Part shown: in pieces, positions 1 through 41,012 of the stretch | How positions within the stretch are numbered: position 1 is the first letter of the stretch | Layout: each line of letters starts with the position of its first letter | NCBI GenBank assembly: GCA_029932675.1 | Contig: JAOZPP010000021.1 | Location: 1 to 41,012 of the forward strand | DNA from: a bacterium | GTDB lineage: Bacteria; SM23-81; DAOVCL01 | Direction: 5' to 3' | Length of the DNA: 41,012 nt | Made by a program: the position numbers and the translations under genes | Notes under the pieces: model-generated | What the model was told of the DNA's origin: nothing | Seen by the model: the letters and a program-made list of their open reading frames with translations, nothing else | Database searches by the model: none

Positions 1-45
1 GAAATCATTGTATTTACCCATGTTTGCACTTAAATTTTTTCCGGA

Positions 46-816
46 ATGTGGGTTATAAATAAAAACTGGAAGAGAAATCCCATATGGAGAGTACATTCGG
101 ACAAAATTTCACAAAAAGTTTATGAATTTTTGCATGACCGAGGACTTGCCGAGGTAGATAAAGAGAGTTGGGATTGGATTCTAATGGAAGAGAAAACGAG
201 TTTACTTTATATGTCTTTACTTGCTAAATATCTGGCAGATGTAAATCCTGATTTTACCGTGCCAGGAACAGATAGAAATGAATACGAAAAGATGATTTAT
301 AGAGCTTCTTCACATCACAATAGCTTTGTTTCCCTTGACACAAAATTTATGAATGTTTTACCAATACCTCGTCAAGATATTCCTATTAGCAATATTCTAA
401 GGTTTAAGAGAAAGAGAAGGGATGAACTTTTACACTTTAGAGAAGTAATAGATAACGTCTATCGCGATATTTCAACCGCTGAAGATCAGAATGAAATAAA
501 ACAAATTGTTATAAGTCATAAAGAACGGATTGAAAGAGAAATTAAAGAGCTTAAAAGGATGATGAAAGAAGAGAATATCAAAATCGTATTTGGCTCTCTC
601 AAATCATTGTTAGATATTAAATCTCCTACATTCCTTACAGCCTTAGGAACTTCTATCGCGCAAATACCAATTCAAGTTCAAATTCCTATTTTGGGAATAA
701 CTGCTGCAATTCAGATCGGTTGTTATTTAGTAGATAAAAGAAATCTACAAAGAGCTAGACTAAGGAAATCTCCATTTGCTTATTTGTATCATGCAGAAAC
801 GGAAAGGGTGATATAA
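46..816 (+). CDS. DUF6236-like protein, N-terminus probably lost or frameshifted
   Basis: This is a 256-residue soluble protein rich in charged residues. It has a helical central region (about residues 120-175, many K/E/R) and a hydrophobic glycine/alanine stretch near residues 200-230 that could be one or two membrane-like helices. The pattern 'YMSLLAKYLA...' followed by a 'LPIPRQDIPISNILRFKRKRRDELLHFRE' type region, which I cite only by its ends (residues about 106-133), resembles the DUF6236 family of phage/defence-associated proteins; this is recollection, not a search. Family members normally have about 60-80 further residues upstream. A different frame just before the start (positions 2-58) reads as plausible protein before stopping, so a frameshift or truncation at the 5' end is likely. 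It is the first cassette gene in the window, followed by attC at 832-919. Confidence 0.5.
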   Translation: MWVINKNWKRNPIWRVHSDKISQKVYEFLHDRGLAEVDKESWDWILMEEKTSLLYMSLLAKYLADVNPDFTVPGTDRNEYEKMIYRASSHHNSFVSLDTKFMNVLPIPRQDIPISNILRFKRKRRDELLHFREVIDNVYRDISTAEDQNEIKQIVISHKERIEREIKELKRMMKEENIKIVFGSLKSLLDIKSPTFLTALGTSIAQIPIQVQIPILGITAAIQIGCYLVDKRNLQRARLRKSPFAYLYHAETERVI

Positions 817-831
817 AAATGGCAACGGCAG

Positions 832-919
832 ATAAAACAGCGGACATACGGCTACGCTTTGCTCCAACCCAATTGGCTCACTTTGTTCGCCAACTTCGTA
901 TGTCTGCAAACCGTTATAC
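832..919 (+). other. attC site 1 (degenerate)
   Basis: The left arm ATAAAAC-AGCGGACATACG (832-850) pairs with the right arm CGTATGTCTGC...GTTATAC (897-919). The inner stem CGGACATACG / CGTATGTCTG is 9 of 10 paired. Both outer heptamers deviate from consensus: GTTATAC has T at an R position and ATAAAAC is poor. The inner stem is nearly the same sequence as that of the site at 4539-4629, which supports common descent. Confidence 0.75.
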
Positions 920-961
920 GCCATATTACTTTAAAAAGAATAATCAAGTAAGGAGGCACAT

Positions 962-1873
962 ATGGGATACGTTATATTAATCGTAATCCTACAGGCCATC
1001 ATATGTGCGGCTCTCGCCTCAAATCTAGCTGAGAAGAAGGGATATTCATCAGGAGCATGGGGTGTCTGCGGATTCTTTTTCGGCATTCTTGGTTTGATTG
1101 CTGCTGCTGGCCTTCCGTCAAGAGGAGATTTATACCAGCGTGGCACTATATTGGTCAAGATATGTCCCACGTGCGCTGAACCAATCAAAATTGAAGCGCA
1201 GGTCTGTAAATATTGTGGCCAAAAGTTTAGTAAGGAAGAAATTATCTCGGAATTGGGGATTGCTATAGAAAAGAACGCAAATTCTCGCTTGCAAGCAGTC
1301 AAAATTCTTGCAAAACTGCAAGACGAGATTGCAATCCCATACTTGGAAAAGGCTCTATCTTATGAATCAGATTATGAAACTCGGAGTAAAGCGACAAAAG
1401 CGTTGTTAGATATTGGTACTATCGCAGCATTGATCGGCGTTCTGAAAAAGGGAGAATATGTACACCAGGAAGAGGCGGTTAAGATACTTAAGGAGAGAGC
1501 TGATCCATCCAGTATTCCTGGGTTACTCAGCATCATAGAGGGAGATTTTTCTACAAAAGCAGAGGCCGCTGAGATTATAGGCTTTATAGGAGATCGATCT
1601 ACCACCCCAGCATTGATCAATCTTTTAGAGAAGGGTGATTATGATGCCAAACGGGCAGCGATTTCCGCGTTAGCTAGGATTCAAGATGAATCTACAATTC
1701 CTGCATTGATTAGTGCATTGGCAGACAGAAATATGAGAGATAAAGCAACCGCAGCTTTAATCAAAATAGGGAATCCATCAATACCATATTTAGAAGAAGC
1801 TATAAAACGGGAGGGGAAGTCAATCAGAAAAGTTATAGACAGAATCATTACCGAGATTAAGCGCAAGACCTGA
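962..1873 (+). CDS. Membrane-anchored zinc-ribbon / HEAT-repeat protein
   Basis: This 303-residue protein has a strong AAGGAGG-type ribosome binding site just before the ATG. Residues 1-20 and 33-50 are hydrophobic and look like two membrane segments. Residues 68-85 form a zinc ribbon of four cysteines (C68, C71, C82, C85: CPTC...CKYC). From about residue 95 to the end there are tandem helical repeats of roughly 30 residues with the pattern 'IPxLxxALxD...xxxRxxAxxAL', typical of HEAT/PBS-lyase repeats. Such proteins are usually protein-interaction scaffolds; no enzymatic motif is visible. It forms its own cassette, with attC at 1945-2035 about 70 bp downstream. Its function in the cell cannot be deduced from sequence. 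Confidence 0.85.
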   Translation: MGYVILIVILQAIICAALASNLAEKKGYSSGAWGVCGFFFGILGLIAAAGLPSRGDLYQRGTILVKICPTCAEPIKIEAQVCKYCGQKFSKEEIISELGIAIEKNANSRLQAVKILAKLQDEIAIPYLEKALSYESDYETRSKATKALLDIGTIAALIGVLKKGEYVHQEEAVKILKERADPSSIPGLLSIIEGDFSTKAEAAEIIGFIGDRSTTPALINLLEKGDYDAKRAAISALARIQDESTIPALISALADRNMRDKATAALIKIGNPSIPYLEEAIKREGKSIRKVIDRIITEIKRKT

Positions 1874-1944
1874 ATAGAACCAATGACAAGGTGAGATTTC
1901 CAAGTGATTTGGCAATTGAGATTTATCGAATGCAGTAATACGGC

Positions 1945-2035
1945 GTATAACAAAGCGTATCTGGCTTCGGTGCTTTGCACCTTTGCCTAAATCCAGCCTT
2001 ACGGCTAGACTTCAGATACGCTCGGAACGTTAGGC
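1945..2035 (+). other. attC site 2
   Basis: R'' is GTATAAC (1945-1951) and R' is a perfect GTTAGGC (2029-2035). The inner stem GCGTATCTG (1955-1963) is perfectly complementary to CAGATACGC (2013-2021). The right arm has extra unpaired bases between stem and R', as expected for the extrahelical bases that orient attC recombination. The inner stem is shared with the site at 5155-5238. Confidence 0.9.
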
Positions 2036-2068
2036 GAAGCGGCAAAAATGGAAGAACGGTGCAGATGA

Positions 2069-2346
2069 ATGAAATGGTTTAAAGACATCCACAATCGGCA
2101 AATTCGATTAACAGATGAAAGGCAAGAGCACATTGAAACGGACCATCCAGAAATGTTCCGGGTATAATTGTCAGATCAAAAACAGACCCTGATGTTGAGC
2201 TATTTTATCGATATTACGACACCACGCCTGTTACTGAGAAGTATTTATGTGTTGTAGTTAAAGTATTAGCTGAGGAAGTGTTTATTATAACTGCATATTT
2301 CACAGATACGGTAAAGAAAGGAGAGACGTTATGGAAAGGGAAATAA
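2069..2346 (+). pseudogene. Broken nuclease-like (PBECR/RelE-like) gene, putative partner of DUF2283
   Basis: The reading frame from ATG 2069 gives 32 residues (starting MKWFKDIHNRQIRLTDERQ) and hits a stop at 2165-2167. A second frame from about 2161 to the stop at 2344-2346 continues as IIVRSKTDPDVELFYRYY... and ends overlapping the DUF2283 start. Together they resemble a family of about 100-residue proteins that sits upstream of DUF2283 genes and is often labelled a phage Barnase-EndoU-ColicinE5/RelE-like nuclease. I recognise this from memory. About ten residues seem missing at the junction, so a small deletion plus frameshift is the likely lesion. If the pair is a toxin-antitoxin module, the toxin half is dead here. 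Confidence 0.6.
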
Positions 2347-2543
2347 AAATTTGGTATGATAAAGAAGGGGATTATCTTGAGGTTCTTTTTGAGCGGAAAA
2401 AAGGATACTTCAGGGAAACAGAAAACGATGCGGTGATGGAAAAGGTAGATGAGGAGGGAAATATCATTGGTTTTTCCGTTCTAAAAGTGAGTGCATTGAA
2501 GGGGAAGCCCCTTTCAATAGCTCTCAAGAACCACGTCGCCTAA
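2331..2543 (+). CDS. DUF2283 domain protein, putative antitoxin
   Basis: This 70-residue protein has the typical DUF2283 layout: an N-terminal 'IWYDKEGDYLEVLF' strand pair, a central '...VMEKVDEEGNIIGFSVL' segment, and a short C-terminal helix. Full family length is about 60-75 residues, so it looks intact. The start ATG at 2331 lies inside the end of the upstream broken gene (overlap of 16 bp) and has an AAAGGAGAG ribosome binding site, indicating co-expression. Its stop codon TAA lies inside the attC heptamer GCCTAAC at 2538-2544. A partly deleted duplicate of this gene's 3' end is present at 6471-6574. The antitoxin role is inferred from the neighbour only. Confidence 0.8.
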   Translation: MEREIKIWYDKEGDYLEVLFERKKGYFRETENDAVMEKVDEEGNIIGFSVLKVSALKGKPLSIALKNHVA

Positions 2544-2629
2544 CAGAGCATATCTGGCTCCGTTATGTTCTGCCAAATTCCCCTTCGGTATTTTACTTAA
2601 CGGGACTCAGGCTTCGCTCGAAATTAGGC
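2538..2629 (+). other. attC site 3 (R' core mutated)
   Basis: R'' is a perfect GCCTAAC (2538-2544), which supplies the stop codon of DUF2283. The right end reads ATTAGGC (2623-2629), so the G of the GTT cleavage triplet has changed to A. Inner pairing is weak compared with the other sites, although the left arm (GCATATCTGGCTCCG) clearly belongs to the same stem family as sites 2 and 6. Probably recombination-defective. Confidence 0.7.
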
Positions 2630-2650
2630 GAAATGCTGAGAGGAAAATAA

Positions 2651-3436
2651 ATGGGGGTTAATTGGATAGATACATCAAAGTTGTCTTTCAATAGTTTACT
2701 ACTTCTTGAACGTATCCAGATTAGTTGGTTCCCAGGGTGGCTTCCTGAAAAAGAGCTTTCAATTGCTTTAAAGGCTAATCCAGTAGTTAAATGGTTTCTA
2801 AGAAACAAATGCCCTGAGATTAGAGATTGGCTGGATAAAGTTCTCTCAATAAAAACTGGGGAATATGGTAAAGAAGATATACGTAAAGCAGAACAAATAA
2901 TTTTGAATTCAATTAATGACCTCTTAACGTATGTGATAAGCCCCTCAATATATGATGCGCAACCTTTTCTTCAATGGGATTCATCTGAATTAACAACAAT
3001 AGTTGACTTCACTGCTAAAATTGTCATAGATGTTGGTGCTGGGACAGGGAAGTTGACATTTATTGCTGCTGAAAAGGCGAAGGCAGTCTTTGCAGTAGAA
3101 CCAATTGGTAATTTGCGCTTTTATTTAAAGGAAAAGATGAAGAAATTGGGGCTAAACAATGTTTTTCCTGTTGATGGATTGATCACCGACATTCCTTTTC
3201 CAGATAAGTTCGCAGATATTTGTATGGAGGGCCATACATTCGGTGATAGCATAGAGGTAGAGCATAGAGAGATGGAGAGAGTTACTAAAATAGGAGGTAT
3301 GGTGATACATTGTCCTGGGAATGATGATGTAGATAATGAAATACACCGGTTTTTGATTGCAAAAGGATACAGTTGGTCCAAATTTGAAGAGCCTGGAGAT
3401 GGAGTGAAAAGAAAATATTGGAAATCCATTGTATGA
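2651..3436 (+). CDS. Class I SAM-dependent methyltransferase
   Basis: This is a 261-residue protein. The SAM-binding motif I is VIDVGAGTGK at about residues 125-134, followed by an acidic 'AVEPIGNLRFYL' strand (about 150) and a 'VIHCPGND' strand near residue 220, so the C-terminal half is a Rossmann-type methyltransferase domain. Residues 1-115 are an extra helical N-terminal region without motifs that I recognise; it may give substrate specificity. The ATG at 2651 follows GAGAGGAAAATAA, an acceptable ribosome binding site. It is a single-gene cassette between attC sites 3 and 4. The substrate (small molecule, RNA or protein) cannot be told. Confidence 0.82.
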   Translation: MGVNWIDTSKLSFNSLLLLERIQISWFPGWLPEKELSIALKANPVVKWFLRNKCPEIRDWLDKVLSIKTGEYGKEDIRKAEQIILNSINDLLTYVISPSIYDAQPFLQWDSSELTTIVDFTAKIVIDVGAGTGKLTFIAAEKAKAVFAVEPIGNLRFYLKEKMKKLGLNNVFPVDGLITDIPFPDKFADICMEGHTFGDSIEVEHREMERVTKIGGMVIHCPGNDDVDNEIHRFLIAKGYSWSKFEEPGDGVKRKYWKSIV

Positions 3437-3460
3437 TGAGCTATAGTAGAGAAGCACTTC

Positions 3461-3540
3461 GCCTAACAGCGGATAAAAGGGAGATCAAAGATTCCCCAAA
3501 ATAGCCTTCGGCAACTTCTTCTATCCTCAAAACGTTAGGC
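3461..3540 (+). other. attC site 4
   Basis: It has a perfect R'' GCCTAAC (3461-3467) and a perfect R' GTTAGGC (3534-3540). The inner stem GGATA (3471-3475) pairs with TATCC. At 80 bp it is a typical small attC. Flanking bases CTTC before and GAAA after extend the outer pairing. Confidence 0.92.
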
Positions 3541-3568
3541 GAAAGGACATTAAAAAGGAGGTGATTAA

Positions 3569-4354
3569 ATGGGAGAAATAGAAATGGAAGAGGTAGATAC
3601 TGAAAATGTGGAAGATTTGGTAAATCTGTGCATACCACCTGAGAAGAAAGAGGATAAGCTTTTTATCGAGGGTGCAGAGGTTAAGAAGAGGTGGACTGAT
3701 CAGGTAATAAAGAGATATGGAAGTTGTGCCCTGTTGGCTTACCTAAATGAGAAGCCAGTAGGCATGATCCAATTTCTGCCCAGACCAGATGAAAAGTTGA
3801 TAGAGATTACATGTATTTTTGTCCCTGAGAAGGAAAATTTGAGAAAAGGCATAGGTAAAATGCTGTTAAATGCCCTGATAGAAGAGGCAAAAGAGTCAAA
3901 TCCTTATTTTGACAATGATTCAGCATTTGCTCTTATTACATGGGCATTTCAGGTTCCAGGAAGGTACCCTCAACATGAGTTTTACAAGAAAATGGGATTC
4001 AGACAGGTTAGTGAAGATGAGCCATCTTTACTTTATTATCCACTAAAACAGGGTTATGTCTACGCCCCGAAAAGTGAGAAATATATTCCTCAGGAAGAAG
4101 ATAAAGGAAAGGCACTAATATTCTACGACCCTTCCTGTCCTTTTTGTATATACTTTTCTGAGAAAATCAAAGAATCACTAAAGGAAGTTGCACCAAATAT
4201 TAATATTAGAATGGTCAACCAATTTGAAGAGGTGGAAGAGGTTAAAAAACGAGGGAAAATATCCTTCTGCATAGTGAATCAAAAACCGATAGCATCGTTC
4301 TTCCTGGATAAAGGAAATTTCCAGAAAGAAGTGATGGAGGCGCTTAAAAGATGA
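3569..4354 (+). CDS. GNAT acetyltransferase fused to YoaP-like thioredoxin-fold domain
   Basis: This is a 261-residue, two-part protein. Residues about 1-150 are a GNAT N-acetyltransferase: the acetyl-CoA site is ENLRKGIGKMLLNALIEEA at about 90-108 and a 'HEFYKKMGFRQV' motif follows near 138-149. Residues about 165-261 resemble the YoaP-like domain, with a redox-type CPFC motif at about residues 190-193 in a thioredoxin-like context ('ALIFYDPSCPFCIYFSEKI'). The same fusion is known in the YoaP/GNAT family. The start ATG at 3569 has a very good AAAAAGGAGGTGA ribosome binding site. The stop overlaps the ATG of the truncated HIT gene (ATGA at 4351-4354), implying translational coupling. The acetylated substrate is unknown. 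Confidence 0.82.
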   Translation: MGEIEMEEVDTENVEDLVNLCIPPEKKEDKLFIEGAEVKKRWTDQVIKRYGSCALLAYLNEKPVGMIQFLPRPDEKLIEITCIFVPEKENLRKGIGKMLLNALIEEAKESNPYFDNDSAFALITWAFQVPGRYPQHEFYKKMGFRQVSEDEPSLLYYPLKQGYVYAPKSEKYIPQEEDKGKALIFYDPSCPFCIYFSEKIKESLKEVAPNINIRMVNQFEEVEEVKKRGKISFCIVNQKPIASFFLDKGNFQKEVMEALKR

Positions 4355-4488
4355 AGAAAAGAGATTGTGTCTTCTGCTATTTTACAGAGAAAGATGTTGT
4401 AATTCATGAATATAAGTTGTGTTATTCGATTATTAGTAAGAGTCCCATCAACAAATACCATGTGCTAATCATTCCAAAAGAACATTGA
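4351..4488 (+). pseudogene. Truncated HIT-family hydrolase
   Basis: These 45 residues start MKKRDCVFCYFTEKDVV and end ...HVLIIPKEH before a TGA. This is the N-terminal part of a HIT (histidine triad) protein: the CVFC zinc-type pair and the 'KYHVLIIPKEH' strand precede where the HxHxHxx catalytic triad should be. The triad itself is absent, and the remaining 50 bp before the attC contain no continuation in any frame. The gene is therefore a 3'-truncated remnant, coupled by a 4-bp overlap to the GNAT/YoaP-like gene. Confidence 0.72.
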
Positions 4489-4538
4489 TGCAATATATGC
4501 AAAAGAGATAAGGAACTGTCTAAGATGAATGCCCCTTC

Positions 4539-4629
4539 GCCTAACAGCGGACATACGGCTACGGTGTTTCGCACCCTCGCCCAAATCCCGACTAAAGTCG
4601 GGACTTCGTATGTCCGCAAATCGATAGGC
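4539..4629 (+). other. attC site 5
   Basis: R'' is a perfect GCCTAAC (4539-4545) and R' is GATAGGC (4623-4629). The inner stem CGGACATACG (4548-4557) is exactly complementary to CGTATGTCCG (4607-4616). The loop has its own small hairpin, CCCGACT-AA-AGTCGGG. The stem sequence is close to that of site 1. Confidence 0.88.
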
Positions 4630-4665
4630 TAAATTTTTAAATAATAAGTAACAGGAGGTAATTAC

Positions 4666-5145
4666 ATGAAGAAACGCAAAGCAAAACAAGGCGAAAAGAT
4701 ATACCTGATTAAGGCAACACTGACCGATTGGTATGGCCATGTTGAGCGGATGCCTTATAGAATTTTAGCAATTCCAGAAGGATTTACACTCTACAACTTA
4801 GCAGAAGCCATCGTGGATAGTTTCGACTTTTATTTCGACCATGCTTTCGGGTTTTATAACAACATAAAAAGATGGAGAGAGTCAACGGAAGGCTATGAAT
4901 TGTTTGCTGATATGGGAGAGAAGAGTAAATTTAAGGGTGTAAAAAGAACCAAGATAAACAAAGTTTTCGATAAAATCAAAAAGAAGATGTTGTTTCTCTT
5001 TGATTATGGCGATGAGTGGCATTTTATCGTTGAACTCAAAGGAATAGAATCACCTAAAGAGAATGCGAAGTATCCATTAGTTGTGGAGTCTGTTAGAAAA
5101 TCTCCTCCACAATATGGGGAAATGGATGAAGAGGATGAATCCTAG
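4666..5145 (+). CDS. Plasmid pRiA4b ORF-3-like family protein
   Basis: This 159-residue protein matches the general pattern of the pRiA4b ORF3-like family (PF07929): an early 'YLIKATL' strand, 'RILAIPEGFTLYNLAEAI' (about residues 31-48), a 'FYFDHAFGF' motif and 'FDYGDEWHFIVEL' (about 107-119). The family is common on plasmids, integrons and other mobile DNA, and its biochemical function is not established. Length is normal for single-domain members. The start ATG at 4666 follows AACAGGAGGTAATTAC, a strong ribosome binding site. It is a one-gene cassette between sites 5 and 6. The acidic C-terminus (DEEDES) is typical of the family. Confidence 0.82.
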   Translation: MKKRKAKQGEKIYLIKATLTDWYGHVERMPYRILAIPEGFTLYNLAEAIVDSFDFYFDHAFGFYNNIKRWRESTEGYELFADMGEKSKFKGVKRTKINKVFDKIKKKMLFLFDYGDEWHFIVELKGIESPKENAKYPLVVESVRKSPPQYGEMDEEDES

Positions 5146-5154
5146 AAAAACTTC

Positions 5155-5238
5155 GCCTAACAAGCGGGTATCTGGCTTCGGCATTCCACCCAAGTCCAGC
5201 CTGACAGCTGAATTTCAGATACGCTGGGAACGATAGGC
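5155..5238 (+). other. attC site 6
   Basis: R'' is a perfect GCCTAAC (5155-5161) and R' is GATAGGC (5232-5238). In the inner stem, GCGGGTATCTG (5164-5174) pairs with CAGATACGC (5216-5224) with two bulged G residues. The stem family matches site 2. Confidence 0.88.
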
Positions 5239-5332
5239 AAAATGTCGCTGCTACGCCACGAAGCCGAGGTGTGACCGGACTTAGGAGCTTATATAGGCCG
5301 CCGGCTCATAGGGGAGCGAACATGGAAGGCAG

Positions 5333-5839
5333 ATGAAAGGGACACTGAAGGTTATAAATGGATTAAAAAAGAAGGGATTAATTATAGATTATGCAATAGG
5401 TGGAGGAATTGCTGCGTTGTTTTATATCGAGCCTTTTCTTACCTATGACTTAGATGTGTTCATTATTCCCACCAAGGGGATAAACCAAAAGGGTCTGATT
5501 TTACTTTCTGATGTGTTTGATTACCTTCGGTCAAAAGGATGCTCCTGGAAGGGAGAGCATATCATCATAGAAGGGATACCAGTTCAGTTTATCCCCGTAG
5601 ATGAACTTGAAAAGGAAGCGGTGGAATGCGCAAGAGAGATAGAATATGAAGGTGTGAGGACAAAGGTGGTCACTCCTGAACATCTGATAGTTATACTCTT
5701 AAGAGCAGGCAGAAGAAAAGATATAGAGAAGGTGGAAAGGCTCTTGGAACAGACAGAGATCGACCGAAACCTATTGAACAAGATTTTGAAGAGATTTAAC
5801 CTGGAAGAAAAGTTTAATGTTTTACACAAAGGAGAGTAG
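5333..5839 (+). CDS. Nucleotidyltransferase-fold protein (MNT/AbiEii-like)
   Basis: This 168-residue protein shows the signature of DNA polymerase beta-like nucleotidyltransferases: AIGGGIAALF at about residues 21-30 followed by T37 and the catalytic-type acidic pair D39/D41 in 'TYDLDVFI'. A third acidic or strand element is plausible around residues 80-90 ('IPVQFIPVDELE'), and a C-terminal helical part 'LLRAGRRKDIEKVERLL' follows. Such stand-alone nucleotidyltransferases occur in toxin-antitoxin and abortive-infection pairs. Here the next gene (66 aa) begins 3 bp after the stop, fitting a two-gene module. The ATG at 5333 is preceded by GGAAGGCAG, a weak ribosome binding site. A toxin, antitoxin or repair role is not decided by sequence. 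Confidence 0.7.
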   Translation: MKGTLKVINGLKKKGLIIDYAIGGGIAALFYIEPFLTYDLDVFIIPTKGINQKGLILLSDVFDYLRSKGCSWKGEHIIIEGIPVQFIPVDELEKEAVECAREIEYEGVRTKVVTPEHLIVILLRAGRRKDIEKVERLLEQTEIDRNLLNKILKRFNLEEKFNVLHKGE

Positions 5840-5842
5840 ATT

Positions 5843-6043
5843 GTGAGAGACTATAAGGAAATGAAAATTTCTACGGGCAAGAATAAGATAATTACCAGGC
5901 GAAAACTATTTGAAAGTAAAGCAGACTTCCATAAGGAGCAAGCACGCTTACCCTTTGGGGAAAAGATAAAGATACTTGTTAGGCTACAAAAGATGGCAAG
6001 TGCAATTAAAAAAGGAAAAACAATCTGGAAGGTTGAAGAATGA
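5843..6043 (+). CDS. Small basic protein, partner of the nucleotidyltransferase
   Basis: This is a 66-residue, lysine/arginine-rich protein starting at GTG 5843, directly behind the nucleotidyltransferase gene, with an AAAGGAGAG ribosome binding site ending in that gene's stop. It reads '...EQARLPFGEKIKILVRLQKMASAIKKGKTIWKVEE'. I recognise this pattern only as a recurrent small companion of nucleotidyltransferase-fold genes, not as a named family. It overlaps the following broken gene by 4 bp (ATGA at 6040-6043). A module role (antitoxin or regulator) is inference from the tight coupling. Confidence 0.55.
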   Translation: MRDYKEMKISTGKNKIITRRKLFESKADFHKEQARLPFGEKIKILVRLQKMASAIKKGKTIWKVEE

Positions 6044-6290
6044 ACATAGAAAAGTATCTTGTTCTGAACCAATATCTGTTTTCCCTTTTTGGAGTGGATG
6101 ACTTCAGGGATTTGCAAGAGAAACTGAAAGATGCACCAGTTGGAACAAACAGCGATGGGAGAACTTATTTTTGAATGTCCTGGGGTCAGCGGCTTTCGCA
6201 TCGGGGGCATAATTTCACATGGATTTTTCCAGCACTATCTTTGACCTTAGGCTTTACAAATATGAAGGCTCTTCTGAAAGAAAAGAATGA
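6040..6290 (+). pseudogene. Unrecognised gene remnant
   Basis: An ATG at 6040 overlaps the stop of the preceding 66-aa gene (ATGA). It opens 44 residues (MNIEKYLVLNQYLFSLFGVDD...NSDGRTYF), then stops at 6172-6174. Protein-like sequence resumes in another frame around 6220-6287 (MDFSSTIFDLRLYKYEGSSE). This looks like the start of a much longer protein that has lost most of its length and its frame. I cannot name the family. The arrangement suggests that the nucleotidyltransferase module once had a third, larger gene. Confidence 0.45.
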
Positions 6291-6317
6291 AATGCCTAAA
6301 GAACCTTTGCCAACTTC

Positions 6318-6350
6318 GCCTATCTGGCGGGTAAGTGGCTCCGCTTCGCA
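6318..6350 (+). other. Possible attC left half-site
   Basis: CTTCGCCTATC followed by TGGCGGGTAAGTGGCTCCG resembles the left arms of attC sites 2, 3 and 6 (CTTCGCCTAAC...GGTATCTGGCTTCGG), but the heptamer has T for A and no matching right arm follows. The 120 bp to 6470 hold no gene that I can support. Confidence 0.35.
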
Positions 6351-6470
6351 TTGTAGAGTAACTTATTAGAGAACAGGGAATTAGTTCTTTCTACTCCTCA
6401 AGGATGTAGTGTAACCTAATTTTTAACCCATTGCTATTTCAGAAGTTATAACCATAGGTGTCAAACTTGG

Positions 6471-6574
6471 GTTGTAGTTAAAGTATTAGCTGAGGAAGTG
6501 TTTATCATATCTAAAAGTGAGTGCATTGAAGGGGAAGCCGCTTTCAATAGCTCTCAAGAATCACGTCGCCTAAC
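6471..6574 (+). pseudogene. Internally deleted duplicate of the nuclease-like/DUF2283 cassette end
   Basis: Positions 6471-6505 are identical to 2251-2285 (inside the broken nuclease-like gene). Positions 6511-6574 match 2481-2544 (the 3' end of DUF2283 with the attC heptamer) with two mismatches. The 195 bp between these blocks are replaced by 5 bp. This is a second, decayed copy of the same cassette, not a functional gene. Confidence 0.9.
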
Positions 6575-6577
6575 AGC
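6568..6577 (+). other. attC remnant (R'' only)
   Basis: GCCTAAC at 6568-6574 followed by AGC is the start of an attC site. Three bases later (6581) the ATG of the next gene begins. The hairpin and R' are gone, so the cassette boundary was erased by deletion or atypical joining. Confidence 0.75.
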
Positions 6578-6580
6578 AAA

Positions 6581-7153
6581 ATGTGGGAATATGTAATCTG
6601 TGTAGTCATTTGGGTTGTTTTTATCTTCCTGTGGATTATTAAATCAATTCGAGAACGTAAGATTTTCGCAATTTACGCAGAGTGTGGCATAGCAATCTGT
6701 TTAACATTATTAGTTTTAGGGTTGTTTGGTTGGTTCTATATCCCATCAGATATTTTGGTATTGCGAATTTTAGGAGTTATTGGAAACATTATCTACTGGT
6801 CAGGAGCACCTCTTGCTGTTATTTCGCTTATTACTCTTAGATGTAGGGGAAAACCTAAGGATTTGGTTGAGAATACCACTCTTTTAATTGAAAGTGGAAT
6901 ATTTAGAGTAATTCGTCATCCTCTGTATGTAGGACTTGCTTTTTGGAGTATTGGACTCATACTATTAATTCAATCAATTCCTTCAACAATATTAGGAATG
7001 GTAGCCCTCTTTTGTTTCTGGATGGCATCCAAAAAGGAAGATGAGTTTAACATCAAGAAATTTGGAGATAGTTATAAGGAATATATGAAGAACGTTCCCA
7101 TGTGGAATTTTCTTAAAGGATTAAGGAATTTAAAGAAATTACTGGTAGGTTAG
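6581..7153 (+). CDS. Isoprenylcysteine carboxyl methyltransferase-like membrane protein
   Basis: This 190-residue integral membrane protein has hydrophobic segments at about residues 4-20, 33-52, 58-86 and 116-147. The motif RHPLYVG at residues 112-118, followed near residue 152 by the acidic 'KKEDEFNIKKFGDSYKEYM' tail, is the hallmark of the ICMT/phospholipid methyltransferase family, which uses SAM at the membrane. In bacteria these enzymes methylate lipids or unidentified small substrates. The ATG follows only AACAGCAAA because the upstream attC is truncated, so no ribosome binding site is evident and expression may be poor. It is followed 7 bp later by an attC site. Confidence 0.83.
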   Translation: MWEYVICVVIWVVFIFLWIIKSIRERKIFAIYAECGIAICLTLLVLGLFGWFYIPSDILVLRILGVIGNIIYWSGAPLAVISLITLRCRGKPKDLVENTTLLIESGIFRVIRHPLYVGLAFWSIGLILLIQSIPSTILGMVALFCFWMASKKEDEFNIKKFGDSYKEYMKNVPMWNFLKGLRNLKKLLVG

Positions 7154-7160
7154 TAACTTC

Positions 7161-7324
7161 ACTTAACAGCGTGTTTGCGGTTTCGCTTTGCTCCACCAAA
7201 ATTACGTACCAACACACCTTGCGCTTGGCAATGCCTTATTTCCTTTATCATAAAAGTGGTTATGCCTCCAAAAACGACATCGACAAAACGGCACGCAACT
7301 TCGCAAACACGTAAAACGATAGGC
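7161..7324 (+). other. attC site 7 (long)
   Basis: R'' is ACTTAAC (7161-7167), which fits RYYYAAC, and R' is GATAGGC (7318-7324). The inner stem CGTGTTTGCG (7170-7179) is exactly complementary to CGCAAACACG (7302-7311). At 164 bp this is longer than the other sites, with a large unstructured loop. Confidence 0.82.
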
Positions 7325-7352
7325 AAAACGGCAGAAACTAATACGATATCTC

Positions 7353-7532
7353 TTTCTTGAAGTAGATGATGTTGATGTAGAATACCAAAAACTGCTGGAT
7401 AAAGGTGTAAGATTTAATACCGCCCCAAAGGATGAGCACTGGGGAGGATGTACCGCAAGTCTCACCGACCCAGATGGTAACAAAGTTGTCCTTGTGCAAT
7501 ACAAAATAAGTAAAGAGGGTGTCTTTAGGTGA
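7353..7532 (+). pseudogene. C-terminal fragment of a VOC/glyoxalase-family protein
   Basis: Sixty codons, FLEVDDVDVEYQKLLDKGV to the TGA at 7530-7532, carry the second half of a vicinal-oxygen-chelate domain. 'LTDPDGNKVVLVQY' is the typical final strand with the metal-ligand position. There is no start codon in this frame after the attC at 7324, so the N-terminal half is missing. A fresh cassette would begin with a full gene, so this one has been trimmed. Confidence 0.75.
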
Positions 7533-7556
7533 ATATAGAATGCTTAGTGCTACATC

Positions 7557-7603
7557 GCCTAACAGCGGATAATGGGCGAACTTCGCTTATCCGCCTGTTA
7601 TCG
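7557..7603 (+). other. attC site 8 (short, degenerate, last of array)
   Basis: R'' is a perfect GCCTAAC (7557-7563). The inner stem GCGGATAA (7565-7572) pairs with TTATCCGC (7587-7594), and the right heptamer is GTTATCG (7597-7603). At 47 bp it is shorter than classical attC sites and probably has a loop deletion. No further site was seen to the right. Confidence 0.75.
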
Positions 7604-7747
7604 GGAGTTGAAGTAAGAATTATCAGTAGATCGCAAAAGTTGAGATAACCTCATTATGTAGGATCAAAGAAAAGACTATGAACCCGGATTTTCACAAATT
7701 CACAGCACCTCTCAAATCGCTGAGGCCTCTTGCTGGACTCCGAAAGG

Positions 7748-7814
7748 GCGGACAGACATAAATGTCTGTCCCTACGAAACAAATACACAAATCATTGGCC
7801 TTGAAAAATTTATG
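7748..7814 (+). repeat. 67-bp dispersed repeat with palindrome, copy 1
   Basis: This segment is the exact reverse complement of 32121-32187. It contains a 22-bp near-perfect palindrome (7750-7771: GGACAGACAT, AA, ATGTCTGTCC) followed by a conserved AT-rich 43-bp tail. A GGACTCCG element precedes it here and a related one sits beside the other copy. It resembles a REP-like intergenic element. The gap 7604-8110 otherwise holds only a gene remnant. Confidence 0.85.
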
Positions 7815-7924
7815 TCAAGGTTTGTATCGAATGCTCAGAGGAGGAGGGGAGAACAGTGCTTTTATGTGAGGATTGCTTAATGAAGGAGCATAAGGATCAC
7901 TATGCAGATGAAACACTTTACTAA
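7814..7924 (+). pseudogene. Remnant of a small zinc-finger protein
   Basis: One frame reads VKVCIECSEEEGRTVLLCEDC, then LMKEHKDHYADETLY and a stop at 7922-7924. Two CxxC pairs and HxxxH-type residues indicate a zinc-binding module. No start codon or ribosome binding site precedes it, and it abuts the 67-bp repeat, so it is probably a truncated gene end. It could be the C-terminal zinc module seen in some pRiA4b ORF3-like proteins; that is a guess. Confidence 0.4.
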
Positions 7925-8110
7925 TACTTCGAGAGAAGCAAGAAGGCTCGGGACCATTACCAGGCCAGGTGTATCTGGCTTTGAGCCGAGTGGAAACACT
8001 ATTGGGAGGGCAAACGATTTATGTATTGGGGTGAAATAGATGGCGATAGGTAAATGAACCCTGTAAAGTAATGAAGCTGTAACCCAAATTGACTCGAGGA
8101 GAAAGGTGAG

Positions 8111-8647
8111 GTGAACCATCCAATCATAATCTCAGACTATGATCCCCAATGGCCGATCTTATATGAAGAGGAGAAAGCGAGGATTCTTGAGGTAATCGGA
8201 GATAAGGTAGTAAAGATTGAGCACATCGGAAGCACTGCCGTCCCTGGCTTAGGGGCAAAGCCAGTTATTGACATAATGCTTGCCATCCCTCATCTTGCCG
8301 ATGCTGAGAGGTGTATTGAGCCGCTTCGAAGCATTGGTTATGAGTATATCCCTAAATATGAGGCCTCAATTCCGGAGAGACGTTATTTTCGCAAAGGACC
8401 TCCGGAAGCGCATATCCATTTACACGTAGTTGAACCGATGAGCGATTTCTGGGAGCGACATATCTTATTTCGGGATTTCTTGCGCGCTCATCCCGAGATA
8501 GCCCAGGAGTATTACCAATTGAAGAAAGGATTAGCGGCCAAGTATGGCTCAGATCATTGCGCTTACACTGAAGCTAAAGCCCCGTTCATCAAATCTGTGG
8601 TTGCCAAGGCTCGTGCTGCCCAAAGCACCAGCACAGCGATTACATAA
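8111..8647 (+). CDS. GrpB family (UPF0157) nucleotidyltransferase-like protein
   Basis: This 178-residue protein has the GrpB/UPF0157 features: 'SDYDPQWPILYEEE' near the N-terminus (residues 8-21), 'IEHIGSTAVPGLGAKPVIDIML' (about residues 36-57) with the GS and DI residues of the polymerase-beta-like fold, and 'HIHLHVVEP' near residue 100. The family has a nucleotidyltransferase fold; its function is not settled. Length matches the family. Start GTG 8111 is chosen because GAGGAGAAAGG precedes it and the family N-terminus fits. No attC follows it, so it is not part of the cassette array. The 240 bp after it hold only a hairpin. Confidence 0.88.
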   Translation: MNHPIIISDYDPQWPILYEEEKARILEVIGDKVVKIEHIGSTAVPGLGAKPVIDIMLAIPHLADAERCIEPLRSIGYEYIPKYEASIPERRYFRKGPPEAHIHLHVVEPMSDFWERHILFRDFLRAHPEIAQEYYQLKKGLAAKYGSDHCAYTEAKAPFIKSVVAKARAAQSTSTAIT

Positions 8648-8719
8648 CCCTGGCCACCGCCTCCGCTGAGAGAGATAGAGCCACTTTTTTCGAACTTAGC
8701 TCGTTACCCTCGCCGAGTT

Positions 8720-8746
8720 CTCCAGAGGGGATTCGCCCTTCTGGAG
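8720..8746. other. Intergenic hairpin
   Basis: CTCCAGAGGGG (8720-8730) and GCCCTTCTGGAG (8735-8746) form a stem of about 11 bp with a short ATTC loop. No T-run follows on either strand, so it is not a clear intrinsic terminator. The gap between 8648 and 8887 shows no gene. Confidence 0.5.
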
Positions 8747-8887
8747 CTTGGCAATCTTCTACGAGGGGCATCCCCCTTCTAAAGGTTCCCTTCGCTTTTG
8801 GGATTTCTTAGAAATTTCAAAAAGTCCTCTGAGGGGAGTGGGTAGTTGTGCCAGTATCGGTTTGTTCAAAGAGGAAAGGGAGAAAAA

Positions 8888-9256
8888 ATGCCGACAATTT
8901 GCCATTTTGAAATTCCAGCCGATGATATTGAGCAAGTAAGAAAGTTTTACAGTAAGCTTTTTGGTTGGAAGATTGAGAGGGACAAAGGACTAATGGAATA
9001 TTGGAGGATTAATACTACTCCAAATGCTGTGGGGGGCATCAGTGGGGGAGTGGAGAGGAGACAGGACCCGCAACACCGCATTACTATATGGATAGATGTT
9101 CCCTCAGTCGATGAGTTTGCGGCCAAAGTGGAGACACTTGGCGGAAGGGTATTTGTTCCCAAGACGGCTCTCCCAGGTAGGGGATACTATGCCTACTGTC
9201 TGGATCCAGAAGATAACTATTTCGTTATCTGGGAGATGGATAGGAATGCAAAGTAA
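8888..9256 (+). CDS. VOC (glyoxalase/bleomycin-resistance) family protein
   Basis: This 122-residue protein starts 'MPTICHFEIPADDIEQVRKFYSKLFGWKIER', the usual VOC opening with metal-ligand H6 and the 'FY..LFGW' motif. It ends with 'YCLDPEDNYFVIWEMD', the matching second half with the acidic ligand in 'WEMD'. VOC proteins bind a divalent metal and act as lyases, dioxygenases or resistance proteins; the specific reaction is not readable. Start ATG 8888 is preferred over an upstream alternative because the family begins here and AGGAAAGGGAG is a good ribosome binding site. It has no attC and is separate from the VOC fragment at 7353-7532. Confidence 0.88.
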   Translation: MPTICHFEIPADDIEQVRKFYSKLFGWKIERDKGLMEYWRINTTPNAVGGISGGVERRQDPQHRITIWIDVPSVDEFAAKVETLGGRVFVPKTALPGRGYYAYCLDPEDNYFVIWEMDRNAK

Positions 9257-9347
9257 AGTTATGGGCAAGGTGTGAAACCCGACGATTGCCCTGCAGCCTT
9301 ACCCAATTAGTTTGTTATTCCTGAGCGGAGCAAGGGAAGGGAGAGAT

Positions 9348-9878
9348 ATGGGTAAAGTGGAGTCCAATCTTGGCTTCAGGCTTATGGCTTTAACTTATAA
9401 GTTTCGCGATTTCCTCCGCCCGCGCCATCACATCTTGCAGGAGTTAGGACTAAAACCAGGGGATCATGTGCTCGATTATGGTTGTGGCCCTGGGAGTTAC
9501 ATACTTCCCCTTGCAGAGTTGGTTGGCAAGGAGGGGAGAGTCTATGCCTTGGATCTCCACCCGCTCGCCATTCAAAGGGTCAGAGAGATCTCTGCAAGGA
9601 AACAGTTGCCCAATGTGCGACCAGTACTTTCCAATTGCAAAACAGGGTTGCCTGATGAGGGCATAGATGCCGTACTATTATATGATGTTCTCCATGATTT
9701 GGATAACCCAGACGAGGTATTAGAGGAGTTGCATCGGGTGTTGAAACCCAGGGGAATCTTATCCGTGAGTGATCATCATATGAAAGGGGAAGCAATAGAG
9801 GCTAAGGTGACAAAAAGGGGATTGTTTAGCCTATCGAAGAAAGGGGAGAGGACATATAATTTCTTGAAGATGGTATAG
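9348..9878 (+). CDS. Class I SAM-dependent methyltransferase
   Basis: This 176-residue protein has motif I 'VLDYGCGPGSYILPLAEL' (about residues 41-58), motif II 'RVYALDLHPLAI' and the 'DAVLLYDVLHDLDNPDEVLEELHRVLKPRGIL' region, whose parts at about residues 110-142 are typical of small-molecule or ubiquinone-type methyltransferases. Start ATG 9348 is chosen for its GGAAGGGAGAG ribosome binding site; an upstream in-frame start would add 12 residues of no family character. It stands alone, about 90 bp after the VOC gene. The substrate is unknown. The 214-bp gap that follows contains nothing that I can support. Confidence 0.85.
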   Translation: MGKVESNLGFRLMALTYKFRDFLRPRHHILQELGLKPGDHVLDYGCGPGSYILPLAELVGKEGRVYALDLHPLAIQRVREISARKQLPNVRPVLSNCKTGLPDEGIDAVLLYDVLHDLDNPDEVLEELHRVLKPRGILSVSDHHMKGEAIEAKVTKRGLFSLSKKGERTYNFLKMV

Positions 9879-10092
9879 TTATGAGGCATTTAGGTAACTA
9901 ATCCTTCATAGCCCACTTTGGGCGAGATCAGTTAGATTCTCATAGGGAGAAGAGATATTGGTGAGTAGGCCGTGGGGGGATGCTGTTTCACCTACCATAG
10001 TAACTATGGCTTACTTTGAGTGTCCAAATTTCAGCTATACCAAAGCTTTTTAATAAGTTCCCAGCCATAAGCGGAATTTTCAGGGGAGAGGG

Positions 10093-10641
10093 ATGAAGAT
10101 TAAGATTGCCAATCTAACTGAGAGGAATTTAGGGGATACTCCGGAGTGGGAGACTTACCCATTTAGTTGTAAGTTTTGCCTCTGGTGGGAATTCCCAGAG
10201 GAATGTATGGACCCAAGCAAGGAGAAGAAGGAAGAAATATTACAGAAAAAATTGAAATGGATCCAAGGTACAAATAAATTATTCGGTAACTGTGGGAAGA
10301 TACTTTACTTAGATGGGAAGGCTGTTGGCTATTCCCAGTACGCACCACCCGAATTCTTGCCCCATTCAGCCGATTACCAAGCGGGGCCACCGAGTAAAGA
10401 CGCTGTTCTCATTTCCTGTCTGTTCATTCCACCCATAGAATTTAGAGGGTTAGGATTGGGAACCCAACTTCTTCAAAGTATAATTGATGATCTGAGAGAC
10501 AGAGGGATACAAGCGATTGAAACTTTTGCCCGAAGAGGGAATCCCAACAATCCATCCGGGCCAGTGGAATTTTGTCTGCGCAATGGGTTTAGAGTTTACA
10601 AAAATGATTCAGAGTTTCCCCTTATGAGGTTAGAATTGTGA
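10093..10641 (+). CDS. GNAT-family N-acetyltransferase
   Basis: This 182-residue protein has a cysteine/tryptophan-rich N-terminal part ('CKFCLWWEFPEEC', about residues 26-38) and a C-terminal GNAT core. The core carries the acetyl-CoA loop 'EFRGLGLGTQLLQSIIDDL' at about residues 116-134 and the closing 'VEFCLRNGFRVYK'. The C-x2-C...C arrangement near the N-terminus is unusual for GNATs and might bind metal; a similar architecture occurs in uncharacterised GNATs of clostridia and archaea. ATG 10093 has a CAGGGGAGAGG ribosome binding site. The gene ends 39 bp before radA, but the functions look unrelated. Confidence 0.82.
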   Translation: MKIKIANLTERNLGDTPEWETYPFSCKFCLWWEFPEECMDPSKEKKEEILQKKLKWIQGTNKLFGNCGKILYLDGKAVGYSQYAPPEFLPHSADYQAGPPSKDAVLISCLFIPPIEFRGLGLGTQLLQSIIDDLRDRGIQAIETFARRGNPNNPSGPVEFCLRNGFRVYKNDSEFPLMRLEL

Positions 10642-10680
10642 GAACGCTCGGAGCCCATAGGGGATTGGGAAAATTGTGCT

Positions 10681-12042
10681 ATGGTCAATAAGCCAAAGTC
10701 AATTTATGTCTGTCAGAGTTGTGGATTTAAGTCCCCTAAGTGGCTGGGGAGATGCCCTGATTGCGGGGGATGGAGCACCTTCGTCGAGGAGGAATTAGCT
10801 CCCCCTCAAAGGGCAAGAAGATCCGCCGACCTGGAGCCAAAAGCTCTCTCTCAAATTGAGGTGAAGGGGGAGGAGAGGCTAAGGAGCGGTTTGGGTGAGT
10901 TCGACCGGGTCCTGGGAGGAGGTGTGGTCAAGGGGTCCTTAGTTTTAGTAGCCGGTGATCCAGGTATTGGCAAGTCCACCCTTATGCTCCAGGTGGCGGA
11001 GAGGTTGAGCAGAAGCTATGGCAAGGTGCTCTATCTCAGCGGAGAGGAGTCCCTTTATCAGGTTAAGCTAAGGGCAGATAGGTTAAAGGTGGGTTCTTCT
11101 TCCCTCTATCTTTTGGCTGAATCTGATTTAGAAGCCGTTTTAAACGACATCAAAGAGCCTTATCCAGTTCTCCTGGTGGTAGACTCCATTCAGGCCATAG
11201 CCTCTCACTCTCTGGGGAGCCTACCTGGGACGGTAGGTCAGGTGAGGGAGTGCGCTTCTTTGCTTCTCTCCTTTGCTAAGGGGAGAGGGGTTCCGGTTTT
11301 TCTTATCGGCCATGTGACCAAGCAAGGGTCCATAGCCGGTCCAAAGATCTTGGAGCATATGGTGGATACGGTCCTCTATTTTGAGGGGGAGAGGCACCAT
11401 TCCTTTCGTATCCTGCGGGCAGTAAAGAACCGCTTTGGCTCAACCAATGAGGTAGGTGTATTTCAAATGGCTGAGGAGGGGTTGGAGGAGGTTTCCAATC
11501 CCTCGCAGCTCTTCCTTACCCGGAGAAGGGAAGGAGTATCTGGAGTTGCGGTGGTCTCCAGTATGGAGGGGACGAGGCCACTATTGGTCGAGATGCAAGC
11601 CCTGGTTAGCCCGGCTTATTATGGCCTTCCCCAAAGGGTGGCTACCGGATTTGACCACAAGAGGCTTTCCCTGCTTCTGGCCATCTTAGAGAAGAGGGAG
11701 GGGATGAAGCTGGGAACCAAAGATGTTTTCCTTAATGTTGTTGGGGGAGTAAGGCTGAGTGAACCAGCGGCAGACCTGGGAGCAGCAGTTTGTGTAGCCT
11801 CCAGCTACAGGGATGTTCCTTTGGCTTCGGACACAGTAGTGGTGGGGGAGGTTGGTCTGGGTGGGGAGGTAAGGGGAGTCGGATATGTAGAGAAGAGGAT
11901 CAAGGAGGCAGAAAAACTGGGCTTCCGTAGATGCGTTGTTCCCCAGGCCAATTTACCGGATTCAAAAAAAATCTTAGGGATAGAGGTTGTGGGGGTTGAT
12001 AGGTTGAGGGAGGCATTGGACCTGCTTTTGCAGGGCAAATGA
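10681..12042 (+). CDS. radA: DNA repair protein RadA (branch-migration ATPase)
   Basis: This 453-residue protein has full family length. The N-terminal zinc finger uses C11, C14, C25 and C28 (CQSC...CPDC). The RecA-like ATPase has Walker A GDPGIGKST at about residues 91-99. The RadA-specific KNRFG motif lies at about residues 249-253 ('VKNRFGSTNEVG'). The C-terminal Lon-protease-like domain carries 'PAADLGAAVCVASS' and 'VVVGEVGLGGEVRGV'. RadA processes recombination intermediates together with RecA in the cytoplasm. ATG 10681 fits the family start. Upstream spacing is 39 bp and the ribosome binding site is weak (GGGGATTGGG). The gene's end overlaps a spurious upstream extension of the next gene, whose true start is 134 bp downstream. 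Confidence 0.97.
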   Translation: MVNKPKSIYVCQSCGFKSPKWLGRCPDCGGWSTFVEEELAPPQRARRSADLEPKALSQIEVKGEERLRSGLGEFDRVLGGGVVKGSLVLVAGDPGIGKSTLMLQVAERLSRSYGKVLYLSGEESLYQVKLRADRLKVGSSSLYLLAESDLEAVLNDIKEPYPVLLVVDSIQAIASHSLGSLPGTVGQVRECASLLLSFAKGRGVPVFLIGHVTKQGSIAGPKILEHMVDTVLYFEGERHHSFRILRAVKNRFGSTNEVGVFQMAEEGLEEVSNPSQLFLTRRREGVSGVAVVSSMEGTRPLLVEMQALVSPAYYGLPQRVATGFDHKRLSLLLAILEKREGMKLGTKDVFLNVVGGVRLSEPAADLGAAVCVASSYRDVPLASDTVVVGEVGLGGEVRGVGYVEKRIKEAEKLGFRRCVVPQANLPDSKKILGIEVVGVDRLREALDLLLQGK

Positions 12043-12176
12043 ACATCCGTAGGGATCTGGAAATAGAGGGGTTGAAGGGGCCAGGATACAATGCAGATCC
12101 AATAGGTTTGGTAAAAGGCTTGGGGTTTAACAAGAGATATGGATTAACCAGAAGCGGCAAAGGGGGGGGATGGAGT

Positions 12177-13553
12177 ATGAAGTTAGGGGTAGCTATACCC
12201 CTCATCCTTTTTATTCAGTTGGCAGCAAGGCCGGGTCTCGCCTGGTTTGCAAATTTTTGCCAGTTCGATAGAATCACCTGGTCGCCGGATGGTCGAGAGA
12301 TTGCCTTTGAAAGCCATTATATACCAACAGGAGAGGGGAATACTTATTTTGACACCCTAATTGTTGATCTTTCCACTGGGAAGATAAGATGTGTAACACC
12401 TGAGGTGCATAAGTTCGTCTTATCGATTGACAGAAGGAGAGCACTTTTCTCCGACACCTACGGCCTCTACTTGATGGATTTGAAATCGACGACTGAACCA
12501 GTGCAAGTTCTTTTCAGAATGATGAACCCGACTGTGAACTCAGGGAATATGCTAAAGGGCTTAGCATTCTCCAGGGTTGACGGGAGAATTTTATGGTTCT
12601 TTGACAACATGTATTCAGGCGTTGAACAAATATGGGGTTTTGAATTGGCCACTATGAAAGATACTCTTCTAAGCGAAGGTACCAAGAGGGAATCCATAGT
12701 GAAAACCTGGAAGATGCTGGCCGGTGGCCTAAGACCAGAGATGGTTAAAGAGCTTAAGGGAGATAGATCGTTTCCCAACAGAAGAGGAGATAGAATTTTT
12801 CATTTCATAGGGGTTCAACCCCAAAGGGGGTTTCAAAATTTGGAGTTGGAGGATGGCAAAGGGGAAATCGTCACCACTCTATTGAAGAGATGTAAACTGA
12901 GATTATTCAGTTGGTCCCCAGATAGCACAAAGGCGGTTTTTTCTCTAAGGATGGATGAGGATCGAAATGGCCGGGTAAGAACTTATGTAGTAGATGAGGA
13001 TGGGACAAATATGCGGGAAATAGCTGCAGGGGAGTTCTCTTCCCTGGTTTGGTTGTCGTCTAAAGAACTTCTGGAGAAGGTCAATGATACCTTGTGGAAA
13101 TTTAATTTGAAAAAAGATAGACGGGAAAGGGTAATTATGAGATTCGTTCCTCAGTGGTGTAGGAAACTTAGCCCTGCAAGCAGATTGTATACAGTGCAAA
13201 TCAAAGAAAAAAACAGTTACCAGACTGCCAAGAATCTGGGTTATCCAGCTTACCTAATAGGGGGCAACGGACCTTATCGGGTGGGAATTGGTGGGTATAG
13301 GGATTCAATGGAAGCTATGACCATTGTAGAAGAGTTAAGACAGGAGATAAAAGTTAGCTACAGAGTTGTAGGGATAGAGGCAAACTCAATTGATCTGCCT
13401 GTTGAATTTGGATTTGTTACTTCCCCGCAGGGTGATAAGGTCGCTTTCATTAGAAATGATGGTTTCAATGGATATTGGTACTCTGAACTATGGGTGATGA
13501 ACCCTGATGGGACTGACGAAGCCAGAGTGGTCTCCTATATGGCAAATTTTTAA
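12177..13553 (+). CDS. Exported TolB-like beta-propeller protein
   Basis: From ATG 12177 the protein has 458 residues with a signal peptide (MKLGVAIPLILFIQLAARPG, likely cut after LAW or nearby). It then has propeller-type blades: 'FDRITWSPDGREIAFES' near residue 34, 'LRLFSWSPDSTKAVFSL' near 240, and 'GFVTSPQGDKVAFIRNDG' near 415. The WSPDG/DG..IAF repeats are the PD40/TolB-like motif, so this is probably a periplasmic beta-propeller. The reading frame is open upstream to 12039, but I place the start at 12177 because of the signal peptide and the purine-rich AAAGGGGGGGATGGAG ribosome binding site. No Tol-Pal genes are nearby. The role is unknown. Confidence 0.75.
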   Translation: MKLGVAIPLILFIQLAARPGLAWFANFCQFDRITWSPDGREIAFESHYIPTGEGNTYFDTLIVDLSTGKIRCVTPEVHKFVLSIDRRRALFSDTYGLYLMDLKSTTEPVQVLFRMMNPTVNSGNMLKGLAFSRVDGRILWFFDNMYSGVEQIWGFELATMKDTLLSEGTKRESIVKTWKMLAGGLRPEMVKELKGDRSFPNRRGDRIFHFIGVQPQRGFQNLELEDGKGEIVTTLLKRCKLRLFSWSPDSTKAVFSLRMDEDRNGRVRTYVVDEDGTNMREIAAGEFSSLVWLSSKELLEKVNDTLWKFNLKKDRRERVIMRFVPQWCRKLSPASRLYTVQIKEKNSYQTAKNLGYPAYLIGGNGPYRVGIGGYRDSMEAMTIVEELRQEIKVSYRVVGIEANSIDLPVEFGFVTSPQGDKVAFIRNDGFNGYWYSELWVMNPDGTDEARVVSYMANF

Positions 13554-13714
13554 CTAAATGTTCGTATCTTTAAGTATAGTAAATTGTGGGGTAATGATTG
13601 ATGAGTTGGCAGAAAGGCTAACATGACAAGTTTTAGTGCCCGGGTTTGGGGGTTTCTTAATCTTGCGGGGTTGATGAGACCTTGGGGAAAATTTAGCAAG
13701 GATCAATTTAGGGC

Positions 13715-13743
13715 TTTACAAGTTGAAGTTTGAACCGTATTAT
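13715..13743 (+). promoter_or_regulatory. Sigma70-like promoter for the tgt operon
   Basis: A TTTACA -35 (13715-13720) and a TATTAT -10 (13738-13743) are separated by exactly 17 bp. Each matches consensus at 5 of 6 positions. Transcription would start near 13750, about 60 bp before the tgt start. The 255-bp gap 13554-13808 is otherwise without a gene and is the only sizeable non-coding gap between the propeller gene and the long + strand gene run. Confidence 0.7.
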
Positions 13744-13802
13744 TGTTTCTGTAAATCACCGAACTGGAGAGTAATTTAATTCTTGGGCTGATCTAAATGT
13801 GA

Positions 13803-14942
<1,140 letters not shown>

Positions 14943-15027
14943 GCAGGAGGTTTAACCGGGGTCTGCCCCAAAGCCTATGGTCAAGGTGGGGCAGGGATGT
15001 GATTAGACCCCTGAAAGGAGGTGTGAA

Positions 15028-15354
15028 TTGTTCGAACTTGTCTATGCAATGGGAACCCAGGGGGGAAAGGGAGGGGGAGGGGGGTTGGCTGGCTTCCTTC
15101 CCTTTATCCTGATCATCTTTATCTTTTATTTCTTGCTCTTGCGTCCCCAACAGAAGAAACAACGCAGACATCAGGAGATGCTCAACAGGCTGAAGAAAGG
15201 GGATAAGGTTGTTACCTCAGGAGGGATGCATGGGGTAGTGGTGGGAATCAACGATAAGAAGGATATAGTAGTTCTGAGGGTGGCTGAGAACGTGAAGATC
15301 GAGTTTCAGAAAAGCGCCATTGCCGCTACCTTAAGCGAAGGGGATAAGGGTTGA
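15028..15354 (+). CDS. yajC: Preprotein translocase subunit YajC
   Basis: This 108-residue inner-membrane protein is an accessory subunit of SecDF-YajC. It has a glycine-rich N-terminal stretch (GGKGGGGG, about residues 12-20), one membrane segment at about residues 22-42, then the family motif 'RPQQKKQRRHQEMLNRLKKGD' region (basic, about 44-64) and 'VVTSGGMHGVVVGI'. The start is TTG 15028, selected by the perfect AGGAGGTG ribosome binding site 5 bp before it. secD/secF are not in the window; the tgt-yajC pairing is a common order. The stop overlaps the fmt start (TTGA). Confidence 0.95.
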   Translation: MFELVYAMGTQGGKGGGGGLAGFLPFILIIFIFYFLLLRPQQKKQRRHQEMLNRLKKGDKVVTSGGMHGVVVGINDKKDIVVLRVAENVKIEFQKSAIAATLSEGDKG

Positions 15355-16277
15355 AAATTGTCTTTATGGGCAGTTCCTGGTTCTCCCTCCCCAGCTTGGA
15401 GCTGCTCTTGAAAAGCAGTCATCAAGTTGTCGGTGTAGTGACCAGACCGGACAGGCCAAGAGGGAGGGGGAGAAAAGTGGTTCCCGGACCAGTAAAAGAG
15501 TTTGCCCAGGAAGCGAAGCTTCCTCTCTTCCAGCCGGAGGATCTCAAGGAGCAGGGGTTTTTGGAAGCCCTCAGGGGGTTGAAACCTGATCTGGGCGTAG
15601 TTGTGGCCTTCCGCATCCTTCCCCCAGAGGTCTTTACCATACCCTCCAAAGGAACCATAAACCTTCATGCTTCCCTTCTCCCCCGTTACCGCGGGGCGGC
15701 ACCAATAAACTGGGCGATAATCAGAGGGGAAAAGGTAACCGGGGTAACCACTTTCTTTATAAATGAGGGGATAGATACCGGGAAGGTGATCCTCCAACGT
15801 TCCACCCAGATCGGCGACCAGGAGACGGCAGGGCAATTGGCGGAAAGATTGGCGAAGTGGGGAGCAGAGGTCCTGTTGGAAACCGTTGAACTCATTGACC
15901 AAGGGAAGGCAAGGCCGGAGGAACAACCAAAGGGGAAGGCCACCCCCGCCCCCAAGCTACGGAAATCAGATGGGCTGATCGATTGGAACCAAGGGGCTGA
16001 ACCGATAAGGAACCTGGTCAGGGGTCTTAACCCGGAGCCAGGGGCGTTCACCTATTTCCGAGGAAAGATCCTGAAGATATATAGGGTGAGTCATTTCCCT
16101 TCTCACCTCCCCCCGGGAAAGCCTGGGGAAGTAGTCGAGGCTCTTCAGAGGTTTGTCGTCTCCACAAAAGATGGCCTCCTTAGCTTGGATGAGGTTCAGC
16201 CTCAGGATAGAGGTAAGATGAAGGGCGAAGATTTTCTCCGCGGGTACAGGCCCAGACCCGGGGAGGTTTTGGGATAG
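15351..16277 (+). CDS. fmt: Methionyl-tRNA formyltransferase
   Basis: This 308-residue enzyme formylates initiator Met-tRNA using 10-formyl-tetrahydrofolate. The N-terminal formyltransferase domain shows 'VTRPDRPRGRGRK' (about residues 35-47), the active-site signature 'NLHASLLPRYRGAAPINWAI' (about 103-122, catalytic N and H) and 'DTGKVILQ'. The C-terminal domain has 'KLRKSDGLIDWNQ...IRNLVRGLNPEPGAFTYFRGK', given here by its two ends. The start is TTG 15351, overlapping the yajC stop by 4 bp, which implies translational coupling. Length is normal. A def gene is not adjacent, unlike in many bacteria. Confidence 0.97.
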   Translation: MKIVFMGSSWFSLPSLELLLKSSHQVVGVVTRPDRPRGRGRKVVPGPVKEFAQEAKLPLFQPEDLKEQGFLEALRGLKPDLGVVVAFRILPPEVFTIPSKGTINLHASLLPRYRGAAPINWAIIRGEKVTGVTTFFINEGIDTGKVILQRSTQIGDQETAGQLAERLAKWGAEVLLETVELIDQGKARPEEQPKGKATPAPKLRKSDGLIDWNQGAEPIRNLVRGLNPEPGAFTYFRGKILKIYRVSHFPSHLPPGKPGEVVEALQRFVVSTKDGLLSLDEVQPQDRGKMKGEDFLRGYRPRPGEVLG

Positions 16278-17056
16278 TGGTTCCTCAGGTTGGGAAAAAG
16301 CGGATATTTTTTGGCCTATCCTTTTTAAGTATCCTGGCCCTAAGCATAGCGATATGGGGGCTCTGGTTTCTTGTCTTCCCCAGGCTGAAACAGATTCACT
16401 ATCTCCTTCCCCTCCTAGTTGCCTTAGGGCTCGGTCTCTTTGTTTGTGTAGTGGTGGGAGGCCTGATACTTCTCTTTTTTTCCGCCATTACGGAAAGGGA
16501 TTTCCTCTTCCCTCATGGGAAAAAACAGATCACGGTGAGGGTTCTCTTCCCAATAGTGACTTGGTTGGGAAGCATTTTGGGTATATCGAAGGAAAGGATA
16601 AGGAATTCCTTTGTGGAGGTGAACAATTCCCTAGTCAGGGCGACAAAGGGGAGAATTTTAGTGAAGCGAATTCTCCTCCTTCTGCCCCACTGTTTACAGA
16701 ATTATGACTGCCCCTACCGGGTTACCTCCACCTTTGCCAACTGCCAAAGGTGTGGGAAATGCCCTATCGGCAGCTTAATAGAATTAGCGGAAGAGTTTAA
16801 GGCTGATCTAGCCATTGCTACGGGGGGGACATTGGCCAGAAAGGTGGTCAAGGAGAAGAAACCCTCAGTAATTGTAGCCGTCGCCTGTGAACGGGATATG
16901 GTATCCGGAATTCAGGAGACCTATCCTATTCCCGTTTTCGGGATATTGAACGAACGGCCAAATGGCCCCTGTTTTAACACTTCAGTGGATTTAAAGAAGG
17001 TGGAAGGGGCTTTGCGGCTTTTGAGGAGAAATGATGAGGACGGAAATAATTATTAA
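16277..17056 (+). CDS. DUF116 family membrane protein
   Basis: This 259-residue protein has two N-terminal hydrophobic segments (about residues 10-36 and 42-70) and a cytosolic cysteine-rich C-terminal domain. 'NYDCPYRVTSTFANCQRCGKCPIG' (cited as the region at about residues 141-164) has four cysteines, C144, C155, C158 and C161, suggesting metal or Fe-S binding. 'AIATGGTLARKVV' and 'VAVACERDMVSG' are typical DUF116 segments. Function is unknown, but DUF116 often neighbours fmt and def genes, as here. The start is GTG 16277, overlapping the fmt stop by 1 bp. It overlaps the RNase gene by 26 bp. Confidence 0.85.
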   Translation: MVPQVGKKRIFFGLSFLSILALSIAIWGLWFLVFPRLKQIHYLLPLLVALGLGLFVCVVVGGLILLFFSAITERDFLFPHGKKQITVRVLFPIVTWLGSILGISKERIRNSFVEVNNSLVRATKGRILVKRILLLLPHCLQNYDCPYRVTSTFANCQRCGKCPIGSLIELAEEFKADLAIATGGTLARKVVKEKKPSVIVAVACERDMVSGIQETYPIPVFGILNERPNGPCFNTSVDLKKVEGALRLLRRNDEDGNNY

Positions 17057-18563
17057 TGTAGGTTCAAACGAATCCAGAATAGCCATCTTGGAGGAGGGCA
17101 AATTAGTTGAGCTGTTTGTAGAGAGACCAGAGGAGGAGAGAATGGTGGGGATGATCTACAAGGGAATGGTTACCTCTGTTCTCCCTGGTATGCAGGCAGC
17201 CTTTGTAGATATTGGCATTGCTAAGAGGGGGTTCCTTCCCCTGTCTGACCTAGCGGTTTCTGAGGGAGCCTGGAGCCCATTTTTAGGTGAACATGAGGTT
17301 AAGGAGATAGAGAGGAAGGGGCGAAGAAAACCAGTTGGGAAGATGCTGAAACCCGGAGATATAATCTTGGTCCAGGTCACCAAAGAGCCCATGGGGCGCA
17401 AAGGCCCCAAGCTCACCACCCAACTGGCCATTCCCGGCCGGTTTACCGTTCTTTTGCCGGGAGAGGATCACCTTGGTGTATCGAGGAAGATTACCAATTG
17501 GAAGGAGAGAAAGAGGTTAAAGGAGTTGGTTGCTCCCTTTAAGCCAGAGGGAATGGGAGTGATAGTGAGAACAGAGGGGGAGGGGAAGGGAGAGGGAGAG
17601 TTTAAGTCAGATATAGAGAGGCTTTTGAAGGCCTGGAAGAAGATAACTAAAAGGGCTGGAAAGGGGAAAGCACCTGCCCTCCTCTATCGGGATGTGGGAA
17701 TAACCTCCAGCGTGGTGAGGGATCTCTTCTCCTCAGAGGTGGAGAGGATGGTGGTAGACTCTAAGAGGGAGTATAGAAGGATTCTTTCCTATCTCCGCTC
17801 GGTCTCCCCTCAACTGAGGCCAAAGGTGGAGTATTATAAAGGGGAGGAGCCCATATTTGACTTCTACGGCATAGAGAAGGAGATAGAGAAGGTGTTTGAG
17901 CGCAAGATCTGGTTGAAGCGGGGGAGCTATATTGTTATCGACCACACAGAGGCCCTGGTCACGGTTGATGTGAACAGTGGTCGCTATGTGGGGAGGGAGA
18001 ACTTAGAGGAGACCGCTCTCCGCACTAACTTAGAGGCAGCAAGGGAGATCGCTCGCCAGATAAGACTACGGGATATTGGGGGAATCATTGTCATAGATTT
18101 CATCGATGTGGAGGGGAAGAGAAATAGGGAGAAGGTGTACCAGGAGTTGAAAGGGGCTTTCAAGAGGGATAGGGCGAATGTAAGCATCCTCCCGATGAAC
18201 GATTTTGGGTTGATAGAGCTAACCAGAGGAAGGACAAAGCCCAGCCTCCTTTATACCTTCTCCGAGGCCTGCCCCCTCTGTAACGGAATCGGGAGGGTTC
18301 TTTCCCCGGTGACGATGATGGCCAAGATCGAACGTTGGCTGGAGAGGGCCAAGGGGGGATTAAGGGAGAAGAGGCTGAAACTCCTCCTCCACCCGATGGT
18401 GGCCGATTATCTCCTGGAGTCCCGCGGACAGAGGCTGAAGAAGTTGTGTAAGGAGTCAAAGAGGAAGTTGCAGGTGGAGGCCGACCCTTCCCTGCCCGTG
18501 GATGGCTATAAGTTCCTTTTGGCCAAAGAAGGGATAGATGTTACGGAAGAATTTATGCCTTGA
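17031..18563 (+). CDS. rng: Ribonuclease E/G family protein
   Basis: This 510-residue endoribonuclease matches RNase G in length (about 490) and lacks the long C-terminal scaffold of RNase E. It shows the N-terminal S1 RNA-binding domain ('GMIYKGMVTSVLPGMQAAFVDIG' region, about residues 40-62) and the catalytic magnesium site 'VTVDVNSGRYVGREN' (about 305-319) with 'IIVIDFIDVEGK' (about 347-358). The zinc-link motif CPLC (about residues 415-418, in 'EACPLCNGIGRV') is followed by a C-terminal small domain. RNase G matures 16S rRNA and degrades mRNA. The start is ATG 17031, within the end of the DUF116 gene; the second ATG (17034) is equally possible. Confidence 0.94.
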   Translation: MMRTEIIINVGSNESRIAILEEGKLVELFVERPEEERMVGMIYKGMVTSVLPGMQAAFVDIGIAKRGFLPLSDLAVSEGAWSPFLGEHEVKEIERKGRRKPVGKMLKPGDIILVQVTKEPMGRKGPKLTTQLAIPGRFTVLLPGEDHLGVSRKITNWKERKRLKELVAPFKPEGMGVIVRTEGEGKGEGEFKSDIERLLKAWKKITKRAGKGKAPALLYRDVGITSSVVRDLFSSEVERMVVDSKREYRRILSYLRSVSPQLRPKVEYYKGEEPIFDFYGIEKEIEKVFERKIWLKRGSYIVIDHTEALVTVDVNSGRYVGRENLEETALRTNLEAAREIARQIRLRDIGGIIVIDFIDVEGKRNREKVYQELKGAFKRDRANVSILPMNDFGLIELTRGRTKPSLLYTFSEACPLCNGIGRVLSPVTMMAKIERWLERAKGGLREKRLKLLLHPMVADYLLESRGQRLKKLCKESKRKLQVEADPSLPVDGYKFLLAKEGIDVTEEFMP

Positions 18564-18609
18564 CACCATATGGGTCGACCTTTATATTTGAGGACAAAAA
18601 GGGGGAAAG

Positions 18610-18936
18610 ATGTATGCCATTGTTGAGGCTTTGGGTCAACAGCTTAAAGTGAGGGAGGGTGACACGGTGACTGTCCCCAGGCTAAACCTTCCACCTGGTG
18701 AGGAGTATACGATAGACAAGGTTCTCCTACTGTCCACCCCTGAGGAGATTATGGTGGGGACCCCTTACCTAAAGGAGGCGAAGGTAGCTACCCAAGTTCT
18801 CTCTCACGGTCGAGGCAAGAAGATAGTCGTTTTTAAGTTTAAACGCAGGAAAGGCTATCGTCGGAAGAAAGGTCATCGGGAGGATTATACCCAGCTCCTG
18901 ATAAAGAGGATTAATCCCCCCGAGGTAACCCAGTGA
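18610..18936 (+). CDS. rplU: 50S ribosomal protein L21
   Basis: This 108-residue protein has the L21 start 'MYAIVEALGQQLKVREGDTV' and end 'KRRKGYRRKKGHREDYTQLLIKRI' (basic 23S-rRNA-binding part, about residues 76-99). The ribosome binding site GGGGGAAAG precedes ATG 18610. RNase G followed by rplU is a common order. Normally rpmA (L27) follows rplU, but here bamA begins directly at the rplU stop (overlap GTGA), so L27 must be elsewhere. Confidence 0.97.
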   Translation: MYAIVEALGQQLKVREGDTVTVPRLNLPPGEEYTIDKVLLLSTPEEIMVGTPYLKEAKVATQVLSHGRGKKIVVFKFKRRKGYRRKKGHREDYTQLLIKRINPPEVTQ

Positions 18937-21200
18937 GCAAGAGAGTCCTTCTGCCGCTGTTTTGGGCATTTTTTTGTATTGCCCCTTTGACCTGGGCCCA
19001 ACCCTTAGCTTTAAGAGGAATCAAGGTGAAAGGGGAGGTAACCGCGGATCAGGCGTTGATCCTCTCCACATTCGGCCTACGGTTGGGAGAGATGGTTGGA
19101 GCAGACCAGATAAGGGAGGGGATAAGGAGGTTATATGGGCTTGGTCTCTTCAGTGATGTGCGGGTAGAGGGAGAGAAGGTCTCCCAGGGGATAGAACTGA
19201 CCCTGTTGCTCAGGGAATACCCTATCTTGGAGAGGATAGAATTCTCCGGAAACGACAAACTGGATACGGCAAAACTTAAGGAAGAAGTTTCCCTGATGGA
19301 GGGAGGGATACTCAAACCCTGGGAGGTGAAAGAGAATGTGGAAAAGATCGAGTCCCTTTATAAAAGGGAGGGCTACTACTTGGCTAGGGTTGTTCCCCGC
19401 CAGATCCCGTCCCGGGAGAAGGGCAAGGTAGTTCTTAGGTTTGATATCACCGAGGGAGGAAAGGTTGGGGTGAAGAGGATAGAGGTGGAGGGGAATAGGT
19501 TTTTAACCGCAGGGAAGATAAAAAGCCAGATGGAGATCAAGGAGAAGAAGTGGTGGAGGGGGGGGGAGTTTGATCAGGAGAAGTTCCAGAAGGATAAGGA
19601 GAAAATCGTTGAGCTTTACCGGAAGGAGGGGTACATAGACGCCAAGGTGGTTTCTGATTCTATCTGGTTTGATTCGAACAAGAAAGATATGTTTATCAAA
19701 CTAAGGGTGGAGGAAGGACCTCGTTACCTTTTTGGGAAGGTCTCCTTTGAGGGAGCCAAGCTCTTTTCAGAGGAGGAGCTAAAGAGGCAGTTGAAGTTCA
19801 AGGCTGGCCATAAATTCAACCAAGAGAAATATGAGGAATCCCTGGGGAGGCTCTATTCCGCCTACCAGGATAAGGGCTATATCTACGCTCAGATCCAAGA
19901 TCAAACTAAAAGAAGGGGACATAAGCTCGACATCCTTTATCGCATAGAAGAGGGAGAGCAAGCTAAAGTTCGGAGGATAATTATAGAAGGGAACACGAAG
20001 ACTTGGGAGAAGGTGATCAGGAGGGAGTTGGCGATCAAACCGGGGCAGGTCTTTAGCCGGGCAGCTCTGATGAGAAGCCTGCGAAATGTAACCTATCTCA
20101 ATTACTTCGAAAAAGTGACCCCTGATTTCGAGACCCTTCCAGATGGGGATATTAACCTCATCCTCAGGGTAAAGGAGAAGTTCACCGGTCAGATCTCTGC
20201 TGGCTTTGGCTATTCGGAGACGGACAAATTAGTGGGCACGGCCAGTTTCAGCTTACCTAACTTCTTAGGTCGGGGGGAGAGGTTGGATTTAAGCTCAGAC
20301 ATCGGTAAGCGCACCAAGAACTTCAATTTCAGCTACACAATCCCCTGGTTTAGGGATACGCCAACTACGGTTGGTTTAGATCTCTACCAGAACACCCGTA
20401 TATGGACGAATTACTATACTGAGGAGAGGAGGGGAGGGGCAATCAGGTTTGGTCGCCGGCTTAGGTTCCCGGACAACTATTTCCGGCTTTATGTAAGATA
20501 TAAGGCTGAATCTGTTAAGTTCTATGACTTCTCATCTGCCTATAAAGCCATCCAGAACCCTGCATACGACCTCAGCCAGAGAAGATGGCCACAGATAACT
20601 TCTTCTACCACCTTTACCTTAGAGAGGGACAGCCGGGATATGCCCCAGTTTGCCACCAAGGGAACCTATCATTCGCTGAGTAGCGAACTTGCCGGAGGCC
20701 CTTTTGGGGGGGATGTGGATTACCACAAGGAGATATTTGAGACTCAATGGCATTTCCCAACCTTATGGAAGTTTACCCTCTCCCTCAGGGGGAGGATAGG
20801 AGTGGTTGATGGATATAGATCACCCTCAACCGTTCCCTTCTCAGAGAGGTTTTTCCCCGGGGGGACAAGCTTCGATGGGATGATCAGGGGGTACGATGAT
20901 CGGTCCATCTGTCCCCGCCAAGATGGGGTGGAGATTGGGGGAAGGGGGGTATTGATCTTTAATTTAGAGTATAGGTTCCCCTTGGCCGAGCAACAGCTCT
21001 ACCTCTTACTCTTTGCCGATGCGGGCAACAGTTGGCTGTCAGGGAGGGAGATCACTCCTATCGGCCTCTACAAATCGGTTGGTGTAGGGGTAAGGTTTGT
21101 CGTCCCTATGTTAGGGGTATTAGGTTTTGACTTTGGCTACGGTTTAGACAAAGATTTGGGGGGGTGGCATTCCCACTTCCAGGTGGGTAGGGCATTCTGA
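18933..21200 (+). CDS. bamA: Outer membrane assembly factor BamA (Omp85)
   Basis: This 755-residue protein has an N-terminal signal peptide (residues 1-22, cut near AQP). Five POTRA domains span about residues 24-345, each with a 'G...ERIEFSGNDKL' or 'VKRIEVEGNRFL'-type strand. An outer-membrane beta-barrel follows to the end, including 'RFFPGGTSFDGMIRGYDDRS' (about 650), the conserved lid-lock-type GG..RGY loop. The last residue is F, as expected for an OMP C-terminal beta-signal. It inserts beta-barrel proteins into the outer membrane. Start GTG 18933 overlaps the rplU stop. Placing it directly before ompH and the lpx genes makes an envelope-biogenesis operon. Confidence 0.95.
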   Translation: MSKRVLLPLFWAFFCIAPLTWAQPLALRGIKVKGEVTADQALILSTFGLRLGEMVGADQIREGIRRLYGLGLFSDVRVEGEKVSQGIELTLLLREYPILERIEFSGNDKLDTAKLKEEVSLMEGGILKPWEVKENVEKIESLYKREGYYLARVVPRQIPSREKGKVVLRFDITEGGKVGVKRIEVEGNRFLTAGKIKSQMEIKEKKWWRGGEFDQEKFQKDKEKIVELYRKEGYIDAKVVSDSIWFDSNKKDMFIKLRVEEGPRYLFGKVSFEGAKLFSEEELKRQLKFKAGHKFNQEKYEESLGRLYSAYQDKGYIYAQIQDQTKRRGHKLDILYRIEEGEQAKVRRIIIEGNTKTWEKVIRRELAIKPGQVFSRAALMRSLRNVTYLNYFEKVTPDFETLPDGDINLILRVKEKFTGQISAGFGYSETDKLVGTASFSLPNFLGRGERLDLSSDIGKRTKNFNFSYTIPWFRDTPTTVGLDLYQNTRIWTNYYTEERRGGAIRFGRRLRFPDNYFRLYVRYKAESVKFYDFSSAYKAIQNPAYDLSQRRWPQITSSTTFTLERDSRDMPQFATKGTYHSLSSELAGGPFGGDVDYHKEIFETQWHFPTLWKFTLSLRGRIGVVDGYRSPSTVPFSERFFPGGTSFDGMIRGYDDRSICPRQDGVEIGGRGVLIFNLEYRFPLAEQQLYLLLFADAGNSWLSGREITPIGLYKSVGVGVRFVVPMLGVLGFDFGYGLDKDLGGWHSHFQVGRAF

Positions 21201-21323
21201 GTTGACTGAAAACAGGGGGATTCCCACTTTTTGGATAGAATGGTTAGAGTAGAAGAACCCTATCTAAGTCCATTTTGTCCTATCAGAAAAGCAGAAGGTG
21301 GCTGAGTTCAAAAGGAGGGGGAG

Positions 21324-21875
21324 ATGTTCATTTACCGCAGGGAGGCAGCAAAGAGGGTCTTGACCCCAATCGTTGGCCTTATTATCCTTGCCTTGGGGTC
21401 CACTGCGTTGGCCCAGGGCTTGAAAATCGGCTATATAGATTCAGTAAGGCTTAGGCAGGAGTATAAGGGATTCACGGATGCTCAGGCGAAATATGACAAA
21501 GAGGTGGCCGAATGGCAGAAGAAAGCAGATAGGCTCTCCAAAGAGGTCAATGACCTGCAGAACGAGCTGGAGAGCCAGAAACTCCTTCTCAGCGATGAGA
21601 AGAGGAGGGAGAAGGAAGAGGAGCTGCAGAAGAGGAGAGATGAGTATCAACAATATGTAAACCAAATATTTGGCCCGGGAGGAAAGGCGGAACAGAGGAA
21701 TGTAGAGCTAACCAAGCCACTTCTGGAGAAGATAAATGCGGTGTTAGAGAAGATAGCCAATGAAGGGGGATACGATTTCATATTTGATGCGGCAAATGGG
21801 AACATCGCCTATGCTAAGAAGGAGTTTGACCTTACCGATATACTGTTGGAAGAACTGGAGAAGGAGTCGGAATAG
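21324..21875 (+). CDS. OmpH/Skp-family periplasmic chaperone
   Basis: This 183-residue protein has a signal peptide ending in ALAQG (about residues 12-31), then 'LKIGYIDSVRLRQEYKGF' and a long charged coiled-coil (about residues 55-115), and a C-terminal core 'VLEKIANEGGYDFIFDA' (about residues 139-155). This is the OmpH/Skp architecture; these chaperones hold unfolded outer-membrane proteins in the periplasm. ATG 21324 has an AAAAGGAGGGGGAG ribosome binding site. It sits between bamA and lpxD, the classic position of skp. A 123-bp gap after bamA has no convincing promoter. Confidence 0.92.
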   Translation: MFIYRREAAKRVLTPIVGLIILALGSTALAQGLKIGYIDSVRLRQEYKGFTDAQAKYDKEVAEWQKKADRLSKEVNDLQNELESQKLLLSDEKRREKEEELQKRRDEYQQYVNQIFGPGGKAEQRNVELTKPLLEKINAVLEKIANEGGYDFIFDAANGNIAYAKKEFDLTDILLEELEKESE

Positions 21876-21883
21876 GCCGCGAG

Positions 21884-22912
21884 ATGAAGCTTTCTCTAAT
21901 TGCTCAACGAATTGAAGGCCAGATAATCGGCAATCCTGATGTGGAGATAAATGGGGTGAAGGAAATAGGCCAGGCCCAGGAAGGGGATCTGGCTTTTCTG
22001 CTCCATCCCCAATACCTCCCTTACCTAAGAACCACCAAAGCCTCTGCCCTTGTTGTGGGCCTGGATTTCTCTGGAGATTTCCCCGTTGTAGTGAAGGTTA
22101 TCAACCCATATAAGGCGCTGGTTCAAGTAATCGAGCTATTCCCCCCGCCAGAAATTAGCTTTCCTCAAGGGGTGCATCCCACTGTCATCTTGGGAGAAGG
22201 GGCAAAAGTCTCTCCTCAAGCCTCAGTTGGCCCTTTCTGTTTCGTCGGTCAAGGGAGTGTCATTGGCCCGAAGAGCAGGATCTACCCTTTTGTCTATATA
22301 GGACGGGACTGTAAGGTAGGGAGAGGAACGACCATATTCCCCCAGGTGTGCATAGGGGATGGATGTGAAGTAGGAAATGGGGTGATCATCCACCCAGGCG
22401 CAGTTTTGGGCAGCGATGGCTTTGGTTTTGTAAAGGAGGGAGAGAGCTATCGGAAGATCCCCCAGATCGGCCGGGTGGTGGTGGAGGATGAGGTGGAGAT
22501 AGGAGCAAATGTGACGATAGATCGGGCCACCTTAGGGGTCACCAGAATTGGGAAGGGAGCGAAGTTGGACAATTTGGTGCATATAGGTCACAATGTCCAA
22601 GTGGGGAAGAATACAGTCATCGTTGCTCAAGTGGGAGTATCTGGTTCAACTATCATAGGTAAGGGGGTGCGCATTGCTGGCCAAGCAGGGTTGGCAGGAC
22701 ACATTCGGGTGGGGGATGGTTCCACTATAGCGGCGCAAGCTGGAGTGACTAAATCCGTACCTCCTGGTAGCCTTGTCTCCGGATATCCCGCCCGTCCTCA
22801 TCAGTTGGCCAAGAGGATCGCCGCTTGTCAGGCCAAATTGCCCGATCTCTTTAGGAAGGTTAAGAGGATGGAGGAGACGATAAAGAGGTTAGAAGGAAAA
22901 GCAGATGAATAG
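21884..22912 (+). CDS. lpxD: UDP-3-O-(3-hydroxyacyl)glucosamine N-acyltransferase
   Basis: This 342-residue enzyme adds the second acyl chain to the UDP-glucosamine precursor of lipid A. The N-terminal domain (about residues 1-95) binds the uridine. A left-handed beta-helix of hexapeptide repeats follows (about residues 100-305, e.g. '[20 protein letters not shown]'). The catalytic histidine is in '[14 protein letters not shown]' (about residues 228-241). The C-terminal helix '[17 protein letters not shown]' completes the trimer-binding part. ATG 21884 follows the ompH stop by 8 bp; the end overlaps the lpxC start by 8 bp. The acyl donor is 3-hydroxyacyl-ACP. Confidence 0.97.
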
Positions 22913-24308
22913 ACTACAGAGGACGGTTAAGGCACCAACTTCATACGAAGGTATTGGGTTGCATACGGGAAACCCAACCAAGATAACCTTCCTCCCCGCT
23001 CCCATAAACTATGGGATCAAATTCATAAGGAAGGATCTTCCTGGTCGTCCCCAAATACCCGCCCTCATCGATTACGTCTCTGATAGTAGGCGGGGTACTA
23101 CCTTAACCCTGGATGGGGTTCAGGTGCATACAGTTGAACATGTGCTCGCTGCCCTGGCCGGGTTACAGATAGACAATGTTGAAGTAGAGCTCTCTTCAAA
23201 TGAGCCCCCAGTAGGGGATGGATCTGCCAAACCATTTGTTGATGCCATTCTCCAGGTGGGGATAGAAGAACAGGATTCACCAAAGGATTACCTGGTGATT
23301 GAAAGTCCCATCTTCTACTCTGAGCTTAAAGAAAAGGAGGGTGTGGAGTTGGTGGCTATACCATCAGCGGATTTCTCCCTCACCTTGATGATTGACTATA
23401 AAAACCCTGCTCTGGGTGCACAATATACTGCTTTCTTCTCCCTGGAGGATGATTTCATTAAGGGATATGCCCCGGCGCGCACATTCTGTTTTTTGCATGA
23501 GGTAGAGGAGTTAAAAAAACAGGGTTTAATTAAAGGGGGTAGTCTGGAGAACGCCATCGTTATCTGTGATGAGCCCCTGAGGGGGAAAGAGCTCTCTGAG
23601 CTGCGGGAGCTCTTTGGCCTTAAAGGAGAGGTATTCATTGGAAAAAATGGGATTCTCAACGACATCCCCCTTCGCTTTCCCAATGAGCCCTGTAGGCATA
23701 AGGCGCTTGACCTCTTAGGTGATCTCTGCCTTCTTGGCCGCCCCCTCAAGGCGCATGTCTTGGCTGCCCGTTCCGGTCACCGGGCAAATGTAGCCTTTGT
23801 GAAGAGGATAAGGGAGAAGTATATAGAAAGGGTGGAGAGGAGATCTGCCTCCAAGCAATCCCCTTCCACTTCCTATAGCATGGACATTAATGCAATCCAT
23901 TCCATAATGCCCCATCGATATCCTTTTCTTTTGGTGGATAGGGTACTCAGTTTGGAGGAGGGGAAAAAGGTGGTGGCCATAAAGAATGTAACCATTAATG
24001 AGCCCTTCTTTAATGGTCACTTTCCCGGTCACCCCATAATGCCAGGGGTGCTCATCGTGGAGGCCATGGCCCAAGCCGGGGGGCTCCTCCTCTTGAACTC
24101 AGTGGAACACCCGGAGAAGAAGCTTCTTTACTTTATGGGTATCGATAAGGTGAGGTTTAGAAAGCCAGTTCTACCTGGTGATCAACTCAGGTTTGAGGTG
24201 GAAATGCTTCAGTTTAGGAGAGGAACCTGTAAGATGGCGGGCAGGGCGTATGTAGAGGGGGATCTGGTCACTCAGGCCGAGCTGATGGCCACAATTGTGG
24301 AGAGGTAG
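22905..24308 (+). CDS. lpxC-fabZ: Bifunctional LpxC-FabZ (lipid A deacetylase / 3-hydroxyacyl-ACP dehydratase)
   Basis: This 467-residue fusion combines two enzymes. Residues 1 to about 310 are LpxC: '[15 protein letters not shown]' (about 13-27), the zinc-ligand histidine in '[20 protein letters not shown]' (about residues 75-94), and the second site '[11 protein letters not shown]' (about residues 264-274). Residues about 326-467 are FabZ: '[18 protein letters not shown]' and the catalytic '[20 protein letters not shown]' (histidine and glutamate). The linker is short and polar ([12 protein letters not shown]). LpxC commits UDP-GlcNAc-acyl to lipid A; FabZ makes enoyl-ACP for fatty acids. 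This fusion is known mainly in Bacteroidetes and other FCB groups, which is a strong taxonomic clue. Confidence 0.97.
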
Positions 24309-24309
24309 A

Positions 24310-25083
24310 TTGATCAAGATAGATCCAACTGCTCTTGTAGACAAGGGGGCGGACCTAGCCGATGGGGTGGAAATTGGCCCCTATACGATTGTGGAAGGGG
24401 GAGTAAGGATTGGAGAGGGGACGAAAATAGCTTCTCATTGTTTGATCGCCTCTGGAACGGAAATTGGCGAGGAATGCAAGATCCATCATGGGGCCGTTTT
24501 AGGGACGATTCCCCAGGATCTCAAATTTCAAGGGGAGAAAACCAGATTGAGGATGGGGAGGGGAAATATCGTCAGAGAATATGCCACCTTGAATAGGGGG
24601 ACCAAACAGAGAGGGGAGACCAGGGTGGGGGACAATAATCTCTTTATGGCCTATTCACATGTGGCCCATGACTGCTGGATTGGGAACAATGTTGTTTTAG
24701 CCAATGCGGTTAACTTGGGGGGGCATGTAGAGATTGAGGATTTCGCTATCTTGGGAGGAATGGTGCCAGTCCATCAATTCGTCAAGATAGGGGCCCATGT
24801 TATGGTGGGAGGGGGGTTCAGGTTAAGCAAGGATGTCTGTCCCTTTGTCACCGTTGCTGGCTATCCACTTAAAGTTACGGGGCTTAACCTAATAGGGCTG
24901 AGGAGGAGAGGTTTCCCCTCCCGGACGATCGCCATTTTAAAAAGGGTCTTCCAGATACTTTTCCGTTCCCCATTCAATGTCTCCCAAGCCCTCAAGGTCA
25001 TTCAGGAAGAGGTTGAACCCATCCCGGAAGTGAAGACCGTAGTGGAGTTCATTGGAAGGAGCGAAAGGGGGATAATTCTCTGA
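24310..25083 (+). CDS. lpxA: UDP-N-acetylglucosamine O-acyltransferase
   Basis: This 257-residue enzyme catalyses the first step of lipid A synthesis, adding 3-hydroxyacyl from ACP to UDP-GlcNAc. Left-handed hexapeptide beta-helix repeats occupy about residues 6-185; the catalytic histidine is in 'YSHVAHDCWIGNN' (about residues 115-127). The C-terminal helical domain has 'LNLIGLRRRGF' (about residues 194-204). I place the start at TTG 24310 ('MIKIDPTALV', the family N-terminus), one base after the lpxC-fabZ stop, not at an upstream GTG. It ends overlapping proS by one base. Confidence 0.96.
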   Translation: MIKIDPTALVDKGADLADGVEIGPYTIVEGGVRIGEGTKIASHCLIASGTEIGEECKIHHGAVLGTIPQDLKFQGEKTRLRMGRGNIVREYATLNRGTKQRGETRVGDNNLFMAYSHVAHDCWIGNNVVLANAVNLGGHVEIEDFAILGGMVPVHQFVKIGAHVMVGGGFRLSKDVCPFVTVAGYPLKVTGLNLIGLRRRGFPSRTIAILKRVFQILFRSPFNVSQALKVIQEEVEPIPEVKTVVEFIGRSERGIIL

Positions 25084-26801
25084 TGAGGTGGCGGGAAACT
25101 TATATTCCTACCTTAAAGGAGCCCCCTGCAGAAGCGGAGATTACCAGCCATAAGCTAATGCTCCGGGCAGGTCTGATGAGGAAGCTTACCTCTGGTGTCT
25201 ACATCTATCTTCCTCTGGGAATGAAGGCGATAAAGAAAGTGGAATCTATAGTTAGGGAGGAAATGAACCGGGCAGGTGGGGTGGAGCTCCTCCTTCCCGT
25301 TCTTCATCCAGCCGAGCTCTGGAGGGAGAGCGGCAGGTGGGATCATTACGGAGTGGAGTTGATGAGGGTTAAGGACCGACACGGAAGGGATTTTGCCTTA
25401 GGCCCCACCCACGAGGAGGTGATTACCGACCTTCTGCGGGGTGAGGTTCGCTCCTATAGGGATTTACCCATAATTCTCTATCAAATCCAGACCAAGTTTA
25501 GGGACGAGATGAGACCAAGGTTTGGAGTGATGAGGGCGAGGGAGTTCTTGATGAAGGATGCCTACAGCTTTCATCAGGATGATAATTCCCTTAGCCAAAC
25601 CTACCAGAAGATGTTTGATGCTTACTCGCGGATATTCACTCGTTGCGGCCTCTCTTTCAGCCCGGTGGAGGCGGATTCAGGGGCCATTGGGGGTGATGTA
25701 ACCCACGAGTTTATGGTTTTGGCAGAGAATGGGGAATCTGAGGTCCTCACTTGCTCAAGCTGTGGCTATGCAGCTACCCGAGAGAGGGCTGAGGCTAAGG
25801 CACCAGGCCTTTCCGATGAGAAACCAGTGGCTCGGGAATTAGTGCACACCCCTGGATTAAAAACGGTGGAGGAGGTGAGTGGTTTTCTCGGTGTAGAACC
25901 CCAGAGATTGGTGAAGACTATCCTTTACCGCACAGAGGAAGGATTTGTGGCCGCCCTAATTAGGGGTGATCGGGAGATAAATGAGGTCAAGCTGAAAAGG
26001 TTCTTGAGGACAGAGGAACTGCAAATGGCCTCTCCAGAGGAGATCTTGCAGCTTACTGGAGCGCCATTGGGCTTCTCTGGCCCGGTGGGGCTGGAGGGGG
26101 TGAGAATTTTAGCCGATTACTCCCTCCAGGATGGGGGAAACTTCGTCGTGGGGGCAAATAGGGAAGATCACCATTTGATAAATGTTAACTATGGCCGAGA
26201 TTTCCGGGTGGATGGCTTCGTTGATCTTATCCTGGCCCAAGAGGGGGATATCTGCGCTCGCTGTGGGAAGAGCTTTACCTCTGGTCGGGGAATAGAGGTT
26301 GGTCAAATCTTCAAGCTGGGAACAAAGTATAGCAGCTCAATGAAGGCCTATTTTTTGGATAAGGAAGGGGAGGAGAGACCATTTGTGATGGGCTGTTACG
26401 GAATTGGGATCACCAGGACTGTTGCAGCGGTGATCGAACAACATCATGATAGGGATGGGATAATCTGGCCCCTATCGGTTGCCCCTTATCAGGTTCTTAT
26501 CCTCCCTTTAAACATTACCCATCCCCAAACCAGGGAGACCGCAGAGGAGCTTTATAAACAACTGAAGGACTGGGAGGTGCTCCTCGATGACCGGGAGGAG
26601 AGGGCGGGAACCAAGTTCAAGGATGCTGATCTTATCGGCATCCCCTTAAGGGTGACCATTGGAGAGCGGAGCCTTAAAGAGGGCAAGGTGGAGATAAAGC
26701 TACGAGGTGAGCCAACTCCCATCTCCGTTTCCATCGAGGAGGCTACTCAAAAGGTGAGGTCGATATTGGAGGATTGGGGGGGGAGAGGACGACCGGGCTG
26801 A
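25083..26801 (+). CDS. proS: Prolyl-tRNA synthetase (bacterial type, with editing domain)
   Basis: This 572-residue class II synthetase has the bacterial ProRS length and layout. Motif 2 is in 'YQIQTKFRDEMRPRFGVMRAREF' (about residues 136-158), and an INS/YbaK-like editing domain lies between motifs 2 and 3 (about residues 230-385, with 'RLVKTILYRTEEGFVAALIRGD'). Motif 3 is 'GCYGIGITRTVAAVIEQHHD' (about residues 438-457), and the anticodon-binding domain follows ('VAPYQVLILPLN' to the C-terminus). ATG 25083 overlaps the lpxA stop (TGATG). It charges tRNA-Pro, and mischarged Ala-tRNA-Pro is cleared by the insert. A 131-bp gap separates it from queD. Confidence 0.97.
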   Translation: MRWRETYIPTLKEPPAEAEITSHKLMLRAGLMRKLTSGVYIYLPLGMKAIKKVESIVREEMNRAGGVELLLPVLHPAELWRESGRWDHYGVELMRVKDRHGRDFALGPTHEEVITDLLRGEVRSYRDLPIILYQIQTKFRDEMRPRFGVMRAREFLMKDAYSFHQDDNSLSQTYQKMFDAYSRIFTRCGLSFSPVEADSGAIGGDVTHEFMVLAENGESEVLTCSSCGYAATRERAEAKAPGLSDEKPVARELVHTPGLKTVEEVSGFLGVEPQRLVKTILYRTEEGFVAALIRGDREINEVKLKRFLRTEELQMASPEEILQLTGAPLGFSGPVGLEGVRILADYSLQDGGNFVVGANREDHHLINVNYGRDFRVDGFVDLILAQEGDICARCGKSFTSGRGIEVGQIFKLGTKYSSSMKAYFLDKEGEERPFVMGCYGIGITRTVAAVIEQHHDRDGIIWPLSVAPYQVLILPLNITHPQTRETAEELYKQLKDWEVLLDDREERAGTKFKDADLIGIPLRVTIGERSLKEGKVEIKLRGEPTPISVSIEEATQKVRSILEDWGGRGRPG

Positions 26802-26932
26802 ACCTCTAAGAGAGCGATTTCAAGAGGAACCCCGCCTATCTGCCACATCCAGAGAAACAGAGGCTATCGTCCAGCTAAGGGGATTTACCATCAGATCTCA
26901 AGTGCTTGAAATTTTGAAGCAAGCAGGTTCTG

Positions 26933-27304
26933 ATGTATTATCTTACGGTAAAAAGTAGTTTTGCTGCTGCCCACCGGATTGTGGGCTATGAGGGTGCCTG
27001 TTCTCGATACCATGGCCACAACTTTAGCATCGAGGTGGAGGTGGAGGGGAAGGATTTAGATGAGTTGGGGATGGCCATGGATTTCAAAGAGCTGAAGGAG
27101 TTGGTGGATGGGGTAATCTCCGGACTTGACCACCAGGATCTGAACAGGTTCCCTCCCTTTCAAGAACTTAACCCCACCTCTGAATCCTTAGCCAAGTATA
27201 TTTACGATAAACTAAAGCCCTTGATTGAACCCCCCCTATCTCTGAGTTCGGTCACAGTATGGGAGACTAAGGGCTATAGGGTTACTTACCGGGAAAGTAG
27301 GTGA
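26933..27304 (+). CDS. queD: 6-carboxytetrahydropterin synthase QueD
   Basis: This 123-residue member of the 6-pyruvoyl-tetrahydropterin synthase family makes 6-carboxy-tetrahydropterin from dihydroneopterin triphosphate, the second step to preQ0. Zinc ligands are H14, H27 and H29 ('AAHRIVG', 'RYHGHNF') and the catalytic cysteine is C23, giving the C-x3-HGH pattern. 'AMDFKELKELV' and 'LDHQDLNRF...NPTSE' are the conserved lower elements. ATG 26933 has no strong ribosome binding site (AGCAGGTTCTG). The stop overlaps queE (GTGA). I see no convincing preQ1 riboswitch in the 131 bp upstream. Confidence 0.96.
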   Translation: MYYLTVKSSFAAAHRIVGYEGACSRYHGHNFSIEVEVEGKDLDELGMAMDFKELKELVDGVISGLDHQDLNRFPPFQELNPTSESLAKYIYDKLKPLIEPPLSLSSVTVWETKGYRVTYRESR

Positions 27305-27939
27305 AGTTTAGCGAAATATTCTATTCCATCCAAGGAGAGTCAAGCTGGGTTGGATCTCCCTGTACCTTTCTCCGGCTTTGGGGGTGTAACCTCCGCTGCT
27401 TGTGGTGTGACACGAAGTATTCCTACGAGGAGAAACCAATTGGTCTCACTTTGGCCCAGGTCCTCAGGAGGGTGGAGAGTTTCCCTGCTCAGTTGGTGGA
27501 GATCACCGGTGGGGAACCGCTTCTCCAAGAGGAGGTTTACCCCCTTATGGGGGAGCTTCTGCAGAGGGGATATAAGGTCCTCCTGGACACCAATGGTTCC
27601 TTGGACATAGGAGGGGTTCCCGAGGAGGTAATCCGGATTATAGACATAAAACCGCCAAAGAGTGGTATGTCGGAGAGAACAAAATGGGGGAATTTAGAGG
27701 AGCTCAGACCAACGGATGAGGTGAAGTTCGTCCTGGTGGACAGGGACGATTATCAATGGGCGAAGGGGATAACGGAAAGATACTCCCTTCTGAGGAGAGC
27801 AAGGGTTATCTTTTCACCGGCCAATGGATTTCTCTCACTGAGGGAACTGGCGGAGTGGATCCTCAGGGATGGACTTAAGGTGAGGCTCGGGTTTCAGTTG
27901 CAAAAGTTTATTTGGGAAAAAGGAACCAGGGGGCATTGA
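27301..27939 (+). CDS. queE: 7-carboxy-7-deazaguanine synthase QueE
   Basis: This 212-residue radical-SAM enzyme turns 6-carboxytetrahydropterin into 7-carboxy-7-deazaguanine. The 4Fe-4S ligands C29, C33 and C36 are in 'CNLRCLWC' (CxxxCxxC). 'SIQGESSWVGSPCTFLRLWG' (about residues 9-28) and 'EITGGEPLLQEE' (about 67-78) are conserved QueE segments. Start GTG 27301 overlaps the queD stop by 4 bp and the stop overlaps the queC start (TGATG), indicating one translationally coupled unit. Confidence 0.96.
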   Translation: MKFSEIFYSIQGESSWVGSPCTFLRLWGCNLRCLWCDTKYSYEEKPIGLTLAQVLRRVESFPAQLVEITGGEPLLQEEVYPLMGELLQRGYKVLLDTNGSLDIGGVPEEVIRIIDIKPPKSGMSERTKWGNLEELRPTDEVKFVLVDRDDYQWAKGITERYSLLRRARVIFSPANGFLSLRELAEWILRDGLKVRLGFQLQKFIWEKGTRGH

Positions 27940-28634
27940 TGGAGAGACCTTTGGGGATAGTGTTGGTCAGTGGGGGGATGGATAGCCTCGTTGCCCTCGC
28001 CATCGCCAATCAAACCCACCGATTGGCCCTCATCCATTTCAACTATGGCCAAAAGGCAGAGGGGAGGGAACTGGAGGCTTTCCATAGAATCTCCGAATTC
28101 TATAGGGCAGAACAGAGGCTCTCTGTTGATCTAAGTTATTGGAAGAAAATTGGTGGCACAAGTCTAATTGACCAGAATTCGGAGATTCCTTCCGGATTAT
28201 CAGATGGTATCCCCACTACCTATGTTCCCTTCCGTAATGCCCAGCTCGTCTCGGTAGCCGTATCCTGGGGTGAGGTGATTGGGGCGGAGGCAATATTTAT
28301 CGGGGCAGTAGAGGAAGACTCGGCAGGCTATCCAGATTGTCGAAGGGAGTTCTATACTGCCTTCAATCGGTTGATAGATTTAGGGACCAGACCTTCCACC
28401 TCTATGGAGGTTAAGACTCCCCTTATTGGAATGAAAAAGAACGAAATCGTCAAGTTAGGGGTTAGGCTAAAGGTCCCCTTTGAGCTCTCCTGGTCCTGTT
28501 ATCGAGGGGGACCAAAGTCCTGTGGACAATGTGATAGCTGCCTACGTAGGTTGAGAGCCTTTCGGGAGGCGGGCTATCCCGACCCATTGGAGTACGAGAA
28601 TAATCTCCTCAACGGGACCAGGGTAGGCGATTAA
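27939..28634 (+). CDS. queC: 7-cyano-7-deazaguanine (preQ0) synthase QueC
   Basis: This 231-residue ATP-dependent enzyme forms preQ0 from 7-carboxy-7-deazaguanine and ammonia. The PP-loop SGGMDS is at residues 11-16. The zinc site is the four-cysteine cluster 'SCYRGGPKSCGQCDSCLRR' (about residues 186-204). 'TYVPFRNAQLVSVAVSWGEV' is a conserved QueC helix. Start ATG 27939 is chosen because the family begins here and it overlaps the queE stop; a TTG 27 bp upstream would add non-conserved residues. folE2 starts 22 bp later. Confidence 0.96.
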   Translation: MERPLGIVLVSGGMDSLVALAIANQTHRLALIHFNYGQKAEGRELEAFHRISEFYRAEQRLSVDLSYWKKIGGTSLIDQNSEIPSGLSDGIPTTYVPFRNAQLVSVAVSWGEVIGAEAIFIGAVEEDSAGYPDCRREFYTAFNRLIDLGTRPSTSMEVKTPLIGMKKNEIVKLGVRLKVPFELSWSCYRGGPKSCGQCDSCLRRLRAFREAGYPDPLEYENNLLNGTRVGD

Positions 28635-28656
28635 AGATGAAGAGTGAGGGGGCCCG

Positions 28657-29433
28657 ATGAGGGACATCCAGAGCGAGGAAGATCAGCGGAGGATAGAGAT
28701 CGACAAAGTAGGGGTGAAGGAGTTGAGCTATCCGATAATTGTCTTGGATAGAGCCAACAAGCTTCAGCCCACAGTGGCTAAGGTGAATATGTTTGTCAAC
28801 CTTCCTCATCATTATCGAGGCACCCATATGAGCCGATTTGTGGAGATACTTAACCAGTATCGGGGCCAGATAACGATGAAGAATATGGGACCAATTCTGC
28901 GGAAGATGAGGGAAGTCTTTCAGGCCCAATCCGCTCATCTGGAGATTGATTTCCCCTATTTTATAGAAAAGGAAGCCCCGGTGAGTAGGTCAAAGTCTCT
29001 AATGAGCTATGGTTGTAGATTCATCGGGTCCTTAGACCAGAAGGAGGATTACATCCTTGAGGTGCGGGTGCCGGTAAATACCCTCTGTCCATGCTCTAAG
29101 GAGATTTCCGATCGAGGTGCACACAATCAAAGGGGAGAGGTGAGGCTACAGGTGAGGTTTAAGAAGTTTGTCTGGATAGAGGATTTGGTTGCCTTGGTGG
29201 AGGGGGCTGCTTCCAGTGGTCTCTACTCGTTGTTGAAGAGGGAAGATGAGAAGTGGGTAACAGAGAATGCCTATGATCACCCAACTTTTGTGGAAGATGT
29301 AGTCAGATCCGTGGCCGAGAAACTTTTGCCGGATAAAAACATAACCTGGTTTTCTGTGGAGGTGGAAAGCCAGGAGTCAATCCATAACCACAATGCCTAT
29401 GCCTTCTTGGAGAGGGGATCAAGGGATAATTAG
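28657..29433 (+). CDS. folE2: GTP cyclohydrolase FolE2 (type IB)
   Basis: This 258-residue protein converts GTP to dihydroneopterin triphosphate, the first step of both folate and preQ0 synthesis. Family motifs: 'RGTHMSRFVEIL' (about residues 54-65), 'VNTLCPCSKEISDRGAHNQRG' (metal site cysteine/histidine, about 140-159) and 'WFSVEVESQESIHNHNAYA' near the C-terminus. FolE2 is the metal-flexible alternative to FolE and is often used under zinc limitation. It closes the queD-queE-queC-folE2 unit, so this cluster supplies all enzymes from GTP to preQ0. ATG 28657 has a weak GAGGGGGCCCG ribosome binding site. Confidence 0.95.
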   Translation: MRDIQSEEDQRRIEIDKVGVKELSYPIIVLDRANKLQPTVAKVNMFVNLPHHYRGTHMSRFVEILNQYRGQITMKNMGPILRKMREVFQAQSAHLEIDFPYFIEKEAPVSRSKSLMSYGCRFIGSLDQKEDYILEVRVPVNTLCPCSKEISDRGAHNQRGEVRLQVRFKKFVWIEDLVALVEGAASSGLYSLLKREDEKWVTENAYDHPTFVEDVVRSVAEKLLPDKNITWFSVEVESQESIHNHNAYAFLERGSRDN

Positions 29434-29529
29434 CAGGCCTTGAAGATCCGGGAGGGAACAGCGTCAAGAGGGCTTGGGAGATGGAGGCAAATCTATTTTT
29501 TGAATTTTCTTAGAGAAAGGGACTTTCAT

Positions 29530-30408
29530 ATGAGGAAACCAATTTTAGGGTTGGTATTTTTAGCGCTTTTAGGATGTTCCCAGAGGGAGAAAGCCCCCAT
29601 TGGGATAATAAGTGCAATCCCAGAAGAGCTCAAACTAATGAGAGATTCTCTGGTTACGGTGGATGAGGTGAAGGTGGGGCCTTGGCAGTTTTGGGAAGGG
29701 ACCTGGAAAGGAAAAAGGGTGGTGCTTACCGTTGGGGGAGTGGGAAAGGTTAATGCAGCAGTTGTCACCAATCTCCTTGTGGATCATTTCCATCCACGGG
29801 CGATAATATTCTCTGGAATTGCCGGCGGAGTCCCTGATTCTGCCCAAATCGGTGACATAACCATCTCCTCTCAGGCCGTAGAGCATGATTTTGGAGCTAT
29901 TGTTCCAGTGGGAGGTGTGGAGGGAAGGGCTTATCCAGGCAACTCGGACCTCACCCGTGGTTTTGTTCCGTCCCCGGTTCCGGTAATGAAGGGTTCAACT
30001 ATGGTGGGGATAACCTACTTCCGTGCGGATAGTTTGCTCATAGAACTGGCCAAACGGGCCAGTGAAGAGGTTAAATTGCCTCCAATACCGCAGTTGAACC
30101 GCATCCCTCAGGTAAGGGTGGGGGTTGTAGCTACTGGTGATCAATTTATTGCCTCCTCCCAGAAGTGCAGATGGCTCTATCAAAGCTTCCATGCGCTCTC
30201 TACCGAGATGGAGGGAGGGGCGGTAGCCCAGGTGGCTACTACTTATGGGGTTCCCTGGGTTCTGATTAGGTGCAACTCTGATCGGGCCGATGAGGAAGCC
30301 CATCAGGTGATCAAGGAGTTTGGCACCTATGCTGCCCGTAATTCTGCTTCGATAGTCCTTAAACTAATTGAGCTGTTCCCCGATGGAGATAAGGCCCTTA
30401 AAAATTGA
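29530..30408 (+). CDS. Exported MTA/SAH nucleosidase-like (purine nucleosidase) lipoprotein
   Basis: From ATG 29530 this 292-residue protein has a lipoprotein signal 'MRKPILGLVFLALLGCSQRE' with lipobox LLGC and acylated C17. The mature part is a nucleoside phosphorylase-type fold: 'GIISAIPEELKLMRDSLV', 'LTVGGVGKVNAAVVTNLLVD', 'IIFSGIAGGVPDSAQIGD', and the catalytic-type 'STEMEGGAVAQVATTYGVPW' followed by 'RCNSDRADEEA' (general-acid aspartate). This is the MTA/SAH nucleosidase (Pfs) pattern. The cytosolic enzyme normally has no signal, so an anchored, exported form is unusual. I reject an upstream in-frame TTG start. The ribosome binding site is GAGAAAGGG. Confidence 0.82.
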   Translation: MRKPILGLVFLALLGCSQREKAPIGIISAIPEELKLMRDSLVTVDEVKVGPWQFWEGTWKGKRVVLTVGGVGKVNAAVVTNLLVDHFHPRAIIFSGIAGGVPDSAQIGDITISSQAVEHDFGAIVPVGGVEGRAYPGNSDLTRGFVPSPVPVMKGSTMVGITYFRADSLLIELAKRASEEVKLPPIPQLNRIPQVRVGVVATGDQFIASSQKCRWLYQSFHALSTEMEGGAVAQVATTYGVPWVLIRCNSDRADEEAHQVIKEFGTYAARNSASIVLKLIELFPDGDKALKN

Positions 30409-30811
30409 AGATTATGAGATTATCTTAAGGCTCTGGGATAAGGCTGGCCTCCCTTATAAACCACGCGGCAGGGACAGCTATGAGGAGATGAAGAGACAGA
30501 TGGAGAACGATCCTGATCTATTCTTAGGAGTTGAAGAGGATGGAAAACTGATTGGGGTCATAATTGCCACCTATGATGGACGTAAGGGATGGTTGAATAG
30601 GATAGCTGTCGACCCCGCATATAGGGGAAGGGGAATAGGTTTAATGCTCACCAGGGCAGGAGAAGAGGCATTGCGGAAAAGGGGGGCAAAAATAATTGCT
30701 CTTTTGGTGGAGAGGTCAAATCAAGCTTCCCTCAACCTTGCTCGCCAGGCCGGATATGTGGTTGCTCGAGACATTCTCTACCTTACTAAGAGGGAAAGTG
30801 AGGAGGTCTGA
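30383..30811 (+). CDS. GNAT acetyltransferase (RimI-like)
   Basis: This 142-residue protein begins at ATG 30383, inside the end of the upstream gene (26-bp overlap). 'MEIRPLKIEDYEIILRLW' is a typical GNAT start; the acetyl-CoA motif is 'VDPAYRGRGIGLMLTRAGEE' (about residues 77-96) and 'VERSNQASLNLARQAGYVVA' ends the domain. It resembles the small RimI/ArgA-like acetyltransferases that modify protein N-termini or amino groups of small molecules; the substrate is not evident. The stop overlaps the next start (TGATG at 30809-30813). Confidence 0.85.
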   Translation: MEIRPLKIEDYEIILRLWDKAGLPYKPRGRDSYEEMKRQMENDPDLFLGVEEDGKLIGVIIATYDGRKGWLNRIAVDPAYRGRGIGLMLTRAGEEALRKRGAKIIALLVERSNQASLNLARQAGYVVARDILYLTKRESEEV

Positions 30812-31353
30812 TGAGCAGTCTTGCTGATTTCTTGAAGGAGATAGCAAAGGGGATCAAAAAGGGTATGGAGGACAGGAAAGAGAGGACCCTTACTGTCCTT
30901 TGGGAGGATGGCACCCTGGTAAAGAGGGTAAGGGTTAGGGGCGAGGGAGAGGAGATTAATATATCCGAGATAATGATGGAGGTGCACTGTGACCGCAGGC
31001 GTCCTTCCAGGCTCAAGAACAAGGAGTTAAACATCACCCTAAAACAGGAAGGGCAAATCCTCTTCCAGGGGTTGACCACTGGGGTCAATGAAAATGGTTT
31101 GGGAGCAAGGATAAATCCGATTCATCCACAGGTTAAGCGAGTCCGCAATAGAGATCTCTTGGGAAAGGAATTTATTGTTTATCTGGAAATTCCAGGCCTA
31201 CCCATTAGTCCCACTAAGGGGGAGGTGATCTTTGTGGAAAGGTGTAAGGACCCCGGATTTAAGAAATTTGTGGCCATTAAATTTCTCTTTGTCTCCCCAG
31301 TAGATAAAAAAAATTTACGGGACTATATTCACAGTTTACAGGGGATAGATTAG
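30811..31353 (+). CDS. Possible PilZ-like domain protein
   Basis: This 180-residue protein has no signal peptide. The N-terminal part (about residues 1-75) is charged; 'CDRRRPSRLKNKELNI' (about 59-74) could be the RxxxR ligand loop, and 'LTTGVNENGLGARINP' with 'PGLPISPTKGEVIFVERCKD' followed by a 'FKKFVAIKFLFVS..DKKNLRDYI' ending resembles PilZ-type beta-barrels that bind cyclic di-GMP. The DxSxxG motif is imperfect (V-N-E-N-G-L), so c-di-GMP binding is doubtful. It is tightly coupled to the GNAT gene (TGATG). I am not certain of the family. Confidence 0.5.
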   Translation: MSSLADFLKEIAKGIKKGMEDRKERTLTVLWEDGTLVKRVRVRGEGEEINISEIMMEVHCDRRRPSRLKNKELNITLKQEGQILFQGLTTGVNENGLGARINPIHPQVKRVRNRDLLGKEFIVYLEIPGLPISPTKGEVIFVERCKDPGFKKFVAIKFLFVSPVDKKNLRDYIHSLQGID

Positions 31354-31378
31354 GCCAATCTCCCCAACAGGGCCAGTA

Positions 31379-32014
31379 ATGCAAACCTATAAGGAGATGC
31401 TTTATCAAATTATTAGGCGGGAGAGTAGCAAATTTGATGAAGATAAAGCCTATATCCAGAGGAGACGAAAGGACCTCAACCTTTGGGTAGAGGCCCAGCT
31501 CCTCACCGAGCTGTCTTGGGCCCACAAATTTAAGGGAAAGCTTTATAAATATGGCACAACTGACCAAATTATTAAGTCATATGCCAGGGGTCGAATTTTG
31601 GATGTGGGTTGCGGATCCGGTAACCTTTGTTTCATGCTCTCCGAGGACCCATCATTGATAGTTTTGGGAATCGAGACCAACTGGGTCTGGGTTGATTTGG
31701 CAAACAGGCTTGTTACTAAATTAGGGAGGCCAAATCTGAGGTTCGAATGTAGAGACTTCCTCAAAAATGGGGTAAAGGGAAGATTTGATACGGTGATCTT
31801 CTCCTTTATGCTCCACGATATAGAAAGACCTCTCCCTTATATCGATTATGCTTTTAAAGTTTTAGCCCAGAAGGGACAAATTCTAATTGCGGATTTAGAA
31901 ATTACTTACGAGAGATTGTCCAAGTTTAGGATTAACGATTTTCAAGATCTCGGCTCCCTTTGGTCCCATAACAGGGAAGCCAAGATGGTCTTCTTTAGAA
32001 TTTCCCCTCCTTGA
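31379..32014 (+). CDS. SAM-dependent methyltransferase
   Basis: This 211-residue class I methyltransferase has 'RILDVGCGSGNLCFMLSE' (motif I at about residues 72-89), the acidic 'VLGIETNWVWVDLAN' strand-helix, 'RFECRDFL' and 'FDTVIFSFMLHDIERPLPYI' (about residues 139-158), and a final 'QKGQILIADLEITYERLSKF'. It is the last gene of the + strand run and is followed by a terminator-like hairpin at 32190-32228. The first 65 residues are helical and poorly conserved. The substrate is unknown. Confidence 0.83.
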   Translation: MQTYKEMLYQIIRRESSKFDEDKAYIQRRRKDLNLWVEAQLLTELSWAHKFKGKLYKYGTTDQIIKSYARGRILDVGCGSGNLCFMLSEDPSLIVLGIETNWVWVDLANRLVTKLGRPNLRFECRDFLKNGVKGRFDTVIFSFMLHDIERPLPYIDYAFKVLAQKGQILIADLEITYERLSKFRINDFQDLGSLWSHNREAKMVFFRISPP

Positions 32015-32120
32015 AAGCCGCCGCTGCCTAGCCAGCGTATCGACCAATTTTGGACAGGATTGACGGGATGATCAGGATAGATATATATCCCGAATTATTC
32101 ATGAACTGAAAATGAATTGG

Positions 32121-32187
32121 CATAAATTTTTCAAGGCCAATGATTTGTGTATTTGTTTCGTAGGGACAGACATTTATGTCTGTCCGC
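32121..32187 (-). repeat. 67-bp dispersed repeat with palindrome, copy 2
   Basis: This is the exact reverse complement of 7748-7814. The palindrome occupies 32164-32185. Here it lies between the end of the methyltransferase gene and the intrinsic terminator. The flanking GGACTCCG-type inverted repeat forms that terminator. Confidence 0.88.
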
Positions 32188-32189
32188 TT

Positions 32190-32228
32190 CCTCGGACTCC
32201 GCCTTAACGGAGTCTGAGGGAGGTTTTT
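32190..32228 (+). terminator. Rho-independent terminator after the housekeeping operon
   Basis: CCTCGGACTCCG (32190-32201) pairs with CGGAGTCTGAGG (32208-32219) with one G-U pair and a 6-base loop CCTTAA. A TTTTT run follows at 32224-32228. The T-run begins 4 bases after the stem, so it is a slightly relaxed intrinsic terminator for the + strand. Confidence 0.65.
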
Positions 32229-32315
32229 AATTATGGCTGGGATTGACGAGATAAACAAAAATCATGTAAAGCCTGTCAGAAAAACCCTTCGCTGGTAGCC
32301 CGGTCCATTAGGGTA

Positions 32316-32513
32316 TCAGGGGAGTCGGACAAGGATAAAATAGGATCTAGGATAGAGATAATCCTCTCCTGACTCATCAACGACTCTCAAATAACCTTCC
32401 TTTGCCGCCGCGTCGTCAGGCAGTATTTGATAAATCTTCCGCTTTTCCAAATCCTCACAGTCCTTATTCTCAATGCAAAGCGCAAATATCTTTTCTCTTC
32501 GTTCTTCTTCCAT
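32316..32513 (-). CDS. Small conserved hypothetical protein
   Basis: This 65-residue protein reads 'MEEERREKIFALCIENKDCE', then 'KRKIYQILPDDAAAKEGYLRV' (about 24-44) and 'VDESGEDYLYPRSYFILVRLP'. The pattern 'K.Y.(V/I)LPD..A...G..RV.DESGEDYLYP..YF' is recurrent in many unrelated bacteria as a short stand-alone protein of unknown function; I know it from memory only. It lies 5 bp after a broken minus-strand gene whose product often accompanies it. Ribosome binding site not evident. The minus-strand orientation opposes the upstream operon. Confidence 0.62.
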   Translation of the reverse strand: MEEERREKIFALCIENKDCEDLEKRKIYQILPDDAAAKEGYLRVVDESGEDYLYPRSYFILVRLP

Positions 32514-32518
32514 TGGTT

Positions 32519-32622
32519 CTAATCGAGTAGCCGCTTAATTTTCATTTTCCTTCTACCTATGCCGGGGGCTTCATACCAGTGGACTTCAAGGTGCGGATCT
32601 TTCCAATTATCTCAAAATGCAT
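32519..32622 (-). pseudogene. Remnant of a small conserved protein (two frames)
   Basis: On the minus strand, ATG at 32622 begins MHFEIIGKIR and then loses frame. A second frame carries HLEVHWYEAPGIGRRKMKIKRLLD and a stop at 32519-32521. I recognise the ends as those of a small conserved protein of about 75-80 residues whose C-terminus is 'EVHWYEAHGIGRRK(L/M)KIKR'. The middle (about 35 residues) is deleted with a frameshift. It immediately precedes the 65-aa gene, so a two-gene unit has decayed. The remaining gap to 32776 shows no gene. Confidence 0.55.
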
Positions 32623-32776
32623 AAGGAATTGTGCCGATATAGCTTACTTACATGTGAACAAAGTCTTGAAGGCTAATTCCACGAAGATATGAATGGGACT
32701 GAAACAGTTATCCATGGGTCGGTTTCCGAGGATCCCGTGACAATTGCAGATGGGGAAGCTCATATGGCTGTTCTTC

Positions 32777-34555
32777 TCACTTGTAAAATTGATCCCTATA
32801 GTCACGGATAATCGCCTTCTCCTTAATTGAGGCAAACCATTTGTTGAAAGCCTCCCTCTGTTTGGTCTGAAGTATCTCCTTCTTTAAGTCGTCCTTCTCC
32901 TCGGCGAATTTCTCCTCATCAATTCCCTTTTTGTCCAAAAGCTGAATGATATAGAATCCTTTTTCTGTTTCCACTACGGGGCTTATTTCATACTTTTGTT
33001 TTAACTTAAATGCGGTGCCCATAAATTGAGGCAGACGCCCTACTTCGGGGATATAGTCAGTTCGGGTAAAGTAATCCGTCTTTTGCAACTTGAGCTTGTA
33101 TTTTTTTGCTGTCCTAACCAGAGAACCGTTTTTCTTCGCCTCATCAGCGATTGATTGCGCCTTCTTACGGGCCAGTTCTTTTCTCTTTTGATAGTTTAAT
33201 TTGGATGCGATCCTCTGTTTAACCGAGGAGAGAGGGGGGATAGTTGCCCCTTTCTTCTCGATTATCTGGAAGATGTAGTATCCAGATTTTGTCTCTATTA
33301 AACCACTGGTTTTTCCTACATCGTTTTCTTCAACGAATTTGGAAACTTTTGGATTTATACCTACCCTGGGTATGTATCCTCCTTCACTGAAGGGCCCGGT
33401 CTCCTCCAGCTCAAGGCTGTCATCTGCCGCCTCAATCAACCCTTTCTTTCCTGATAATTGAGCAAATTCCTCTGCCCTATTTCTGATTTCATCAAGGGTA
33501 TGTAGAGAAGGCTCTACCCTAAGGAGGATATGTCGAGCATGTACCTTATCCTTTGTTCTCTCTTCTACCTTGATTAGGTGCCAGCCAAATCTGGTCCTTA
33601 CCGGTGGAGATATCTCCCCTGGTTTCAAGGAAAATGCAGCATCCTCAAAGGGTTTAACCATACTTCCCCGTTCGAAAAAGCCGAGATCCCCCCCTTTACT
33701 TGCCGATGGCCCCTGGGAGTATTCCCGAGCCAGGTCAGAGAACTCCTCGCCGGATATTGCCATATCCCTGATCTCTTCTATTCTGGCCCTAACGCTATCC
33801 TCGTCAGCCATGCTGGGCTTTTTAGCGAAAAGGATGTATTTAAGATTTGCCTTTGGAGGTTCCTTAAACTCTTCCTTGTGTTCCATATAGTAGGTTTGAA
33901 TCTCCTCCTCTTTAACCTCAATCTCCTCGTTGGGGATATCCGAAGGAAGAACTTGAACCCATCTCACTTTTACCTTCTCATTTCTTCTTATATACTCCTG
34001 CTTTACTTCATCGGCTGTTACCCTTACTGTGTTGAAGATTAGATTCTGCAGCTTTAGTCGGGGGAGGATAGAGCGAGCTTGATCCTCATACGGTGTCCAA
34101 TCTATGTAAGGACTGCTTAGCAACTGCATATACCTCTGATAATCGAATTTTCCCTCTTTAGTGCGGAAGGTAGTATCGGAAAGGACAGACTGAGGAGGGT
34201 TGGTAGCTACCCAGGCGATTATCTCCGAGTTGGAGACCTTTATCCCCCTCTTTTTTACCTCTTCGTTGAGAAGGGCGTAATTTACCACATCATTCCAAGT
34301 CTGTTCCCTCAACCTCTCCTCCTCCTGGGTGTTCATCTCCCGCAGCTTCTCCCGGGCCTGAAGGTAACGGCTACGGAGGGCATTCTGAAATTGTTGGTAA
34401 CTTATCTTCTGGTTGTTGACTTCCCCCAACAAACTCTTAGATCTCCTTCGGGTAGAGGTGAGCTTCATCCCCACATTGAAAACCATAAATCCAATAAAAG
34501 CTATAGCTACAATCCAGAAGGTGATCTTGGTAAATCTGAGCATTTTACGCATCAT
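32777..34555 (-). CDS. PpiD/SurA-type periplasmic peptidyl-prolyl isomerase
   Basis: This 592-residue protein has an N-terminal membrane anchor (about residues 9-28, 'ITFWIVAIAFIGFMVFNVGM'). A SurA-N-like chaperone domain follows ('GEVNNQKISYQQFQNALRSR', about residues 44-63, and 'NEEVKKRGIKVSNSEI'). Then come parvulin-type rotamase domains: one at about residues 225-335 ('DLAREYSQGPSASKGGDLGF', 'PGEISPPVRTRFGWHLIKVE') and a second, more diverged, at about residues 340-440 ('VHARHILLRV'). A third rotamase-like C-terminal segment ('PQFMGTAFKLKQKYEISPVV') is plausible. It folds outer-membrane and secreted proteins, matching the envelope theme. It is the only minus-strand gene in the 32.7-37.6 kb part and is divergent from uvrA. 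Confidence 0.92.
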   Translation of the reverse strand: MMRKMLRFTKITFWIVAIAFIGFMVFNVGMKLTSTRRRSKSLLGEVNNQKISYQQFQNALRSRYLQAREKLREMNTQEEERLREQTWNDVVNYALLNEEVKKRGIKVSNSEIIAWVATNPPQSVLSDTTFRTKEGKFDYQRYMQLLSSPYIDWTPYEDQARSILPRLKLQNLIFNTVRVTADEVKQEYIRRNEKVKVRWVQVLPSDIPNEEIEVKEEEIQTYYMEHKEEFKEPPKANLKYILFAKKPSMADEDSVRARIEEIRDMAISGEEFSDLAREYSQGPSASKGGDLGFFERGSMVKPFEDAAFSLKPGEISPPVRTRFGWHLIKVEERTKDKVHARHILLRVEPSLHTLDEIRNRAEEFAQLSGKKGLIEAADDSLELEETGPFSEGGYIPRVGINPKVSKFVEENDVGKTSGLIETKSGYYIFQIIEKKGATIPPLSSVKQRIASKLNYQKRKELARKKAQSIADEAKKNGSLVRTAKKYKLKLQKTDYFTRTDYIPEVGRLPQFMGTAFKLKQKYEISPVVETEKGFYIIQLLDKKGIDEEKFAEEKDDLKKEILQTKQREAFNKWFASIKEKAIIRDYRDQFYK

Positions 34556-34650
34556 TTTGGGTTCCCCTTTTTATTCAACTTTTGGATAAACTAATAAAAA
34601 AGGTGGAAGATGGCAAGTAAATTTTAAACCGGGTAGGGGAGAATTCCCCC

Positions 34651-34679
34651 TTGCCCTAATCACAAAATTCGCCTATATT
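34651..34679 (+). promoter_or_regulatory. Sigma70-like promoter for uvrA
   Basis: TTGCCC (-35, 34651-34656, 4 of 6 consensus) and TATATT (-10, 34674-34679, 5 of 6) are separated by exactly 17 bp. The predicted start is about 65 bp before uvrA. No LexA-type box that I could recognise lies near it. Confidence 0.5.
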
Positions 34680-34750
34680 GAACTTAGCGCACCTGTGGTG
34701 CAATTGGTTGACTGTTGGGATCTAAGCTTTGCTCACTAAGGTAAGGGGAG

Positions 34751-37582
34751 ATGACACCGGATAAGATAATAGTGAGGGGCGCGAGGAAGCACAACCTGAA
34801 GAACATCGATGTGGAGATACCCCGGGAGAAGCTGGTGGTGATTACCGGGGTCTCCGGATCCGGGAAATCCTCTTTGGCCTTTGATACCCTTTATGCTGAG
34901 GGGCAGCGCAGGTATGTTGAGTCCCTATCCGCCTATGCTCGACAGTTTTTAGGGTTGATGGAAAAGCCGGATGTAGATCTGATAGAGGGTCTCTCCCCCG
35001 CTGTTTCCATCCAACAGAGATCAGCGGGGAGGAACCCTCGCTCCACAGTGGCCACAGTTACAGAGATCTACGATTATTTCAGGCTCCTCTATGCCAGAGT
35101 GGGAATTCCCTACTGTTATAAGTGCGGTCGCCGGATAACCAAGCAGACGGTTCAGGAGATGGTTGACTCCCTCCTTAGCCTGCCTGAAGGAGATAGAGTG
35201 CAAATCCTTGCCCCTCTGGTGAGGGGAAGGAAAGGAGAACATAGGGATGTTTTAGAGGAGACGAGGGGAAAAGGTTATGTAAGGGTGAGGGTTGATGGGC
35301 AGGTTGTGGAGCTTGATCGCCCCATTAGACTGGATAAGAACAAGAAGCACAAGATTGAGGTAGTAGTGGATCGATTGCTCATCAACCAAAAAGTGGCCTC
35401 CAGGCTCGCCGATTCCCTGGAGACAGCCCTTAAATTAGGCTCAGGAATTGCCTTGGTGAACCGGGGTGGGGGAGAGGATCTGCTTTTTAATGAAAATTAT
35501 GCCTGCCCCTATTGTGGGATAAGTTATGAGGAAATATCCCCAAGGATGTTTTCCTTCAATAGCCCTTATGGGGCCTGTCCAACTTGCAATGGATTAGGTA
35601 CCAAGAGGGAGATAGACCCCAGTCTGGTGGTTCCTGACCCCAAAAAGAGTATAAATCAGGGAGCAATCGTCCCTTGGGGAGCACCTCCAGGAAAGTGGAT
35701 AAGCTTTCAGCTTAAAGCACTTTCTGAAAAATACCAATTTGGGTTAGATACCCCCTTTCGTGAGCTTCCCCCTCAGGTGCAGAATGTACTCCTCTATGGG
35801 TCGGGAACCGATATGTTCAAGTTTAGATATAGCTTAGCTGAAGGTAAAGGTTTTGGGGAGTATGTGGGAAGGTTCGAAGGAGTCATCCCGCGGCTCTCTC
35901 GGCGATACCTGCAAACCTCCTCGTCTGGGGTGAGGGAGTGGATTGAGGGTTTTATGAGCATCAGGCCCTGTCCAGATTGTAAGGGGGCAAGGCTAAAGAA
36001 GGAAAGCTTAGCCGTCAAGCTGGCCGGTCTCTCCATTAGTGAGTTGACTTCCAAGTCGGTAAAGGAGGCTATGCACTTCTTTTCCCACCTAAAGCTAACT
36101 GGCAAGGACTTAACCGTTGCAGCCCAAATCCTCAAGGAGATCAGGGAACGGTTGAGATTTTTGGTTGATGTAGGGCTTGATTATCTCACCTTAGACCGCT
36201 CAGCCGGCTCCCTCTCTGGAGGGGAGAGCCAGAGGATAAGGTTAGCCACCCAAATAGGCTCACGACTTGTGGGTATCCTTTACATCCTCGATGAACCGAG
36301 CATTGGTCTCCATCAGAGGGACAACTGCCGGCTCTTAAATACACTGACCAGTCTGCGGGATTTGGGTAATACCGTCTTAGTAGTGGAACATGATCGGGAG
36401 ACAATCGAGAGAGCAGATTGGGTGGTGGACTTGGGGCCAGGGGCGGGGGCAGAGGGGGGATACCTGGTGGCCACAGGAACCCCTTTGCAAATTAAAAGCA
36501 ATCCCCGCTCCTTAACCGGGAGATATCTGGCCGGGGAACTCTCTATTCCCTACTCTCCCACGCGCAGAAGGGGAAATGGTAAGTACTTATCCTTAATAGG
36601 GGCAAGGGGGAATAATCTAAAGAGGATAAGGGTTGATTTCCCCTTGGGTACATTCATCTGTATCACCGGGGTGTCCGGTTCAGGCAAGAGCACCTTGATC
36701 AATGAAACCCTCTATCGGGCCCTCTCCAAACATTTCTATAGTTCAAAGGTTGCTCCCTTGGAATATGAAGAGATGAGGGGGGTGGAGAACATCGACAAAG
36801 TGATCAATATCGACCAATCCCCTATAGGAAGGACACCTCGTTCCAATCCGGCTACCTATACGGGGGTATTTACCCATATAAGGCAACTCTTCTCCATGCT
36901 TCCAGAGGCTAAAGTCAGAGGTTATCAGCCGGGAAGGTTTAGCTTCAACGTAAAGGGGGGGAGGTGCGAGGCTTGCCAGGGGGATGGTATCATCAAGATA
37001 GAGATGCATTTTCTCCCTGATGTTTATGTCCCTTGTGAGGTTTGCCACGGAAGGAGGTACAACCGGGAGACCTTGCAGATAAGGTATCGGGGGAAATCAA
37101 TCGCTGATGTTTTGGATATGACGGTAAATGAAGCTTTGGAATTCTTCCAGCAGATCCCCCGGATAAGGAGAAAGTTGCAAACCTTGGCCGATGTGGGATT
37201 AGGGTACATCCACTTGGGCCAGCAGGCAACCACCCTCTCTGGGGGGGAGGCCCAGAGGGTGAAGCTCTCCTCAGAGCTCTCCAAGTTGAGCACGGGGAGG
37301 ACTCTCTATATCCTCGATGAGCCCACTACTGGCCTCCATTTTGAGGATATAAAGATGCTCCTGCGGGTTTTGAACAGGTTGGTAGAGAAGGGGAATACGG
37401 TCATCGTCATCGAACACAATTTGGATGTAATTAAATCTGCCGACTTCATTATAGACTTAGGACCAGAGGGAGGAGATGAGGGGGGATGGGTAGTGGCCAC
37501 TGGGACCCCAGAGGAAGTTGCCCAGAATGAGAGGTCCTACACCGGCGGATTTCTGCAGAAGGTGCTCTTTGGACGGGGTTGA
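34751..37582 (+). CDS. uvrA: Excinuclease ABC subunit A
   Basis: This 943-residue protein has full family length. It has two ABC ATPase modules: Walker A '[19 protein letters not shown]' at about residues 34-52 and '[19 protein letters not shown]' at about residues 640-658. ABC signatures are '[14 protein letters not shown]' (about 485) and '[15 protein letters not shown]' (about 830). Three zinc modules are visible: CYKCGRRI (about 121-124), [11 protein letters not shown]...CPTCNGLGT and [17 protein letters not shown]...[10 protein letters not shown]. It recognises DNA damage with UvrB. Start ATG 34751 has a GGTAAGGGGAG ribosome binding site. Confidence 0.98.
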
Positions 37583-37711
37583 CAGAATCACCGAGCCGTT
37601 AGATCCCTGAATCTGGCGGCAAGTAAGGCAAACTCTGACACGATGATTGCACTCTAAGGGGGAATTTTCAACTTATGTCTTGACAGAGCGAATAGTTCGC
37701 CTTAGCTTTGT

Positions 37712-37743
37712 AAAAAGCAGAGGCCACCACTGGTGGCCTCTGC
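37712..37743 (-). terminator. Rho-independent terminator of the C25 peptidase gene
   Basis: GCAGAGGCCACC (37717-37728) and GGTGGCCTCTGC (37732-37743) form a perfect 12-bp stem with a 3-base loop. Read on the minus strand, it is followed by CTTTTTAC (A-run at 37712-37716 on +). It lies 26 bp after the minus-strand stop. Because the stem is perfect it may also slow + strand transcription from uvrA, but no T-run lies on that side. Confidence 0.9.
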
Positions 37744-37768
37744 CCAATTACCGGATTCGGGACAGGGA

Positions 37769-40700
37769 TTACTTGAGGAGGATCATCCTCCTGGTTTGCA
37801 CAAAATCTCCTGCTCGAATCCGGTATATGTATATCCCACTGGCCAACTCCCTGCCGGCATTGTCCCTTCCATCCCACCTCACCGAGTAGTAGCCAGGAGT
37901 TTGTGGCTCATCCACCAGCGTCCTCACCACTTGCCCCAAGATATTGTAAATCCTTAGGCTAACCGCCCATCGCTTTTGACGATCTACGGGTAACGAGTAA
38001 CGAATCACAGTAGTAGAGTTGAAGGGGTTGGGATAGTTCTGGCCCAGGGAGAAGTGGTCGGGTAAAAATGGCTGGATAGTTGTTTCTATCCCTACAGGGG
38101 GCTGTGAGAGCCAAGGTTCATAGTCCACCGGCCCATAGAACCAAGATGGATCTGGCGGTGAGCTGCCCCACCAGTTGTTCTCCGCCTTTATGGTTTCACT
38201 CACCCCCTCACAATATACCGCATATTGGGGAGAACAGAGGCCAAGGGTGATGCTGTTGTAACCAGTCCCCGGGATGAGGGAATCACCCAACAGAGGATAA
38301 CTTTCGTAACAGGCTACACCAATATCTCTGTAATCGGAGATATCGTTGTTAGAGACCGTTGGTTTAGACCCTGCATATAGGGCTATCCCTACAAGGTTTC
38401 TGTCCAAAATCTGATCCTGGTAGTCTGTCCCCTTGATTACGGTTGTAGAATCAAGGCTTACTCCTACTATGCCATAATAACCACCAGTTATTTGGTTGCC
38501 CACTATCTGGGCTGAGGCATTCTCCATATATATCCCAGTAGTTGCTGTGGTATCTCCTTCGCTGGGTATGTCACACTCAAGGACAGGCATAGCAATGGTA
38601 TTGCCGCTGATGGTCACCTGCCTTTCCGGGGAATCTCCCACCACCTTGATGGCACAATCCCGATTGGAATAACAAGAGAAATCGTTTCCGATGATATATG
38701 GAGAACAGTTCTCGGTGTAGATATCGTAAACATCGTTGGCAGAGAAAGTATTGCCAGCGATATAGAGATCATCGGTGGCACAACCTCTTATACCATAAAC
38801 CAGATCGTCCTTGATGGTGCAGGAGGTAATATGCCCCTCTTGGGCTGAGTCGAAGCTTATCCCACAATATCCGTCCTTGATAGTGGCGTTCTCAATTGTG
38901 GCAAAGCCTCCACTTTTCACCCTTATCCCATACCAGCTCCCTGGCCCGGCATCCGAGGAGAAGTATATCCGGTAAGGATCACCCACGGCATTAAGGCTCC
39001 CCTCCACGATTAGCTCACAGAGGTTTGGATCCGCACCAGAGTCCAGATTGTCCTCCCCCGCGGTGAACTCGATTTGTGCTCCTGGCTGGATGGTGAGCGT
39101 AATGCCTGAAGGGACGGTGACATCTCCGCAGACAAAGACGTTCTTCGGCCAGGTCTGGCTTTCAACAAGCTCCCCTGAGATGACTTTGGCCTGATAAGGT
39201 ATGTAGTTGGGGGCAGTAACCGTAACCTCCAAAGCTCCTGGAGAAGAGAAGGAGGGATAGAAGATAGTCCGACCGTTGATATCTGCATATTTCCGGTCAT
39301 AATATCTTTCGCTTTCTTTCCATAAACAGACCAACGCACCAGGAATTCCTGTTTCCACAGTGAAGCGATTCGGTCCCAACTGATAAGAATGAGGGTGAGA
39401 AACGATCATACTCTGTGGTTGTGTAATCCACACAGGCATACTCGGGTCCCCTAACAAACTTAGTGATTGTAGGCAATAAATATCAATCATATAGAAAACG
39501 CCTTCCTCTAAATCATGTAAGGGATACGAGTTCTTGGCCTTTTCTAAGGCCCAACCAACTGTCTTTGAAGGATCCTGAAAGAGACTGGAAAAGAACAGTT
39601 TATCGAGCAGACAAGAGAAATCTAAGTGACCCCTCATACCGGCTCCGATCCCACTGTTTCCAACATAAGCAACACCACCACCATGAGGATTGGTAAGCCA
39701 ATGTTTACCAAAACAGACTGTCAAACTTGGGTCAATGTAAAAATACATACCGCTGGGGGCAGTATTATCACATTTACACCAAATGGCTGTATCCATGGCA
39801 GCGCTCAAACAAGAAAATGAAACGAACAATCCGTATTTCAATCCATTGCTTAGAGTATCCAGGTCCATAACATCGAGGGACTGATGAGCATTATGCTCAG
39901 GATCAATAGAGATAGAACCCCAGTATCCGTGCCCACCGTGATTGATCAGAAAGTAACCATCCTTCAGCTCGTTCATGGCCTGAGCGTGGTCAATCCGCAA
40001 ATGCTCAAATGGTCCGTCACAGAGGTCGTATGTATCGTCGTAAAGCCTGAAACAACTGGGCTCTCCAGGAAGATCCACAACCACGCTATCCTTGAGGAAA
40101 CCTGCCTCTATGTCGCAACGTCCGAACAGGTAGGCACCCATAAGGAGGAATTGATCGTTTGTGTAGTCAGGAGGAGGGTTTTGCTGATAGGTCAAAACCT
40201 TGTTAACAAAAACCTCTGCTTCCTTTTTGTCTGAGACTGAGGAACGACCTACAGATAAATCTGCATAATAATCAATGAAAAAAGCTTCAGGTAGGGGCCA
40301 ACCATTTATGCTATCAACAGCACCACACCAGTCGCTATAATACCCGTTGCCGTCCATATCCCAAGTCCCATCAAGCGCTGCATAATAATGATCACTCTTC
40401 ATGGTTGGAACACTTTTACCATAAAGATACCAGTGACAGCCAATTGCACTCCTCCTAGCCGGAACATTAGCCGGGTTTCCTCCAATAAGGATATATTCAG
40501 TTCCAAAACTTGCCTGGTCTTTAATAAAGTTCCTGATCTTCTGGGGATTGTCCAAACCTGGCCAATATTGATAGATAGAGTCCAGATCAACAATGGCTGT
40601 CCTCAGACCCCGTCTGGTGTTCCAGCTAACCAGAGGCTGGAATGTGGTGGCCAGCGAATCGGGTGTGATGATAACACAGGCCCAAACAGCATTAGCAGGA

Positions 40701-40993
40701 ACTATTTGAGGATTAGGACCAAAAATGGTCACCTGTTCTGGGTTTTCCACCATCTCCTGGGTCATACTGGTATAGAAATCATGAGTATACTGGGTTCTTC
40801 TTTCAATGGGCAAAGACCAGTCCTCAGCGCTCTCCAGCTCTAAGGTAAAGCTGATAGAAGTGTAAAGGAAAAGCTTTCCTGTAGCCGGAATATATTGGAG
40901 AGGGTAGAAGTGGACATTGGCTATTTTGGTGCCAGCAAAGAACCCCTCGTATCCTGACTTTAACCCGACTTTCGCTTTTCTATTTAGCGTCAA
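37769..40993 (-). CDS. Gingipain-like (C25) cysteine peptidase with beta-helix and FlgD-like tail, 5' part missing
   Basis: This 1074-residue secreted-type protein lacks a signal peptide, so its 5' part is absent. Domains: residues about 1-95, a propeptide-like 'GYEGFFAGTKIANVHFYPLQ' region; about 100-530, the C25 catalytic domain with 'YILIGGNPANVPARRS' (near 168), the catalytic histidine in 'INHGGHGYWG' (H355) and the catalytic cysteine in 'FVSFSCLSAA' (C395). A right-handed parallel beta-helix spans roughly 620-930 ('GNTFSANDVYDIYTENCSPY'), and a FlgD-type Ig-like sorting domain about 985-1074 ('LGQNYPNPFNSTTVIRYSLP' to '...RTRRMILLK'-like end). This is probably an outer-surface protease. 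An in-frame stop at 41004-41006 precedes the first usable codon. A terminator sits downstream. Confidence 0.85.
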   Translation of the reverse strand: MTLNRKAKVGLKSGYEGFFAGTKIANVHFYPLQYIPATGKLFLYTSISFTLELESAEDWSLPIERRTQYTHDFYTSMTQEMVENPEQVTIFGPNPQIVPANAVWACVIITPDSLATTFQPLVSWNTRRGLRTAIVDLDSIYQYWPGLDNPQKIRNFIKDQASFGTEYILIGGNPANVPARRSAIGCHWYLYGKSVPTMKSDHYYAALDGTWDMDGNGYYSDWCGAVDSINGWPLPEAFFIDYYADLSVGRSSVSDKKEAEVFVNKVLTYQQNPPPDYTNDQFLLMGAYLFGRCDIEAGFLKDSVVVDLPGEPSCFRLYDDTYDLCDGPFEHLRIDHAQAMNELKDGYFLINHGGHGYWGSISIDPEHNAHQSLDVMDLDTLSNGLKYGLFVSFSCLSAAMDTAIWCKCDNTAPSGMYFYIDPSLTVCFGKHWLTNPHGGGVAYVGNSGIGAGMRGHLDFSCLLDKLFFSSLFQDPSKTVGWALEKAKNSYPLHDLEEGVFYMIDIYCLQSLSLLGDPSMPVWITQPQSMIVSHPHSYQLGPNRFTVETGIPGALVCLWKESERYYDRKYADINGRTIFYPSFSSPGALEVTVTAPNYIPYQAKVISGELVESQTWPKNVFVCGDVTVPSGITLTIQPGAQIEFTAGEDNLDSGADPNLCELIVEGSLNAVGDPYRIYFSSDAGPGSWYGIRVKSGGFATIENATIKDGYCGISFDSAQEGHITSCTIKDDLVYGIRGCATDDLYIAGNTFSANDVYDIYTENCSPYIIGNDFSCYSNRDCAIKVVGDSPERQVTISGNTIAMPVLECDIPSEGDTTATTGIYMENASAQIVGNQITGGYYGIVGVSLDSTTVIKGTDYQDQILDRNLVGIALYAGSKPTVSNNDISDYRDIGVACYESYPLLGDSLIPGTGYNSITLGLCSPQYAVYCEGVSETIKAENNWWGSSPPDPSWFYGPVDYEPWLSQPPVGIETTIQPFLPDHFSLGQNYPNPFNSTTVIRYSLPVDRQKRWAVSLRIYNILGQVVRTLVDEPQTPGYYSVRWDGRDNAGRELASGIYIYRIRAGDFVQTRRMILLK

Positions 40994-41012
40994 CAGCCTA
41001 AGAATTTAGCTA

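Follow-up and report, generated by a model that had tools for sequence, protein, structure and literature searches.

A probably decayed and dispersed integron cassette system in a bacterium of the FCB group

Eight attC sites, most of them preceded by a small accessory gene, lie between positions 832 and 7603 of the stretch of DNA analysed here (the window), which is the whole of contig C83 with a length of 41,012 bp. The array is best read, with good though not full confidence, as part of a decayed, dispersed integron cassette system in a candidate phylum of the FCB group. This system comprises clusters of attC sites lacking an integron integrase (CALINs, defined by two or more attC sites with spacings below 4 kb, as seen in the eight sites), and its integrase has apparently been lost.

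The source genome comprises 3.03 Mb in 116 contigs and is 97% complete. The LpxC/FabZ fusion, a conserved protein of the window, has its closest named relatives in MAGs that carry the labels Zixiibacteriota (66% identity), KSB1 (63%), and Calditrichota. This places the host in the FCB group, most likely in one of its candidate phyla, in agreement with the original prediction. The comparison set contained 59 other genomes, with G001 as the sole genome of the same genus and G002 and G003 as members of the same phylum.

attC sites and cassette genes of the window

All eight paired-box sites proposed for the window were recovered on the + strand, at or a few bases from the predicted positions. The boxes, described as GCCTAAC/GTTAGGC or close variants, indeed form pairs, but their letters had to be corrected for the sites at 832, 1945, 2538, 4539, 5155, 7161, and 7557. 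Two models are used below: R1, a covariance model built from the eight window sites and run on unseen sequence, and a class 1 model trained on 12 attC sites of class 1 cassettes. The features of the region are as follows.

46..816, +, DUF6236 cassette gene (Pfam DUF6236, E 3e-22)
832-919, +, attC site 1; left box degraded (ATAAAAC), right box R' GTTATAC; recovered by R1
962..1873, +, cassette gene for zinc ribbon and HEAT repeats
1945-2035, +, attC site 2; left box GTATAAC; DNA fold z -4.8; class 1 model match with identical bounds, E 1.5
2070..2330, +, disrupted small ORF with in-frame stops and without Pfam match, likely a pseudogene
2331..2543, +, DUF2283 cassette gene
2538-2629, +, attC site 3; right box R' ATTAGGC; fold z about -2.1
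2651..3436, +, class I SAM methyltransferase cassette gene
3461-3540, +, attC site 4; fold z about -2.1; class 1 model match with identical bounds, E 3.3
3569..4354, +, cassette gene for GNAT acetyltransferase and thioredoxin-like domain
4351..4488, +, truncated HIT-domain gene (pseudogene; HIT E 2e-4, stop after 45 aa)
4539-4629, +, attC site 5; right box GATAGGC (GAT core); DNA fold z -7.0; R1 91 bits
4666..5145, +, pRiA4b ORF-3-like cassette gene
5155-5238, +, attC site 6; right box GATAGGC (GAT core); fold not significant; R1 match
5231..5325, +, genus-specific repeat element of ~100 bp behind the GAT box of attC site 6; inverted ends GATAGGCTAAATGTCGC...GCGACATTTAGCCTATC in the full form
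5333..5839, +, nucleotidyltransferase (DUF2204) cassette gene, with a 66-aa ORF behind
6044..6173, +, remnant (5' part) of a type III restriction enzyme gene; matches the N terminus of the intact C31 gene with 36/44 identities
6500..6576, +, second copy of the DUF2283 cassette's 3' end; 92% identical to 2470-2546, ending just past the attC left box
6581..7153, +, cassette gene for a PEMT/ICMT-type membrane methyltransferase
7161-7324, +, attC site 7, long; right box GATAGGC (GAT core); fold not significant; R1 match
7332..7532, +, glyoxalase/VOC gene fragment consisting of the 3' half (Pfam Glyoxalase, only profile positions 71-120 of 121)
7557-7603, +, attC site 8, short and the last of the array; right box GTTATCG; DNA fold z -5.6
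8111..10641, +, GrpB-like, VOC, methyltransferase, and GNAT genes between the array and radA, with no covariance model match and without attC

The sites have outer boxes of the RYYYAAC/GTTRRRY type and a conserved paired stem, and their pairing was scored over a structure of 18 pairs, made up of the two boxes and a stem of 11 bp. Across the eight sites, 84.6% of 143 cells are standard pairs compared to 70.9% after shuffling, and the covariation score over the 18 pairs is 0.446 compared to 0.193; none of 500 shuffles reached the observed pairing or the observed covariation score. Ten pairs vary on both sides, and displacing the partner by 1-3 columns lowers the pairing to 18-42%. A plain box-plus-stem rule finds five sites in the first 8 kb (null mean 0.76, null maximum 6 of 300) and is weak proof by itself, so that the reality of the sites rests on covariation and on independent matches elsewhere. 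A search pattern for the left box only was overly strict, and an Rfam scan of the window gave no match. Bottom-strand folding, suggested for each site, turned out strong at 1945, 4539, and 7557, moderate at 2538 and 3461, and not significant at 832, 5155, and 7161. By the measures of box sequence, stem, and covariation, the eight are real attC sites.

The cargo is of a kind typical of cassettes, including GNAT, methyltransferases, nucleotidyltransferase/HEPN, VOC, and, on contig C31, restriction-modification. In the other loci examined, the cassette proteins of the window were not found beside attC, with the exception of weak matches for VOC and methyltransferase in G001, a genome which also differs in the region upstream of radA. 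The fragments of HIT, VOC, and type III restriction genes, the cut DUF2283 duplicate, and the degraded first left box fit an array that is no longer turning over. Outside the array, at 7735-7791, the window carries a short repeat with the palindrome GGACAGACATAAATGTCTGTCC, which is present on many contigs of G001.

Related sites in the source genome and beyond

Beyond the eight sites it was built from, R1 found 14 further matches in the same genome (best E 3e-14; on C112, C31, C100, C59, C50, and others), the weakest few of which may be chance, and a widened covariance model gave 21 matches at E < 1e-3. The original prediction was to be abandoned if such repeats occurred throughout the genome away from cassette genes; nearly all of the other sites lie in small clusters beside accessory genes. 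Among the 59 other genomes, R1 detected sites in ten (best E 9e-20), while 49 had no site at E <= 1e-4 and thereby double as a specificity control. G057, a genome from another phylum, contains 21 sites over several contigs, with no IntI at the threshold used, and some of its sites are nearly identical to those of the window, for example AGCGTATCTGGCTTCGGTG and GCGGATAAAAGGGAAATC.

On C100, the genes for V-ATPase subunits B and D are separated by four attC-like sites together with several accessory genes. The gap between both genes amounts to 3.9 kb, compared to about 104 and 76 bp in G002 and G003, as measured from the last aligned residue of B to the start of D. Off-target insertion, loss of intI, and rearrangement have been proposed as origins of CALINs (PMC8618304). 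Off-target insertion by IntI is thus one proposed route by which the C100 cluster could have arisen, and homologous exchange or rearrangement would be able to produce it as well.

Two loci carry larger operons next to attC sites. Directly behind an attC site on C31 (locus L038, 523-8232) lies an operon for type III restriction-modification that includes an ImmA/IrrE-like gene. On C59 (locus L041, 991-4411), a single attC site is followed by three genes, two of them for BrxD-like ATPases, beside a MoxR/BatA-type operon; the three genes are possibly a defence operon carried with attC.

The ~100-bp element behind site 6 recurs on C112 (10250-10365 and 9380-9467), C100 (5800-5898), C93 (38381-38473), C96, and C59, and in G001 on C205 (1536-1640). 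It adjoins attC-like sites in every place whose context was read and is absent from the 58 other genomes searched; it is perhaps a gene-less mini-cassette or a MITE. An Rfam search of the C112 repeat region returned one sub-threshold match, which was taken as chance.

Integrase fragments and attI-like sequences

As predicted, searches of the window revealed no integrase, and the cassette array continues past the left end of contig C83. Profile searches of the whole genome with PF00589 and TIGR02249 gave nothing above the integron integrase cut-off; the matches are Xer-like recombinases, one other recombinase, and fragments. As the array extends beyond the contig, the absence of an integrase for this array is not proven. 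Among the recombinases, those on C44 and C12 are XerC/XerD-like, and the 376-aa recombinase on C94 is not IntI. The truncated recombinase on C22 was considered and rejected as the integrase of the array, being without an IntI-type C-terminal end and one of several non-IntI recombinases. This fragment (locus L005, 375-672) contains an in-frame TGA and lies beside queH; it is followed by a perfect 10-bp hairpin, GTTATAC, and a gene at the contig edge, and may be a relic of another cassette platform.

True IntI remnants were found in the sister genome G001, which harbors three C-terminal fragments (on C1, C75, and C201). The longest of them reaches 209 bits with TIGR02249 and, across the IntI-specific segment, resembles Vibrio IntI 2A3V from the PDB at E 3e-41. 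All intI copies of G001 are fragments, so that the genus yielded no intact IntI; the 5' part is cut at differing points in C1 and C75, while contig C201 starts inside intI. Behind the fragments follows a conserved stretch, at most about 180 bp long, that ends near GTTA and, in C75 and C201, is oriented in the same way as the cassettes after it. We read this stretch as attI. Two relatives of it occur without intI in the source genome, one at C94:31755-31925 (76% identity), behind which lie a cassette and, as judged by eye, a site resembling attC, and a second at C85:3651-3701. These gene-less attI-like stretches are the best sign that intI was lost, which does not amount to proof for C83.

The integrase-less attC cluster that had been named as the alternative to a chromosomal integron fits these results: no IntI was found genome-wide, but true fragments occur in G001. 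According to the preferred reading, each unit consists of one small accessory gene and an attC site folding as a single-stranded hairpin. A past IntI tyrosine recombinase of the lineage, acting on the folded bottom strand of attC, would have caught cassettes at attI and put some of them elsewhere in the chromosome. Subsequent loss of the integrase in the source genome would have left behind attI-like scars without intI, CALINs, and decayed cassettes and boxes. We infer both the past IntI activity on the window sites and its loss. Since the integrase appears to be lost, the array is most likely immobile at present, unless IntI from another source acts on it.

The main alternative is a complete chromosomal integron, whose functional intI and attI would be located just left of position 1 in an assembly gap. 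The array does reach the contig start, the arrays on C112 and C31 likewise extend to contig ends, and similar attC sites are known to hamper assembly (PMC9024848). Moreover, an intact intI may exist in the genus, as C201 of G001 begins within the gene. In contrast, no IntI was found in 3.03 Mb at 97% completeness, where the top TIGR02249 matches are XerC/XerD-like; neither was attI found in the window, intI is missing at the two attI-like places on C94 and C85, and several cassettes are broken. We consider a complete integron unlikely.

Site type and relation to known integrons

The window sites deviate from the best-studied type of attC, as the class 1 model reaches only E > 1 on the 41-kb window and R1 has no match on class 1 plasmids; two of the best five class 1 matches nevertheless fall exactly on 1945-2035 and 3461-3540. 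The central spacer of the window sites is lopsided, with about 1-2 nt on the left and 5-6 nt on the right, compared to about 5 and 5-6 nt in class 1 sites, whose spacer sides are of similar length and whose L stem carries an extrahelical base. In addition, GAT replaces GTT in the right-hand box of 6 of 19 sites from the source genome and 0 of 22 elsewhere (Fisher p 0.006, for a comparison chosen after seeing the data). GAT core, lopsided spacer, and weak class 1 match may be the hallmarks of a site subfamily, or may reflect no more than decay and divergence. A more far-reaching version, which we regard as unlikely, holds that the sites form a distinct attC subfamily with lopsided spacer and tolerated GAT core, recombined by a matching IntI lineage of the FCB group and other uncultured phyla, with cassettes spread widely into chromosomal loci including essential operons.

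Other palindromic repeats do occur in the genome, among them the ~100-bp element tied to some sites and the short repeat near 7735-7791, but it is highly improbable that the sites themselves are dispersed REP- or MITE-like palindromes or terminators that happen to follow genes, given their asymmetric attC layout with RYYYAAC and GTTRRRY boxes, variable middle, single orientation, covariation, and cargo type, the true IntI fragments and attI-like sequence in the genus, and the same site types in unrelated genomes.

The favored reading as a decayed cassette system shares with described CALINs the close spacing of attC sites, one gene per cassette, no intI found, and several clusters per genome, the last also known from Xanthomonas (PMC12444791) and archaeal MAGs (PMC9668308). 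It differs by the FCB-group candidate-phylum host, the cluster within the V-ATPase operon, the lopsided spacer, and the frequent GAT core. With the sedentary chromosomal integrons of the Vibrio type it has in common chromosomal attC-flanked cassettes and a genus IntI whose nearest solved structure is that of Vibrio IntI. Unlike these, the source genome has no intI that could be found and few sites per cluster, and the intI fragments on C75 and C201 of G001 point along the cassettes, not away from them. As far as the attG-type insertion of Loot et al (2024) is described in PMC12444791, the C100 cluster resembles it in having cassettes outside attI, here between V-ATPase genes; it differs in that the insert contains several cassettes, its insertion point was not placed at G/TT, and no integrase accompanies it.

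Orphan arrays without integrase are a known kind, but the lineage seems to be new as their host, and the traces of how the array came to lack an integrase are clear, if incomplete. A 2021 review of phyla with integrons lists only Bacteroidota and Gemmatimonadota of the FCB group and no FCB candidate phylum (PMC8618304), so that the present array widens the host range of integrons. The near-identical site types across unrelated uncultured genomes hint at a common cassette pool. Within the genus pair, two of the routes proposed for orphan arrays can be seen together: in one the integrase is lost and attI scars remain, in the other cassettes insert outside the integron.

What the first reader, a model, noticed from the sequence alone, without database searches (positions are those of the whole stretch)
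6471..6580. Decayed duplicate cassette fused directly to the next gene
6471-6505 equals 2251-2285 and 6511-6574 equals 2481-2544 with two mismatches; 195 bp between are replaced by 5 bp. The copy keeps GCCTAAC-AGC from its attC but loses the rest, and the next gene's ATG is three bases further on (6581). This records cassette duplication followed by deletion and loss of the recombination site, locking two cassettes together. It shows how cassette arrays can fossilise.
Basis: seen in the sequence. Interest (0 to 1): 0.6.

Follow-up and report, generated by a model that had tools for sequence, protein, structure and literature searches.

The report
IS-truncated cassette remnant fused to neighbour
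A gene cassette in a bacterial cassette array has been cut short on its left by the leftover end of a transposable element, has lost its middle, and has lost nearly all of its own recombination site, so its stub now sits directly against the next gene; this is ordinary genome decay of a kind already described.

Summary
In detail: 6471-6505 equals 2251-2285, and 6511-6574 equals 2481-2544 with two mismatches. Two corrections. The "5 bp insert" is most simply a clean deletion of 190 bp plus one substitution. The left edge is not a cassette feature: 6347-6473 is the last ~127 bp of an IS1634-family insertion sequence present elsewhere in this genome, so real cassette homology starts at 6474 (=2254). 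That element's remnant also abuts half of the preceding cassette's attC (6312-6346). The stub therefore lies between two destroyed attC sites; its own is reduced to GCCTAACAGC and no longer folds. The next gene (6581-7153, PEMT/ICMT-like methyltransferase) is intact from its natural start but has lost the ribosome-binding leader its neighbours have. The three differences between the copies are all synonymous (P about 0.01-0.03), which mildly favours two diverged homologous cassettes over a recent duplication. The other copy (2069-2543) is also broken, by a frameshift. Fused cassettes made by partial attC loss are a described class (PMC4670013), one of them with attC cut to 6 bp. No intermediate state was found in relatives. 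This is a new member of a known kind, well explained, of low to moderate interest.

The parts
2069..2349 (+). Reference cassette, gene 1: small DUF4258/PBECR2-like gene, itself broken by an internal deletion with frameshift after HPEM (TAA at 2165-2167; frame resumes at 2170)
   Evidence: translations; intact homologues of about 100 aa in other genomes lie directly upstream of DUF2283; weak PBECR2/DUF4258 matches of those homologues
2331..2543 (+). Reference cassette, gene 2: DUF2283 protein, 70 aa, intact
   Evidence: Pfam PF10049 E=4.2e-8
2535..2631 (+). Intact attC of the reference cassette
   Evidence: attC model 76 bits (this site was one of the six the model was built from); DNA fold z = -3.0
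5152..5240 (+). Last recognisable attC upstream of the remnant
   Evidence: 73.9 bits (also a model-building sequence)
6312..6346 (+). 5' half of a decayed attC (R'' GCCTATC) belonging to the preceding cassette; 3' half missing
   Evidence: 81% identity with 5149-5180 (family D6); no attC-like fold, z = -0.6
6347..6473 (+). 3' terminal ~127 bp of an IS1634-family element: end of the transposase gene (IVE stop), 3' non-coding part and terminal repeat ...TGTCAAACTTGGGTT
   Evidence: 87% over 92 bp with contig C70 and 96% over the last 50 bp with the 1491-bp IS on C39; IS1634 match on pieces of the C39 transposase; same terminus at contig starts C10, C13, C21
6474..6509 (+). Remnant of gene 1 (VVKVLAEEVFII), = 2254-2289 with one synonymous change
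6510..6573 (+). Remnant of gene 2 (C-terminal LKVSALKGKPLSIALKNHVA and stop), = 2480-2543 with two synonymous changes; 190 bp deleted at the 6509/6510 junction
6568..6577 (+). All that is left of the stub's attC: GCCTAACAGC (R'' box plus 3 bases)
   Evidence: sequence; no fold, -0.7 kcal/mol
6581..7153 (+). Fused next gene: 190-aa membrane methyltransferase (PEMT/ICMT type), full length from its natural ATG but without the Shine-Dalgarno leader of other cassettes
   Evidence: PF04191 E=1.3e-8, PF04140 E=2.7e-6; homologues start at the same Met; leader comparison
7161..7324 (+). Probable long attC (164 bp) behind the methyltransferase, closing the composite cassette
   Evidence: complementary arms found by script; 5' half scores 22 bits with the attC model; fold of the whole not significant

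Best explanation
6474-6577 is the stub of a second DUF4258/PBECR2-like + DUF2283 cassette in a degrading cassette array. An IS1634-family element came to lie in its first gene. A deletion reaching from inside that element to the middle of the preceding attC removed most of the element and the cassette's left part. A further 190-bp deletion removed most of both genes. A last deletion removed the cassette's own attC (all but GCCTAACAGC) together with the leader of the next cassette, leaving the intact methyltransferase gene directly behind the stub. Shown by sequence: each junction and the identity of each piece. Inferred: the order of events, the single-step nature of each deletion, and that the methyltransferase gene was once a separate cassette. 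In effect, everything from 5241 to about 7324 could now move only as one unit, if it moves at all.
For: Repeat identities. IS terminus at 6473, shared with a 1491-bp IS1634-family element on C39 and with several contig ends. Transposase tail joined to an attC half at about 6346. All codon differences synonymous. attC of the stub lost its fold while six neighbours score 72-95 bits (those six also built the model). The next gene starts at the same Met as homologues in KSB1 genomes. Other cassettes have 19-92 bp leaders, several with AGGAGG-type sites, this one has none.
Against: No relative with the uninterrupted or intermediate arrangement was found. No reads are available to exclude misassembly, though the longest exact word shared with another IS copy examined is 37 bp and the two cassette copies differ by substitutions. 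The source sequence upstream of the methyltransferase gene before fusion is unknown, and its nearest homologues showed no attC beside them on the gene's strand in the crude scan.
Confidence: 0.8

Rival explanations
1. Recent duplication of the 2069-2631 cassette inside this array, followed by decay. (This concerns only where the second copy came from; it is compatible with the rest of the best explanation.)
For: Very high identity (97 of 100 bases over the cassette homology) and the same array; no other copy in the genome and no close relative elsewhere (best 71% at DNA level).
Against: All three differences are synonymous (P 0.014-0.027 if random), hinting at divergence while both were functional. 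The two copies carry different lesions. Neither point is decisive with three changes.
Confidence: 0.4
2. Assembly artefact: two repeat-bearing stretches were joined wrongly at the insertion-sequence end or at the cassette repeat.
For: Many contigs of this draft genome end at this element and the contig itself starts inside the array; no reads could be inspected.
Against: The remnant differs from other copies by substitutions; longest exact shared words are 37, 17, 16, 15 and 15 bp with the five IS copies compared and, by the mismatch positions, below 40 bp with the other cassette copy, too short for the usual assembly k-mers.
Confidence: 0.06
3. Integrase-made fusion: the methyltransferase gene was inserted at or next to the R'' box by off-target integron recombination rather than placed there by deletion.
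For: The junction lies within 3-6 bases of the R'' box.
Against: From established knowledge, the integrase cuts in the R' box (G^TTRRRY), not behind R''; no R' remains on either side; the leader and Shine-Dalgarno are missing, which deletion explains and insertion does not.
Confidence: 0.06

Closest known systems
Fused gene cassettes of class 1 integrons, e.g. blaGES-1/aacA4 (PMC4670013)
   Same: Partial loss of the first cassette's attC; there it is cut to 6 bp of the 1L core site, here to GCCTAACAGC; the next reading frame follows directly; the paper reported that such a pair moves as one cassette and is co-transcribed.
   Different: There both coding regions are complete; here the first is a double-deletion stub bounded by an IS end, in what looks like a chromosomal array of an uncultured lineage without a detected integrase.
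IS1634-family insertion sequences and their decayed remnants
   Same: Terminal repeat AACCCAAGTTTGACA/TGTCAAACTTGGGTT, transposase pieces matching the family model, several copies in this genome.
   Different: Only the last ~127 bp remain here, so no target-site duplication can be read.
CALIN (cluster of attC sites lacking an integron integrase)
   Same: Six strong attC sites in a row, more on C31, C112, C100 and C50, no integrase above cut-off in the assembly.
   Different: The contig begins inside the array, so the integrase may simply lie in the unassembled part.

Membership tests
Fused cassette by attC loss | First cassette's attC partly or wholly missing | tested here: met
   GCCTAACAGC only; no fold
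Fused cassette by attC loss | Two cassette genes joined, second gene intact | tested here: met
   190-aa ORF starting at the same Met as homologues
Fused cassette by attC loss | First coding region complete (stated for the published fused cassettes, PMC4670013; so this is a degenerate member, not a functional fused pair) | tested here: not met
   stub of both genes only
Fused cassette by attC loss | Excised as one circle / co-transcribed | not testable with these tools
   needs inverse PCR and RT-PCR
Integron cassette array (attC cluster) | Series of attC sites with R''/R' boxes, inner stem, each behind an ORF in one direction | tested here: met
   six sites, 72-95 bits, used to build the model; four of these six fold with z at or below -2.8, the sites at 827 and 5153 do not
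Complete integron | intI gene and attI next to the array | tested here: inconclusive
   no match over cut-off in the assembled genome, but the contig begins inside the array
IS1634 family element (6347-6473) | Transposase of the family next to matching terminal repeats | tested here: met
   met on the C39 relative, though its pieces stay below the curated cut-off for a whole transposase; the window itself keeps only the end
IS1634 family element (6347-6473) | Target-site duplication | not testable with these tools
   left end and left flank are deleted

The most novel reading that the evidence does not exclude
The deletions are not neutral debris. By removing the attC hairpin and leader, they put the methyltransferase start 7 nt behind the stop of a 27-codon stub frame, so the gene is now translated by termination-reinitiation from a dead cassette, turning a mobile cassette gene into a fixed, rewired one.
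Probability: 0.12. Interest if true: 0.4.

Novelty: new member of a known kind. Interest (0 to 1): 0.22.

Why it matters
It is a small, legible record of how a cassette array loses mobility: two recombination sites lost around one stub, one of them at an insertion-sequence remnant.

Tried and rejected
Looked for intact or intermediate forms in relatives by DNA (60 genomes) and protein (290 genomes), in 84,980 genomes and on plasmids: only distant homologues (best DNA 71-73%). The hypothesis of extra copies elsewhere in the genome was rejected. A "5-bp insertion" was rejected in favour of a clean deletion plus one substitution. An outward promoter in the IS end was scanned for and not found. 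No full integron integrase was found; the candidates read are Xer-like or other tyrosine recombinases and short fragments. The organism could not be named: the named collection leaves out the window's own genome.

Full report
Observation. In the whole genome (3.03 Mb, 116 contigs; the window is contig C83 from its first base) these are the only other copies of that cassette.

What the reference copy is. 2069-2631 is a two-gene cassette. The first gene is a small protein whose intact homologues elsewhere are about 100 aa, sit directly upstream of DUF2283, and resemble PBECR2/DUF4258 weakly. The second gene encodes DUF2283 (PF10049). The cassette ends in an intact attC at 2535-2631. Its first gene is broken: after HPEM the frame is lost, and it resumes at 2170. 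So both copies are damaged, in different places.

Junction inside the copy. Left homology runs through 6509 (=2289) with one change, and right homology starts at 6510 (=2480). The simplest reading is one 190-bp deletion. The three substitutions (ATT/ATC, CCC/CCG, AAC/AAT) are all synonymous in 33 codons. The chance of 3/3 is 0.014-0.027 under simple models, or about 0.06-0.09 if the change at the junction is left out (my estimate from the same fractions). This favours a diverged homologous cassette over a fresh duplicate, weakly.

Left edge. Search of the own genome with the flank showed that 6380-6471 matches C70 (87%), and that the last 50 bp (6424-6473) match C39 at 96%. The motif TGTCAAACTTGGGTT, or a one-base variant of it, stands at about base 40 of seven contig starts, the signature of a multicopy element that broke the assembly. 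On C39 the same terminus closes a 1491-bp element with the inverted motif at its other end, and pieces of its broken transposase match NCBIfam NF033559 (IS1634 family; best piece E=5e-13). C70 shows the transposase tail (...GTATTGTAGAGTAACTTAT) that window 6347-6366 repeats. Hence 6347-6473 is the 3' end of such an element, and the copy's left boundary is the IS end at 6473. To its left, 6312-6346 is the 5' half of an attC (81% like 5149-5180), with no 3' half and no fold. The exact base of the attC/IS junction (6341-6347) cannot be fixed. Whether the IS inserted into the stub's first gene, or reached it by an adjacent deletion, cannot be told, because the left flank is gone.

Right edge. Only GCCTAACAGC of the attC is left, then AAA and ATG (6581). 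The fold is gone (-0.7 kcal/mol; six canonical neighbours -11.7 to -27 kcal/mol). The next gene is an intact 190-aa PEMT/ICMT-like methyltransferase. Homologues in two KSB1 genomes begin at the corresponding Met, so the protein is complete, but the 19-92 bp leaders seen in the other cassettes, several with clear Shine-Dalgarno-like sequences, are missing. The stub's DUF2283 tail leaves a 27-codon open frame whose stop lies 7 nt before the ATG, so coupled translation is possible but untested. A short shared GC at both breakpoints could have mediated the deletion of the hairpin, but the lost sequence is unknown, so this stays inference.

Array context. A model built from six attC sites of the window finds those six again at 72-95 bits, as it must, plus a weak long one at 7158 and further sites on contigs C31, C112, C100 and C50. 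No integron integrase over the curated cut-off was found. With the contig starting inside the array, absence is not proven.

Relatives. No orthologous array was found in the one genome of the same genus, in two of the same phylum, or in a wider sample, so intermediate states could not be observed.

Comparison with the literature. Fused cassettes produced by partial or total attC loss are a described class; in blaGES-1/aacA4 the site is cut to 6 bp of the 1L core, and the pair moves and is transcribed as one (PMC4670013). Paralogous cassettes are frequent in large Vibrio arrays (PMC1382264). The present case belongs to that class by its attC loss, differs in having a decayed first gene, and adds an IS remnant at the other side.

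Verdict. Real, well explained, and ordinary in kind.

Noticed in passing
2150-2175: The supposedly intact reference cassette has a frameshifting deletion in its first (PBECR2/DUF4258-like) gene compared with homologues; both copies of this gene pair are broken in that gene.
   Followed up: partly
39716-39733: An 18-mer GACTGTCAAACTTGGGTC identical to the left-end terminus of the IS1634-family element (C4, C43) lies within what reads as coding sequence on the minus strand, with no other element sequence around it; hard to ascribe to chance.
   Followed up: no
7740-7775: A palindromic GGACAGACATAAATGTCTGTCCCTAC repeat resembles one inserted in the IS remnant on contig C70 (L017): possible small dispersed repeat family.
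   Followed up: no
6043-6311: Between the DUF2204 cassette and the attC half lies a truncated open frame (MNIEKYLVLNQYLFSLFGVDDF...) and other debris, so the cassette before the stub is also decaying.
   Followed up: no
L111 (C22) 529-924, minus strand: Fragment of a tyrosine recombinase resembling the C-terminal part of integron or Xer integrases, broken near a contig end; possibly a dead integrase remnant.
   Followed up: partly
7553-7610: Very short attC-like hairpin (about 50 bp) at the downstream end of the array, folding well (z = -4.1).
   Followed up: no

Follow-up and report, generated by a model that had tools for sequence, protein, structure and literature searches.

MTA/SAH nucleosidase (MTAN) is normally an intracellular enzyme that splits adenine off the by-products of used methyl donor, and it is mostly treated as a housekeeping enzyme of the cytosol and as a target for antibiotics. 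Exported MTANs have already been published from Aeromonas, Borrelia and Acinetobacter, so export as such is not new. According to the available text of PMC7557402, most bacteria have a single, cytoplasmic MTAN. The same text describes Bgp and MtnN of Borrelia burgdorferi as exported, active on MTA and possible suppliers of adenine. Both carry a signal peptide, a feature that is also predicted for the protein analysed here, but Bgp doubles as an adhesin that binds glycosaminoglycans, and Borrelia has a third enzyme, Pfs, which is cytoplasmic; the word lipoprotein is absent from the main text of that paper. The Aeromonas hydrophila enzyme (PDB entries 5b7p and 5b7q and, by sequence, 5b7g) is likewise non-cytosolic and is called periplasmic in the PDB title. 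The available text of PMC6302742, which cites the study of this periplasmic enzyme (Xu et al. 2017), gives Aeromonas a cytoplasmic MTAN as well. The fold of the periplasmic enzyme is like that of our protein (Z 29.5 over 242 residues), but the two are 26–27% identical and its profile score is lower than those of the cytosolic MTANs compared; given this identity and the lower score, it probably belongs to another branch. In Acinetobacter baumannii, an MTA/SAH nucleosidase was the most differentially identified protein in a type II secretion screen (PMC9245377, as far as its available text goes); it acts outside the cytosol, as is predicted for our protein, but as a putative type II secretion effector. 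The Acinetobacter MTANs in the plasmid collection are about 26% identical to ours over 80% and may differ from the secreted protein.

What look less familiar are a predicted lipid anchor and, among related bacteria, the connection with an adenine importer. No lipidated MTAN was found in the literature searched, where PMC10326533, in its available text, uses all the terms without connecting them. Likewise, no mention of a link between an exported MTAN and an adenine permease was found in the literature covered, which excludes most subscription journals.

The gene described here lies in a 41,012-nucleotide stretch of bacterial DNA (the window). One genome of the same genus was found, the sister L004, whose protein is 82–83% identical. 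Judged by sequence, the distinctive features of the window protein are that it is a predicted lipoprotein, that it has an enlarged loop and that it is the only MTAN found in its own genome. With a probability of about two in three, we infer that it is a periplasm-facing lipoprotein that hydrolyses external nucleosides so that adenine can be imported. The nucleosidase would be exported by Sec and cut by LspA before C16, giving a lipid-anchored enzyme that most likely faces the periplasm. There it would hydrolyse MTA, SAH and 5′-deoxyadenosine to adenine and a 5-modified ribose. The adenine would then enter through an AzgA-type permease, encoded on another contig in its own genome and adjoining the nucleosidase gene in many relatives, and intracellular SAH would be handled separately by adenosylhomocysteinase.

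Table 1 Features of the nucleosidase locus, in window positions; residue numbers are those of the nucleosidase.
Feature	Position	Strand	Basis or remark
FolE2/GCHY-1, last gene of a queD-queE-queC-folE2 run (26933–29433)	28657..29433	+	96 bp upstream of the nucleosidase gene; Pfam/NCBIfam scans
AAAGGGA, weak ribosome-binding-like site	29516..29522	+	7 nt before ATG 29530, by eye
Predicted exported MTA/SAH nucleosidase CDS (PNP_UDP_1/MTAN family)	29530..30408	+	ATG 29530, 292 aa, stop ends 30408
Predicted lipoprotein signal peptide, residues 1–15 (MRKPILGLVFLALLG)	29530..29574	+	Sequence; own screen; kept in sister L004
Lipobox L13-L14-G15-C16, predicted LspA cleavage before C16, Ser next	29566..29577	+	Sequence; L-M-G-C-S at the same place in the sister; LspA in genome
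E33, equivalent of MTAN E12	29626..29628	+	Aligned with E12 of Vibrio cholerae MTAN (4wkb)
Enlarged loop, residues 121–163	29890..30018	+	43 residues between D120 and F164, counted on the 35-row alignment
E226-M227-E228-G229 motif	30205..30216	+	Sequence and 35-row alignment
S250-D251, catalytic aspartate motif	30277..30282	+	Sequence, V. cholerae MTAN alignment, 35-row alignment
GNAT acetyltransferase	30383..30811	+	ATG 30383 lies within the nucleosidase gene, giving a 26-bp overlap; scanned from codon 2

The preliminary description of this DNA had the coordinates and frame of the gene right; the open reading frame is real, with 292 residues. Its reading of a complete nucleosidase with intact EMEG and catalytic aspartate is borne out by MTAN equivalog scores over their cut-offs, aligned motifs and a matched fold. 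The protein matches PF01048 with 161.2 bits (Pfam cut-off 25.1) and passes two NCBIfam MTAN equivalogs, NF004079 (200.6 bits, cut-off 169) and TIGR01704 (126.7 bits, cut-off 73.8). By alignment the MTAN active-site residues are present as E33, F206, E226-M227-E228-G229, R247 and S250-D251, whose roles we take to be those of the E. coli MTAN residues. F206, M227, E228, R247 and D251 are invariant across a 35-row alignment, E33, E226, G229 and S250 are nearly so, and the MTAN catalytic set (Glu, Glu-Met-Glu, Asp) is complete in E33, E226-M227-E228 and D251. An AlphaFold2 model (mean pLDDT 85) gives Z scores of 27 to 31.5 against solved bacterial MTANs and of about 25 against plant MTAN and purine nucleoside phosphorylases. 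By predicted family, fold and catalytic residues the gene is an MTA/SAH nucleosidase, and hydrolysis of MTA and SAH is predicted.

The protein begins MRKPILGLVFLALLGCSQ, with a lipobox at A12-L13-L14-G15-C16, and the stretch MRKPILGLVFLALLG-C16-SQ passes from a basic start through a hydrophobic core to the lipobox. Under our own pattern rules for lipobox and hydropathy, an n-region, an h-region and a lipobox Cys near residue 16 are found, as in a lipoprotein, and the nucleosidase gene is the only one of 145 six-frame ORF regions of the window to carry the lipobox pattern. In the same screen the pattern arose by chance in 23 of 20,000 shuffles of the first 40 residues and in 25 of 20,000 random N-termini of the same composition, or about 0.1%. 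The core and lipobox of the sister protein read VLVILALMG-C-SQ, with ALMGC in place of the ALLGC of the window, and its N-terminus passes the same screen when read from a TTG start. The signal peptide and LLGC lipobox proposed in the preliminary description thus stand as a pattern that seldom arises by chance and that the sister shares. The own genome encodes LspA. The window also carries the diderm envelope genes bamA, ompH, lpxD, lpxC-fabZ and lpxA, so an outer membrane and a periplasm should exist. In E. coli, Ser after the lipobox Cys directs outer-membrane sorting, and by that rule the Ser following C16 suggests the same destination for the nucleosidase.

The main uncertainty about the substrate lies in loop 121–163, which is 43 residues long in the window protein, 26 in SM23_81 (L075, the same as G003), a phylum relative of the window genome, and 20 in the ordinary relative L041. 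Within it, pLDDT falls under 50 at residues 124–144 and 151–159. In MTANs this loop region contributes to the 5′ pocket; since it is both enlarged and poorly modelled here, the substrate could differ. An exported lipoprotein that acts in nature on some other nucleoside, such as a modified purine nucleoside with a possible tie to the upstream queuosine genes, is unlikely, although it deserves some weight. Besides the loop length and the low model confidence there, it can draw on the preQ0 genes upstream in the window and, in the sister, on a FolE2 frame upstream of the nucleosidase, preceded by the end of a queC-like frame (by eye). Against it, the MTAN equivalog cut-off is exceeded and the catalytic set is intact. 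Moreover, the FolE2/queuosine neighbourhood is absent from the SM23_81 stretch, where the neighbours of the nucleosidase look like biotin carrier/carboxylase and thiolase genes (named by eye), and the gap between FolE2 and the nucleosidase, 96 bp in the window, is longer in the sister. A functional tie to the queuosine genes was rejected: only the window genome and its sister show this neighbourhood, and the SM23_81 stretch lacks it.

The inventory of the own genome (3.03 Mb in 116 contigs, 97% complete, which leaves room for a missed gene) includes two PF01048 genes, the window nucleosidase and an inosine/guanosine phosphorylase; no second MTAN was found in it. An adenosylhomocysteinase and a 5′-deoxyadenosine deaminase (NF005557, 547.3 bits over 522) are present and, by their predicted functions, can handle intracellular SAH and 5′-deoxyadenosine, respectively. 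Neither the MqnA/MqnD family (PF02621) nor an AdoMet decarboxylase was found in this genome, so a cytosolic MTAN would be needed neither for a futalosine step nor for MTA derived from spermidine synthesis. A role of the window protein as futalosine hydrolase or aminodeoxyfutalosine nucleosidase was rejected on the same lack of MqnA/MqnD and on a TIGR03664 score of 85.9, below 124.7. The genome encodes one PF00860 permease; at E 0.01 its sequence matches nothing in the PDB but the AZG1/AZG2 adenine/guanine permeases. No PF00860 permease gene occurs within the 41 kb window; the gene pair of exported MTAN and AzgA-type permease is not found at this locus, the permease being on another contig.

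Among 386 genomes, 16, with the own genome counted, gave a profile match at E 1e-35 or better; of these matches, L032 (G299) and L033 (G032), whose gene is broken, entered neither the tree nor the counts. A single-protein scan of genome contigs found no relative. In the named genome collection, the best 80 of 503 relatives form the compared loci. Signal calls follow our own rules (script and hand reading): the script had placed L042, L056 and L061 in the no-signal class and hand reading put them in the exported class, and L099, a possible membrane anchor, was counted as not exported. On these calls, 23 loci among the best 80 of 503 relatives have a signal-like N-terminus, from Bacteroidota, Planctomycetota, a Sumerlaeota MAG and the candidate Zixibacteria SM23_81. 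The MTANs of SM23_81, Spirosoma, Dyadobacter and Planctomycetota share with the window protein a predicted signal peptide, a loop longer than ordinary and a related C-terminal stretch. The predicted exported relatives differ from it in the lipobox, which within the same 80 fits only one of the 23 (L080, Phycisphaerales) and none of the 57 others; outside the genus, comparative support for the predicted lipid anchor is little. Leaving the window aside, 14 genomes were picked for searching from the 28 exported rows; in each of them the exported gene alone gives a strong MTAN match (E 7.4e-88 or better), and weaker ones (E 7e-22 and worse) turn up in five. Adenosylhomocysteinase was found in 15 of 15 exported-MTAN genomes (the own genome and these 14) versus 8 of the 13 genomes searched whose MTAN is not exported (14 picked from 64 rows; L112 left out), which makes it a weak marker of exported MTAN, and it was set aside as such.

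An all-against-all comparison of neighbours gave one widely recurrent partner, which was a PF00860 permease in the five examples scanned. When all 80 loci (best 80 of 503) were scanned with stop-to-stop frames, the permease was found in 16 of the 23 exported loci versus none of the 57 others; since the loci are mutually related and the comparison group is mostly Bacillota, a Fisher test on these counts overstates their independence. Collapsed by genus or MAG, 10 of 17 exported groups in this set have it. It lies on the same strand as the nucleosidase gene, which it precedes in 13 Bacteroidota loci and follows in 3 Planctomycetota loci of the best 80 of 503, and within about 155 bp of the nucleosidase frame in 15 listed loci; two linked permeases compared with the PDB both match AZG1/AZG2. 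The permease is absent from 7 of the 23 exported loci of the same 80, SM23_81 among them, with some neighbours out of view in loci under 9 kb (two of these seven, L056 and L063, and 14 of the 57 non-exported). It is also absent from all five plasmid-collection loci fetched; in three of these (L127, L128 and L129) the N-terminus, read by eye, resembles a signal.

The preliminary description had the enzyme exported and acting on extracellular nucleosides, perhaps in salvage or in signalling. Several findings favour export and salvage: (i) the lipobox is kept in the sister, (ii) LspA is present, (iii) relatives carry predicted signals, and (iv) an AzgA-type permease gene adjoins the nucleosidase gene in many of them. 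A salvage role is plausible, and the signalling part found no support here. That the exported enzyme serves to remove or make an extracellular signal, by destroying MTA or by yielding S-ribosylhomocysteine for AI-2-like chemistry, and not to feed the cell, is improbable: MTA has been suggested as a possible signal beside the periplasmic Aeromonas enzyme (PMC6302742, available text), but the permease gene linked to the nucleosidase gene in relatives speaks for the uptake of nutrients.

Many deep branches of the nucleosidase trees are weakly supported. By tree path, the nearest rows to the window protein outside the genus are three signal-less proteins, L026–L028. As to a single origin of export, a group of 28 rows (27 exported and L044, with L035, L036, L037 and L096 left out) was not rejected as one side of a branch by the AU test (p 0.763), but the exported label changes four times in one free tree and twice in the free tree of the AU test for this group. 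L044 (Cytophagales) is nested among exported proteins and has neither signal nor permease.

We consider it very improbable that the window protein is a cytosolic MTAN with a mis-assigned start and a hydrophobic N-terminus that is not a signal. The lack of a second MTAN in the own genome and the signal-less nearest tree neighbours would fit such an enzyme. The in-frame starts of the gene are ATG1, TTG8 and then ATG37, and in-frame codon reading gives no ATG, GTG or TTG between codons 8 and 37. A start downstream of residue 20, named at the outset as the way to a cytosolic protein, would thus fall at ATG37 and, by model and alignment, cost the protein strand 1 (residues 24–28) and E33; the rare-start codons ATT, ATA and ATC at 24, 26, 27 and 30 remain in favour of this alternative, but the lipobox and hydrophobic stretch kept in the sister argue against it. 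Least probable of all is an exported enzyme held in the inner membrane by an uncleaved signal anchor and not lipidated. In its favour, 22 of the 23 exported relatives (best 80 of 503) do not fit the lipobox pattern; against it, the window protein has a textbook lipobox with Ser as the next residue, the sister retains it, and LspA is present.

The lipoprotein that hydrolyses external nucleosides for adenine import may belong to a broader pattern, which we put forward tentatively and at somewhat less than even odds. Several lineages (the candidate phylum of the window, Cytophagales-type Bacteroidota, Planctomycetota and Sumerlaeota) may have moved their only MTAN outside the cytosol and left intracellular SAH to adenosylhomocysteinase. 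In many of them, the exported enzyme and an AzgA-type permease would form a dedicated module for scavenging adenine, the source being MTA, SAH or 5′-deoxyadenosine that other organisms release, and here the enzyme would also be tethered as a lipoprotein. In several genomes, as far as they were searched, the one strong MTAN is predicted to lie outside the cytosol, and in many of these its gene adjoins that of an adenine/guanine-type permease. If this reading is true, a dedicated protein pair would draw on adenine nucleosides in the environment that remain from methylation, polyamine and radical-SAM chemistry. The pairing occurs in cultured genera such as Spirosoma and Dyadobacter, which makes it genetically testable.

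Several further observations were made in the window and among the relatives. In the sister L004, the region around 1447–1495 has no ATG at the signal peptide; there is an ATC behind AAGGAGG, or an upstream TTG or GTG, and a rare start or an assembly error is possible. The window that holds queD-queE-queC-folE2 also has a tRNA-guanine transglycosylase (TGT) gene at 13809–14942. A 180-residue protein encoded at 30811–31353 has no Pfam/NCBIfam match, and a similar frame occurs in the sister. On the minus strand, 37769–40993 encodes a large protein with a C25 (gingipain-type) peptidase domain and a right-handed beta helix, with weak type IX secretion-like C-terminal matches; the phylum relative of the genome is a candidate Zixibacteria MAG. 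In G032 (L009/L019/L033), an exported-type nucleosidase gene is split over two frames, by a real break or an assembly error, and a separate reverse-transcriptase-like ORF, named by eye, lies nearby. The open frames of two exported nucleosidases, in L025 (1480–2724) and L107 (5001–6467), are much longer, at 415 and 489 aa when counted from the start that was chosen, and extend the protein at its C-terminus. In Agrobacterium plasmids (plasmid-collection hits H78–H90 and H97) there is a stretch that distantly resembles the nucleosidase; in 13 of the 14 records the gene that contains it bears the annotation HNH endonuclease.
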